This document shows positions 1 through 64,000 of a stretch of DNA of 64,000 nt, in pieces. The stretch lies in NCBI GenBank assembly GCA_963965975.1, contig OZ014412.1, positions 13,406,849 to 13,470,848 of the forward strand, given 5' to 3'. The notes under the pieces are model-generated. The model had not been told where the DNA came from, did no database searches, and worked only from the letters and a program-made list of their open reading frames with translations. This DNA is from Xestospongia bergquistia. Lineage: Eukaryota > Porifera > Demospongiae > Haplosclerida > Petrosiidae. Within the stretch, counting starts at the first letter, position 1. The number at the start of each line of letters is the position of its first letter. The position numbers and the translations under genes are program-made.

Positions 1-3000
1 AATTTTCTTTTATTAATACTTTTGCATAGATTAAATTTTCTTTGAGTAGAAACAGTAACCACAGATACAACCTAAATTGGATAATAATATAGCAGGATTG
101 TCTGAAGATGACCAATGGTATACAATGCTAGAAAATTACTTGGTAGAGAAGTAATATAGCGAAAAGCTTAATACATTATCAATCACATCAATTGCTGTAG
201 AAGACAAGGTTAGTGTATTTTTTTGTTGGCTGCTATATGCATTGGAGGTTAAGGTATGTATTTTATTTTATTCTTCAATTTTATTTGTGACACACAACTA
301 TATATTATAATAAAGAAAGTAGACTTAGAAATATGCAAACATGTGTTCCAAAACAATTACTACAATGTACCAGAAGAAAGAATACTTGCAAAACTTTAGA
401 GCAATATAGTTTTAATTGAGGTGGTATTTCTTTCATAAAACATTCCATGACTATCATAATAGCAAAGTCAATATTCATTATACTTTTTTGGTAAAAGTTA
501 GTACTAATTGCTTCAAAGTAAATACTAGAATCATCTATGGTAGCACAATTATTAAATATATGGCCAGGCTACTTTACAACTAACTCCACGTGAGTGAAAA
601 TATAGCTATTATGGTTATCTACTATATAGATTATCAATGACAAATTATATCCATAACTAAAAGAAATATTTAACTTGAAGAGTACCAGTATATGAGTGTT
701 CTGCTCAACATGAAAATTATATTATTAGCTGGCTCCCTTTAAGTATTGTATGTCACCTTAAATGAAAATAACGTTCATATTACTAAAATATTCAAGTTAT
801 AGTATTTTACATTTTACATTTCATTCTAATTAATAACATAATCCCAAGATATATTTACTAGAATTAAACAAACAGTTTTCCTGGTTTTGGTTTACCAGAA
901 ACCATATATGGAATGTTAACTATCATATTTCTGGCTACATATATGTAAAATAATTTTACTTATCATAATACACGAGAAGAAGCGAATCAGAGACCAAACC
1001 AAGCATTACTAGAATAGAAAACAAAACAAACGTATTAAATTTCCTTTTTCAGCAGTAGTGCTGGGAGAAATACTTTTATATCATTCTGATAACATCAAAA
1101 AGACTCTACATTAGATCAAAAGGTTGATATCATGATAATTACAATACTTGCCAGTCTTCAAAATAAGGATATTATGATTTACAGTATTGATTACAAAGAA
1201 CCCCAATTGCTTCATAACAGTATATATATACTAGCTATAGAAATTGTGATGATAACTAAAGTCTTTATGATTTGACTTTACAGATCAATTTTTAACAATG
1301 TCTATGATACAATGTTACTTGCTGTAGTTGCCATTAGATTCCCTTGGGTCTTGTGATAGTATTCCCAATATGATTAGCATTTTACAAGTAATTATTTCAT
1401 GGTCCTGCATACAAATTTATCTGAATAACCTCCAAATCAGGAATTATTTATTTATGTAAAGTCAAATGAACAGAGTATAGTAACTTCTAGTGTAAAACAA
1501 TTCCTTTTCATAGTATTTAAAACTTGATCACTTCCAGTTATTTCAAAATGCAGTGATTACCCATATACTTACACTCTAAATATTATTTGTATTGCAAAGA
1601 TATATTTGTCTCATATGAAAAAATACTATAATTGTGTAAGGAGATGTAACAAAATAAATTCTAGAATGATTGATATGAATCATCCACATGTAAAATAATA
1701 AAATCCATTTCCTGCAGTTACATTAAGTGGTGGTCAGCTAGGCTGTGATTGTGGTGAACATTGATAATCTCTTAAATAAGTTGTATTGTAAAGGTGTATA
1801 TATCAAAATTAAGGAATCATAGGTGCCTTAACTAATAAGTATCACTGTTTTAACAGGTGTTGTGGCAATATAACTTGTAACTGGATAAATGAAACTTTTA
1901 CATGTTAACCAGGACAGAGGTAAATACCAGTTAAATGATAAAGGATGGGTTAGAATATATATGATATTTGCCTATGACAGCAATATATTCAGCCTGTGTT
2001 TTTGGAGAAGGTTGTTTCTTTTGGTGTCACTAATTGCAAGACTGGACTACATGGCACTTAGACAACTGACTAGAACTGAAGCCACGCCTTTTATAACACA
2101 CAATATGTAGCTTGCTGAATAAATGATATCCTTTTATATTTTTAAAATAACATCAAATATTGTAGAAGCATTGTGACCGGCACAAAAGAAAAAGCATGCA
2201 TGATGGAATCTGTGAACCATTTTTAAAAATCAATGTCATTTACTGTAATCAATTGGATCAAGCTGGTTACAAGCATTATCATAATGGAACTTGATAACTT
2301 AGATAGAGTGTATTTATCTCACTCTTTGTGTTTAGTAGAAATATCATTTAGAGGTACTGAATTTTAGTGAATTTGTTGGAACAACCAGCACAAACAATTA
2401 TGTTTCCAAAAATTGTAGTAAAACTTGAAGTGTTCACATTACGTCAAACAGATATCAACAAGAGTACTACTTAACATTAAGGTCAAATAAAAGGTCCTTG
2501 CTATTAATGATTCTGTTTCTTCATGCAGGTACTCAAGAATAATGTCACAGATGTCATCAACCTTTCTTAATTTCTGGCATGGCACTATTATGAGGGAGTG
2601 ATATGAACAGCTTGGCTTCAATCTTATTTATGCGATCATCAAAGACAATGGCTTAAATAAGTTTTTTCCAACAAAAGGAAAACTGAACATAGATTACATA
2701 CGGACATGTGTCACATAACCTTGTCTCCAGTGTTAACACCATTAAAAAGAAATAGTAGTCACTAAACTCTGGACTGAATTAAATGATTGCACAGTGAAAG
2801 AAATCGTTATTAGATACAGCAAAACTATATTGTAACTATAATCTCATCAAAAAAGGCGTTGAAGGTTATAGAAATTACTTTGTAACTTTGCCTGATTGTG
2901 CAATTATTGTTAGCTTCAATCACCCTTCTTATTAAATATGCACGTGAACTATGACCTCTTGTTCACGATGCATACACACACAATGGAACATTTGTATTTT

Positions 3001-4850
3001 TGTTAAATTTGAAAGCATGGATGTACACCATTCAATCCAGATGACAAATCAGACTTGCATATACATTGATGTATTTTGTCATATACTTTGTTACTTTCTA
3101 TTATTACTACAAAATGTCAGTTAATTATAACCAATAGAACTTATATTATTAAGATTACTTATAATAGGATATTTACTGACCCTTAAAATGGCTACAATGA
3201 AGAAGTAATTGTTCCCACAGGGGGTATCTAAGAAGTTTACAATTCTACTGGCTAGATATATCTGAGTCAACTGTCTTCTAATAGCATTTTCAAAGGCTAC
3301 ATTGAATCTTCTTCAAGAAACATCAGTTCAAAATTTAACAGAGACCAGTAAATTAACAGGTCACAACTTATCATACTGGTAAAAGAAGTATATTTTAGGC
3401 ATTGTACACTTCTGTTACTTATGACTTGTTGTCATGATGTAGAAAGGGTGATTTAATTTGAAGTATTTTAACCAATAAGTCAGCCAGACTTTAGTACTAC
3501 CTAGTTGGTCTTTTTGGAAGTCCTTGCTCAAGTGTGTATCTCAAACTAGCAATTAACATGTATAAGAGAAAGCAGATATTTCAATTTTTTTCCATGGGCA
3601 CTTCATACTCTTTACTACCATTTTTGGTATTTATGGGTTCTGGCATGTACAAAAAGTCATAATATCTATGGCTAGATTCCTCACATAATATAAATTCAGA
3701 CATAAATACTGCATAAATGGACTGTCTCAAGTAGTAACTTTGACAAGTTAGAAAAGCATTTTAATATGTCTTAGGTGTGTGTTTCACACTGCAACATGTA
3801 ATGTACATTGATTACACACAGTATAAAAGTTTAATGTTACAAAAAATAGGACTAAAAAAGTAATGGAGCACAAAAACATCTGGTTGTGGCAATAGCTCTT
3901 TGTACATATATATTATTGTTAATTCTTACCAAAATGTAATAATTACTAACAATGACCTGCTGTGTAAAGATCACCTTAAATGTCATATTGTAAGGTTATT
4001 GTAATCATTAAGAAATCTGAGTATTTCCTTATACAAACTCACTATATTATGTCAATATAAAATGCCAGGGAATAATTTATCAAAGTAATAAACAGCTTTA
4101 TGATGTATTCACTTTATTGCTACTGATTGGGTTAAACCATTTACCTTATACAATAGAATAAATATTATGAAGATACTGACTTTAGTCATTACTAAGGTTA
4201 TAGTAGATGTAGCCTTGCTGTTTTACAATAGTACTGATATCTATGCCTTTGAATGTTAAAATTAATTAATTATCTTTTAGCTTATAGGCTAACTGACATC
4301 ACCAGAGATGCAATGAATATGTGATAAATCACAAATTATGCAATGGTTTTAGTAAAAAAAATTTTTGTAGCAAATATGTCTAGCCCCACTATTAGTATTG
4401 AAGCTTAAACAAAAGAGGGAGAGGTGTCCTTGTAGTCATTTAACTTCTATAGCTTTGGGAGAGCCCCAGATTACCATACATTGCTAGAATTATTATAATG
4501 ATTAGTATATGAGAGTATCTGATGAAGATATAATTATTGTAGTGCAGTGATATTGAGGTAATCATGTTATATATGAGAAATATATGATGTCAATGATGTT
4601 ATAGACAAGCAATTGCATAATAGATACTCTCATAATAGTGATGTAAAGTACATACCTTGTTGTAATGGTAACATACTATATAAAACACCTCTTATTTGTC
4701 AGAATACTTCTGTTTGTTAGTATGTTCTAACTATGTTTATAAATTATTCATAGTTGATATATAATATTAACTTGCAATATTAACAGGTTATAGTATATAA
4801 ACACATTTTAAATTATATCTCTATGATTATTATGATAATTATGTATTTAA
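1..4850. other. AT-rich stretch without recognisable gene
   Basis: I see no domain, RNA gene, LTR or transposase motif in this stretch. A short coding-like patch lies near 85-152 (plus), rich in polar residues and ending in TAA, but it has no partner exon that I can identify. Short ORFs at 1889-2110 (plus) and 2439-2621 (minus) have no recognisable family. No ankyrin-type exon was found that could continue the minus-strand ankyrin gene to the right. Confidence 0.5.
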
Positions 4851-4868
4851 CACTTAGAGGACCACGCC
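4851..4868. repeat. Putative terminal inverted repeat of piggyBac-type element
   Basis: TTAA at 4847-4850 is followed by CACTTAGAGGACCACGCC. The reverse complement, differing at one of the first 15 bases, ends the small element at 11363-11711 (GTGGTCCTCTAAGGG). The position, on the C-terminal side of the decayed piggyBac transposase at 5165-10115, fits the outer end of that element. The matching right end of this copy was not identified with certainty. Confidence 0.4.
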
Positions 4869-6213
4869 TATTAATTAACATAAAACCACAGGAATTATGT
4901 GAGAGCAAGTAAAAAAATGGTTGTTTATTGAGGAAGAAGACAAGTATATATACGGTTGAATTTCACTCTTCTCATGTAGATGAGTTGCTTTAGGCTGTCT
5001 ACCAGAATGATGTGTTTGTTGTTCTGACCTATTAGACCATTACTTTGGATACTTGAACGCGCCTGTCCATAGCAACGTGTAAAGGTTAGTAGTTTTTTAC
5101 GTTCTTTTACTTATATAATGAAATGAATATGTGATAAATGAAGAACTATGATTGATGAGTATCTGTTAGGTGTGATATTTTCTAAAACACTCGTCTGGTC
5201 ACAACGCTGGATTCTCTGGACAAGTCTGACAGACAAACAATGTTAGGTGGTGTTCAGACAATGCAATCTCTGCTCTTTGTTCTCTTTTCCAAGTAATGAA
5301 CACCTTTTGGATTCTTGGTAGCAGTAGCAGAGACTGATGGTGTGACAGAAAGTGATACTTCTCTCTCTTCAAGTAATGGTTCAACAAGACATTGAATAAA
5401 GATAAGACATTCTGTGTGTGTTACCTTTGTTAGTGTCTTGATATAATTATAATATATACATTCACAACAACCACTTCTAGAATCCAAAAGAATACTTTTT
5501 TCCACTATTTTATGGACTTGTGTAAAAAGAGTAATATGCTATTAACTGGTCAAGCTTGTCTCCAAGGGAATAATAATTGTACTCATGCATGTCCAGTAGT
5601 TTCTCTTTTGTAGAATCTGTTGACCTTATATTGATATAGAATATTAAACCATTATTGTACATATTATAATAATTACATAGAGTTACCATTGTCATTTCAC
5701 CTGGGTAGTATTTCTATCATCTTGTTATTGTATTTTGTTGAACGCATTAGAATTGTTCTCTTATCTTGCCATGCTAAAGCCATCATATTACCACATATGT
5801 AGCTTTCAGTTGTACTCTTTGGTATTTTTTATTTTCTTTTGATTTCTACAAGCAATCCTCGTTTGTTTGATAAAACAGTACCTAATTCCCATTTGTTCTG
5901 ATGCATCAGGTAGAAGAGGACTAGTGTAAAATTGATCAGTGTTAAGATCATAGACTTTGTCCCTGAGATGATCTGTCAAGGTTGTAACAAATTTGACTGT
6001 ATGTGATGCTTCAGGATTGTCAATTAGGTTAGTGTCCTTTCTGTAGTATAAATGTAAGTTGTGCATGTAACCTGTTTTACTATCGGACAGAACGTAATAT
6101 TCTTTTAGTCCCGATGGGTTCAGTTTTCCTTTCAAATACTGACGAAATGATACTCTTCCCTTGAATGAAATGACAGATTCATCTACAGCAATTTGTCTGT
6201 CTGGATTATAGTT

Positions 6214-6381
6214 TGTGGTAACTTAAATAAACCTATGATGTAATATTTATATAAATGTTCTGGAACTGCACTATATATTGTCATGTAAATTCAGTTTTGT
6301 TCAGTCTACAGTTGTTGAGTTATTGTTCTTTTAAATATATATGTTGTATTGGTAAGCTCGGTCACTAGTAGAATTACAACA
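6214..6381 (+). repeat. 5' LTR of gypsy copy 1
   Basis: 168 bp, TG...CA ends. Differs from the 3' LTR at about three positions (in CCTATG, TAATATTT and GTTCTGG). Preceded by TAGTT. The LTR would hold promoter and polyadenylation signals, but I did not pick out a specific TATA box. Confidence 0.93.
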
Positions 6382-6400
6382 TATTTGGCGACGAGAGGTA
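6382..6400 (+). other. Putative tRNA primer-binding site
   Basis: Immediately after the 5' LTR comes TATTTGGCGACGAGAGG. The same TTGGCGAC core follows the 5' LTR of the independent gypsy copy at 21007, which supports a shared primer-binding function. The priming tRNA was not identified. Confidence 0.6.
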
Positions 6401-6406
6401 CAAGAG

Positions 6407-7380
6407 ATGGCAATGCTTATCAGTGGACTATTGGAACCGTTTGACCCTTCAAAATATATACAACATTTCGAAATATTTGTGAAGGCCAATGACATCCCAG
6501 AGGAGAGGAAGAGTACGAAGTTCTGGCAAACATATTCGAGAAACCGGAGCAAGAGACTCTCGAGACACTCGAAGCTGAAGTAGGGAAGCATTTCAACTCC
6601 AAGTCTTCAGCTATAGCAGAGCAGTATGAATTTGGTTGTTGACACCAGAAAGAGTCAGAAAGTATAGCAGATTTCGTTGCGGGCTTATGTAAGTTGGCAG
6701 CATGCTGCAACTTTAGGAAGGCATCGTTAGATGAAACTCTTCGTGACAAATTCGTGTGTGGTCTACAGCACGAATATATCAGAAGTCGTCTACTTACAGA
6801 GGAAGATAATCTTACCTTTGATCAATCAGTTGAGATAGCTACAGGATTAGAAGGTGCCAAGAAGCATGCTCACTTAATGCAGCAAGAAACTAAGAAAGAA
6901 GAAAACCATCGCACTACAAGATGACACAATACATTCAACCCAAGGTCATCCACCATTGTATGTTTTTGTTGTGGAGGTCCGCACGTGGCGCAGGCGTGCT
7001 GGTTCATCAAAGAAAAATGCCACAATTGCGGCAAGACTGGCCTCATCTCTAAGGTGTGTTGGAGCCCTACCACAAAGTCTCAGAAGCCTAAAGGAAGACC
7101 AGCAAAGGGCCTGGACTCTGTAAACAAGGAGGTGTCATCACCTCTGGAAGAACTCACTCCAGAAGAATCTAATAATTTATTTATGATTTATTCTTTTTCC
7201 TCTAGGTCTGATCCAATAAAGCTAGCCGTGGAAGTAAAGGGTCACAAGTTAGACATGGAGTTGGATACAGGTGATTCAGTCTCCGTCATTAGTGAAGACA
7301 CATTCAATTCAGGGCTGTCCTCCTCAGTTCAGCTCCGCCCTAGTAATGCATCTCTCATTTCGTATCAGGGCACTCGTTAG
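6407..7380 (+). pseudogene. gag and protease region of gypsy copy 1 (broken)
   Basis: The reading starts at ATG 6407 and is shifted near 6510 and again near 6640; the capsid-like part continues to about 6924. Two zinc knuckles follow: 'CFCCGGPHVAQAC' (about 6962-7000, the CX2CX3HX4C form common in animal gypsy elements) and 'CHNCGKTGLISKVC' (about 7018-7059), where the expected His is Leu, so the second knuckle cannot bind zinc normally. The retroviral-type aspartic protease motif is at about 7260 as 'ELDTGDSVSVIS', with Asp in place of the usual Ala/Ser after DTG. Gag packages RNA in the virus-like particle and protease matures the polyprotein; neither product would be intact here. Confidence 0.8.
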
Positions 7381-7382
7381 AA

Positions 7383-8445
7383 GTGCTAGGAAGTGCAAAC
7401 GACAAGGTTAAATACCAGACACAAACAGTCACACTTCCAAATTTTGTAATCAAGGGCAAAGGTGTGAGTTTGTTCGGTCGTAACTGGCTGAATAGGATCA
7501 AACTGGACTGGCAGATTATCAAAAGCTTTCGTATCAACTCACCATTGGATGAAGTCATTGAGAAACATTCTCGTCTTTTCAGATACGAGCTAGGGAAGTT
7601 GAAGGATATGGAAGCCAAAATCTGTGTCCCCAGCAATGCTCAACCTCGTTATTTTAAACCTCGCCCAGTCCCCTACTCGTTGCATGACAAGGTAGATTGA
7701 GAACTAGAACATAGACTCAAAGCTGGAGTTATCTCACCAGTTTAATTTTCTGATTGGGCTACCCCAATCGTACCAGTTGTCAAGTCAGATGGGAGTATAC
7801 GTATTTGTGGAGATTATAAGGTGACAGTCAATGCAGTCTCCAAACTAGAAGAGTATCCTCTTCCCCGAGTGAAAGATCTATTCGCAGCCCTTTCTGGAGG
7901 AAATGTATTCTCTAAACTAGACCTATCTCATGCTTATCAACAAATTGTACTAGAAGAGGATTCCAAAAAGTTTACTATCATTAACACTTAGAAGGGTTTA
8001 TTTCAGTTCGAACAACTTCCTTTTGGTATCTCTTCTTTGGTATCTCATACTTTCGTGTGATGCTTCACAGTATGGTTTAGGAGCAGTTTTAGCTCATATG
8101 ATGGATGATGGATCAGAGAACCCAATTGCATTCATTTCTAGAACTCTCTCACCAGCTGAGAAGAAGTACTCACAATTAGAAAAAGAAGGCCTAGCAATTA
8201 TTTTCGCTGTGAAGAAACTACACCAATACTTATCAGGAAGAAAGTTCAAAATATATTCAGACCACCAACCACTCAAATATTTATTCACTGAAACCCGTCC
8301 GATACCGGTGATGGCTGTATCGAGGATTCAACGTTGGTCACTACTCCTCAGTTCTTATGAATATGAGATTGAATATCGACCAGGATCCAAAGTAGCAAAT
8401 GCTGATGCTCTCAGTAGACTCCCTTTACCAGAGACCACACCTTAG
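7383..8445 (+). pseudogene. Reverse transcriptase (deleted) and RNase H of gypsy copy 1
   Basis: The RT fingers region is visible from about 7690 ('RPVPYSLHDKV', 'GVISPV', 'RICGDYKVTVN') to 'LDLSHAYQQ' and 'LPFGISS' near 8035. The next recognisable sequence is the RNase H start '[17 protein letters not shown]' at 8046. The rest of the palm, including the expected YLDD catalytic box, and the thumb and connection are therefore missing. The octamer GGTATCTC occurs twice at the break (8026-8033 and 8039-8046). RNase H runs to 8445 with '[10 protein letters not shown]' and ends '[11 protein letters not shown]'. In-frame stops lie near 7700, 7743 and 7989. Reverse transcription by this copy is impossible. 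Confidence 0.85.
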
Positions 8446-8460
8446 TCAAGTAAAGATGGA

Positions 8461-9815
8461 TCGGTAGAACTACTCATTCATCAACTCTCAGAAGTAATTG
8501 TCACTGCTAATCAAATAAAGAATTGGACAGAAAAGGATCCAATCTTATCTCGAGTTCATCATTTTGTGTTACACAGATGGCCAAACATTGTTGACAATGA
8601 AGATCTCAAGCCGTACTTTAACCGTTGAGATGAACTCAGCATCGTCAAAGGGTGTGTCTTGTGGGGATCACGAGTAATCATACCTCCACCTGGTCAGTCA
8701 CTGATGTTGAATCAACTACATGACACTCATCCTGGAGTCAGTCAAATGAAGAGCCTTAGTCGTTCATATGTCTGGTGGCCAGGTATAGACAGTGATATTG
8801 TGAAGAGAGTGAGAGGATGTAATATGTGTGAAATGAATAGACCTTCTCTTAGTAGAGCTTCTCTCTACCCATGGGAGTATCCCTCTAGACCTTGGGCGCA
8901 GATACACATTGACCATGCTGGTCCCGTAATGGGCAAAATGTTTTTAGTGGTCATAGACGCTTATTCCAAATGGATTGATGTTGAAATAGTGAAGTCTACT
9001 TCTGCTGTGAGCACCATTATTAAACTTCGTTCATTATTTGCTACACACGGCATACCAGAACAGTTGGTGTCAGATAACGGATCAGGTTTTCGAAGCGAGG
9101 AATTCAAGTAATTCACAACTCAGAATGGTATTAAATACATATTCACATCACCTTACCATCCCTCCTCCAATGGACATGCTGAGAGGGCAGTTCAAACTTT
9201 CAAGAGTACAGTTGTTAAAATGGATGGTCCAATTAATGTACGTTTATCTAGATTTTTACTTCAGTATAGGGTAACACCCAGGACTACTACTGGACTTTCC
9301 CCATCTCAACTCCTAATGGGGAGGAAGATAAGAACATGTTTAGATGCACTACATCCTGATATGTCAGAAGATGCCGAGAAGAAACAGGAGAAACTCATCT
9401 CTGGCAAGGAACCTCTAAAGTTTAAACTGGATGATCTGTTGTTTGCAAAAAATTTTCATAGATCTATGTGGATACCGGTGAAGGTAACTAAAATAACTGG
9501 ACCTTTATCGTATGAAGTTACAAGTGAAAGTGGCATGACTTTATGACGTCATGTTCACCATCTTTGAAGATTTTCAGAAGAGTCACAAACTACATTATCA
9601 ACTCAAGAGGATTGGTCAATAATAGATACCACACCTCAAGGAAGACCTCAACTTAATCAGGTAGAAGTTTCAGAAGCTCAAGAAGATCGTGTGGAACCAA
9701 CAGAGCCTACTCAATCAACACCTGAAAATCCAACACCAGTAGTGCGTTCACCAGTTAGAAGATCAAGTTGAAAACGAAAATCGCCTGAAACATTTGCTCC
9801 ACTCATTCGAACTTA
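8461..9815 (+). pseudogene. Integrase region of gypsy copy 1
   Basis: A zinc-binding N-terminal HHCC domain ('LHDTHPGVSQM' ... 'CNMCEM', 8700-8835) is followed by the catalytic core. First Asp: 'IHIDHAGP' (about 8905-8930). Second: 'LVSDNGSGF' (about 9063-9090). Glu: 'SSNGHAERAVQ' (about 9160-9195). The C-terminal part has 'TPRTTTGLSPSQLLMGR' and 'KVTKITGPLSYEV'. Stops at 9108-9110 and 9543-9545 and small shifts break the frame. The D,D,E residues themselves are retained. The integrase would insert the cDNA copy; the 5-bp TAGTT duplication is its footprint. Confidence 0.85.
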
Positions 9816-9820
9816 AAAAA

Positions 9821-9836
9821 CTTAAAAAGGGGAAAA
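9821..9836 (+). other. Polypurine tract
   Basis: The purine run AAAAAGGGGAAAA directly abuts the 3' LTR start (TGTGG at 9837), the expected place and composition for the plus-strand primer of an LTR element. Confidence 0.8.
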
Positions 9837-10004
9837 TGTGGTAACTTAAATAAACCTGTGATGTAATGTTTATATAAATGTTATGGAACTGCACTATATA
9901 TTGTCATGTAAATTCAGTTTTGTTCAGTCTACAGTTGTTGAGTTATTGTTCTTTTAAATATATATGTTGTATTGGTAAGCTCGGTCACTAGTAGAATTAC
10001 AACA
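9837..10004 (+). repeat. 3' LTR of gypsy copy 1
   Basis: 168 bp, near-identical to 6214-6381, followed by the target duplication TAGTT at 10005-10009. Directly after it the interrupted piggyBac reading resumes on the minus strand. Confidence 0.93.
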
Positions 10005-10115
10005 TAGTTACCTTGTATGATTGTTATTATAATATCAAAAAGGCTCTATTTTGCATTTTCCTTTTGAAATTATTTCCCAAAATGTAACATCCCAAAAATC
10101 TGGAAGAAAAGATTT

Positions 10116-10814
10116 CAAGAAAACACTTTTCGGAAAAATGGAATGTTACAAACATTATGCTGGCCACTAACATGTGGAATCAGTTATTATCACAACAGAG
10201 ATGCCAGTATAGTTATATAATAATGTTAGGATTAATACAACCAATAGTTTGTAAAGATTTACTCATATATCATGTTGTAAGAAGTGACTAACAATCAGAA
10301 GAATCTAATATACAAGTCTAATTATTCTCTCAATGTAAATGTCAGAGCATATTTCTACAAGTAATTAACAGTATCCTGGTATATTCACTATGTTAATACT
10401 TAGAATGTCAAACCATTTAACTTATATAATGGAATAAACATATTGATGACATTGACTATAATTATAGTTAGTGTTACTGTTATAGTAAATAGAGACATGT
10501 TGTTTATATTGTGTGATATGTTAGCTTTTGAAAGGTGGAAATAATTTCACATTATATATGTTATTAGCAAATATAAAATACAATTCATATGTTGTAGTAG
10601 TAGGTAGTAGTTGTATTTACATAAACAATCACATTTTTTCTTCTTATTTAATTTTGTATTTTATTTGTGTATTTATTTTAGAAGTGTCTATGTAACAACT
10701 TATAGATAATTATATCACAAATAACTACATAATTACATGTATTAATAACAACATTATATACAAAATACAGTCATGTATAGTAATGACAACTTATTCAATA
10801 ATTGAGATACTTAC
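10116..10814. other. No gene seen
   Basis: AT-rich sequence between the decayed transposase and the ankyrin exon. Faint resemblance to a piggyBac N-terminal region may continue to about 10200, but it is too decayed to call. Confidence 0.4.
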
Positions 10815-10913
10815 TATGTCAATGGCATCCAGTGATGCACCAGCTTTAATTAGTGTATGAGCTGTATCAGAATAGCCATAGAAAGCAGCCAAGTGAAGAG
10901 GAGTCTCATTGTA
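10815..10913 (-). CDS. Ankyrin gene, exon 4 (one repeat)
   Basis: 99 bp between TTATGTAG acceptor and GTAAGT donor, 33 codons, 'NETPLHLAAFYGYSDTA' then 'LIKAGASLDAIDI'. Phase 0 at both ends. A strong ankyrin consensus match. Confidence 0.85.
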
Positions 10914-13900
10914 CTACATAAAGGAGATGTCAGTATTTATGATCAATTCACTTTATAATATACAGCTACATCTAATGATACATTATAAAGGATAGGTAAA
11001 ATAATTCAATATCTTTTCACTAATGTGTATAGAGAGGTTAATACTTTATGTGATGTCAGCAGTAGTATTCATAATAACTAGATATTATCATATTTGGAGA
11101 TTAAAGTGTTTGTCCTATTATGTCACATATCTTTTATCTATAGGTTTACAATATAGTCTTATAATATAATACATGACAGTAATTAAGTCATTTGTTAAAT
11201 ACATGCTCTATAGAACTTATATTATTAATTAACAAGTTATAACTAGTATATATCATTATTATACAACAGTTGTAAAATAGCTAAACATGATATTAACATA
11301 ATAACATTAAGTGTACACAATATCAGATTTGAAATGGAAACAAATATTAAAATTATCAACATCCCTTAGAGGATGACGCCATTTTAAAATATTTCACTTA
11401 AAAATATTAAGATTATTGTGAAAACAGAGAATAGGAATTTGCTGATGAAATAACCAGCGCATTATGGTTCAATTTCTGTTCTCTTAATGGCAAATTGCTT
11501 AGACTATCAACCACTATGGTATGTTTGTTCTAGAGACCATTACCATTGGACACTTGAACGCACATGATGTCCTTAACAAATTAACAAATTAACAACAAAA
11601 CTTATAAGAACAGGAAAATAAGAAACATTTTAATTAGCATTCCACGTGTCCTAAAATTACTTTTAATGAAGGTGGGCGTATCACGAATTTGTGATAGTGG
11701 TCCTCTAAGGGATATATATCAGGTAACCTATACTATCCAATAATGGGAGCATTGACATCATTCTATTGTATTGATTGTATTGCAAAATGAGTTTACTGCA
11801 CATATTAACATATTAACATTACGTAATAAATAACTTGTAATGTTTAAATTTTATGTAACAAAGACTAGAAACTAAATATCAAAGCTAGGACACTTCCAGC
11901 ATACTACTAAGCTATAGGATGAGTAATCTGTACTGGAAGCTTATGAGGATAATACACAAATAAAGCACAATTTATAATGTTTGACAAAAAAAAGAAACGC
12001 AGTGGCTATAGATCTAGCAGTCTGATGCAATAACTATAGTTATTAATCCGGAAATTATTAAGTAAGTAACTAACGATTATTAATAAAAATGGTGACGAAG
12101 CAGGTGCTGTCACGTTTGAGAGTTCCACAGACCTTCCTTTGACCGACACTTCAATAGATCTTGTGTGCTTTACCGTTGGAGAAAGGTTCTCCTTGTATCA
12201 CCATTTGAAAGAGAAAGTTACAGCATACGAGAATGCGAAATCAATTCAATTGAGTCACAATGACTCAAAGACACTTCAGGCTGCCAGTAAAAGAATTCCA
12301 CTTAAGGCTGCAATAGCTAATCAAGACTTAGTTTACTACTACATCAATCTTTCCTGTGTGTTTGTGGTAAAAACTATCAGGATAAAGGAAAGAGACCTAA
12401 TCAGAGGTCAGTACTGATATGTTTGTGTAGTTTGTATAGTTAGGTCTAAACTTCACAATGTTTTTTATAGTACTATTAAGCAAGAATGTAAGGTGATGAT
12501 CAAACTATCTCTAAGTGATGATGGGTAGCATTTGGTTGTCACTGATGTTAATGAAACCACACCCATGATGTTAGCAAAGTAAAAAGCAGTCATTACCTGA
12601 TTATTACTATGATAACTTGATTAAATAGGAAATATCTTATCACCTTCCTCATCACCAGATGCTTGACTATGAAACCAGGAAGGAAACAGAAGGGTTTTTA
12701 ACCCTTTACGCACATGCGCAAATATGATGTCATTTATTGCCAAAGCCACGCGTTTTTCAAGTATTAAACGGTTTGGGAAGAAGACACTTATATCAATGTA
12801 AATCTCTATTTGGAAGTATTTGCTGATTGTCTTTTATCTGTAGAAGTGTTTACTAGACATCTTATTGTGTTTTAGATGTCTTACTTGTTGTTTACAAAGG
12901 TTAGTTACGTACACACTCATCACATCAATCTGTCTATATTACAAGTGACTTTTTTTTCCTTTTTTTCATGAGATTCAATGACTTTAAGAACTTAAGTGAG
13001 CATTTTAATATACTTTTACAAATACCTAATATTTTTAGAGCAATATCATTTATACATATTTATAGACTATTATAATTTATAATTAATTATTTCATGGTAT
13101 TGTTCGAAACAAGTATCTACATGTAATGATGGGTTATTTGTGCATGTCCTACAATAATATATTGTGTCATGTCTTTGTCCTTTTTTATGGTCATTACATA
13201 CAAGACATCATCTTTGTTTTGTCCAACCTTCAACATAGTGTCGTCCTTGAAAACATTCGTCTGGTCTTGTGGAGTGCATCAGTTGTCTTCTGACATCTCC
13301 TACAACTAACCCATCACAAAGACTTACTACTATCTGTCGTCTGTAGTCAATGTGTGTGAGAGGTTTGTTAACTGACATTTTGTACATGATGTATGAGTTT
13401 ACAATGGCAACTTCAAACAACCAGAACATGAGCTTCCTCCACCACTTGACACTACGTCTTCCAAAGGAATAGTGGACAGCATGTTGGTCTGCTTTGTCCA
13501 CTCCACCCATGCTCTGATTATACTTGTGGATAACAAGTTGTTTTGTTTTCATTTCTCTACGTCTTCCAGTTTCAGTTGTCAAAGTTGCTGTATGTACAGT
13601 TGATAGCATTAGGACTGTTTTACCTTTGTCTCTTCAAGACTTCTTTCCGTTCCTCCAAGCCCTAGTTTCCCCTCTTCTTAATTTCACCATGTTCTTTCTG
13701 ACTGCTATAGGGAGTTGCTTTCTGTTGCTAATGATGGTACCAGTGTATCCTGTATCTTTCTTTTCCAACTCATCTGCCAACGGAACACTAGAATAGAACC
13801 TATCAGCATAAATGTGGTGACCTTTGCCAAAGTATTTTTCAGCAACAGTCACAACAACCTTGGCTAACAGAGGGAGATTGTCATTACAGCTGGAGAGATG

Positions 13901-16900
13901 GGCTCTCATCTCCTGCCCAGTATAAGGAAGGATGCTACAAATATATCCAGTCTCACTATCAGCAAGTACAAATGCTTTTAGTCCCCATTTTGTGGGTTTT
14001 AGAGGACAGTATTGTATGAAACTAACTCTGCCCTTGAAGCCAATCACAGTTTCATCAATTGAGAGCTTATGAGGATAAATAAACCACAATTTATAGTGTT
14101 TGACAAAAAAAGAAACTAGCAGCCGGGTGCAATAACTATAGTTATTAATCCTGAAATTATTAATTAAGTAACTAACGATTATTAAACATTAATAAAAATG
14201 GCGACGAAGCTGGTGCTGTCACATTGGAGAGTTCCACAGACCTTCCTTTGAACGACATTTCGATAGATCTTGTGTGCTTTACTGTTGGAGAAAGGTTCTC
14301 CTTGTATCACCATTTAAAAGAGAAAGTTACAGCATACGAGAAGGCGAAATCAATTCAATTGAGTCACAGTGACTCAAAGACACTTCAGGGTGCTAGTAAA
14401 AGAATTCCACTTAAGGCTGCAATAGCTAATCAAGACTTAGTTTACTACTACATCAATCTTTCCTGTGTGTTTGGTGGTAAAACTATCAGGTTAAAGGAAA
14501 GAGACCTAATCAGAGGTCAGTACTGATATGTTTGTGTAGTATGTATAGTTAGGTCTAAACTTCACAATGTTTTTTATAGTACTATTAAGCAAGAATGTAA
14601 GGTGATGATCAAACTATCTCTAAGTGATGATGGGTAGCATTTGGTTGTCACTGATGTTAATGAAACCACACCCATGATGTTAGCAAAGTAAAAAGCAGTC
14701 ATTACCTGATTATTATTATGATAACTTGATTAAGTATGAAATATATTATCACCTTCCTCATCATCGGATGCTTGATTGTGAAACCAGGAAGGAAGCAGAA
14801 GGGTTTTTAACCCTTTACGCGCATGCTCAAAATGATGTCATTAATTGCCAAAGCCACGCATTTTTCAAGTATTATACAGTTTGGGAAGAAGACGCTTATA
14901 TCAATGTAAATCTCTATTTCGAAGTATATACTGATTGTCTTTTATCTGTAGAAGTGTTCACTAGACCTCTTATTGTGTTTTAGATGTCTTACTTGTTGTT
15001 TACAAAGGTTAGTTACATACACACTCATCACATCAATCTGTCTTTATTACAAGTGACTTTTTTTCCTTTTTTTCATGAGATTCAATGTCTGTAAGACCTT
15101 TTGTGAGCATTTCAGTATACTTTTACAAATACCTAATATTTATAGAGCAATATCATATATACATATTTACAGATTATTATAATTTATAATTAATTAGTTC
15201 ATGGTATCGTTCGAAACAAGTATCTACATGTAATGGTGGGTTATTTGTGCATGTCCTACAGTAATACATTGTGTCATGTCTTTGTCCTTTTTTATGGTCA
15301 TTACATACGAGACATCATCTTCGTTTTGTCCCACGTTCAACATAGTGTCATCCTTGAAAACGTTCGTCTGGTCTTGTGGGGTGCATCAGCTGTCTTCTGA
15401 CATCTCCTACAACTAACCCATCACAAAGACTTACTACTATCTGTCGTCTGTAGTCAACGTGTGTGAGAGGTTTGTTAACTGACATTTTGTACATGATGTA
15501 TGAGTTTATAATGGCAACTTCAAACAACCAGAACATGAGCTCCTCCACCACTTGACACTACGTCTTCCAAAGGAATAGTAGACAGCATCTGCTTTGTCCA
15601 CTCCACCCATGCTCTGATTATACTTGTGAATAACAAGTTGTTTTGTTTTCATTTCTCCATGTCTTCCAGTTACAGTTGTCAAAGTCGCTGTATGTACAGT
15701 TGATAGCATTAGGACTGTTTTACCTTTGTCTCTCCAACCTAAGACCAACTTCTTTCCGTTCCTCCAAGCCCTAGTTTCCCCTTTTCTTAGTTTCACCGTG
15801 TTCTTTCTGAGTGCTTTAGGGAGTTGCTTTCTGTTGCTAATAATGGTACCAGTGTATCCTCTATCTTTCTTTTCCAAATCATCTGCCAAAGGAACACTAG
15901 AATAGAATCTATCAGCATAAATGTGGTGACCTTTGCCAAGGTATTTTTCAGCAACAGTAACAACAACCTTGGCTAACAGAGGGAGATCATCATTACAGCT
16001 GGAGAGATAGGCTCTCATCTCCTGCCCAGTATAAGGAAGGATGCTACAAATATAACCAGTCTCACTATCAGCAAGTACAAATGCTTTTAGTCCCCATTTT
16101 GTGGGTTTTAGAGGACAGTATTGTATGAAACTAACTCTGCCCTTGAAGCCATTCACAGTTTCATCAATTGAGAGCTCACGGTGTGGATAGTATATGCTTT
16201 GAAATCTAGCAAGAAGGTGACCAAAGAGAGGACTAACTTTATCTATTCGGTTTGTAAGTGGTGCTTTCTCAGGTATATGAAGCATCTAGAATATTTCCTC
16301 AAATCTATTTTGAGAAAGTACATCGTGACAAAATGGTATGTAGCTTTCCCAAGATGTTTTCCAATACCCTTCTCTCTCTGGGCAATGCAATATTCCCATG
16401 TTAATTATTATTGCCAAGACTGCTCTCATTTCATTGATGGTAACATGACTCCATTTTCTCCACCTTGAGTTTGGTTTGAGTGTTCCAGTCCATTTCTTTT
16501 CATCAAAAACCATCCTGGCATACTCATTTGTTCCATCCACAAGCATCTTCAATACTACGTCATCCATAAACAAACTGAAAAACTCAAGTGGAGATGAGTT
16601 GGCTGACAAAGTCATCTTTGGTCCTGGTTGCTCGCTGAAAGTACAAATCGATGGTGGTAAATCAGTGTCCAAGTTCTTTATTTCTGTCCATGGGTCAGTT
16701 TCATCATTGTCATCGTTATTACTGTGTCGTTGCATACCTCCGCTTCCACATCCTCGTCCACCTTTCTGTCCACGTCCATATCCTGGTCCACCCCCTCACT
16801 TACCTTCCCTGTCATGTCCTCGTCCTGTTTAGAAGGTTAGTGAAAATAATTCATAATTTTTACAATCAATATTTTGTCAAGACATTTGTTTAATGAGAAT

Positions 16901-17151
16901 TGAGTTTATTGTTTTAGCATTTTTTTTTGTTTGGTTTAATTTATTTTTGATTATATCATACAAACGTATATATATTATATTACCTATATCTGAATGTGGT
17001 GACTGACTGCTATCATCATCACTTTCATTTGTCACCAATAATTCATCTTGTGAGGTATCTATCATGTGATTGATATCTTATCTTCATTATTTACATTTGA
17101 ATTGAGCTTTTTTTAAATTTTTTATAATATTATTTATTCATTATGTTTGTG

Positions 17152-17193
<42 letters not shown>

Positions 17194-20100
17194 CATCTTA
17201 CAATTTATGACCGGATTTATATATAAGTTATGAAGATCGCCATCATTGGAAGATGTCTCTCTCATTTGTTGTAAATAATATTTCTGTCTTTTTACATATA
17301 TATTTACCACTAAAGTCTGATACATCTGATTCGTCGCTAAATACCCTTGCAATAACGTCATCAGTGGTAAGAGCCATATCTAAACAATGAACGATATCGT
17401 CGTATGTATTTGCAGCTGCAAAACTTCTATATATCGACTCTTATTATAGGAAAGGAACATGATTTTACAAGAAAAGAATCGAAGAATAGATATTCTAAAT
17501 GTGCTTCAGATCTGTGTAGACAGTTACAAGCAAAAGACAAGACAAAAAAAAAAAGATGGTAAGTCCGCGACGCATATATGCGTTCTTGGCGTTGTCATTG
17601 ATTGACGCATAAATGCGTTTTTGGCGTGTAAAGGGTTAAAGGTGAAAGTTAACCAGAGCCTACTAATATTACTAACTTAAACTCTTTTTAGGGCTATTTA
17701 ACTATTATAACAAATTACTCTCTAATTTGTCGACAATTTCAGTTCCATTGCACAGTTTACTCTGTAAAGATACTAAGTGGAAGTGGTCTAGGGCACAAGC
17801 TAAAACATTCACAAAAGCCAAGAAGCTGTTCTTGCACACAAAATGGATGATAATAGTGAGAAACCTATTGTTTTTATCTCTCGAACCTTGTCCCCTGCAG
17901 AAAAGAAATATTCACAGCTAGAGAAGGAAGCATTAGTAATTGTTTTTGCTGTAAAATGGTTTCATCAATACTTGTATGGTAATGCATTCACATTCTATTC
18001 TGACCATCAGATTCTGAAACACCTCCTTAGAGAGTCTCATCAGATTCCAGTTATGGCATCCTCCAGGACACAACGATGGGCTTTAACATTGTCAGCATAT
18101 CAGTACACCATTTAACATAGACCTGGTACCAAAATGGCAAATGTTGATGCCTTAAGTCAACTTCCACTACCTGAATCACCTTTATCAGTACTAATCCATG
18201 GAGACATAAATTTGGTCCTAGAACATCTCTCAGACAATGTTGTCACTGCCTCATAGATTAAATTGTGGACCAAGAAAGACCCTGTATTAGCGAAAGTTCG
18301 TTGCCTGGTCCAAACTGGGTGGACTATAAGTGACCCTGGTCCTGATATTCTTCCTTACTTTCAATGTCACACATAATTATGTGTTATAGACAGTTGGGTA
18401 CTTTGGGGATCAAGGGTGACTATTCCTGAAGAAGGGAGAAGGAACATCATTGAACAACTTCATGAGACACACCCAGGAGTGAGTAAGATGAAAAGTTTAG
18501 CTTGTTCATTTGTATGGTGGCCTGGTTTAGACTCTGACATTGAAACTGAAGTTCAACAGTGCAAGATTTGTCAACTACATTGTTCAATGCCAAATGAAGC
18601 TCCTTTGCACCCGTGGGAATATCCCAGTCGACCATGGGTAAGAGTACATATTGATCATATTGGTCCTTTTTAAGGAAAATTGTATCTCTTACTAATTGAT
18701 GCCCATTCTAAGTGGATGGAGGTCCATGTTGTTCCTTCAACATCTACTGAAGCTATCATTGACAAAAATCAGAATTATATTTTATACTCACTAATTCCTG
18801 ACCAATTAGTATCAGATAATGGATCTGGGTTCACTAGTCAGGAGTTTTCACTCTTCATGAAAAAGATTGTACACATTGACTTCTCCTTACCATCCTAGCT
18901 CAAATGGTTTAGCTGAGTGTGCTGTGCAGACTTTTAAGAATCAAATTCGGAAATTGGAAGGTAACGTTTAAAAGAGAATTTCAAAGATTTTTATTTAGAT
19001 ATCGAGTTACTCCTCAAAGTATCACTGTCTCTCACTTGCTGAACTACTAATGAGTCAGAGACTTCGTACTCATCTGGACCTACTCCATCCAGATACATCT
19101 TGTAATTTTATTAAGAAACAAGACAAGTTGACAGCTGTTACTAAACATTGTTGAAATTTTCATTGGTTGATTGTTTGTCTGTAAAAATTTCAAAGGCCCT
19201 GACAAGTGGAGTCCTGTCACTATAACACATATTACTGGTCCTGTCTCATATCAGGTACAAAATTCTTCTGGCACCATTCAACACCGTCATGTTGATCACC
19301 TTCGTTATCGCTATCTACTTAACAGTGATGATCAAGAGTCAAATGACTTTGATGATTGGCCTTTTTCAAGTACAACATCAACTACTGATACATCCTCAAA
19401 CCTAGAACAGGGTCATGGTCAATCGATATTGCATCATCCACTACCTCCTCTCTTCAACGTTCTAATAGAACCCACAAAGCATTTGATCGTTATGGACCTT
19501 ACCTTTCAAACTAGAAGGGGAGGAATGTTGTAACTTTTTTCTCATGATTGTTATTTCTTGTGATTATTATGTGATATGATGTAATTATAGTGGGTAACTT
19601 CCTGTTTGGTATGTATATGTCAGTTTTATTGTGTAAAAATCATTATTTCAAATTGTCATTCGTTCTTGTTCAGTGACTATGTTCAGTATCTCAAGGGATC
19701 ATTCCTATTTGTTTACTACCGGTCGTAACAAGTTGTAAATATCCTTAATCCTTTCATTCTTTGTAATCTTATCCTTTTAGGTGATTTCATATTCCTACTG
19801 ACACTGCTTCTGGTCCTTACAGTATCTCCTCTATCTCGAAATTTAAGTACATCTTCTAACGAAATTTAATCAAAATGTTTTGAATATTAATTACAATGAA
19901 AATTCAAGATTTCCTATTAATTAGAAATATGATATCAATAAGAAAATATGAGAAGCTGAACTATTCTAAAACAAAATGGACAATTATACCTGTATGGTAA
20001 TAATAAAGAAATGTTACTTGATATGGACAATATCTGTTACCACATCCTGATAATATTTTAAATCATTATCTATGGGAAGTAAATTCTCTGTTCTTGACCA

Positions 20101-23100
20101 CTCTCAGGTTATCAGCAGCTACTCCTTGATGAACACAAGTTAGAAACTTTTAATACGTATTGTTATACCTACTTCCCAAATGGGATGGCGTTGATAAATG
20201 TCATGTTTAATAAGAAAATGGACATCATCCTTGAAACAATTTGTTACATCAATTGAGCCATTTACTGTAAATAGACATTTTTCATAGTGCTTTTTGAGGA
20301 CTGTTTGATAGTAATGTCTCTTTTTTCTTACAAGTTACACATGTAGTCTGGCCTTTTCGAAGACCTTAAAGAAACATGTAAGATAATTGTTAATAATATT
20401 GTTACTCCATACTTTTGACTGATTTGTCAGTGGGGTATTCATGTTCCTTACAATAGCAGAGTTATTTTTTGGACATTGCTCACACAAATCTGTCATTGTT
20501 TTCAGGATCATAATGTGTGTTAGGATATTGTCACCTTATACTGTAAAATATATTCTCAGAGGCAAGTCTGAATGTTGATTTACATTTGCTTTGAAATATT
20601 CAATGTAGATTGTACTTTTAGATATGCTGGATGGTAACAGTTGTAAATTGTATCTCTTGTAACCTGGTATTTGACCAGGTAATAAGATTGCATTGGCCTT
20701 AGAATAATTTTATGTTAATGTAATTATTTTGATCACTTCTTTAGGAGTGAATGTGTGGTGTGGTTCTCTTTCAACATTATTGTGTTTTCTAACAATACTA
20801 ATTCCAATGGTGTAGTAATGTGTATTATGTGTATTATGAATACAGTTATCAGTCCTGTCCCACTATAATGCCATCTTATGTATGCTATATAAATGTTATA
20901 CATGTTATCATATAAGTATGATTATTAAGAGTGGTTTTTAAAAGTGGTATCAAAGTTATATTAAAGATTGCTCTATATCTCTATGTCTCTATTTCAAGTC
21001 ATCACATATTGGCGACAAGGGTCATTTTCAGTCAGTCACTAGTTTGATGATGATGATGAAAAACCCATAGCATATGTGTCCAGAACTCTTAACAAAACAG
21101 AATCAAAGTATGCTCATGTCGACAAGGAGATCCTGGCCATTATTTTTGGTATAACTAAATTTCACAAGTACCTAGTGGGTCTTAAATTTACCATTTATAC
21201 AGATCATAAGCCTTTAATGTATCTTTTCAGAGAGAACAAAGGTATCCCTATGAGAGCATCTGCGAGAGTAACCGGATGGGCTTTGCTGTCAAGTGGCTAT
21301 AAGTATTCAGTTCAGTACAAACCTGGGAAGGAGTTGGCGAATGCAGATGGACTTAGCCGTCTTCCATTGTCAGACGTGGGTCAAGAAGATCACATACCAA
21401 CGGAGCTAATTAATTTGATTGAGCATTTGAACTCCACACCAATTCAGTGTCTGAAATCATTAAATGGACAAGTAGAGACAAAACCCTATCAAGAGTGAGG
21501 CACTTGATAAGACATGGGTGGCCAGAAAATATTGATGGAGATGTAGACCTGAAACCATATGCTAGGCATAAATTGGAACTAAGTGTATTAGACAACTGCA
21601 TCCTGTTTGGATCTCGTGTGGTTGTTCCACCACATTGCAGGAAGACAGTCTTAGATGAACTTCATCAATGTCATCTGGGAGTATCAAGAATGAAAGCATT
21701 AGCAAGGTCATATGATATTTGTTTTCAAATTTTGGAATTCTTGACAAGGTAGTTTCTGACAATGGTACATCATTTTCTAGTTGTAAATTTAAAGAATTTA
21801 TGGACAACAATGGCATTGTGCACACTCGAGTAGCACCTTACCATCCATCTAGCAATGGCCAAGCAGAAAGAGCAGTACAAATTGTCAAACGAGGGATACA
21901 GAACCAAACTGAAGGAACTTTGAATATGAGGATTTCAAGGTTTTTTATTTACTTATCGTAATACCCCTCAGAGTGTGACAGAACACTCACCTGCAGAGTT
22001 AATGTTTGGTCGTAAACTAAAGTCCTGATTAGATCGTTTGAACCCAGATCTCAATAGGAAGGTTCAAACAAAACACACTAGAGGTACTAAGTTACGTGAG
22101 TTTAAGATTGGAGATAATTTGTACTTAAAGATTTTTCATAGGGGAGAGCAATGGCTACCTGGAAGTGGTATGTCGAGTAAATGGTCTGGTATCATACGTA
22201 GTTAATTTTACCAATGGACGAGAGTTAAAACGTCATGCTGATCATGTCCGATCTCATTTGGATGGAGAAGAAATAGAGCTCAGCCCAACACCAGTTGCTC
22301 ATACTGAGCCAAGTAAAGAACCAATTAATTATGACCTAATTCAGACAGGAGGTGAAGTCCCTGAACCTCGAACGAATTAAACAAATTGTTCCTTCACGTA
22401 GATCCTCACGTCGAAGGAATCCTCCAGACTGGTATCATAACACTATTTCATTTTATTTTTAGTTGTAGAAGGGGGAAGGGATGTAGTAATGTGTTTATTA
22501 TGTGTATTATGAATACAATTATCTGTCCTGTCCCACTATAATGCTATCTTATGTATGCTATATAAATGTTATATATGTTATCATATAAGTATGATTATTA
22601 TTATTATTATTATTATTAATAAGAGTGGTTTTTAAAAGTGGTATCAAAGTTATATTAAAGATGCTCTATATCTCTGTGACTCTATTTCAAGTCATCACAA
22701 ATGGTATTTCTTTATTGAATAGTTAAACCTTTAGGTATGATTGATAGACTGTAGTCTGTGTTTGACAATGCCATGTAAAAACAGGAAGGTTTTATAACAA
22801 ATCTGTATAGTGTGGTCATGTATTGTTATTATCATGTTCAGTTATACCTTGAATCAGTATAAATGAACTATGTGTAAAAGTAATTCCTTTCTTTTTGAAG
22901 ATGTCTTAGCATGATGTAAAGTCTCCAGCCCATGTGGTAGATATAAGCTCATAAAAGGTCCATTTTTCTTTAGATAATTCAACAATATCATTCCTTATGG
23001 CCCTGTAGTGTACTTCAGAAAACTGTTCTGAGCATTTCACTAGACCTCCTAATTACTTATTATTCCATTATGATCGTAACCACCATGGTGGGGGTATTAT

Positions 23101-26100
23101 TGTCTATGTCAAATCTCACGTTATCACTTCCAAAGCACATGTGGGAGTTATTGCAGGTTCACCTACTTCAATTTTAACACAATAGTACATTTTTGCCTAC
23201 AGATACTGTAATTATAACTAAGCATTGTGAATTTACAAACTACAAAACGAACCAAAAGGGACTTAAACGGTCTAAGTAATGATGAAGGAGTTTAAGGTAA
23301 ATGATGATTAAAGAGTGTAGAATTTATTGTTAAGGAAAGCAAAGATTAAAGAATTCATAAGTTTAATATGTTGAGACATACCTGCTACATAGTATGACAA
23401 AGAGATTACATTATTGCTAAGTCTTTCTTTGAGTTCCTTAATGTGTTGATCTTTCTCTATAGCTTCCTTTTTCTGACAAAGTGGACATGTACCTGCTGGA
23501 AGCTTATGTATCGAATCCTCTGTACTGACTTCTTCTCTCTCAAATACCTCAACACATTCAAAGGTATTTGGATGGGATTTTCTAACTACTCACTGTAGAC
23601 GATTGTGCCAACCCTCCAAGTGATTGATTGTCTGTGGTCCTTCAGTCTCAAATAAGTTCCACTCTGCTGTATGGAATGTTCCAGCTATCCATGTCATTAT
23701 CAAAATACGTAATGAATTCATTAATTCTTGGTAACTCTGGAGTATTTGCTTTTATTCCTTGCCATGCAAGACGAACAAAATGAATGGAAGGAAAGGCAAG
23801 AGCTGCTGTTCTACATATAAATGACTTTAGTTGTTCCATATTTATATTTGTATTGGATTTGTAGACCAATGTCTTAAATTTCTTTTTTATTTCCTGACAG
23901 AAATGATAATAACATCCTCTATATGTAAATATTGGAAATTTCATTTGTACTACTTGTTTGATTGCAACTTCTAGTAAGCAACCACAGTGTCAGGTTTGAA
24001 ATGTAGTCACAGATTTTGAGCTTTCTCTTGAATAATATGAAACAGTCTGTCATAAGTAGCACTAGCCCTGGATTTATTTGGCAAGAAACCATAAACTAGG
24101 TGGGTGTTGCTTACTTTGTTTAAATGTATGTATGGAAAAACTTAATATAAGAGCTTTGGGCATGTCTGGAAAGTCACATCAATGTAGATTGTATCAGGTT
24201 CACAAAGTATTTAATCAAAAAAATCTAATGAAAATGTTCACACTGAATCCATGACATCTTGGAAGGAATACCACAAGAGAGTGGTGACAGGATAATCATT
24301 TGATGAACAGCTGGATCAAATGAGTACCCAAGTCATCTGTCTAAACAGAAAGTATGTAGTTGCCTTGATGGAGTACTGTTCACAACACGAAATAGGCCTT
24401 CATGATCATGATGAAGGCAACAATGAACTAAATCTGAGAATTTTTTTGTCCTCTCTGGACATTGCCAAGAAGTCAGACATCATTTTAAACACCACAACAA
24501 AAGTGCTACATGGCTTTCACCAAGTCTCCAAAATGAAAATATCCACTTCCTTGTAAATGAAGTTCAAGAATACATAAATAAAGTGATCCATGAAGTTAAG
24601 TATTTTACAGTCTTAGGTGACGAAAGAAAAGATATAAGCAAAAGGGCATAGTTGACTATTGCCTTCACTTATGTCCCTGGTTTTAAAATTATAGAGAGAT
24701 TCAGCAGTTACACCTTAGCTTCTGAACGAACAGCTAGAGCACTTGCTAATTATATCCCTCAGAAAAGATTTGAATTTAGTCTTGACCTTAATTATCTGGT
24801 TTCACAGAGTTATGATGATCCCTTCATCATGGGTGGCTGCAACTCAGGAGTTCAAACCTTTTTGAAGGAAAAATGTCCTCAAGCCACTTATGTCCACTGC
24901 TCTGCTCATAGACTGAATCTTGTGTTAGTAGATATGGCGAAAATGTTAGAGAGTCTGCTGACTTTCTTACACTTTTGCAAGGACTACATGTGTTCTTCAC
25001 TGGATCTAAATGTCATGAACACTTCCTTTCAATTGAGAAGGCTAGAGGTGGTAGAGGGATTAGGTTGAAAAAACTGTCTGATACCAGAGTATTGTTAGAA
25101 TAATTCAATTGTGGTACTCATGGCAACTTATTCAGCAATTCTTGAAACTCTTCATGAAACAGTCGATGATTCAGACAGAAACAAGATTGTTGAACCCAGT
25201 GGAATTCTATCTGGGGTTAAGTCTTAGGATTTGTATTCAGCCTTACCATCTTTAAAAAGGTAATGGGGATACTTACTAATCTTTCAGATTTGCTCAAAAA
25301 GGATTCACTGGACCCTGCTAGCCTTATCCAAGCAACAATTGACATCTTTGATAGCTTGCATACTGATGATGCATGGAATCTGCTCTGGGAAGAAGTTCTT
25401 GCTTTTGATAACACCATGAGATAGAGATAGTACTCCTGGAAGAAGACGGCAGAGGCAATATCCTGCTGATATCAATGACTATGTAATGACAACTAAGACA
25501 ATAGGCAGTAGCACTACTTAAAATTCAGCATCAAGTGATAGCTACAAAGTAGACATACACTTCCCAACTATTGATGTGATTCTCACAGAAATGAAGTACA
25601 GATTTATTGACATCAAACATAACTTTGATGAAATCAATCGATTGTCTAATTCCCAAGTCAAAGAATTTTCTTAAAGTTGACTTGCTTATTCCACTCTTGA
25701 TCAATACCACGAAAGTAATCTTCATTAAGGGTAAGAAGTCGCTTGTCATTTCTTTGTGGTATTCTATCACTTTTAAGTAGCCAAGTGATTGGTTCTTTGT
25801 CTGAGCTAGCATGTTAAATTTGTTAAATCATGAAATTCAATAAAGATTTTCTATGTTATGTTCGCAGAATTTTTCCTAAAATAGACAAACTCTCTGCTCT
25901 CTGCCTTGTCCTTAATCTTGATCTTATTTTTATTATGGAAACTTGGCTTTCTTCCGACATTCCCAATCTTGATATTGCTCTGCCTAATGACTTATCATTC
26001 TGTTGTGATCGTAACCACCATGGTGGGGGTATTGTTGTCTATGTCAAATTTGACTTTATCACTTCCGAAGCAAATGTTTGTCCTAAAATTTAATTTCTTC

Positions 26101-29100
26101 TCCTATCTTAAGTTTAATCTTTGTTTATTAATTTTAGTACCAGCTCCCATCTTCATACGACAATTTGGATCAATGTGTGTAAAATTGACAGTAAAAAGCT
26201 AATTGCTTGTGCATCTAGAACCTTAACAAAAGCAGGGACTAATTATTCTCAAATAGAAAAAGAAGCATCATCCATAGTGTTTAGTATTAAGAACTTCTAT
26301 TACATGTGTATGGCCAGAGATTCCACCTGCTAATTGGAGTTATGCCTGGTTCGCCTACATGAATTTAAATACAATACTATAGTTTTGCTTACAGCTACCG
26401 TAATTTAAATTAAACAAACATTGCAATTTACAAATTACAAGACGAGCTACTGGACCAAAAGTGACTCAAACAATCTAAGTAATGATGAAGGAGTTTAAGG
26501 TAAATGATGATTAAAGAGTGTAGACTTTAATGTTAAGGAAAGTAAAGATTAAAGAATACATAAGTTAATATGTTGAGACATGACTGTTACATAGTCTGAT
26601 GAAGAGATTACATTATTGCTAAATCTTTCTTTGAGTTCCTTAATGTGTTGATCTTTATCTATAGCTTCCTTTTTCTGATAAAGTGGACAAGCACCTGCTG
26701 CAAGCTCCTGTACCAAAACCTCTATACTGGCTTATTCTCTCTGAAATACCTCAACATATTCAAAGATATTTGGATGGGATTTTCTAACTACTCCCTGTAG
26801 ATGATTGTGCCAACCCTTCAAATGATTGTTTGTCTGTGGTCTTTCAGTCTCATATAAGTTCTACTCTGCTGTATAGAATGTTCCAGATATCCATGTGATC
26901 ATCAAAAAATGTAATGAATTCATTGATTCTTGGTAACTCTGGAATGTTTGCTTTTATTCCTTGCCATGTAAGACAAACAAAATGAATGGAAGGAAAGGCA
27001 AGAGCTGCTGTTTTACATATAAATGACTTTAGTTGTTCCATATCTTTCTTTTTATTGGATTTGTAGACCATATCTTAAATTTCTCTCCTAATTGCCAGGA
27101 AGAAATGATAATAGCAATCTTTATAATGTATATATTTGAAAATTCATTTGTATTACTTGTTTGATGATAACTTCAAAGTAACCAACCACAGTCTCAGGTT
27201 TGAAATGTAGTTATAAATTTTAAGCCTTTTCTTAAAAAATATGAAACAGTCTGTCATATGTAGCCCTGGATTTGTTTGGCAAGAAAGCATAAACTAATAG
27301 ATGTTGCTTACATTGTTTAAATGTATGTATGGATAAGATTTGATAAAAAAACTTTAGGCATGTCTGGAAAGTCCCATCAATGTAGATTGTATTGGCTTCA
27401 CAAATTATCTTTATGTTAGTGTTTGTTGGAAATTCAACTGTTTTGTCTTCTCTTTAGAACATCTTTATGCTTATTAAAATTTGAGAAGGTGAATCTGGAC
27501 AAAATCCCATGAAGCAATAGCAAAGTTAAGTCATTACCAAAGAAACATAAAGAAATCTTCACAGACAAGTTGAGTACAATCACTCAACACATGACTTAGC
27601 TGCACTTGAAGGAAAACTCCAAACCCAAGTTTGTAGACCTCAGCCTCTACCCTTTCTTTAAAAGTTTCAGTGAAACTGAGATAGACAGATTGCTGTCATC
27701 AGGCATAAATGAACTGTAAGTTATAGATGGATATAGTTGGATGCTAAGATACGACTATTTTAAATGCTACCAAACCACAATATATCCTGGAGTTACAATT
27801 CCTTCTAAGCCTAATCAATTATTTTGGAACATTTTCTCTATTTATACACAATATTACAACATCTAAAGAACCTGTTAAAGAAGTGATATGAAGTGGTTGT
27901 GGTCTACACTATGTGACAAATCTGTAGATGCTGCTAGACAAGGTTTAGTGTCATCAACAGGTTTAACATATTATAATCCAGGATTACCCATTCTTCTAAT
28001 AATAGAAACCTCTTAATATGGCATTGGCTGGTGTTGTCGCATGTTTGTAAAGATACCAGTGTAAAGCCAATTAATTATACATCTAGAGCCTTAACCAAAG
28101 CAGCAAATAATTATTTGATCTGATAATAATTACTGATCTCGTAACCTTATTTGTTCTATGTGTTCAGTAGAAATCTTTGTGTAATCTATATTTAGAATGG
28201 ACAACAGTTATCACAATTAGAAGTATAACTTTATTCAAGAAAAACGTTGACATAATACTATCCAAAACACTGTATGTGTCATTCTGTACATACAAAGGTT
28301 ATGTTATTGGTTTAAAAGTAAATATAAATATTTATTGTAAACATTTGTTAACATCTGTTAAGATGAGATGCTACATCATAATATTGTATCCATGACAACA
28401 TTATATTATATATGTAGCAGAAACAGGATCATGATAATCAGCAATTAAAATTAAATGTAATTAACTAATGTTTTTTTTACATTTCTACAAGTATTAATGA
28501 TAATTGTAATTGTAGAAAAGTAGTTGTAATTGTAATTGATTACTGTTGACACATCACTAGTATATAGTATAGTAAATATTTGATACTAACCTCATCAACA
28601 GCATTTGGATTAGCTCCTTTGTCAATTAAATATGTAACAACTTCAGTATTTCCATTTTCTGCTGCCTTATGCAAAGGAGTCATCTTCCACTAAAAGATAT
28701 AGACAATATTAATAACACAATACAAAGTAGTACATAGACTGTACTGGTACATTATGTCACATTGTTGACTACTACTTTAAATAGTATCACAATATTACTA
28801 ATTGTTATAACAATGTAGGTGTAGTATGATAAGTTTGATATTACTGATAAGAAATACTGAACATGGAACATGATCTTTACTATTTTTGTTTCAGTATTTT
28901 GGTACTAGTTCTAAAACTAAATTTAGTACATGAACTAAATATGACACTTGTCACATTATTTGGTTAAAATGACACATGTTACCCTAAAGAATTTGGAATT
29001 ATCTGTTGTGTATATGTGTATACACTGTTGTTAGGTAGACATTTTGTATATGATGTTTATTAAATTTGGTAACCAAGTATTTGTAGGATTGTTCTTCCTG

Positions 29101-32100
29101 AATACCAAGTATGATATACATCTGTACAAAATACATGTATGTAACCATTTAATTGACACTATTTAGAGCAACAAGTGTGATTTTCCAAAGTAAGTCACAT
29201 TTATTGTGTTATATTGTGTTATGTTTGTGGGGTTGATAATGTAATGATATTAAAGTTATAAGTATCATTTTGGGTCTTTTTTACATGTGATCAAGTTCAA
29301 ACCAAGGTATGATGCATAACAGTACGTCACACTGATTACATATGTATGTTTTCTTTTGTCCACAGGTTATTCTTTTGCTGCAACCAAACAGTCTTGCTGA
29401 TGTGGTTTGCCATTTGTTTGGTCTTCTACCTTGGAAGGGAAATGTCGATCAATAAGGCAAATCAGAGATTCTATGCTGAGTTGCCTTTGAGAAGCTGACT
29501 GTAAATGTTCTCCTCTCTCAACTAACTTTCTCACAAGTTCTGCTTTAAGACTGAGCTTTCTGTCAATTTCTAGATTTTCCATGCTAGTCTTGGTGGACTG
29601 AACCCCAGATATCATGGGTTGTTTTTTAAGAGATGTTTTATATCAAAAGAGAAATTATTTGTACCAAAAATGACAACTATTTATACATAAATTTTAGAAT
29701 TTTAGGAAACCAGGTTCCACAAAATTTACAAATGAACAATATCCACCATTGTTATTACATACAGGATGCATATGAAGTTAATAAACAAAAACAGGCTTGT
29801 GACAAAGTCTACAACATGTGCAATAGATATACCAATTATTAAAAAAATTATTAAGAAGACCTGATCATTACATGTAGTCAAAATCCTATGGTGAGGTGAC
29901 ATCTCAAATATTGCTGTGACAGATAACTACATTATGGTTTTAGTATGTCATACTCTATCTCCAGGATATTGTCATGTCATATTTAATAACCTCAACTTCT
30001 CTGTCATTTTATAAATACATAACAGCTTCAGAGTCATCACAGCTAGAACTGGTACAGTTTCCAATGTTCCCCAAACTCATGCACTTGGAGTGTACAATGT
30101 GGTTTCCTTAGTGATTGAAATGGTTAGTGTTCAGTAATGGAAAATTATGTGCACTTTCTCTTAATCAATTGTGAATTAATTCATGTGCATTCATTACATT
30201 AATACAGTAGTTTGAAAATGAGATAACACAAAAATTTCATTAATAACTTTTACAAATTAAATGAACTAGAATACAGTATTATAAACTACTGCTTTGATTC
30301 TTGATTATAATATAGCCTTCGATGGTGATAATAATTTTATTACAATAAGATTATTTTTTCAAAAAGCCAATGCTAAATAATTACTTCTTATTTATTATTA
30401 ATAGTGAAGCTAAATAACAGGATCCCAGGCATCTTGTAACATCAATAAAATATTAGTTGTTTATAATAGATGATATTGTAAAGAATTCAGTGAACCTATA
30501 ATTCTACTAGTACAATTAAGTTAACATTATGATAGTATGAAAATAGTAATAGTTATTATTGGACTTCTTTAATATCTAGAAATGATTTTGTCCTTATAGA
30601 CATTACATTACTAATCATAACTTACTAACAACATTATTTACAGTTTTATAGTTAGTCTGTGAATATGATAACAATACATGTTTTACTAGTAATCATAATA
30701 TACACAATATACTGGTATAAACTCTGTAGATAAGAAAGGTTAAACTTAAATATCATAAAAATAAAATGATGTATATATACGTAGAAACATTCGCGTTCTC
30801 ATAGTATGCGGGGGTGGAAAATTAAATTCCACTTTCACAAAATTAATTTTAGGTAGTAGCCACTGTATTTCTGTTTATATCTTGTTCTTTATCAACGCAT
30901 GCATTTATCCAAGGTATCAAACAATTCAGCATTATCTATATTTTAAAATGGTATGAAAATGTGAAAATGACAGAAATGACTCAAGTGGTCCTTTTTTGCA
31001 TATCCGGTCACATTTTGCAAATTTTATTAATGTAAAGTGATTTTGTCAATTCACATAATTATATGTACATAGAGCAATTCATTATAATGAGTAAAATATC
31101 AATGAAATGTGTGTCTGCTAATAAGATCTCTCGTTAAAAAATAAAAACAACTATGGTCATTTAGCTGCCTATTAATAGTCTACCCCTTTGTTTAGAAGAA
31201 GGACCTGCAGACTAGCACAAATGGGACTCATACAGCCTGTAAACATCTTGCATGCTAAAAAATATCATCTGTACTTCTATTTGAAAGATCATCACCTCAG
31301 TCAATGCATACCACAACAATCTTTTGTGTGTTTTTAACTCCTTTATCAGATGTTCAGTTCTAAGTATGCTCTGTGTATAAACGTATTCCTGCTATACAAG
31401 TCCTATATGCTCTTGTCTTAAGACTCATCATCTCTAAGCAAAGGGGCAGTAACACCAGACTAGTCTAACACTTTGAGTTTTAGATCTTGATAATAACTCA
31501 CTATTAGTTGTCCAGACAATATAAAGTCCAATATGTCCTTTATTAACTAATACCTCTCTAGCTAAGAGGCTTATAACATTATTTACTATACCAATATATA
31601 GTTAGCCTGTGGATATATGGATATGTTAGCTTTAAATGTTTGAAGTAATCATAAAATATACAATATACTATTTTAACCTTTGAATAAAAAGGTCACTCTT
31701 GTTAAAAAAATGCAATCAGTTAATCTTATTCATTGCCAAAATTTCTTAATCAAATAATTAGTAGGTTATGAATATTGTTATAATGGAAAGCAATACCTAA
31801 TTTTGGAGAAAGACAATAATTATAGATATCTAAATAAACTTTTGCAAAATCAAATTTGTCATATGACTTCTTCTGCCTACTTGTATGCCCCTAATTAAAA
31901 TTTGATGGAAATTTTTGGCAAATGAAGAACATTTTACTAACTTATCATTTCCTATATGTTATCACAATCTTTCTATTGTTATAATTAATTGTGTGCACTT
32001 ATTTTAGTGATTACTGTAATAATATGTAAGTATTGAATATTTTATAGTTTAATACATTTCTATATTAAATTATGGATGCCTAAAAGTATCATAGGTATTA

Positions 32101-33281
32101 ATTTTTGCTAATCATAAAGTTACTCAGTAGATACAATTAATAGTAGACTTAATTAAGGTATGAACCTAACATGATATGGTAGACATATGACTTCACTTTA
32201 CATACTCTATTATTAAATATAGATCATAATATGATACAACATTGTGATAAATATCTGATATATATAATTTTACCTTTATTTTTGTTGAATTTAATGCAAT
32301 TATTAAATTAATTCATATAAATTTTGTACACAAATCTATTATGCTATTGACTTTGTTGACTATATTGTTTATGAGTGTATAAAACATAAAATTACAATAT
32401 CATAGTTAGCTATGTAAACAACTTGTTGATGTAATCATAATCAATGCTTCTGTTTGGTACTTTAACAAACTATATTTATTGAAGCCTCATCAGTATTCTG
32501 ATAGATTGTAAACTTATGAGGACAATGAATGATTGAATGTGGATGTGATATAAAATCATGTAATCAATCCAGAAAAATATTGTACAAATACTACATTAAA
32601 AGTAAATTCATAAAAATTTTGTCTTCAAAAGTTTGTGTTATATGATAGATATGGACTGGCTCTGTTAGATCTATTCAGTAACATTGTTATTAGATCAACA
32701 AATGTTCACATCATGTCATTACACTTTATTAATATCAGGAGATGACTCAGATAAAGGGAAAACTCATACACTATTGCTTAAAATGACACAAGAATCTGTA
32801 TTATTAAATTTAGACCATCCCATACATTATAGCTCAATTAACATCACATTATAATAATGATACAGTGTGTTGTGATGTGATAATTATTGGATCTTAGACT
32901 TATTTATAAAAGTACACTGTATATGAAAAATAGACTTTACTATTGAGATATATAATTAAATAATGAGAAGTAGTAACTTACCTCGTATGTATGATAGTTT
33001 ACATCAGCACCTTGATTAATAGTAGATTTGACTTGTTCAATGTTTCCACTAAAAGCTGCCCAGTACAGTTGTTCATTCTATTATAAAGACAGACATGTAT
33101 CATATATTGTAGTATAGTGAGTATATAGATCAGTTGTTATAACTAAAAGACCATCTTTTATAAAGATATTCTGTCTATACAATAATACTAATATGTGAGT
33201 TTAGTTAGTATCACAGTGATATATAGGGATAATAACATTATAATAGAAACATTATAGACTTACTAGTCTATTCTGAGACAT
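10815..33281 (-). CDS. Ankyrin-repeat protein gene, 5' part (4 exons), 3' part not found
   Basis: Exons in order of transcription: 33264-33281 (ATG, MSQNRL), 32982-33077, 28591-28689 and 10815-10913. Every junction has GT-AG and is phase 0, so the frame is open throughout. Each internal exon encodes one ankyrin repeat of 32-33 residues; exons 3 and 4 carry the canonical TPLHxAA helix motif ('MTPLHKAAENG', 'ETPLHLAAFYG'), while exon 2 is the more divergent N-cap repeat ('QLYWAAFSGN'). Ankyrin repeats are protein-binding scaffolds, so no catalytic role can be inferred. The last visible exon ends in a good donor, so more exons must follow. None was seen between 10814 and 1; they may lie outside the window. 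The third intron is 17.7 kb and full of transposons, against short introns elsewhere in the window. What follows the repeats is unknown. Confidence 0.8.
11363..11711. mobile_element. Small TIR element (349 bp), likely a piggyBac-derived MITE
   Basis: Ends are CCCTTAGAGGATGACGCC (left) and GTGGTCCTCTAAGGG (right), imperfect inverted repeats. The interior segment around 11530-11570 ('GACCATTAC..TTGGA.ACTTGAACGC') matches 5033-5065, beside the piggyBac remnant, so this looks like an internally deleted relative of that element. There is no coding potential. The flanking dinucleotide AT is present on both sides, but there is no clear TTAA. Confidence 0.5.
12088..12698 (+). pseudogene. ZSWIM3-like N-terminal domain, copy A
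   Basis: The frame from 12088 to the donor at 12407 reads 'LVCFTVGERFSLYHHLKEKV' ... 'YENAKSIQL' ... 'AASKRIPLK' ... 'LVYYYINLSCVF'. This matches the N-terminal FAR1-like domain of the ZSWIM1/3 family (G..F.S ... YE ... SKR.P ... L.YY.I.Y.C). A second exon piece ('MIKLSLSDDG', then stop, 'HLVVTDVNET') and a third ('HLPHH'-like) follow to the TTAA at 12698, where a piggyBac left end begins. This copy has 'CVFVV' where copy B keeps 'CVFGGK'. It is a decayed gene fragment, either host-derived or from a Mutator-like element carrying this domain. Confidence 0.55.
12702..14063 (-). pseudogene. piggyBac element, 5'-truncated copy (unit A)
   Basis: The left end CCCTTTACGCACATGC follows TTAA (12698-12701). 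The transposase reads on the minus strand from 14063 ('LSIDETVIGFKGRVSF', first catalytic Asp) through 'YADRFYSSVPLADEL' (second), 'GGVDKADQHAVHYSFG' (third) to the cysteine-rich tail ('CLVCNDHKKGQ', 'YYCRTCTNNPSLHVD', 'CFEQYHE'), ending about 13070. A deletion near 13640 shifts the frame after 'AWRNGKKS', and a stop sits before the tail. The N-terminal third is absent because the tandem-duplication junction cuts it off at 14063, so this copy has no right end. Confidence 0.85.
14064..16172. repeat. Tandem duplication, unit B
   Basis: The second copy of the duplicated unit, joined to unit A at 14064 with AGCT shared. It continues beyond 16172 into the N-terminal part of the full-length piggyBac, showing that unit B, in an intact piggyBac, is the parental arrangement. 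Confidence 0.8.
14197..14806 (+). pseudogene. ZSWIM3-like N-terminal domain, copy B, interrupted by piggyBac
   Basis: Cop B has the same domain as 12088-12698. It reads 'VGERFSLYHHLKEKV', 'YEKAKSIQLSHSDSKT', 'ASKRIPLKAA', 'LVYYYINLSCVFGGKTIRL' to a donor at 14516. It continues near 14590-14690 ('MIKLSLSDDG', stop, 'HLVVTDVNET', 'HDVSK'-like) and 14735-14806 ('YHLPHHRMLD', 'ETRKEAEGF'), typical of the ZSWIM3 family. The reading stops at TTAA 14807, where a piggyBac is inserted, and appears to resume at 17636 ('LKVKVN'). The frame has several stops. ZSWIM3-type proteins are poorly characterised; the function is not inferred. Confidence 0.55.
15177..17377 (-). pseudogene. piggyBac transposase, three exons, inactivated
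   Basis: Exon 1, 17308-17377 (ATG; 'DDVIARVFSDESDVSDFS'); exon 2, 16984-17046 (acidic, 'NESDDDSSQSP'); exon 3 from 16824. All junctions are phase 1 with GT-AG. Exon 3 opens with a Gly-Arg-rich linker ('GGGPGYGRGQKGGRG'), then the DDE core: 'ELSIDETVNGFKGR' (first Asp, about 16150), 'YADRFYSSVPLAD' (second), 'GGVDKAD' (third), and the C-terminal zinc-binding tail 'CLVCND' ... 'YYCRTC' ... 'CFERYH'. Breaks: TGA in the linker near 16790, TAG at 16286-16288, a small deletion after 'GGVDKAD' (about 15590) and further stops in the tail. Catalytic residues are intact but no full protein can be made. Confidence 0.85.
17154..17190. repeat. (TA)n microsatellite
   Basis: A run of alternating T and A in the first intron of the piggyBac transposase gene. 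Confidence 0.95.
17675..19730 (+). mobile_element. Ty3/gypsy copy 2, 5' truncated
   Basis: It starts inside the RT thumb ('LFNYYNKLLSNLSTISVPLH', about 17690-17750), then RNase H ('[20 protein letters not shown]', 'FYSDHQILKHLL'), the integrase HHCC finger ('LHETHPGVSKMKSLA', 'CKICQL'), first Asp ('HIDHIGP'), second Asp ('LVSDNGSGF') and a badly shifted remainder to a polypurine tract (19514-19525) and a 3' LTR (19526-19730). About 15 stops and frameshifts make it older than copy 1. No gag, protease or 5' LTR is present. The left edge abuts the ZSWIM3-like fragment right of the piggyBac. There is a small deletion between 'KKLFLHTKWM' and the RNase H. Confidence 0.85.
19526..19730 (+). repeat. 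3' LTR of gypsy copy 2
   Basis: A 205-bp segment starting TGTTGTAACT right after the purine run AGAAGGGGAGGAA and ending GGTCGTAACA. The ends form a short inverted repeat (TGTTGTAAC / GTCGTAACA imperfect). The matching 5' LTR is missing, so the limits rest on the ends and the PPT. Confidence 0.7.
20060..20545 (-). pseudogene. Decayed coding fragment, family not recognised
   Basis: The minus strand has a stretch of open, non-random reading ('TVLKKHYEKCLFTVNG', 'SIDVTNCFKDDVHFLI', about 20185-20310) and an upstream Cys pair ('TCVTCKKK') in a shifted frame. The style is that of a transposon-encoded protein, but I cannot name the family. Stops and shifts at both ends. Confidence 0.3.
20811..21006 (+). 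repeat. 5' LTR of gypsy copy 3
   Basis: 196 bp, TGTAGTAATG...CATCACA, preceded by AATGG. Confidence 0.9.
21049..22380 (+). pseudogene. RNase H and partial integrase of gypsy copy 3
   Basis: RNase H: 'KPIAYVSRTLNKTESKYAHV', 'IYTDHKPLMYLF', 'NADGLSRLPL' (to about 21380). Integrase: N-terminal 'LHQCHLGVSRMKALARSYD', then a jump to 'NFGILDKVVSDNGTSF' (second Asp) and 'PSSNGQAERAVQ' (Glu), followed by a shifted C-terminal part ending 'ADHVRSHLDGEE'. The missing piece includes the CxxC half of the finger and the first catalytic Asp. Non-functional. Confidence 0.85.
22482..22699 (+). repeat. 3' LTR of gypsy copy 3
   Basis: 218 bp; contains a (TTA)n tract at about 22595-22620 that is nearly absent from the 5' LTR. 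Followed by AATGG. Confidence 0.9.
22705..23040. other. No gene seen
   Basis: Interval between gypsy copy 3 and the non-LTR fragment. No recognisable domain. Confidence 0.4.
23050..23140 (+). pseudogene. Non-LTR retroelement endonuclease fragment, copy 1
   Basis: The reading 'DRNHHGGGIIVYVKSHVI' matches the APE-type endonuclease of CR1/L2-like elements ('GGG..IYVK'). The same segment occurs at 25990-26075, and both lie beside a Mutator-like fragment. Confidence 0.55.
23390..24215 (-). pseudogene. Mutator-like (MULE) transposase core, copy 1
   Basis: The minus strand reads 'IYIDVTFQTCPKLLY' (first catalytic Asp; family form WHVDGTFKTCP), 'HLVYGFLPNKSRASATYDRL', 'FPIFTYRGCYYHFCQEIKKK' (family GCxFHFxQ), 'ALAFPSIHFVRLAWQGI', then 'NHLEGWHNRL' and a tail with 'CPLCQKKEAI' and a coiled-coil stretch. 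Stops at about 24120, 23990 and 23590 and shifts break it. MULE transposases are cut-and-paste DDE enzymes; FLYWCH or SWIM domains often accompany them, and both types of domain appear elsewhere in this window. Confidence 0.7.
24235..25680 (+). pseudogene. hAT-like (DUF4371 / ZMYM1-type) transposase remnant
   Basis: Plus-strand pieces in order: 'SWKEYHKRVVTG', 'NRKYVVALMEYCSQHEIGL', 'FLSSLDIAKKSDIIL', 'VKYFTVLGDERKDISKRA' (the Asp-containing core), a stop, 'LNYLVSQSYDDPFIMGGCNS', 'CPQATYVHCSAHRLNLVLVD', then a shifted C-terminal part with 'GRRRQRQYPADI' and 'HFPTIDVILTEMKYRF'. This is the usual order in DUF4371/ZMYM1-like proteins of the hAT superfamily. At least four stops and several shifts. 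The dimerisation domain is truncated. Confidence 0.65.
25830..26093 (+). pseudogene. Non-LTR retroelement endonuclease fragment, copy 2
   Basis: 'RIFPKIDKLSALCLVLN', 'DLIFIMETWLSSDI', 'DRNHHGGGIVVYVKF': the N-terminal APE endonuclease half of a CR1/L2-like ORF2 with the catalytic 'ETWL' Glu motif. Ends abruptly after 'VCPKI'. Homologous to 23050-23140 and to the longer element at 34760. Confidence 0.65.
26190..26335 (+). pseudogene. Retrotransposon RNase H fragment
   Basis: 'KLIACASRTLTKAGTNYSQI', 'EKEASSIVFSIKNFYYMCM': RNase H of a gypsy-like polyprotein, about 45 residues only, wedged between the endonuclease fragment and MULE copy 2. A related piece is at 28050-28110. Confidence 0.6.
26560..27410 (-). 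pseudogene. Mutator-like transposase core, copy 2
   Basis: Closely matches 23390-24215 over its whole length, including the flanking 'AGTAATGATGAAGGAGTTTA' segment (26478 and 23275). It reads 'LKSFICKTAALAFPSIHFVC' and 'TWQGIKANIPELPRINEF', with the catalytic region near 27360-27400 more decayed. A segmental duplication with copy 1 rather than two independent insertions is likely, because the endonuclease fragment is also shared. Confidence 0.65.
27520..28115 (+). pseudogene. gypsy-like RT and RNase H remnant
   Basis: 'LPKKHKEIFTDKLSTITQHM', 'HLKENSKPKFV', 'ETEIDRLLSSGINE' match the segment leading into the reverse transcriptase of Ty3/gypsy elements. After a gap, 'SQYGIG' and 'CKDTSVKPINYTSRALTKA' (in shifted frames, about 28010-28110) are RNase H. 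Heavily decayed, no LTR seen. Confidence 0.55.
28116..28590. other. No gene seen
   Basis: AT-rich intronic sequence of the ankyrin gene; a 72-codon ORF at 28177 has no family resemblance. Confidence 0.4.
28591..28689 (-). CDS. Ankyrin gene, exon 3 (one repeat)
   Basis: 99 bp, 33 codons, 'KMTPLHKAAENGNTEVVTYL', 'IDKGANPNAVDE'; acceptor CTTTTAG, donor GTTAGT, phase 0 at both ends. A textbook ankyrin repeat. Confidence 0.9.
29367..29615 (-). CDS. Unrecognised 82-codon ORF
   Basis: ATG to TAA, charged and helical in character ('KAELVRKLVERGEHL', 'SIESLICLIDRHFPSKVE'). It lies in an intron of the ankyrin gene on the same strand, without a clear acceptor upstream of the ATG. It could be a transposon-derived piece. 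No function is proposed. Confidence 0.25.
   Translation of the reverse strand: MISGVQSTKTSMENLEIDRKLSLKAELVRKLVERGEHLQSASQRQLSIESLICLIDRHFPSKVEDQTNGKPHQQDCLVAAKE
29620..30775. other. No gene seen
   Basis: AT-rich intronic sequence. A 69-codon plus-strand ORF at 29633 has no recognisable features. Confidence 0.4.
30780..31025 (+). repeat. Dispersed repeat, partial copy of the TIR element at 36 kb
   Basis: Matches 36197-36450 over about 245 bp ('GCGGGGGTGGAAAATTAAAT', 'GTATCAAACAATTCAGCATT', 'AGTGGTCC', 'GCATATCCGGTCAC'), at roughly 90% by eye. Only the right half of the element is present; the left TIR is missing. Confidence 0.8.
31190..31500 (+). repeat. Dispersed repeat, copy 1 (diverged)
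   Basis: Shares ordered blocks with 48690-49130: 'ACTCATACAGCCTGTAAA', 'AATGCATACCACAACAA', 'ATACAAGTCCTATATG', 'GGGGCAGTAAC'. No coding region recognised. Confidence 0.5.
31501..32981. other. No gene seen
   Basis: AT-rich part of the second intron of the ankyrin gene. Confidence 0.4.
32982..33077 (-). CDS. Ankyrin gene, exon 2 (N-terminal repeat)
   Basis: 96 bp, 32 codons, 'NEQLYWAAFSGNIEQVKSTI', 'NQGADVNYHTYE'; acceptor ATTCTATAAT..AG, donor GTAAGT, phase 0. First-repeat features: the TPLH motif is replaced by QLYW. Confidence 0.85.
33264..33281 (-). CDS. Ankyrin gene, first coding exon (MSQNRL)
   Basis: The ATG at 33281-33279 is followed by five codons and the donor GTAAGT. Chosen as start because it is in phase with exon 2 and the region upstream changes to less AT-rich, UTR-like sequence. 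Confidence 0.7.
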
Positions 33282-33480
33282 CTTGAAAGTTGAAAAATGT
33301 AAGCCACTGCAACGTTAGTCTACCGAGCTAGACCTTCTTGATATGCTGACGGATGGAGGAGAGTCTAGAAGCGAACTGCCCACTGGAATGAGTGGAATGT
33401 GGGGCAGAAGTGCAATGTCTTGTTATAAACTGTTATTACAATTGTCACGTGAGCCTGACCTGTACTTCCAAATTGATGTC
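33282..33480 (-). promoter_or_regulatory. 5' UTR and likely promoter of the ankyrin gene
   Basis: Distinctly richer in G+C than its surroundings, with CpG dinucleotides and a TCACGTGA (E-box-like palindrome) at 33446-33453. Inferred from position next to the first coding exon; no TATA box is obvious. Confidence 0.4.
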
Positions 33481-33549
33481 AAGCTAATATATAATAACTG
33501 AAATCCAGGGACATGTTATTGCAGTACTTGTCAAAGAAATGTTTATGAG

Positions 33550-34763
33550 AAAATCTACACATTGCCTGCTACACGTATGGTCCTTTTTTTGTACCAAATC
33601 AACCCAGACATCGTAGATATCTGACAAAGTCTTTTTCTCAACTCCATCATAGTAGTTCATCAACGTACCAAGCTATCGTTCTACTTCTTCTCCTTCTTCT
33701 ATTATCTGGCGACATTGAATTAAACGCAGGTCCTGGAAATGATAAAGATGTTGTGAAGTGTGTCTGTTTGACCCAAGAAGACACTGGCCATATGATAGAA
33801 TGTGAGTCTTGTTCCTGTTGGTCTCATAGTGAATGTGTTAACATCTCTCCCACTGTTGCTGCTAACTATCCCTTCATCTGTCCTTACTGTGTGAAGTCTC
33901 TATTCTCCTCAGTATCTGTCCTAACAAGTGATATCACTCAGCTAAAAGATAGGCTAGTAAAACTTGAAAATACCTGTAAACTAATATCTACTATTATTTC
34001 TGAAATAAAAAGTGTTCAAGATTTTCTTGAATCTATCTCTCATAAAGTACTAATGTTATCCTGTTCTGCTGCCAGTTCTATTTCCATTCCTACATCTAAT
34101 CATTGTTCTGAGCCCACCTTTTCTTCAACTTCCTCTGTCATTACATTACCATTACCTCTAATTCTTCACTCTTCCTCTACCGCTCCTTCTCCAAAATTCC
34201 ACCCTCCTTACAGTAGTCCTCATCCATCAATAGCTCCTCCTCTAAATCTTCACCATCCTACTGCTCCTCCTCCAATTCTCCGCCTTCCTTCTACTGCTCC
34301 TCCTCTAATTTTCCACCCTCTCTCTCATGTACCTCCTCCAATTCTCCATCCTTTTCCATTTATTGCCCTTCTCCTACTTCCCATCTTCAATCCAATGTTT
34401 CTACTTGTACATTATCTTCCAGTACTTTTTAGTCAGAGGCCATCGGCCCTCATGCAAACCCCTCCATCATTCTCTCTTACCATCTCCTCAATATCTTCCC
34501 ATGCGTCATCCTCCATTACCCTTTTTTCCACGTTTCCTCCCCAACGTCACTTTTCATCCTTACTCTCATCCCCAAAAAACTCCGCTTCTTCCCTCACCTA
34601 CTGTAAATCAACTTCCTCCCAAATATGTCACTCCTCAGCATCTTTTCCTCTCAACCAAATTGTCCATCATCCTCCATATCTTCAAGACTTAATGAACAAT
34701 TTAGCTTCTCTGTTGTTAACTCTACTAAGTCCACCTCTCTCTCCTTCAAATCCATCTCATTAA
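33550..34763 (+). pseudogene. Non-LTR ORF1: 2A-like motif, PHD finger, Pro/Ser-rich tail
   Basis: The frame is open from 33549. A hydrophobic run of eight leucines (33681-33704) leads into 'SGDIELNAGP' (33705-33734), which aligns with the 2A translational-recoding consensus D(V/I)ExNPGP except for Ala in place of the Pro of NPGP. A PHD-type zinc finger follows: 'CVCLTQEDTGHMIECESC', 'WSHSEC', 'FICPYC' (33756-33888; Cys4-His-Cys3 order). The rest is Pro/Ser/Leu-rich low complexity. The in-frame region has no ATG before the 2A motif. An ATG at 33577 is one base out of frame, with a T run between, suggesting a single-base deletion. Without cleavage the leader would stay fused to the PHD protein. 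Confidence 0.65.
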
Positions 34764-34765
34764 AA

Positions 34766-35425
34766 ATCTTACACTTCAATACTAGAAGTCTTCTACCTAA
34801 ACTAGACAATCTTGCTCTTATATGTTCCTCTTCCTTCCCTGATATTGTTTATATTTCTGAGTCCTGGTTGTTTCTTGACATTTCTGAATATGACATCTCT
34901 ATATCCAACTATCACTGTGTTCATAAAGATCATTCCCACCATGATGGCAGATTAGCTGTTTACATTAAATCTTCACTTTCATTAAAAGTAATCCCATCAT
35001 CCTTGAATCTTGAACTCATACTTATCTCTGTCACTATTTCTAATTATTCATTCACACTTGGCTCTTTCTATCGGCCTCCAAGTGATAATGGATCATTGGA
35101 CATTATAATCGATTTCTTAACCTCTCTAAACCATGATCATATGAAAACTTTTTTCTTGCTGTTGATTTTAACTAATTTTATGAGTTCTCCTCCCATTCTA
35201 ACTAAACTCTATGACTTCACAAATTCCATTGGTCTTTCTCAAGTTGTCAAGGAACCTACTCATTATCCTTACTCAAGTACACCATCAACTATTGATCTTA
35301 TTTTGTTTCTTCGAATTTGTGTGTGTGACTCCTCCTATTGTGTCCCTTCAAATCATCCTTTGAATTTTCACTTACACAATTTAACGTTAATATTCTCTCT
35401 TCCTGGGTCAAATCTAAACAAGTAA
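34766..35425 (+). pseudogene. Non-LTR ORF2, endonuclease domain
   Basis: APE-type endonuclease: 'LKILHFNTRSLLPKLDNLAL' (Asn), 'DIVYISESWLF' (catalytic Glu), 'YHCVHKDHSHHDGRLAVYIK', 'GSFYRPPS', then a decayed 'LLILTNFMSS' where the expected 'GDFN' catalytic motif has lost Asp, and 'TPSTIDLIL' (IDLIF box). The polypeptide ends at 35424 before any RT motif. Endonucleases of this type nick target DNA to prime reverse transcription. Confidence 0.7.
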
Positions 35426-35454
35426 TGCTTAATTAATCAAAAAAAAAAAAACAC

Positions 35455-35772
35455 ATGATCACTTCCAGGAAGTCTCCTACATCCTTTACTACTCTTCCTT
35501 CTCTTCTCATTGATGGATCACCTCTTGAATTAGTCTCTTCATTTAAGTACCTAGGTGTTACTCTAACCTCTCCTGGTCTACTCACATCAATGAAATCTGT
35601 TCCAAGGTCAAGAAACTACTCGGCTACATCTATCATCAATTTTACTATAACTCTTTTTCTATTCTTATCCTTCCTTCCCAATGCTATCTCCCTGTGGAAT
35701 TCCCTTCCCTCTTCATTCAAAGATCTCAACTCTGTTAGTCAGTTTAAGCAAAATATTTCTTATTTATTTTAG
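35455..35772 (+). pseudogene. Non-LTR ORF2, C-terminal end
   Basis: 'SFKYLGVTLTS' (RT thumb, the KYLGV motif) directly followed in shifted frame by 'NAISLWNSLPSSFKDLNSVS' and 'QFKQNISYLF', the typical C-terminus of CR1/L2-like ORF2. The core RT (YxDD) is absent. Confidence 0.7.
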
Positions 35773-35989
35773 AATTATCATGAATATAGTATACATATTG
35801 TTCATATTTATTTATTAATTCATCTGTCAATATCATCACTTATCATTAATTATTTACTTCTTATTTTATTTTGCTCTCATTACAAATTTAGTATTGTTAT
35901 TGATGCTCTTTATATTAGCTTTGCTATTGAGTGTCTTTTGTGTTTTAATAAAAAAATATATCAGGCTATGACCATGCTGCCTATAAAAA

Positions 35990-36460
35990 CATTGGAAGGT
36001 CACCCTTTCAAAAAAACAAATATGACCAGATTTGCGAAAAGGGACCACTTCTGTCAAAAACAAAAATTTCAGTATGGACAGAAAAAGTGATGGTTTCAAT
36101 ATTTTGGAGAATTTGAGTTAAACCAAAAAACGAAGAGAATAGTTCCTGACAGTCATTTTGAAGTGTCTAAAAAGCCAATGTTCTTTCTAGCTTTTGACGT
36201 AGAAGCGTTCGCGTTATCAAATATCAGTGTACGGGATGCGGGGGTGGAAAATTAAATTCCACTTTTCTCAAAATTAATTTTTGGTAGTAGCCTCTCTATT
36301 TCCGTTTATATCTCGTTTCTTGAGCAACATATGCATTTATTCAAGGTATCAAACAATTCAGCATTATCTACACTTTAAAATGGTATGAAAAAGTGAAAAT
36401 GACAGAAATGACTCAAGTGGTCCCTTTTTGCATATCCGGTCACAAATGCAAATATCATAA
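35990..36460. mobile_element. Non-autonomous element with terminal inverted repeats
   Basis: The left part, 'TGACCAGATTTGCGAAAAGG' then 'GACCACTTCTGTCA' (36024-36057), is an imperfect inverted repeat of the right part, 'TGACAGAAATGACTCAAGTG' then 'GTCCCTTTTTGCATATCCGG' and 'TCAC' (36399-36443). There is no coding potential. A second, half-length copy lies at 30780-31025. Confidence 0.6.
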
Positions 36461-37775
36461 GATTTTCAAAGTGGTTTACTAGAAAATGAAATGAGCAGAT
36501 GTATGGTATACAATTTTTTCAAATCACTTAATATTCATCAAAAATCAAAAGATCTAAACTAATATCACTGTAGTCATAATATTTCTTGTCCTCTTTGACT
36601 AAAATAAAGTTTATAGAAATAAAGTACAAACAATTTTAGAGAAGATGACAGAGTTTGTTCCCACATAACAACAATACATTTTTCATTTAAACTTTTCAAT
36701 GACAGACCTAGCAAGTGTGAAATGATGATTATATTTATACTAACAATATATCTGTTATTAATATCTTTAATATATTACTAGATATCAAATATATTTGTGT
36801 TGCTCCATGCCCTCACAAAAAGTTCAATTACTATTATCATTATATTGAAAAAATTATATACAGTTATCATTAACATTACTTCAAGATTTGTAATTAATTA
36901 CATAATTAAGTACACTTAACTTACCATTACAACATTTCTGACATATACATGTATATAGTTGTTAACTAGTATTATATCACTATACATAACAAGTTGTACT
37001 CACTATAATATCTATTTTCAATTCATCAACCTGATATCTACATGTAAGCAACTAAAATCAAGTTCTAACTCATATAAGTATAGTATGACCATTACTATAG
37101 TGTATATACCTAGATAAGTCATTGTAGTAATAACTTGTAGCAATCACACTTGACATGTGTTAACAATATAGTGCAATAAGTGTAATGTATTTGATAGACA
37201 GTTATTGCACTATAGTTGCCCTAAGTTTTGGGGGTGTGGTTTAGTTTGAGCATGTTAGAACGAGACGTTAATGTTGACATGCTTCTTCTTCAAGTTCTGG
37301 GCGTTGTCATCTCCTTGAAGAGACTCCTAGAAGAAATATTTGTATAAAACGAATTAGTAACGCGTCTGCATAAAAAAACAAGGGTCAAAAGCTAAGATAC
37401 TCGGGACAAGAACATATGTCCTCATTTAAAATAGAGTAAGAAGGTAATGTTCTTATCATAAGTCGTCACTGTTCTGATGACTGTATCAGTTAATGATAAT
37501 AAGAAGTCATATAAACTCTGCTTTTAGGTTCCAGCTAAAGAAATGAGTAACATCCTGAAATGCTTTGATAAAGTTCTAAGGATCAAAGAAAGAAGGTTTT
37601 TGAAGGTTTTGAGGTTATATGACTTTAACATTCAAAAGACATACATCTGTGGTTGTGTAAAACATTTGATATATAAAAGCAATACACCATACAAGTTCAT
37701 TATCTCATTGATCTAGAAGTAGAATATACTTCATCAATAATTGCTCAGTTTTAAACAAGCTATACAAGACTAATT
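36461..37775. other. No gene seen
   Basis: AT-rich sequence with a somewhat G+C-richer patch at about 37215-37385 that could be a promoter or first exon, but no convincing ORF joins it. Between 37520 and 37700 some plus-strand codons look coding-like and may precede the transposase-like gene. Confidence 0.35.
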
Positions 37776-37789
37776 TTCTACACATACAT

Positions 37790-38119
37790 GCAGTGTCCAA
37801 AGGTAGATTGGATCATGTTCTTTAAGACCATTCTAAAAGTGAAGGTTCGCCATGTAACATCCAACATGGGCACCATAGACCTGATAACAAAACAAGTGAT
37901 CCTGACCAAGAGTTTGTTAAAGAATTCATTAGCTCTTTTCTGAAGTATCAAAACACTATTCTCAATATTGGTAAGCATCCTGTTGATGAATGAGTTTATA
38001 GAAAAGTTTGTAATGAAGTTTTCAACCCTATAATCTCTCTGTCTCTGTCTCTGTCTTTCTCTCTCTGCCTCTGTCTCTCTCTCTGTCTCTGTCTCTCTAT
38101 CTCTCTCTGTCTCTCTCTC

Positions 38120-38151
<32 letters not shown>

Positions 38152-39081
38152 ATACACACTGACATAATTGTTATTTCTTCTTAGACCTAAAAGTGATACT
38201 TATAAAACCTGTGACTCATTAAAAGTTAAGATTGATGGAGCAACAGATTCATATTAGTATGTCTGATTTACAACAATTATTACCTACTCCTGTCCTTTCA
38301 GCCAACATTGTGTTTTCTAAACATCAACTTGGGACATACAATTTAGGAGTACATAGGTATAAGACCAGTGTTGAATACATGTATGTTTCACATGAAGGAA
38401 TAGCATTAAGATGATCATGTTAAGTCGGGTCCTGTATTCTCAAGTACATTCAAGTAAACAATCCAAATACCACACATCTATTAACGTAATATAATGATTC
38501 ATGTTGGAGGCATAATCACAACATTAATCTTGTCTCTCTCTGTGTACACATTGTCAGTAGTGACAGGTACTCTGACTACTAGTGACCAAACATATAGACA
38601 TTCATGCCTACCCAATAATTAAGATTTTGACAGTATTTTAAAAAGCTATGTATAAAACTCAGAATAGTTTTGTTCCATAGGAGTGGAGTATTCTTACATC
38701 AAAGGCAATATATGAAAATCCATTCACTGTAACAAAAATGACAATAGACGACTTTATTTCATGTGACAATCTTTTTCAGACTATCATTAATCTTAAAGTC
38801 AACACCAAGAAAGACAAAGTAGATTAGCTAAGAATGCAATGGATTAGAGTAAAGGAAGATGATCCTGTAGCCTTTCAGTATATTATACTCTAAATTCTTT
38901 GGAAGATTGGAAAAAAGTTGATTTAAGCAGAAGAGGAAATGATAGACCTCCAAACATGGGTAGGTAACCTCTTAGAGTTTATACTTGTAAGTACAATCTT
39001 TTCATTATAGACTTGTAAGTGGAAAGGATATAGAAGACTCTAAAAGTGATAGTGTCAATGATGATGATCAAGATACTATTT
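37790..39081 (+). pseudogene. Decayed transposase-like gene (HSYLPND..DFD family)
   Basis: Plus-strand pieces in family order: 'RPDNKTSDPDQEFVKEFI', 'SSFLKYQ' (37880-37965), an intron with a CT microsatellite, 'SDTYKTCDSLKVKID' (38190), 'SMSDLQQLLPTPVLSA' and 'LGTYNLGVHRYKT' (38255-38375), then decayed 'HSCLPNN' + 'DFDSILKSY' (38600-38640) and 'LNSLEDWKKVDLSRRG' (38890-38935). This order (LQ..LPTP, YN.G.H, HS..PND.DFD) is shared by a widespread, poorly named invertebrate transposon-encoded protein. Multiple stops. Confidence 0.5.
38034..38155 (+). repeat. (TCTG/TC)n microsatellite
   Basis: Pyrimidine-only run of TCTG and TC repeats, about 120 bp. Confidence 0.95.
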
Positions 39082-39582
39082 AAACTATATTCTTAGTGTA
39101 TTATGCTAAAAATGGTTTTTTATATTATTAATTTGTGGTTACAGTCAAACATTCTTGTGGTGTTAGCTTGTACTGAGTTTTTATAGTAAAGAAAACACTT
39201 CAAAGAGTTATTAATTAGAAGTAACATCATATGACTTAGACCACTAAGTCTGTCAATTATGACCAGATTGTCCAGGTGATGTTTAAACATAGCTTGTAGA
39301 GTGTCCCAAAAAGTATGAAAAATTATGTCTTGCTGAAAATAATCAAAATGCAATTTTAAAGATATTTTGTCAAAGTATCTATTATATAAATACACAAACA
39401 AATAGCAAATTATTAATGTTATGTAATATTTTAAATAGGTTACATAATGACTAAGTACAATAGAAACTACAAGCAATAACATGTACAAGTATAATAATAA
39501 CACTAAGAGCAGCTGTATACTTTTAATAAAGGATGTTATTACATATAAAACATGTATTTATATTGGTAGTTTGTCAATTTGA

Positions 39583-41691
39583 TCAAACTAAATCATCATC
39601 TAACAATTCTTCCTCCAACCTGTCATGTTGAGTTGTAGGTAAATTAGATGTGATAAGTGGTTCCTCAGTTGTATGTATGGGTGTGGCTGCAATTATATTC
39701 ACATCAGGAAGTTTGGAACTGCTAGTAGATGAAAGTGGCAAAACAGGACTGTCAGGAATAGCTTTAAAGGTGTGGTCATCAGCTTGTTCTTCGAGAATGT
39801 ACGCAGGAGTTAAATCTGGTGTGTTCCCTGTATCTTCTAAGTTTTTATCATTTTCTGAAAAATAATGAGCTGGAATTTCAGAATCATCAGCTAATTCTGT
39901 AAGAGTTTGTGAGATAGTACTTTCTAATGATGACTGTGGTTCTTCGTGACTTTGTGATTTGCTATGTGCTACAAGTAATGGTTTTGTTTTCTTTTGTTCT
40001 AAGACATTATTGTCTGATTTCATTTTCTTCAAAATAGGTTTTGGATTTTTCCAGTTAGGTGTTGACTGTGACAACTGGTTTGACTCTTCACTATCTGATG
40101 TAAAACGTACAGTTGTTGGACCTGGGGTAATATCTGGTTCTACTTGGAAATGCTTTGGACTAAATGATGACTAAAGAAACAAAGAAATATATTAATGTTA
40201 TTACAGGATGTTTTCATAAGTCAGAATAATAAATGAACTACGTTCTTAATACCAAAACTATTTGCAGAGTCTATTCATTTATTCAAACATGTATATTGTC
40301 CTTGAATTTAAGAAGTTACTTAATATAGGGTTTATACCACCTGTTACTATAAACACAAAACTGTTTACATTAATGATACCATACTAGTTTAAGGTAATGT
40401 TTATAGAGTAAAGTATCATTGTTACTATTGTAGATTATCAATGTTATAAGTTATAGAGAACAGAAGAAAACAAGAATAGCTAGATATGACCATATCAGTC
40501 CAAAATAAACCTCAGATACTCTGTTTATGCTGTGACACTTAGAGTTCACACATATACAATAGATTTTTAGGGCTGCTTTGCTCACAGAAAATGCCAGATA
40601 AACAGTAGCTTGGCAGTACTGTACATTTACAGTTACACTAAGTATTATTGGTATGTATAATATTGATATGTAGATACTGGTTACTAACTTGTGATACTCT
40701 TTTCTTTAGCTCATGTAATTTGTCCATTGGTACTGCTACAACATTATTACGATCCATTGAGAACTGTCTTTTTGCACGGACTTTTGCACGCCATGCATTA
40801 GCAATAGTTGCTGGAGAGTAATTAACCATAGCAGGATTACTAATGGATTCTTGTCTCTCATGATCATCTTCTTTACTACTCATTCTAGCCATAGCATTTT
40901 CTACAACTGCAGCCATACGTGGTTGTTTATCTTCTTTTAGTTTACTGGTTACTTTTGCAGAAACATCTTTAAATGTTAGCCTCCGTTTTTTAGGATCAGA
41001 TTCGTTAGAGTTTATAAGCTCTTCTGTTCTTTCTTTTACAACCTCTTGTGTAGCTTTGACATGTGAATTAAAGTCTTCAAGCCTTTCCTTAAGACTGGTC
41101 CTTGGAGTTGTTGCTGGTGACGGACTCTCTGCTTTTTTCAAGTTGTCACAAAGGTTAGGGAAATTTGTTCCAAATGTTTGAGTATGTTTTCCTGGTTTGT
41201 AGACCATATGCTGTTGTCCTTCTTGTAGAAACAAACTCTTCACTCTTTTTCGACCTCTTTGTGTTCTCAGATCAAGTTGTTTTGGGCGACTTATTTTGCG
41301 GATTCGTTTGTTTCTTTTCTCTTGTTCTTCCGTCAAGTCTTCAATACTTTCAGTTTCATCTTCATCATGAATTGACTCTAATTCAATTTCTTCGTCTGAT
41401 TTTTTCTGAATAACCTTGTCAGCAAGAGTAGCAAGTTGACTATCATCATGTAGTGACTGTTCATCTGAAATCTCTTCCTCTGCCAAAGGACTTAATACAG
41501 TGGTCTTCAGTGGCTCAGCAAAAACATCATCTTGTGCTTGATCATATGATTGGAATAGTTCATCCTTCTCATTAGATTCCTCCTGATATTCATCATCATC
41601 ATCAAGTTCACCATATACATCATGATCTTGTTCCAAGTCAGTAAATTGAGAAGTCTCTTCATCTTCCATTATAAACTCATTATCGTCTGAT
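39583..41691 (-). CDS. Acidic C-terminal extension of the ABCG gene (last two exons)
   Basis: Exon 41691-40689 (1003 bp) starts in phase 2, exactly matching the donor of the last membrane-segment exon ('KHKIRGLIR' then '[12 protein letters not shown]'). It encodes Asp/Glu-rich sequence, a basic patch ('[12 protein letters not shown]'), '[13 protein letters not shown]' and '[17 protein letters not shown]'. Exon 40170-39583 ends 'EELLDDDLV' and a stop, and is Ser/Thr/Pro-rich. About 529 residues with no recognised domain, predicted cytosolic and disordered. ABCG proteins normally end soon after the sixth membrane segment. An unrecognised internal promoter making a separate protein is the alternative. 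Confidence 0.7.
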
Positions 41692-44600
41692 CTGTTGAGG
41701 CGATAATACACTAAAAATCCACACAAAAGCACTGTTATATTACTTGAATGCATAAAGTAATGTCTTAATAGATTAATTATATAAAAGATAATACATTTGA
41801 GTGTGTACCTGATTAATCCTCTTATTTTATGTTTAGTAGTAGTATGTCTTAACCAGTTACAGGATACAGCTAATATCAAATACACTAAAGTCATCAAAAG
41901 GAGTATCTAGAGAATGTAAGTTACAATAATGTATAGGGTCTTTTATAACTGACTTTGTGCAGGTCAATTAAAAAGGTACATTCATACCATAATATTTGTG
42001 AATGACAATACAATATATATCATCAATGCACATATATAAGGCAAACATAATGTCACTATAATGATCCTATATATACTTATATAATTCCTCTTTACTTACA
42101 GCTATATGCACATAAGGTTGAACATCATCAAAGTTATATGCCTGAAGGATATAGTCACCAGATGATAAATAACACTCTACTTCTGACTCTCCTGAAGTAC
42201 AATTTGCTTTAAAGCCAGTGAGAAGAAATGAAGCTGAGGCTGAGAAACCATAATAGTTAGGATTAATATAAAAGAGCCAACGATACCTATAACATTAATA
42301 GAATACAATATATATGTACATTATTGTATAATATTAACAATGACAAAATATTAATATAATTCATTGTACATGTGAAAATATACACATATACTCACACCCA
42401 GGGAGTATCATCACGAGGAATAAAAAAACCACTTGTGAATCCAGCTACACTTGATATGATTGGTGATAGACGAAATGCATATGAAGGTAAGGCTGAGATA
42501 ATAAATATGAGAAGAGATATCCAAGTTTGATTAAGAGCCATAGCTACAACTACTAGTTGAAGAAAGACAGTAGCACTCCAGTATGTCAATTTAACAAGCT
42601 ATAAATATAATAAACAATAGTCATAATAAACAATAATAAATATAGTAGTGACTTAATTATATATTATGTAAATATTCTTACCAGTAGGTACAAAACAAGA
42701 GCACAAAGTACAACAGGTATGATTGCCATGGTAACAAATCGAAAGAACCCTTGACAGATTAGGTCATGTGATCTACCAGCACCATCAGCTTTTTCAAATC
42801 CATATACCTATACAAAGTATTGTATTAATACATATATATACATGTATATACACTTGGTTCAAAGGATCAATATGTACATTGTATAAGTAAGTTAATGTAT
42901 GTATAGTAAATTGAATGGAATCACAAAGGCAATCATATACATACTTAATATAATAAATGCATCTTGTTAAATTTAACTTTTTGGAAGTACATTACTTATA
43001 TTGTGGACTATACATGTATACATTATAGTCAAATGACATGTACACTTGTCATTATGTACTGTCTTACTTCTAGTGCTTTTAGATAGTAGTTTTGTAGAAC
43101 TGGGAACATAAACAAAGCACTGGCCACTGAATAGACACAAAATCCTGACATGATTAAAATGGGAGTGTCCTGTTGAAAATAGACTGTTCCTAAAAGCAAA
43201 CAGGAATAATATTCTCATAATAAAAATATTGAATTGACAAGTTTATTAAATAAAAAGTTATACTTTGCAATATATATTAAAATTAAAGTTTATACACTTA
43301 TTTACCTAACAATACTCCATATGCAAAGAATATAATAGGTAAATATAATCTCCACACAACAGTAGTTCGTTTACTAGCTCTAGCTTCAAGAACAGACCAA
43401 CGAGTGAACCAGTTTGCTTGAGGTTGTCGCCTATCCTTCTTTTTATTATTACCAGAAAGATTTCTGTGTGTGAGAGGGAAAGAAAAAGAAAAAGAGGAAA
43501 GGAGGAAGGAAGAGAGGTGACAGAGAAAAAGGGAGAGAGTCCTAAAACTTATATACACAATAATATCTTACGGAGGTACAATAGAGGAAGTTTTGATGTA
43601 TAAAGGATTGTTTTTCTCTCTATCAAGAGTTTGTATAGACATACTTTCAAAGTCCTTCACACAAGCACGTTTTATAGCCCACTTTATTAAATCTTGTTCA
43701 GTTGAATTCTGAAAAGGAACAATCACTATTACATATACATATCATAATACATTCCCTCTACTTTTAAAATAAATATGTGTATCAAAAGGAACGTACATGT
43801 CCTGTAATTGAGTACTATATCACAATGAGTACTATTGTCATAATCAGCATACCTGATAATGTTCTAATATGATTTCTCTCATCCATGGTTTACCTAACAT
43901 ATCCATAATGACATCTATAGAACAACAATATTAATAGCATAAAGTTGCCTTGTTGATATAAAAAATTAATACTATGATTAAAATCAAATTATTACCTGCT
44001 GGGTTGTGTTCTTCAAGTTGAGGTAGTATGAGACCTCGTTTAAGAAATTCACTCATTAAAGCCTCAACAAAGAAACTGTATGCTTTCTGAGGTACTCCAT
44101 GATAAGCTACATTACCATCACTGAGTAAAATCAGTTTATGAAACATGTAGAATATTTCAAATCGTGGCTGATGTATTGTGAGAACAACAGTTCTGTTGGA
44201 ATAAGCAAGACGATTTAAGTGACTGAGTAGTTCAATTGATGCAGTAGCATCTAGACCTGTGATAAATAGATACATGTTATAAATAATATTACAATATAAT
44301 AACTATAGAGAGCTAATTATAAAAGGGAGGTTAAAATTCTTAGGAATATTGTAAGTATCAAGTAAACATACAATATACTATAACTCGTAAATTTATTAAT
44401 ATAATTATAAAGTTATTAACTATTCATTGTGGAAAATTATTTCTTAATTATATTCATAGAGCTATTTGCATTTCCTGTTACAACTATTAAACAAGGAAAA
44501 TGTCAACTCAACATGAATATAATTAACAAATGTGACAGATGTTAATTTAAAATAATATATATATTTTAATATTACTCTATTAAAGTCATGTGAGTTAATG

Positions 44601-46115
44601 TGTAGGTACTTAAGATTATCATCTATAATATATATGTACATGTATGACACAATGTACATGTACATGTATACATAATATATCTTACCTGATGTTGGTTCAT
44701 CTAAAAAGATGACCTTAGGCATTGTGAGTAGTTGTAATGCAATCACTAATCTCTTCTTTTGTCCACCACTGAGTCCAGGTCCAGAAGCTCCACCTACTTT
44801 AGTATCTTGGACTGACAGAAGACCAGTCTAAAGAAAATGATGACATTCAAATGTACATTGTACATGTATATACATGTATGATAATTCCATTACACTATAT
44901 GTCTTTTACATGTATAATAATATTACTTTATAGACTTACCACTTCCATAACTTGTTCTACTCTCTCAAATTTCTGTCTCCAAGTCATTTTACCAGGTAAC
45001 TTCATATGAGCAGCTAAAGTTAAGTTCTCTCTACAAATAAGCATTCACTCAAATATCATTTTAAGTCATATACTCACCTAACAGTAAGTTCTTCATAATA
45101 AGGTGTGGCTAACTGTAAGACATATCCAGTATTAGCTATATATTACATGTTGGTAACATTAAAGTCAAATAATAAACATGTATTTTGTCATGTGATTGTC
45201 ACCTGATGGTCCCATGATGCCAACAAGTTCTCCTGGATTAAAATAGAGTGATATTCCACGTAGAATATCCTTACATTCTCGACCACACCCACAACAACCA
45301 GGAGTAAGTTCAGTCTATAAAGGAATACCATATATACAAACACAGACTATTTGTAATATCAATGTACATGGAATACTTGTAAATGTATAGGTAATGTTTA
45401 CCTGAGCTTTGTATTCCTTATCAGTACTATCATAACTAAAATAACTAGGACGTCTTGACAGTAAACTTGAAGTCACTGATGTCTCCATCTAATCCCAAAT
45501 ACACATAATATAGAATGACACTATATATGTACATGTTTATCATTTTGTACCTTATCTGTTTCTTGTGAAGTCACTGATGTATCCAACTAATGGTATAAAA
45601 GCCAAATACATGTTATGTATGTACATGTGTTGTTATTCTGTACCTTATCTGTTTCTTGTAATCTTTCAGTATGTGATGGTTGTACACTTTCTTCATAAGT
45701 AGATACAGATTGTAAATATGGTGTAGGTGAGTTATCTGATGTATTGAGCTACAAAATGTCACATATTATATACATAACAATAAAAGTAGTCAGATCCTTT
45801 ATACTAGTACTGTTCTTAACCACATCATATAATAGTACTGTATTATAACAGTACAGTATAATACAGTACATTAGAGTATAGTATGTATAGTACTCTTACA
45901 ATAACTTTAATACAGATATTTTTATAGGGCTTCACAACATCATTTACTTTAAATGAGTATTTGCTTTTGTGAAGAGAAGGCATGGAGACTTTGCCAAATT
46001 TTTTTCCGCTATCAAGTTTTGTCCTAGAACCTTTGTTATCTTGAAGCATCCATGATTTAGATGTACTATGTTCACTTTGAGAGGATACTTTACGTTCATT
46101 ACGACTTACAGACAT
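39583..46115 (-). CDS. ABCG-type half transporter without a Walker A exon, fused to a long acidic tail
   Basis: The 19 exons (transcription order) are 46138-45900, 45748-45644, 45586-45551, 45488-45402, 45314-45203, 45135-45078, 45030-44940, 44827-44686, 44256-43996, 43914-43853, 43708-43572, 43463-43306, 43189-43068, 42807-42682, 42598-42396, 42286-42100, 41906-41809, 41691-40689 and 40170-39583. All have GT-AG and matching phases; about 1260 codons from ATG 46115. Nucleotide-binding domain: '[19 protein letters not shown]' then 'PSG', and directly 'TGYVLQ' (Q-loop), '[17 protein letters not shown]', signature '[16 protein letters not shown]', Walker B '[15 protein letters not shown]', H-loop 'TIHQPR'. 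The GKS/T part of Walker A is absent. Six membrane segments follow ('[14 protein letters not shown]' is the ABCG hallmark). ABCG proteins dimerise to export lipids or drugs; this one could hydrolyse ATP only if its partner supplies a normal site. Start choice is uncertain: an upstream exon frame contains TAA. Confidence 0.85.
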
Positions 46116-46372
46116 CGGGATATCTTCAAAATCAAAGGCTATATATAATAAAAGATAGTTGCTATTAATGTACATGTTGTACATATGAATATATTGTAAT
46201 TATAATTGACATGAAAATGTATGTATCTAAAAAGTAAAGCAATATTATAACTATCATTTACTACATCATGATACATGACTACATGTACATGTTCATATGT
46301 ACATATGTCATTACAATATACAGTGTACATGTACATTGTAACATTCATACTATAGACAATATGAATACATAC

Positions 46373-46426
46373 CAACAGAGGGTGTGGTTGCAGAATCATC
46401 TTTTTAGCATGACTCTGTATCTTCAT
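46373..46426 (-). CDS. Possible upstream exon of the ABCG gene
   Basis: The sequence before the donor GTATGT at 46373 can join exon 46138 in phase 1, reading 'NEDTESC', stop, 'KDDSATTPSV'. The TAA suggests either a 5' UTR exon, with translation from ATG 46115, or a start downstream of it. Less AT-rich sequence right of it (46420-46470) may be the promoter. Confidence 0.35.
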
Positions 46427-46817
46427 TCGCCCTAAATTATCTCCTCATGAAATATTGCTGGGTGAGATGGACGCCGAAAATTTTTAAAAATATTTGGTGT
46501 AGCTATTTAAAGAATATATTTATCATGTGACTACTATATAATGATCACATGACTTACATGTGCTACAACGAGGTCTTAAGAGGAACTGAGCAGTCCAATC
46601 TGTAGGTCTATGTATTGTGCTTTTTGATTTCCTATATTATATGGCACTATGAGACCTTTTAAATGCTAAGGAAGAAAAGATACTTGTTAATAGAATCCAT
46701 GAACTGTTAGTTCAAAACATCAATCTATTCATCTGTCTATCTTCTGTTGTCAATCTGTCTGTCCATTTATCAATATGTCTGTAGTCCATTTCTTTATTTA
46801 TCTATCCATCCATCCAT

Positions 46818-47330
46818 CTAATCACTTGGTTTAATAGGTGCATTATTTTCTAATTCATCCTCAGATTCATGAATATTATCATTCAATACAAAAGATACAG
46901 TAGTAACATCTGCTTTCTCATCTTTCTCCTTCTTAGGATAAATGTCAACACTATACTTTAAATCAATACAAGCAACAGAGACAGCCTCTTCTAAACCACA
47001 TACTGGAAACTAGAGAATACAATAAATTATCCATATTTGTACATGTATACATGTTATATTACAACATGTACAGTATATATGACATGTACATGTAAATGTA
47101 CTAGCTAATAATGACACAGTCAATATTTTATGTAAATTATCAAATTACTACAAGTAAGTTGTCTTACATCATTACTATTACTGTGTATTGTTTAAAATGT
47201 TAACATTTTATGATACAATATGTATGATGAAAACAAAAATAGAAACATTTTTCATCTTATAATCTATTGAAGGATCATACCTGTGAGACACTATCAATCT
47301 GTTTTCTCCTCTTCTAAAGACATTCGTTCC
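46818..47330 (-). CDS. Partial gene, last exon(s), unrecognised
   Basis: Exon 46818-47009 (64 codons to TAG) reads 'FPVCGLEEAVSVACIDLKYS', 'VDIYPKKEKDEKADV', with an acidic tail 'HESEDELENN'. A possible preceding exon 47291-47323 ('KRRKQIDSVSQ') joins in phase 0. 'ACIDLKYSVDI' loosely resembles the segment before the ABC domain of ABCG proteins, so this could be a broken relative of the neighbouring gene. No confident family. Confidence 0.35.
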
Positions 47331-47349
47331 AAGTACAAGCCTTTTCAAA

Positions 47350-48685
47350 CAAATAAGACAATTTCCCAGATATAAAATATGATCTAAAGACAGAATATAA
47401 ACTGACTACTAAAAATGACAATACAAAATGATATCTATAATATTATAAAAATCATGTACATGTACCAGCACATGTACATGTATATTAATTAAAGTCAACA
47501 ATCTAACACAGTCCATTAATATGTGTAGATTTCATTTTGTAACAATAGAAATGCAACACAAACACCTTCTACAAATTCCTACCTCCTATCTCTGAATTCT
47601 AAGTTATTCACAATATATTAACATCTGTATCAAGTAAATGAAATGATCAGTGGAATACACTAATGACTGAGTCTGGTTAATTACTCAATACTAATTTTAA
47701 TAATGATACATTATGTATAATTACTTGTCATATGATATGATTTAATGAAATGTGAAATGTTTCAGTAATTGTTTTAATGTTTTTTTAATGTGTTTACCAT
47801 ATTGATTGATAATATACACTGATATTGTTTAAAGCTAGCAATTTTACTCTGTGTTGGATGGTTTACCTGTTCAGTTTAACTCTTAGTTAGGTCCTAGAAA
47901 AATCTCAAATAAAGTAGAAATAATGATGGTTATAATCAAAGTACTGATCAGTCCAAATTGTCCTTTTCAAGCTCTTGTCTCCCGCTTGTAGACACGTTGC
48001 TATGCATGATGATTGCCACACCCTTTAAATATTAATTAGGTATAATATTTCCTGATTGCATCGAATACTTCCCAAACACGTGTTGTTGGAGGTGTGTCTA
48101 CTAAACAAGATAGATGTGACGACTACAGAGCTATGGAATGAAATACATTTTGTTCATTTTAAGTTGCTATGAATATATAATATTCTTATTATTGTGGAAA
48201 CATTCATGTCTCTATTCGCTTCTAACATAGATGATGGAAATTAGTTTCAGTAGGAATAAATCTGTGATAACATACAGCATGCTTTCAATGGTCAGTTTTC
48301 TAAACTTGATAGATAACTAATTACTAGATTGTATCGTTTGATACCAATGTAATCATTACAGACCAGACAGTGAATGGTGAGGCAAGTTTTAGGTAGGACC
48401 ATTGGACCAGAATGTTTGAAAGATGTACTACCTAAATTCAGCAAGTGAATGATGATGTACAATGTACTCAAGACTGCAATTAGGAAAGAAAAGGTATAGC
48501 TGTCTGTCAAATGTGTGATAGTTGTTCATTGAAAATTTATATAGGATACTCTTTTCTGTCATGAGACAAGCCCATTTTCATCACAATCTGAAGACATTAC
48601 CATTTTCCAATTTGCAAATTCAAAGGTTTGTTTATTACTTATGGTAGTTAATAGTTTAGTGTTGCTACACCTTTACTTAAGGAGA
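47350..48685. other. No gene seen
   Basis: AT-rich intergenic sequence; a G+C-richer patch at about 47970-48130 may be a promoter. A 72-codon minus ORF at 48292 has no family resemblance. Confidence 0.35.
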
Positions 48686-48689
48686 AAGG

Positions 48690-49130
48690 TCTGGGGACAA
48701 GTATGTATACGACTCGTACAACCTGCAAAATTTTGCAAGTCACAGAAAGCCTTGTGCATTTATGACCTCTTCCTTTTCACTTATTGCCTATTCGACATGA
48801 GTCAATAATGGCTAATAATGTTCATGAAGCTGCTTGAAACTCTGCTCTTGATGAAGTAGCATGTAATATGGAGCAGTACTAGTTGATAAAAGATGGTCTG
48901 GGCTCATACTCAAAAGATATATGGTCACTACATCTAATGCATATCACAACAACTAATTTGCATTATTCATTCTCTTAAGACATGTTCTAGTTACATCCAC
49001 ATTCTTGCTGTATAAGTCCTATATGTGCTTATCCTCACACACTTCCTCTTTAAATTAAGTGAAGGGACAGTTACAACAGAGATATATTATCTTAGTATTT
49101 CTAAGGTGTTAAACCTTTGATCTATGTTAG
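48690..49130 (+). repeat. Dispersed repeat, copy 2 (diverged)
   Basis: Ordered matches to 31190-31500: 'ACTCGTACAACCTGCAAA', 'AATGCATATCACAACAA', 'GTATAAGTCCTATATG', 'GGGACAGTTAC'. Confidence 0.5.
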
Positions 49131-49659
49131 TGGGTTTGGGCATGATTTAATTATCCCCTAATTTAAATAAAAATCTTATTTAATCTGAAGGACTCAGTCA
49201 TTGATGATCTTTACTTGTCATCATCTATTGGTTCACCACATTCTGTTGCTGTCACTAGTAGTTCAATGTTGTCCATCCCATCAACAAATTAGGTATGAAC
49301 AAGAAGGACATTTGAAATGCCAAAATTACAATAGAAATCCAACTTCTGATAAAAAAAGAAAGATCTCCTACATCCAACAAAAGAAAATTTGACAAAGAAA
49401 AGCACTTATATTTATAATTTGAAATTATTGACTTTAAACAAAATGTAGAGTGAGTCACAAATGGAACTTAGACCTTTTGCAAGAAAAGTGAAAAATCTAT
49501 TTTTAGTGATATTGTGTCTCTATTGATCACAACTTTTAAAAGATGAGGTGGGTGACTACTGGATACAGGTCACCAGGTTAGTAATATATATGATCAATAT
49601 CCATTTTTATATAAAACATTTTATGTAAGTTTTAGAGAAAATTGTTAATTGTTTGTAGG

Positions 49660-49910
49660 TTGTAGAAGAATTTGATCTAATAATCTAGATTGATAATTTA
49701 TATAATACTATATTTGAAGATAATTAGAAAAGGTATTCTCATGTAGTTCTAAATAATGCTCAAGCTAGTCTCTCTTCATCTAAAGATCTCAAACATACTC
49801 TTCAGTCTTTAGAAAATAATGAATGTATTGATAATGAAGATGTAACTAGCTATATTGTATATGAATATAATTATTTTTATGGTTCTTCAGATGATGTATT
49901 ACTGCTTTAA
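49660..49910 (+). pseudogene. Decayed exon, family unknown
   Basis: A plus-strand frame from about 49745 to TAA 49908 has coding character ('NAQASLSSSKDLKHTLQSLE', 'NNECIDNEDVTSYI'). An upstream in-frame stop and no visible splice sites. Unrecognised. Confidence 0.25.
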
Positions 49911-50112
49911 GGTGTTTGGGATATTGTCTATTCACTAAAGCAAAGAAAAGGAAACCTTCAGCTTTAAAGTAGATATTTTGTTCATTCTTATTGAAGTTAC
50001 TGTGAGTAACACAATGTATTGTACTTTATTGTATATATTTTGTATAGTGTGGAACTCCTATAACTGATTATATGCAAAATTCTATTAAAATGTGAATGCA
50101 CATAACAGTGGA

Positions 50113-50556
50113 TCTTAAAACTGGTATGTGTAGTTCAGAGAACATAATATTCACCTTTTTATAATATATATGGTTGTTCTAAATTAATCAAACATAACAA
50201 ACACATTGCACCACATGTAGTACATTCGTGTAGAGTTATATTTGTCTCATTTTCATTCTTCTATTATAATTCAGGACATGATTTAGCATTAGACTCTCTG
50301 TTATAGTTCTGACATCATATGACATTGCAATATTTATTGAATGTAATAATGTATTGTCCCTCTAATTTGTGGCAAAATGAGAGATTAAATAATTTATAAG
50401 TTGAACAGAATTGCATTTCATTATTCACATACGAAGTCAAAATATTAGTGACTACATCAGAATCAAGTTTTATCTTCTTCCCTTAGACTAACTATTTGCT
50501 ACACTTCTACAGTAATGTCAGCTTTCAATGTTAAAGTCAATGCAGTGTCATTTCCA
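50113..50556. repeat. 444-bp direct repeat, copy 1
   Basis: From GGTATGTGTAGTTCAGAGAA to GCAGTGTCATTT, repeated at 55653-56097 at about 95% identity by eye. It contains the C-terminal codons of the EF-Tu pseudogene on the minus strand. Confidence 0.9.
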
Positions 50557-51182
50557 GGTATCACCATTTTGTTATCCTAATTAGTTCATAAATGTGGGTG
50601 TGGTCAGTTAATAACTAACTTTCTTTCCCACTAGTGACACCACCCAAGTTATATCATCAGTTCTAATAAAAACTTGTGGACAGCAATTACTCATAAATGG
50701 AGTATGTTGACCACCTTTTTCTCTAATATGTATATCTATATCAACAACACGAATAGGTGTGGTCAGTAGGTGGAGTTACCTGAACTTTTAGATTATTGCA
50801 AGATGTCACTGTATCATGTTGACATTGTAACATCCCACATCTTAATTGTCCTCATTTAATTCCTCTAAGCAGTGTTCCTAATAGATCTTCAGCTTGTCCT
50901 TAATTAATATGAAACAGGACAGTCCCCTATTACCTTTAACTGATGCTTTCAGTTTTATTTTGTGTCCAATATTTTTAATTTCTTTTTTAATAGTCCCTCG
51001 TTCTACTCATCCATCCACTACTGTACCACAACCAGCTATAGAGAACACATCTTTAATGGAAAGTAAAAAGGGCTTTCAAAATATTTTAGGTAGTCATTTC
51101 CATGTTCAACTAATTTAATAACAGTATCAGTACCAAGTGCTGGATTTTTGTCTTCTAAAGCACACAGTGCTGACCCACATAA
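50440..51182 (-). pseudogene. TUFM: EF-Tu (mitochondrial type) pseudogene, domains 2-3
   Basis: Minus-strand reading: 'GSALCALEDKNPALGTD' (end of the G domain), then domain 2 'KPFLLSIKDVFSIAGCGTVV' 'DG' TGA 'VERGTIKK', 'GQAEDLLGTLLRGIK' stop 'GQLRCGML', and domain 3 'GGQHTPFMSNCCPQVFIRTD' 'DITWVVSL', 'MVIPGNDTALTLTLKADITV', 'SLREEDKT'. Two GT-AG introns are still visible (after 'NNLKVQ' and after 'WVVSL'), so it is not a processed copy. Several CGA-to-TGA type stops, frameshifts and Cys substitutions ('SNCCPQ' for SNYRPQ) mark it as dead. The GTP-binding domain is not found to the right. Normal EF-Tu delivers aminoacyl-tRNA to organelle ribosomes. Confidence 0.75.
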
Positions 51183-51189
51183 AGTATTG

Positions 51190-52484
51190 GACAATTATAA
51201 TTATAATGTATTGTATTTATTATTAGCTAATCAGTGAATGATTGTAGTTGTAACAATGAAAATATTATGACACTTTGAATACTAATTAGGTAGTAAAATT
51301 TTCAATTCATTTAATTTGCTATAAAATACCACTTTGTAATGAAATATAATCAAGTACTTCACATGATGAGAACAAACAAGTAATAATTAATATGACAATA
51401 TCCTGTATCTATAATTACAATATTAATAATATTCATAGTGCTATACTACAATGAACACATGTGTTACAAAATTGTACAGTTCTGTATATTATAGTCTAAT
51501 GAACAGCTCTACAAATGTCACACGATCACAAAATAGGACAGATTATGGTAACTGTAAAGTAGATATGTTTCAGAAGACACCTAGATTTTCATATATGTTG
51601 TAAATGTCACTAAGCTCTTACACCTATTAATAAAAAGGTCATGACTTAAGTCCACTGTATAAAGTGATCATTAGCCTTCTGTTGCCTAGCAACAGGTAAT
51701 AAACACTCACCTTTTAGTTGTTTGATGTATCTTTTTAAGGATGCTCTTGTATTCATTAACTTTTTTTTTCATTAAATCTCTGTCAGGTTTATTCACTGTG
51801 TTAAGAGAAATCCTCTTCTCTGTAGTCTACATGTACAACAGAATAGTAGGATTCAATATCAACATTGTAGTACTGCAATGTTTAATAAGTGATTTGACTG
51901 TTATATTTCATATCAATGAGGCTCTAACTCCTAATAAACACATAGAAGTCAATATTAACTAAACAATAACATTTTGAGCAACTGTATTGTAAAAGTTGTT
52001 CATGTAAGCATCATTACATAATGACAAAACAACAAACAAACAATGGACAACACCAACAATGGATGAACAGATGAAAACAAGGTCAATAATGATAAACACA
52101 AACATTAAAGTATGTTGTGTATGTTAATGAGATGAAGACAATACTTATGATATTAACATACTATGAATTGAATATGACTGTGGACTGTGAGTTCTTGTAC
52201 TAATAACAGTAACATCAAAGATGAAAATTAACCTGCCAAGAGGAATGTTAGATTTTCAACGTTTTTTCAAGTTCTGTATTAATTATGATAAGACACTATA
52301 CATGTATATTATATGGAAACACAATGTTCTTTCCAGATTATTAATTAAATGTTATTTACTGATGAGTTTTTAAAATGGTTGTAATCAATTAATGAATACA
52401 GTAATAACTATATACTGAAAACAGTCTATCATTATCAAAAGGAGTGGATACAAAATTCCTATAATTATGTCCATGTACAGTAAA
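51190..52484. other. No gene seen
   Basis: AT-rich sequence. A minus-strand patch near 51700-51750 ('EYKSILKKIHQTTK' before a GTGAGT) could be an exon, but nothing joins it. Confidence 0.35.
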
Positions 52485-53319
52485 CTATTTATATAAATGA
52501 TCAACTATTAATCTTCTTTGTGCTCGAAAAACAAATGCACAAGTAGCAGCTTGTACATCAACATCAACTTCTGGGAGTTCTACAAACATCAAAGAAGATG
52601 TTAAAAATTGAACCTGAATAATGATTATAAATAGGACTGTTTTTATTGTGTATCATATTATGTAGCCACTGATGATAACAATTAAACTAGCTGTTAAAAT
52701 GTTTGTTTAAAAAATTATTTGGTGAATAGTAAAACATGAATCCTACTACTACTACTACTACTACTTATACAACAGATCAACCTAGCTGTAAAGAACAATT
52801 TAATAATATTATAATACTACAACACAATATCTATAGTTTATAAACTTTCATGATGTCCATATTTTGTCAGAGCTTTTCTATCTCTTCTAACTTCAGCACT
52901 CTCATCAGTTTCTAACTAGTAACAGACTAATATCATATAATACAATGGAATAGAAAATTAAAGCATTAAGAGACCAATTGTGAGTTAACACTGCTATTAA
53001 CTTCGTTACTTGTTATAAGTGAAAACTCAATGACATGGATGATGATATCTTGCATTGAACCTCACAAGAATATAAAGGACACAGAAATTATTATGATGTA
53101 AAATAGAACAGTGGAATATTTCACTGCAAAAAAACAATAAGTGTAAAGTACATTAGCTAATTTTTATTTAATGATTTTAATAACTTCAGTTTCTTATTAT
53201 TTCCTTCATTTCAGAGTATTGAATAACCTTTCTCTATTAATTGATACATAAGACTCTACCTACTAGACTTCACTTACCATGTCAATATGATGTATATAGT
53301 CAGACACAGCTGCTGTCAT
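52485..53319 (-). CDS. Possible small three-exon gene (3' end), unrecognised
   Basis: Exons 53278-53319 ('MTAAVSDYIHHIDM'), 52846-52915 ('LETDESAEVRRDRKALTKYG' 'HHE') and 52485-52579 ('LPEVDVDVQAATCAFVFRAQ' 'RRLIVDHLYK' stop). Phases agree (0, then 1), with GTAAGT and GTTTAT donors and TAG acceptors. More 5' exons may exist. The second donor is weak. Charged, helical, no family recognised. Confidence 0.45.
52746..52770 (+). repeat. (CTA)n microsatellite
   Basis: About eight CTA/ACT triplets in a row. Confidence 0.9.
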
Positions 53320-54595
53320 ATATATCATATAGTGAGAGGTGTTCATTAATGGACTAATAATGTTGAGAAAATGTACATAGTCAAATATAATAGTGAATGG
53401 GACACAATATAACAAGTTAATTGATGAAGTAATTATCTGTTACAATTTGTTACTCCATTATGCAGACTATTTACAATCATGTGTTCATTCACAACTATAA
53501 TATATGAAGATTATTAAGTTTCTTTTTTGGTGCATTAATTAATGTCATTTGTATTATCAGATCTAGTAGTATACTTGAAGTTTTTATATATTCTACTTGT
53601 TTAACATAGTTTAACATAGGTCCTATCAGAAATCAAAACATAGGTCATTACAGAAAATGCTCAATACAAGTTAACAGATCTTTCTATCATGAGCCACATT
53701 ATGTACATCTGTACTGCCAAAAAATCAAGACTTATTGTCTACAATTATTATCTTGTTCCTTTGAACAATATATTCTACTATTTGTATGAATGTATAGATA
53801 TAGACAGATTGAAGGATTTAATAGATAGTTTAATAAATTTAATATTTGAAATAAGTACAGAAACAGATAAAGATATTGAGCAGTTGATAAGTGTCATAGA
53901 TTGATAAAGATAATTAAAATAGTTTTTGATAGTTAAACAATCAGAAGTTGAATAGTTTAATTAATTATCAATGTGGTATGTTAATAATTAATTAATTAAT
54001 GAACTTTAGCAGCATGAATGGTACATGATTGAGATATACTTCTATTTGTGTTTGTAGGCAATGTAATTTTTAAAAACAAGGTTGATAGATGAAATTATTT
54101 ATTCATACATGTAGACTGGTAACTTTTTTATTAGTAGCAATGTACATAGCCAGTACTGTACACTGTCATGACAGTAATATCATAGTTCTAAGCTTGTCAA
54201 CTTTTCTTGACTTCTACTATATAAATGATGGATTGTGCATATATGTTTTTTGATAGATAGATGAAATGATAAGTCTATTTTTATTAATTAAGTCATTCAT
54301 GACATCAAGTATAAAGGTACAACTTATCAAAAATAGAATGTAAAAGATCAAACTCTAACATTAATAAAGTGGCTATGTATGTACAATATATATAACAATA
54401 AGAGTGATGATAAAATAATTGTTAACAAAATGTAATAATTATTATAAAAAATAATAAAGCAATAGTGGATACTAGAAAATGTAATTTAACAAAAAAGAAA
54501 AGAAATAGTGCATAAAAATGATGTAATTTTAAAAAGGTTAGACAAAAACTAAATTCAAAAAAATTAAAAAGTTCAACTCAAAACATTAGGCAGTC
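53320..54595. other. No convincing gene
   Basis: AT-rich. The plus ORF at 53689-53904 ends 'DRLKDLIDSLINLIF', 'TETDKDIEQLISVID' stop, helical in character but without neighbours or a family. Confidence 0.3.
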
Positions 54596-54597
54596 AA

Positions 54598-54849
54598 CTA
54601 TTTCACTCCATACTTTGACTTTACATCTGTTTTAGCTAAAAACTGTCTGGTTTTCATTGCTATTGAAGGAGTTTTAACTATAGGATCTTCAACTGCAGTC
54701 AAAACAACATTCCAAGTACAGATTGATGGAAACATATTCATCCAGCTACGTATGACAGCAATAAGTTTGATTGTGTTATTATCAATAGATTGTAAATTTT
54801 TTTTAATTTCTATAATAATACGCTGTACAGATTCATCCCATGAGATCAA
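54598..54849 (-). CDS. Death-fold-like fragment
   Basis: ATG to TAG, 83 codons. The segment 'AVIRSWMNMFPSICTWNVVL', 'TAVEDPIV' and 'PSIAMKTRQFLA' resembles the last helices of the death-domain-like modules that are abundant in sponge and other invertebrate proteins (W....P..TW..L..AL....). The first half of the domain is not well conserved, and no adjoining exons were found. Death-fold domains mediate homotypic signalling interactions. Confidence 0.4.
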   Translation of the reverse strand: MISWDESVQRIIIEIKKNLQSIDNNTIKLIAVIRSWMNMFPSICTWNVVLTAVEDPIVKTPSIAMKTRQFLAKTDVKSKYGVK

Positions 54850-55093
54850 TTTCCAAGAGATTAACTCTCACATAATCAACTCTATTTTTCATCAATCCAA
54901 TGAGACCAACTCCATTTGAACAATTATTAAAATAGCGTCATGCTCTCTTAACGATTATCACACTTAGCTCCTACTTTGAGTAATTAGCTTTAGCATATCA
55001 AAATCTGGTCATACCTTTATAAGTATAAAAGCTCTCCATTACAAGCACAGTTACATTTGCCATTATAAGTTAGTATGGCCGAAACACATAGAG

Positions 55094-55342
55094 ATGGAAA
55101 AAACTCTTCATTATAAAGGCTACATTTATACAAAGATAAGGGATGGCTTGCAAGGAAATACTTTCAGGAGATGCAATAAATATAAGAGTGGCTGCAGTGG
55201 TAGAGCTACTTCAGAAGAGTCAAATGTTGTAGTTAGACAAGAGCACAACCATCCTCCATACCTGCATGGCTGCTACCAAGAAAGATTAGGTTGTGTCTCA
55301 GATGAGGAAAAGGGCAAGAGAGGAAACAGTCTCAATTCATAG
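55094..55342 (+). CDS. FLYWCH-type zinc finger ORF
   Basis: ATG to TAG, 82 codons. 'LHYKGYIYTKIRDGLQGNTF', 'RRCNKYKSGCSGRAT' and 'QEHNHPPYLHG' fit the FLYWCH pattern (GY.Y...., W/FRC....C.GRA, HNHPP), with Cys-Cys-His-His zinc ligands. In many animals FLYWCH is the N-terminal DNA-binding part of Mutator-like transposases, but no catalytic core follows within the next kilobase. Either an orphan transposon remnant or a first exon. Confidence 0.65.
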   Translation: MEKTLHYKGYIYTKIRDGLQGNTFRRCNKYKSGCSGRATSEESNVVVRQEHNHPPYLHGCYQERLGCVSDEEKGKRGNSLNS

Positions 55343-55652
55343 GATTTATGATGAAGCATACATATACATGTGTAGGTACAAAACTAAAATGTATAAAAAT
55401 TTATAAGATATTAATGAAAGTAGTAATTATGACTGACAGCAACATATATTAACTTTGTTATATAACTTTTAGTTATCAACTAAAATAAGAAATTAATTTC
55501 CTGCAATGACCACACCCTTCTCTTTCTCCTTCCTTTGTACTAGTGTATTATCAACTACAACCTATAGAAGATTTCACAGTTATTTTACACATACATTCTA
55601 TAATGATATTATAAAAAACACAATAATCTCTCTAGATTAACTTATTTAAAAC

Positions 55653-56097
55653 CACGGTATGTGTAGTTCAGAGAACATAATATTCACCTTTTTATAATAT
55701 ATAATATTATGGTTGTTCTAAATTAATCAAAGATAACAACAAACACATTGTACCACAAGTAGTACATTCATGTAGAGTTATAATTGTCTCATTTTCATTC
55801 TTCTATTATAATTCAGGACATGATTTAGCATTAGACTCTCTGTTATAGTTCTGACATCATATGACATTGAAATAATTATTGAATGTAATAATGTATATGT
55901 CCCTCTAATTTGGGGAAAATGAGAGATTAAATAATTTATAAGTTGAACAGAATTGCATTTCATTATTCACATAAGAAGTTATTAATATTAGTGACTACAT
56001 CAGAATCAAGTTTTATCTTCTTCCCTTAGACTAAATATTTGCTACACTTCTACAGTAATGTTAGCTTTCAATGTTAAAGTCAATGCAGTGTCATTTT
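55653..56097. repeat. 444-bp direct repeat, copy 2
   Basis: A near-identical copy of 50113-50556. On the minus strand it still carries 'ENDTALTLTLKANITVEV' stop 'QIFSLREEDKT', i.e. the EF-Tu C-terminal exon end, but no other EF-Tu sequence adjoins it. Confidence 0.9.
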
Positions 56098-56215
56098 CAA
56101 CATCTGGTTGTAAAATCTTGCTTTTCAGGCAATGGAGCAATAATGAATACATCCTCCATTAACTTTAACAAATCATCTGCAGTAAGACCAGGTGAAAACC
56201 ATCAGGAAGACAATC
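56098..56215 (-). pseudogene. Coding-like fragment, unrecognised
   Basis: 'GLTADDLLKLMEDVFIIAPL', 'PEKQDF' ending in TGA at the edge of the duplicated block. Amphipathic, possibly from a signalling ATPase/COR-type protein, but too short to assign. Confidence 0.25.
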
Positions 56216-56741
56216 TAGCACTGTGTTAAAAAAATAAATTCCTATTATGGATTTCTGTATAGAAATGTCATATTTTCATCAAGTTCTTTTACAAGGAAAC
56301 TTAGAGATTTCTTATGATTGGAAATTTTGTACACGGCATAATTTCATTTAATGGAAAATTATGATGAAATTTGAAGATTCCACAGTGTTTCTATAACTTT
56401 ATATTTTATGTATACATAATGTAAATTTATTTGAATTATCAACATTCCAAAGATTTCAATTATTGAAATAAAATGTGAATATTATAGATATATTAATAAT
56501 AGGTAAATAAATATGATCATGGTTTTGTGATAAGTGATATATAAAATAAGGAATATAAATACAAAGGTAATAGTATCAATGATAACTAGTCTCACTTTCA
56601 TTCAATTGAATGCTCACATCGACAGTTTTCATTTTCTGGACAATGTTGATCAGATGGTAGTCCAACTAGATGCTAGAACATCATTTAGCCTTTGCAAGAC
56701 GTTGAGTGAAGGTGTTTTTTGTCCATACTTATAAAATGATG

Positions 56742-58076
56742 TCACCTAACTCCTCCAAGCAACAGTCTGACCCTAATCTTCTTTGAAGCTTTTCCGTTGT
56801 ATAGCTCAGTTTCACTATATTCCAAACTAACCAGTTCTGGGACAAGATACGAGAGACAGTTCCTTCTATCATTTGTAGTTATAGCGCCCATTCTTTTAAA
56901 GTCACTCTTATACCGTGATGACTTCTGGTGATATGAAATTACTACAATAATAATAACATGAGCAAACAATTACCTGTAACAATCTATTCTCTTTCCTTTT
57001 TTTGGATGTAAACATCTGTGTTGCTTACTTTATATCGAACTGCCATACTAGTGAAGTACACTTGAGTACCCACTATTTACAATAAGTAATTAATCAGAGA
57101 ATTACTACGGTTAAGAACTCACTCAAAATTTTTGATGTCAAAGCCTTTGGTAATGATCTTTTTACCTCTACGATCTTTTTTAGCATTGTCTGATTGCATT
57201 TACACTTTAGTGATTTGCAATAAAGTAAGAAAGTCTATCACATTAACTTTACAGATAATATTTATCACTTAAAGTCTCACAGATTATTATCACCAAAATC
57301 ATCACACCCTTTAATAGACTTGTACACTTTAATAACAGCATTTTAAAATTAATGTATCAACTATAAATGAAACAACTTACCCTAAGTTCTGTTGTAGGCT
57401 TGACAATTTAAAAAGAATTTTTATTAGGGTCAGAATTTCTTTCTTGGTGTCTTTTAATTTCCTGTAAATATTCTTCCATCTATTTTCTTAATTGTTTCAT
57501 AATTACATTCCAACTCTTTCACTAATTTTGTCAAACGTTCTATATAAGTATTATATATAGTTATCTCTAACTTATTAAACACACGAAGTATGTATGTTTC
57601 TTAATTAACTCTATGAACAAGTAATACATATATATATAATTACATTTAGCAAGGGAAATAACTACTCACTATGAAAGTTGTTAATTAAATATACATTCCA
57701 ACAAATTAAGTAATTATGTAAAGCTAACAGGTAAGATGAATAGGCTGTTTAATACATTTTATTTATACTTAGCAACATACCACTTGTTATTAAATCATCA
57801 TTTTCAGTCCTGGTACTAGTTCGACGGCCATAACTAGGAACTTGCAGTCTGGTTGAAAACTGATGGAATTGTATTAGTGCTTAATTGTAGATCTTCCTCT
57901 TTGATCTGTGATTCATCACAATTTGAGATTTGATCGCTACTTGATTCCCTTTCTTTACAATTGACTTCTTTTACCCATCGAGGTGGTTCAGTTAACTGAC
58001 TCCCGAAGACGAATTCATCATTGGTAAATAAACGACAACTTTCTTCCGAGATGATGGGATTATTGTCACTTTAGTA
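56742..58076 (-). CDS. Possible decayed gene: acidic exon, coiled coil, BEN-like C-terminus
   Basis: Minus-strand pieces: 58076-57783 ('ISEESCRLFTNDEFVFGSQL', 'TEPPRWVKEVNCKERESSSD', then after one frameshift 'VPSYGRRTSTRTENDDLITS' and donor GTATGT); about 57550-57420 ('ERLTKLVKELECNYETIK', 'MEEYLQEIKRHQERN', coiled-coil-like, shifted); and 56934-56742 ('KSSRYKSDFKRMGAITTNDR', 'NCLSYLVPELVSLEYSETEL', 'YNGKASKKIR', ending GGAGTTAGGTGA). The last exon faintly resembles BEN DNA-binding domains ('LVPELVSLEYSETEL..GKASKK'). The grouping into one gene is inference from order and strand. Confidence 0.35.
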
Positions 58077-58113
58077 ACCATAGAATGTTTTGTTTTAGAC
58101 ACAGAAGCAAAGC

Positions 58114-58875
58114 TATGGAGTCAGAAAGCAAAGAGTCTCAGCCCGCCAAAAAAACAACCCACAAATATTGGGAATGGAGGATCCGTGAAACATAATTATA
58201 TATATACAATAGCTAGTGATAGTGACTTTTGTCTTACTCACAACACTTTCTGTAGACACTGTAAGATTGAAATAAGAACTTCATAGCAGAATAATGGATG
58301 ACTTGGACTAACTATTACTCTAATATCTATTGAACGTTTATTTTCTTTTTTTGTTTGAGTCTCATTACAAAGTGTCAGAGAAAGATGTCCTTATTACTGT
58401 GCCACGTATTTATTGATTAAATTCCTCAGAACTATTTTTCTAAACATTGCAACTTATTATTATGTGAAGTCAATGTCTTAATTAAAACTGAACTTGGAAA
58501 TCAGTTAAATTTCAGAATTTGGGCAATAATTTCTCGTGCTTATGTAGTAGAGTAAATTACACAAGAACGGACATATCACTTTCGGCCACATCTAGCAGGA
58601 TAAACTACCAAGAGAATTGGCATTTCTAAAATACTGAAATGAATTTCGCTGTTATCAAAACACATTTAAGGAATTATAAAAGATTCAGAAAGCTCCTCTG
58701 AGCATAGACAGTCTTTTCAAAAAAAAATCGGAAGCATGGGTGCGCGGACAAGTATCATGTAAATTCATCCAGTTCCTCAAACTCCTTGAAGAACAAAGCT
58801 GAGCAAGAGAACTATGGTCGTTGCTATCAAGTACTGACTGAGCTACAACAGTATACTCAAAGTTCTACTTTCTGT
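58114..58875 (+). CDS. Plus-strand coding-like fragments, possible BED-finger start
   Basis: ATG 58114 opens 'MESESKESQPAKKTTHKYWE' 'WRIRET' stop. An exon after TACAATAG (58207) reads 'SDSDFCLTHNTFCRHCKIEI'. A later open piece (58740-58850) reads 'ADKYHVNSSSSSNSLKNKAE', 'GRCYQVLTELQQ'. The CxxC could be the first half of a BED-type finger, but the His half is missing. Divergently arranged with the minus-strand pieces ending at 58076, so 58077-58113 might be a bidirectional promoter. Weak. Confidence 0.25.
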
Positions 58876-59467
58876 TAACTGATGAGAGTTTCTCGACAAA
58901 AATTAGTTGAGTAGGTGTGGTTGATAAAATCGTCCACGCTTGAAGGTGCTTTTCTTGGCACGCATTTAGATGTGATTGCTTTTAAATGATTACTGAATTA
59001 TTGGTTCAGAACTTATTGTGTTTCACTATCTGTAACTGCAATCTATTCATAACGAAATTATATTTACTAATTTTTCAAATTCTGAATAATACCTGATAAT
59101 GGCTGTATAGGTAATTTTTGTCTTATCCATTATTATTATTGATTGATCTATTTATAATAGTCTCATAATCCAAATATATTGTCTACAGTCATAAGCTATG
59201 GCTATTTTTATCAAGTAATATGTGAACTATAAAAGTCATACAATTAAAAGTTTATTATCTGAAAACAAGTTGTTGTTCAGGAAATCAGCTGAATAGGTGT
59301 GGCCATGATTATTCACTAACACATATAGGTAGGTAATGTATATTATAATAAAGTAAAGGCTGTTAAAAGTTCAATGACAACTGACAAGGTGTTACATTAT
59401 GCAAGGATATATGGTAACATGTACTCAGTTTTTCAGGTGGTTAATTGAAAGTTTCATTAAATGACAT

Positions 59468-59643
59468 TCAAGAGTTTGGTTCATCTAGTTTCGATACATT
59501 ATCACATAGAGAACAATACCAAGTCCCTCTTGGTTTTCTCTTAAGATTAGCACATTCAAAATGCCACCAGCCAATTGAGCAATTTGCATTGTCACAATAA
59601 ATCATTCTGTCGAACTCCTCCTGCCTGCAAATGCAGTACTTTT
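59468..59643 (-). CDS. PHD-finger terminal exon
   Basis: Acceptor ATTTAATGTAG, then an intact 58-codon frame: 'KYCICRQEEFDRMIYCDNAN', 'CSIGWWHFECANLKRKPRGT', 'WYCSLCDNVS' to TGA. Cys-x-Cys, Cys-x4-Cys (CDNANC), His-x2-Cys and Cys-x2-Cys make a complete Cys4-His-Cys3 PHD, with the ING-like 'W.C..C' end. This exon has no defects, unlike the transposase exon. Confidence 0.85.
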
Positions 59644-59690
59644 CTACATTAAATATTATTGCAAGTGAGCAATATATGTGTTATAAATAC

Positions 59691-60878
59691 CTATTGGAGA
59701 CTAAACAATGGTTGTCTTTTGAAATTCAGAACTTGTCTGAAACTAAAAATGTGTCAGAGACTGAGTACTAGGGGCTAGATTATCATAACTATAAATATTA
59801 TAAAAGATAACAGATAAACTGACCTATTGAAGACTTGACAGAGGTTGCCTTTTGAGACTGAGAAAGTTTCCGAGATTGAGTGCCAGAAGGCTATATTATT
59901 ATAACAGTGAATAATATAAAAGAAATAGACAAACTGACCTATAGGAGATTTGACAGTGGTTGTCTTTTGAGACCGAGAATGTGTCTGAGATTGAGTACTA
60001 GAGGATAGATTATAATAACAATAAATAATATAGAAGATAACAGACAAACTGACCTATAGGAGACTTGACATTAGTTGCCTTTTGAGACCCACAACGTGTC
60101 TGTAATATAGTTCTGGAGGCTAAATTATTATACTAATAATAATACAAATAATAACAGACAAACTGACCTTTTGGAGACTTGACAGAGGTTGCCTTTTGAG
60201 ACTGAGAATGTGTCTGAGACTGAGTACCATAGACTAGATTATTATAACAATGAATAATATAAAAGATAACAGACAAACTGACCTATTTGAGACTTGACAG
60301 TGGTTGCCTTTTGAGACTGAGAACATGTCCCTAACCTAGTACTAGAGGCTAGATTATTATCACAATGAATAATAGAAAAGATAACGGACAAACTGACCTA
60401 TAGGAGACTTGACAGTGGTTGTCTTTTGAGACCGAGAACGTGTCTGAGATTGAGTACTAGAGGCTACATTATTATAACAATGAATAACAAAAAAGATAAC
60501 AGACAAACTGACCTATTGGAGACTTGATAGAGGTTGCCTTTTGAGACCGAGAATGTGTCCGAGATTGAGTACTAGAGGCTAGATTATTATAACAATGAAT
60601 AATATAAAAGATAACAGACAAACTGACCTATTTGAGACTTGACAGTTGTTGCCTTTTGAGACTGAGAACGTGTCTGAGATTGAGTACTAGAGGCTACATT
60701 ATTATAACAATGAATAACAAAAAAGATAACAAACAAACTGACCTATTGGAGACTTGATAGAGGTTGCCTTTTGCGACCAAGAACGTGTCCGAGATTGAGT
60801 ACTAGAGGCTAGATTATTATACCAATGGATAATATAGAGGGTAACAGACAAACTAACCTATTAGAGACTTGGAGATAC
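59691..60878 (-). repeat. 115-bp tandem array, each unit one 66-nt exon plus one 49-nt intron
   Basis: Unit exon starts (low coordinate) are 59824, 59939, 60054, 60168, 60283, 60398, 60513, 60628, 60743 and 60858: spacing 115 or 114 throughout. Each exon is 66 nt (67 in the first, frameshifted one; 21 in the last, diverged one), flanked by ATCTAG-type acceptors and GTCAGT donors. A typical unit encodes 'ASSTQSRTHSRSQKA' then 'TSIKSPI'. Seven units (60054 to 60743) are open with good splice sites. Unit 59939 has its acceptor AG changed to AT. Unit 59691, 133 bp from its neighbour, has an 18-bp insertion and a stop. Confidence 0.9.
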
Positions 60879-61067
60879 CTGCAGCACCTGATGTGGTATA
60901 TAAACTAATTCAATAAATTAACACTATACCTTCATTTAAACTGTTCTCTAGTTCTTCAGGCATTGTAAACAATGAGCAACCTATAACCACAGTATAATAT
61001 AACAGTACCATCATTGATACTGGTTGAAAAGGTGCTAGACTTAAGATGAAATTATGCAAATACCTAC

Positions 61068-61148
61068 CTTTAGTGGGATCGTTTGATGTAGATTGAGAAC
61101 TGCTAATAGGGGCTGAACCAGTACAGGACTTTTTAGAGCAAGAACTTT
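61068..61148 (-). CDS. Serine-rich 81-nt exon
   Basis: Phase 1-1, 27 codons, 'SSCSKKSCTGSAPISSSQST', 'SNDPTK'; acceptor ATTGTTATAG, donor GTAGGT. The other two frames either stop in the next exon or do not connect, which supports this phase. The neighbouring exon 60980-60930 (51 nt, 'CSLFTMPEELENSLNE') is also phase 1-1. Confidence 0.65.
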
Positions 61149-61272
61149 CTATAACAATATTGAGGAATCAAAATTTGGGTATGTCATTCTCACTTTTTTT
61201 TAACTGAGCTATCCTAGCTTGATCTAATCAAAGAAAGAATGTGTAAGTTGCACTATCTATGTATATACTTAC

Positions 61273-63189
61273 TTCTTTTTTCTTTTTTTCTTCCTTCCTT
61301 CTCATTTCTTCTAATTTCCTTTTCTCTTTTTCTTCAATTGCCATATGATTCTCTGCACTTGTTAAGACTTTTCCAGACTTCTTTTGTGGTATAACTGGAA
61401 GCTTACAAAAGGGTAATGATCTTTCTTCTTCTAAAATCTTTGAAAAAATGGATGATTTTTTAAGAACTGCAGATTGCAAAGGTTGTTCAGGAGGATGACA
61501 GACAAAAGGATATGTATTACTTTCAGCACTTGCAGTGGAAGGACAACTTTGAAAACAAGGATCAAATGCTGGCACAAAAAATGGAAAATATGGAAGAGTG
61601 TCTTGTGGGTAATATGGGTATCTAGTATCTGGTGGGTAATGTGGGTATTGATAAAACATACGAGTGTTGGCATCATTAGCAACTGTGTCATTGTGGGAGA
61701 ATTGGGAACTCAAATCAAGCTCTTGATCAACAAATCCACTACCATCATTACTTGATTGATGCTTTTTTTCCATTGGTTATAACGATCATCAGAAGTAATA
61801 TCATAACCTTCTTGAAACCTTTTTGAAATCTTGATTCTTCCTCTTCTGTGAATACAGCTTCTTGAGTAATGGGAGGCCTGTATTGTCGTGTAGCTAGTGG
61901 TATAAATTTCAGTCTTGTGCGCTGTGCAAGTGTGCTTGTGGCATCTTTTCTTGATGGAACAATAGCATCCCTGTTCAAGGGGTAGATTCCTGTATATTTG
62001 AATCCAGCTTGAATACTTTTCATTGTCATTGCACATGCCCATGCCTCACTAAATAGTTTTGAAAAGGTGAATCTTGTGACTACCTTGCCCGGATTATCCA
62101 CTAAAAACTTTCGGCATACCTGCCTCCATGAAGACTTTAATGGTCCAAATGGACCTTTATCCAGAGGCTGGGTTTCATGTGATGAATGTGGGAGTAGACA
62201 AAAAATGATCACTTTCTCTTCTGCTGCCTTATTAATTACTGAAGGATTATAGTGTGAAGAATGACCATCGAGTAGGAGTAGAATTGGTCATACAGTTGGG
62301 GCATGAGGCAAAAAATGATGGACAAACCATAAATCAAACGGTTCACTATTGATCCACCCGGATTCTGAGAGACCATACATAGTCCCGGGGACTTCTCCAT
62401 CAACCATTGCTAGTTTCAGACACTTTAGGTCAAATATTACAAAGGGTGGCATGCAATATCCAGCAGCATTACATGATGCAAGAACTGTAATCTGTGTTTT
62501 ATTTCCAGTTGTTATTGCTCTTGGATGTTTGACACCTTTAGCAGTCACACCCTTTGAAGGTTTTGGATCTAGTGGCATTCCAGTTTCATCACAGTTGAAC
62601 AATTGGGTGGGCTTTGAAACAAGGTCATTTTCCTGAATGGTTTGCTCTAAAATATCGAAATAATTACTCAAGACGTCTGGGGTGCAGGCTGAAGCACAAT
62701 TGTTAGCAATTTGCTCAGTAATTCGGAGAGAAAGTTCTGAATGTCGTTTCCTGAATCCCTCCCACCAACCGCTAGAAACTGTCACATTCCTTCTTTTTCT
62801 ATCAACTGTAGCTTGTACTATCGATATCACTTCCTTCCTTGTACGTGGAAATCCTATTTTTGCAGTTTCCAATAAAAATGTTACCAGCTCTTCTTCTTCT
62901 TCTTCATCTGTTAGATACTTTTGACCACTCTTGCTACCACTTAAAACTTTTCCCGAAACATGATCTTGAATAGTAGATTTAGGGATTTGATACTCTTCTG
63001 CTGCCTGTCTCAAAGACAATCCACTCTCAACTGCTTGACATGCCCGTTCTAAGTTTTCAGAAGTTCAAGTTTTATATTTTAGAGGTCGAGCAGAGCAAGA
63101 TTGTGGAATATCATGTGTGAACTTGGATGAATAGAGTACACGCCCACTAAGAGGAAGTGATTTAGTTGCCATTTGATTGAACACAAAGA
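61273..63189 (-). pseudogene. pogo/Tigger-like DDE transposase exon
   Basis: Acceptor TTATCTGTAG at 63190; ATG 63172. N-terminal HTH: 'SENLERACQAVESGLSLRQA', 'AEEYQIPKSTIQDHVSGKV'; then CENP-B-type 'SSGWWEGFRKRHSELSLR'. Catalytic D,D,D: 'FNCDETGMPLDPKP' (about 62600), 'ILLLLDGHSSHY' (about 62270) and 'HETQPLDKGPFGPLK' (about 62155). C-terminal 'AGFKYTGIYPLNRDAI', a Tyr/Pro-rich segment and 'KVLTSAENHM' plus a Lys/Glu coiled tail. Defects: TGA at codon 36 (63067-63065, where Trp is expected), TGA at codon 295 (62290-62288), an 11-bp tandem duplication (about 61815) and a one-base loss in an A7 run (about 61768). Only these few lesions: a recently disabled copy. Confidence 0.85.
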
Positions 63190-63236
63190 CTACAGATAAG
63201 TATGTCAATTATAGATGAATAACATACACAACCTAC

Positions 63237-63403
63237 CTATCAGAGATTTGTTACTAGCTGTCTTGAGATATTGAGAATGTGTTTGAAAGAGAGTACTTGA
63301 GTTAAAGTGAGACACTAGGTGCATAATAACATCAAAGGAAAATACAAAAGGAAACTGACCTATTAGAGACTTAATACCTTTTCAGATAGAGAATGTGTTT
63401 GAG
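63237..63403 (-). repeat. Two decayed array units upstream of the transposase exon
   Basis: 63237-63301 and 63360-63403 align with the 66-nt exon of the 115-bp units ('CTATTAGAGACTT', 'GAGAATGTGTTTGA', 'GAGTACT') and keep donor GTAGGT or GTCAGT. The low ends are 123 bp apart. Both are eroded: the first has stops in phase 1, the second lacks its acceptor side. They lie on the other side of the transposase from the main array. Confidence 0.7.
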
Positions 63404-63457
63404 TTATTATAGCGATAATGTCGGTATATGCAGGATAAGTAACACTATAGAATTTAC

Positions 63458-63502
63458 CTCTATATGTACTTGGTTGCCCAGATCAAACATTTGAAGACTG
63501 AT
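63458..63502 (-). CDS. Upstream serine-rich 45-nt exon
   Basis: Acceptor ATGTTTAG, donor GTAAAT, phase 1-1, 15 codons: 'QSSNV' TGA 'SGQPSTYR'. Same phase and composition as the downstream exons. The TGA would end translation here, so initiation at ATG 63172 is more likely in the present copy. Confidence 0.45.
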
Positions 63503-64000
63503 CTAAACATAAATGATTGTAATAATCTAAGTGTAGCAGCAGTAGACAAAGTTTCAGTTGAACAAAAATTATTTAACAAGAGGCTATTACAACATTAGTG
63601 CATTAAGGACTAGGTACATCCACTTTGTTCTTAAAATAGTAATGTACACTTGTAGATCTTATTGGGTTTGCTAAGGATTTACAAATAGAATGACACCACA
63701 AATGACAATGACATAATATATGCTAGTCCCTATGCTTGTATAATTTGGCCTTAGATTTAGATATATAACTATTATAAGCTAAACCATCATTCACTGCAAA
63801 ATTTTGAAGAATATTTGTGAATTTTGCAAACTTATAAATTGTACAATTTTATGATGAGAGCGATAGGAAATTCTTGAAAATTTCCACTTGCAAATGCTCC
63901 CAAAGAAGCTATTTGTCAATATTCTTCCTTGAAAATTTGGCAGTGTATGGTGTTATCCTGCTGTAATCTTGTCAGTGCTGGTCACCATCACAACAAAGGC
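63503..64000. other. No gene seen
   Basis: AT-rich sequence upstream of the transposase-PHD gene. No TIR of the putative element was recognised here. Confidence 0.4.

Follow-up and report, generated by a model that had tools for sequence, protein, structure and literature searches.

A tandem array of short putative exons in a pogo-like DNA transposon of the sponge Xestospongia bergquistia probably serves as a resizable, exon-encoded tether between the transposase and a histone reader. The window, which is the whole 64,000-nucleotide stretch of contig OZ014412.1 that was analysed, contains from position 58548 to beyond its edge a degenerate copy of a pogo-like cut-and-paste element of 7.1 kb (family F1). 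The original prediction of a modular phase-1 gene combining a transposase, linker exons and a PHD finger is borne out, and the structure reaches further than was proposed, as it recurs in dispersed copies and in seven related families.

Architecture of the window locus

The minus strand was parsed into 16 exons with phase 1 at every junction (Table 1), and the main exon has the length originally given for it. A previously proposed 45-nt exon was not found on re-parsing; a 30-nt exon fits in its place. The array was detected by TRF at 59751-60871 (period 115, 9.8 copies, 84% matches), and no TRF array with a period of at least 40 was found in positions 1-58000 of the window. The partner of the terminal inverted repeat (TIR) lies beyond the window (C2:13472445-13472470), giving an element length of 7075 bp. 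The window copy is dead, as its transposase frame is interrupted by stops at 63067 and 62290 and then shifts further on. Two of its array exons are also damaged, as the exon at 60004 has lost its AG and the exon at 59889 is one base too long if counted from its own AG.

Table 1. Features of the F1 copy in the window
Feature	Position	Strand	Basis and remarks
TIR at the 3' end of the gene, beginning TA then GAGTAAATTACACAAGAACGGACA	58548..58589	+	Boundary common to copies; whole-genome pattern search
Terminal exon with the stop codon, encoding an ING-type PHD finger	59468..59643	-	Structure matches; exon parsing
Final linker exon (84 nt), interrupted by two stops in the window copy	59691..59774	-	Exon parsing
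Array of nine exon positions (66 nt each, 115-bp register) separated by introns of about 49 nt	59824..60808	-	TRF and exon parsing
Linker exon, 21 nt, similar to the 3' end of the array exon	60858..60878	-	Exon parsing
Linker exon, 51 nt	60930..60980	-	Exon parsing
Linker exon, 81 nt	61068..61148	-	Exon parsing
Linker exon, 30 nt, donor GTGAGA	61194..61223	-	Exon parsing
Main exon of the transposase (1917 nt), with Psq-type HTH, Tc5-type HTH and DDE_1	61273..63189	-	Profile matches
Two partial, diverged linker units 5' of the main exon	63218..63403	-	Matches 63403-63329 and 63301-63218

Transposase and PHD finger

Profile matches to the main exon are HTH_psq (E 5e-10) and, for its second open piece, DDE_1 (E 7e-10); the match to HTH_Tnp_Tc5 (E 3e-4) is narrowly short of the cut-off of that model. 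Together with the TA-flanked terminal repeats, the HTH_psq and DDE_1 matches agree with the pogo/Tigger-like transposase that had been proposed. In an open copy read by eye, CDETG, LLDGHSSH and PLDKG occupy the expected places and may supply the DDxD catalytic triad.

The best matches of the PHD exon are 20 structures of ING/Yng/Pho23 type, with E values from 5e-16 to 2.5e-10, and the entry ranking after them has 7e-4. This is in keeping with the ING-like finger originally proposed; against the general PHD model of Pfam the exon scores under the cut-off. The Cys4-His-Cys3 ligands were seen by eye, as were aligned Y, M, D and W residues, which may be the H3K4me3 cage residues. Judged from its sequence, this ING-type finger may target H3K4me3.

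Copies, terminal repeats and mobility

Paralogues ending without a PHD finger had been named beforehand as a contrary outcome; a whole-genome pattern search identified 10 TIR pairs of F1, and the PHD exon lies inside all 10. Family F4 has 13 TIR pairs, again with the PHD exon within 13 of 13. The paired-TIR copies of both families are scattered over contigs, most copies' ends read TA followed by GAGTAAATT, and the PHD exon matches 64 genome positions. The main and PHD exons of F1 copies are near-neutral (N/S about 0.92 of expectation), and constraint on them is detectable between families only.

Pogo-type transposases are frequently domesticated (PMC7386202), which is in line with a domesticated host gene carrying a captured PHD finger; this origin is scarcely credible, as it is contradicted by the dispersed paired-TIR copies of F1 and F4 and by the near-neutral decay of the F1 copies. 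F1 is not one domesticated gene because its copies are mobile elements. At the window locus itself, domestication is ruled out by the terminal repeats, the dispersed copies and the dead reading frame.

Twenty-four of 31 F1 copies are located in the middle half of their contigs. H3K4me3 targeting alone does not predict this bias, which could be explained by retention.

Array size and recurrence across families

The linker array varies from copy to copy, as had been expected, with 4-48 full array units in the 26 F1 copies examined in the same genome, and in a younger family exact steps of 103/109 bp separate 9 of the 14 copies. The seven related families contain arrays of different sequence, with exons of 54, 57/81, 54/60, 87/90/99+51, 57, 72 and 60/69 nt. 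Six loci were picked from the DDE_1 matches while their PHD finger and array content was still unknown, and all six carry an array and a PHD-like finger. Among the 150 DDE_1 matches listed, 95 have a same-strand PHD match within 6 kb downstream and two have one upstream. One F5-like copy (L063) possesses the PHD finger, while the array is absent.

Exon lengths that differ from unit to unit (66/84, 57/81, 54/60, 87/90/99, 57/60 and 60/69) are all multiples of three, while the intron variants are 43/45, 41/42, 48/49, 46-49 and 49-51. In F3, all 61 parsed exon rows are open and a multiple of three, including one row of 159 nt which comprises two units with a changed donor. Exons that are not multiples of three amount to 30 of 260 measured in decayed F1 copies, and off-length exons occur in F6 (one of 56 nt) and F7 (two of 73 nt). 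The F3 repeat length of 226 bp is not divisible by three, and an unspliced F3 array would thus not be a single frame. A single in-frame tandem repeat without splicing is ruled out for F3 by this repeat and for F1 by the 115-bp unit.

Within-array homogeneity is high (e.g. 91-96% TRF matches), and the longest runs reach 48 units (an F1 copy) and about 37 units (F8), which would suit an array that works as DNA or RNA, whether as a recombination substrate, a transposase-bound site or a means of evading silencing, with its coding capacity incidental. Such a role is very unlikely, as it leaves unexplained why multiples of three are confined to the exon part and why the array has its phase in common with the PHD exon.

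PHD modules have been exchanged between transposon lineages, since the transposases of F1 and F4 are 70% identical, while their PHD fingers are only 23% identical.

Possible coding and splicing of the array

Several tests weaken the claim that the array is coding. Purifying selection was not detected on the linker codons, where pooled nonsynonymous to synonymous variants reach 1.7 times the expectation (27 nonsynonymous to 1 synonymous in F3 alone), nor was any depletion of stops found in these codons. Constraint on the main and PHD exons within F1 was likewise not evident. The splice dinucleotides of F1 are not conserved beyond their neighbours (GT 287/304 and AG 286/304, against e.g. 283 and 285/304). 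When one unit was dinucleotide-shuffled, 9-41% of shuffles also divided into an open, frame-neutral exon and an intron, so that a lone array carries little weight. Across the five families tested, the joint chance of frame-neutral segmentation is about 7e-4 as the product of the shuffle rates, with phase 1 not yet required.

The linker and splice-site results, together with the ease with which single units segment by chance, would fit an intronic minisatellite that lies between the main and PHD exons, is removed as one intron and plays no part in the protein. Skipping the whole array would keep the frame because the flanking exons are in phase 1, and minisatellites after transposase ORFs are present in Rehavkus and Phantom (PMC6446971). 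This explanation is nevertheless unlikely, as it has to accommodate the same-phase, frame-neutral segmentation of eight families with differing unit sequences, its joint chance in the five tested being that given above, and the variation by threes in the exon part of better-preserved arrays, the intron part mostly varying otherwise. It is also opposed, at the protein level, by the predicted Amphimedon queenslandica LOC109582507 isoform X4 (P0036), which contains Psq, DDE_1, a similarly repetitive Ser/Thr/Lys/Gly linker and a C-terminal ING-type PHD finger.

The array may alternatively be a generator of isoforms, in which skipping of units yields many transposase lengths, e.g. short active and long inhibitory ones. 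Every unit is symmetric and interchangeable, the name isoform X4 implies that more than one Amphimedon isoform is annotated, and retention of some 45-nt F3 introns, which are open in frame, would be tolerable too. This possibility is rather doubtful, however, as a search for further Amphimedon isoforms by linker and PHD finger found only the LOC109582507 isoform X4 entry, and as unit number changes in the DNA itself, for which regulated splicing is not needed.

Proposed mechanism and significance

Under the preferred reading of the array as a resizable tether, the transposase would begin with a helix-turn-helix DNA-binding region, followed by a DDE core, a series of short linker exons in phase 1 and, at the C terminus, a PHD finger, with the array units spliced into the mRNA. 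One linker exon is amplified in tandem together with its intron; unequal exchange could add or remove exon-plus-intron units with the frame intact, and cells could skip or include units with no frameshift. Such gain, loss or skipping is frame-safe because each exon consists of whole codons and is phase-symmetrical. The outcome would be a disordered tether, rich in Ser/Thr/Arg and variable in length, connecting the catalytic core to the reader of histone tails. The PHD finger most likely anchors the transposase on chromatin of a particular H3 state (H3K4me3 for the ING type) and may direct insertion, while the length of the tether would set the reach of the transpososome from the anchored nucleosome. 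Phase-1 joints would also allow PHD modules to be swapped among transposon lineages.

More tentatively, minisatellite-style expansion of a phase-symmetric unit may have become an evolvable length control in this sponge pogo-like lineage, where each family has its own homogenised array, the tether is resized copy by copy, and swaps of PHD readers with differing specificity through the phase-1 joints can shift insertion preference. If this reading is true, repeat instability is put to constructive use inside a coding gene, expansions that would otherwise break the gene are made frame-neutral by intron phase, and transposase biology is tied to chromatin readers. The tuning of target choice by exon shuffling in a selfish element becomes testable, e.g. 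in F4, whose near-identical copies differ mainly in putative tether length.

Comparison with known systems

Many short phase-symmetric exons encode an extensible or disordered segment in titin PEVK and similar genes. These are host structural genes, whereas the sponge arrays belong to mobile elements. In addition to the Amphimedon protein, a predicted protein from Dysidea avara (P0105) combines Psq and DDE_1 with an ING-type PHD finger at its C terminus but has no repetitive linker, both comparisons being at the protein level only.

The sponge families resemble pogo/Tigger elements of the IS630-Tc1-mariner group, which have been recorded from Porifera, in their Psq/Tc5-type HTH, DDE_1 and TA-flanked TIRs (PMC7386202). 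In the sponge families the core is followed by an array of exons and then a PHD finger, and the main text of PMC7386202 contains neither 'PHD' nor 'intron'. RAG1-RAG2/Transib is likewise a transposase system with a PHD finger, but the finger is located in a separate protein, RAG2, and there is no exon array in the system as described (PMC4411706).

No description of an exon array in a transposase was found in the open-access literature. The suggestion that the arrangement is undescribed is weakened in part, as both a PHD finger and a minisatellite occur in Rehavkus and a minisatellite occurs in Phantom, although in the account given neither minisatellite is presented as exons. Phantom MULEs of aphids likewise carry the minisatellite after the transposase ORF, but belong to another superfamily, and a PHD finger is not listed for them in the account given (PMC6446971). 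In Rehavkus, the transposase includes a PHD finger and a minisatellite precedes the 3' terminal repeat (PMC6446971), and F1 matches it in having a PHD finger and a minisatellite-like array near the 3' terminal repeat. Rehavkus elements are MULE relatives with a 9-bp target duplication, whereas the ends of F1 are TA-flanked and its transposase matches DDE_1 rather than a MULE model. Should the minisatellite of Rehavkus likewise prove to be divided into exons, such a design would have originated more than once.

The F1 element and its copies

The gene in the window belongs to a transposon, F1, whose closest named protein relatives, by similarity, belong to two sponges, Amphimedon queenslandica and Dysidea avara; the source is therefore probably a sponge as well. 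As originally predicted for a gene of phase-1 modules, exon parsing gave phase 1 at every junction (table), and two partial diverged linker units lie upstream of the main exon. The window copy is dead, as its transposase frame contains stops at 63067 and 62290 and a frameshift further on, and its linker exons are damaged: the 84-nt exon holds two stops, one array exon has lost its acceptor and another is one base too long. A possible first exon is an upstream open piece in the region C2:13471600-13471650 (locus L039), which reads MSDSELESMLTASIAAGPGRPRKS and resembles an AT-hook. A further open frame (window 54980-55342, plus strand), which matches a FLYWCH zinc finger at E 8e-7, is probably a remnant of another transposon.

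Genome-wide searches covered the 146-Mb assembly of 21 contigs, in which the window occupies C2:13406849-13470848. F1 copies have a common end at window 58548 (TA followed by GAGTAAATTACACAAGAACGGACA), and a pattern search of the whole genome located the partner end of the window copy at C2:13472445-13472470, giving an element of 7075 bp, and ten paired ends in all, spanning 6.7 to 11.6 kb. The predicted union of transposase and PHD finger extends to these paralogues, with a PHD match inside 10/10 end pairs. The PHD exon has 64 genome matches, mostly F1 at high identity and some in other genes; aligned in 24 F1 copies, it is indel-free in 19 and its preceding AG is retained in 19.

The linker differs in exon number between paralogues, and 4 to 48 full units per copy were counted (304 in 26 copies), the copies not being independent cases because several are near-duplicates of one another (three at C2:16.0, two at C1:9.7-9.8 and two at C4:3.0-3.2 Mb). 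The biggest arrays, of 48 units at C1:17.6 Mb and 44 at C9:5.4 Mb, are both in decayed copies. Near a contig end, three near-identical copies lie about 40 kb apart (C2:15.998, 16.038 and 16.078 Mb; L011-L013).

Related families and generality

Families F2-F8, related transposons whose arrays differ in sequence, were reached through PHD-like fingers similar to that of F1 and to one another, some loci coming from the list of matches to the transposase domain DDE_1.

Arrays and related features (L, loci; C, contigs)
Feature	Location	Strand	Composition
F1 gene, window copy, 5' to 3'	window 63189-59468	minus	exons 1917 (transposase), 30, 81, 51, 21, 9 x 66 and 84 nt, then PHD
F2	L045-L047		54-nt exon, 41-42-nt intron; 6/6 parsed exons 54 nt, one with a stop
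F3	L049-L052		exons 57 or 81 nt; introns 43 or 45 nt
F4	L053		exons 6 x 54 nt and 4 x 60 nt; introns 49 nt in 11/11
F5	L054-L057		248-bp repeat with two exons, first 87, 90 or 99 nt, second 51 nt
F6	L058, L060, L061		57 nt in 17/19 parsed exons, one 60, one 56
F7	L062		exon 72 nt in one clean row, three further merged rows compatible with this length; 54-nt introns
F8	L064		five 60-nt rows; merged rows compatible with 60 and 69 nt; about 37 repeat copies in the array; introns 49-51 nt
Roughly regularly spaced DDE_1/PHD matches	C5:4.57-5.19, C6:3.37-4.23, C7:4.74-5.18, C13:3.30-4.15, C15:2.44-3.10, C10:2.44-2.68 Mb		

The tandem-repeat finder (TRF) reported 3.7 and 5.7 repeat copies at two F2 loci. 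All F3 rows parsed (11, 18, 14 and 18 at the four loci) are open and a multiple of three, a single 159-nt row being two units joined by a changed donor. The first F5 exon has one of its three lengths in 14/14 rows; the second was read as 24 nt in three rows, through an alternative within the search pattern, and not at all in one. Two 73-nt rows break the frame in F7, and TRF found no array in L063, an F5-like copy with a PHD. Retention of the 45-nt F3 introns, which are open in frame, would add residues and no stop; that of the 43-nt introns would shift the frame. The F2 PHD exon (L045:2838-2957, L046, L047) contains an internal 30-bp in-frame repeat, GLDDTEIDNV, varying in number between copies (4.0 in L045 by TRF), and the F8 main exon a 237-bp in-frame duplication (L064:1203-1651; TRF 1.9 copies).

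Six loci (L053-L058) were drawn from DDE_1 matches when neither a PHD nor an array had yet been recognised in them, and all six have both; they cover three families, four being F5. Further loci were picked for a nearby PHD match and are therefore no test of generality. When 150 DDE_1 places among 153 matches listed were compared with 185 PHD matches, at least 95 had a same-strand PHD match within 6 kb downstream and 2 had one upstream, the 95 being a lower bound because L058 was counted as lacking a PHD. Five DDE_1 loci without linked PHD (L001-L005, 1.5 kb flank per side) and window 1-58000 lack arrays with a period of at least 40. P0027, a predicted 748-aa protein with Psq and DDE_1 domains, ends the same open frame in a PHD-like cysteine pattern and has no array. 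Among the matches listed, near-identical PHD-linked DDE_1 copies recur roughly regularly, every 110-205 kb or so, on six contigs, as if in very large tandem repeats.

Array change by whole units

Thirteen F4 copies with paired ends measure 4858 to 5484 bp (exactly 5389 bp in four), each with a PHD match inside. DDE_1-to-PHD distances, obtained for 14 copies, were 2543 (four copies), 2646, 2440 (two), 2434 and 2325 bp, that is, steps of +103, -103, -109 and -218 from 2543, and the F4 array units are 103 and 109 bp long; the array thus changes by whole units. Five other distances (2009, 2416, 2426, 2430 and 2542 bp) do not fit unit steps exactly. At C1:3806608-3817129, one F4 appears to have inserted into another in opposite orientation, outer minus inner length being 5260 bp.

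Are the array units exons?

Phase-1 symmetry in 8/8 families argues for exons, as do length variants, which differ by multiples of three in the exon part (66/84, 57/81, 54/60, 87/90/99, 57/60, 60/69) and are given as variants of 1 or 2 nt in the intron (43/45, 41/42, 48/49, 46-49, 49-51). Also in favour, the F3 array cannot be one unspliced frame, because its repeat is 226 bp, and in a predicted Amphimedon protein (LOC109582507 isoform X4) a repetitive linker precedes an ING-type PHD. Against exons, shuffled single units can often be cut likewise (F1 21, F2 9, F3 41, F4 36 and F6 26%), although the product of these five rates is about 7e-4. Splice dinucleotides in F1 are no better kept than their neighbours (GT 287/304, AG 286/304), and 30/260 F1 exons are out of frame in length. 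Purifying selection on linker codons was not found, nonsynonymous variants being in excess (pooled 107 nonsynonymous, 26 synonymous, 5 stops); speculatively, this excess would be compatible with freedom of the linker to diversify.

Exchange of the PHD finger

By sequence, the F1 finger is classed as ING-type. For the F2-F6 fingers the best match is Pfam PHD, mostly under the cut-off and above it in F5, while those of F7 and F8 were assigned from alignment only. The F1 and F4 transposases form one clade (support 1.000) and are 70% identical, versus 23% for their fingers; the F1 finger shares 59% identity with the Dysidea finger and 48% with the Amphimedon one, whereas the F1 transposase shares 44 and 48% with theirs. 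These identities disagree, so the finger has been exchanged between transposon lineages, which phase-1 joints permit. Another PHD (L048, C15:2086000-2087400; Pfam PHD E 5e-6), some 42% identical to the finger of F1, recurs at C15:2108479 and 2118926, and the open piece beside it is what we take to be a YqaJ-type nuclease.

Possible function and relation to known transposons

ING-type fingers read H3K4me3. The linker may tether, over a variable length, a catalytic core on the transposon ends to a reader on histone H3; its units are mostly net basic and contain 20 to 45% Ser/Thr, versus 16% in a transposase core. Copy placement does not settle this proposal: the middle half of the contig holds 24/31 F1 places (four of the first 35 PHD-exon matches left out) but 4/15 for F4.

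No description of exon arrays in a transposase was found in the open-access literature searched, and the main text of a pogo survey mentions neither PHD nor introns (PMC7386202). The parts consulted of another paper describe a PHD finger and a minisatellite ahead of the 3' end in Rehavkus, and a minisatellite behind the transposase ORF in Phantom (PMC6446971).
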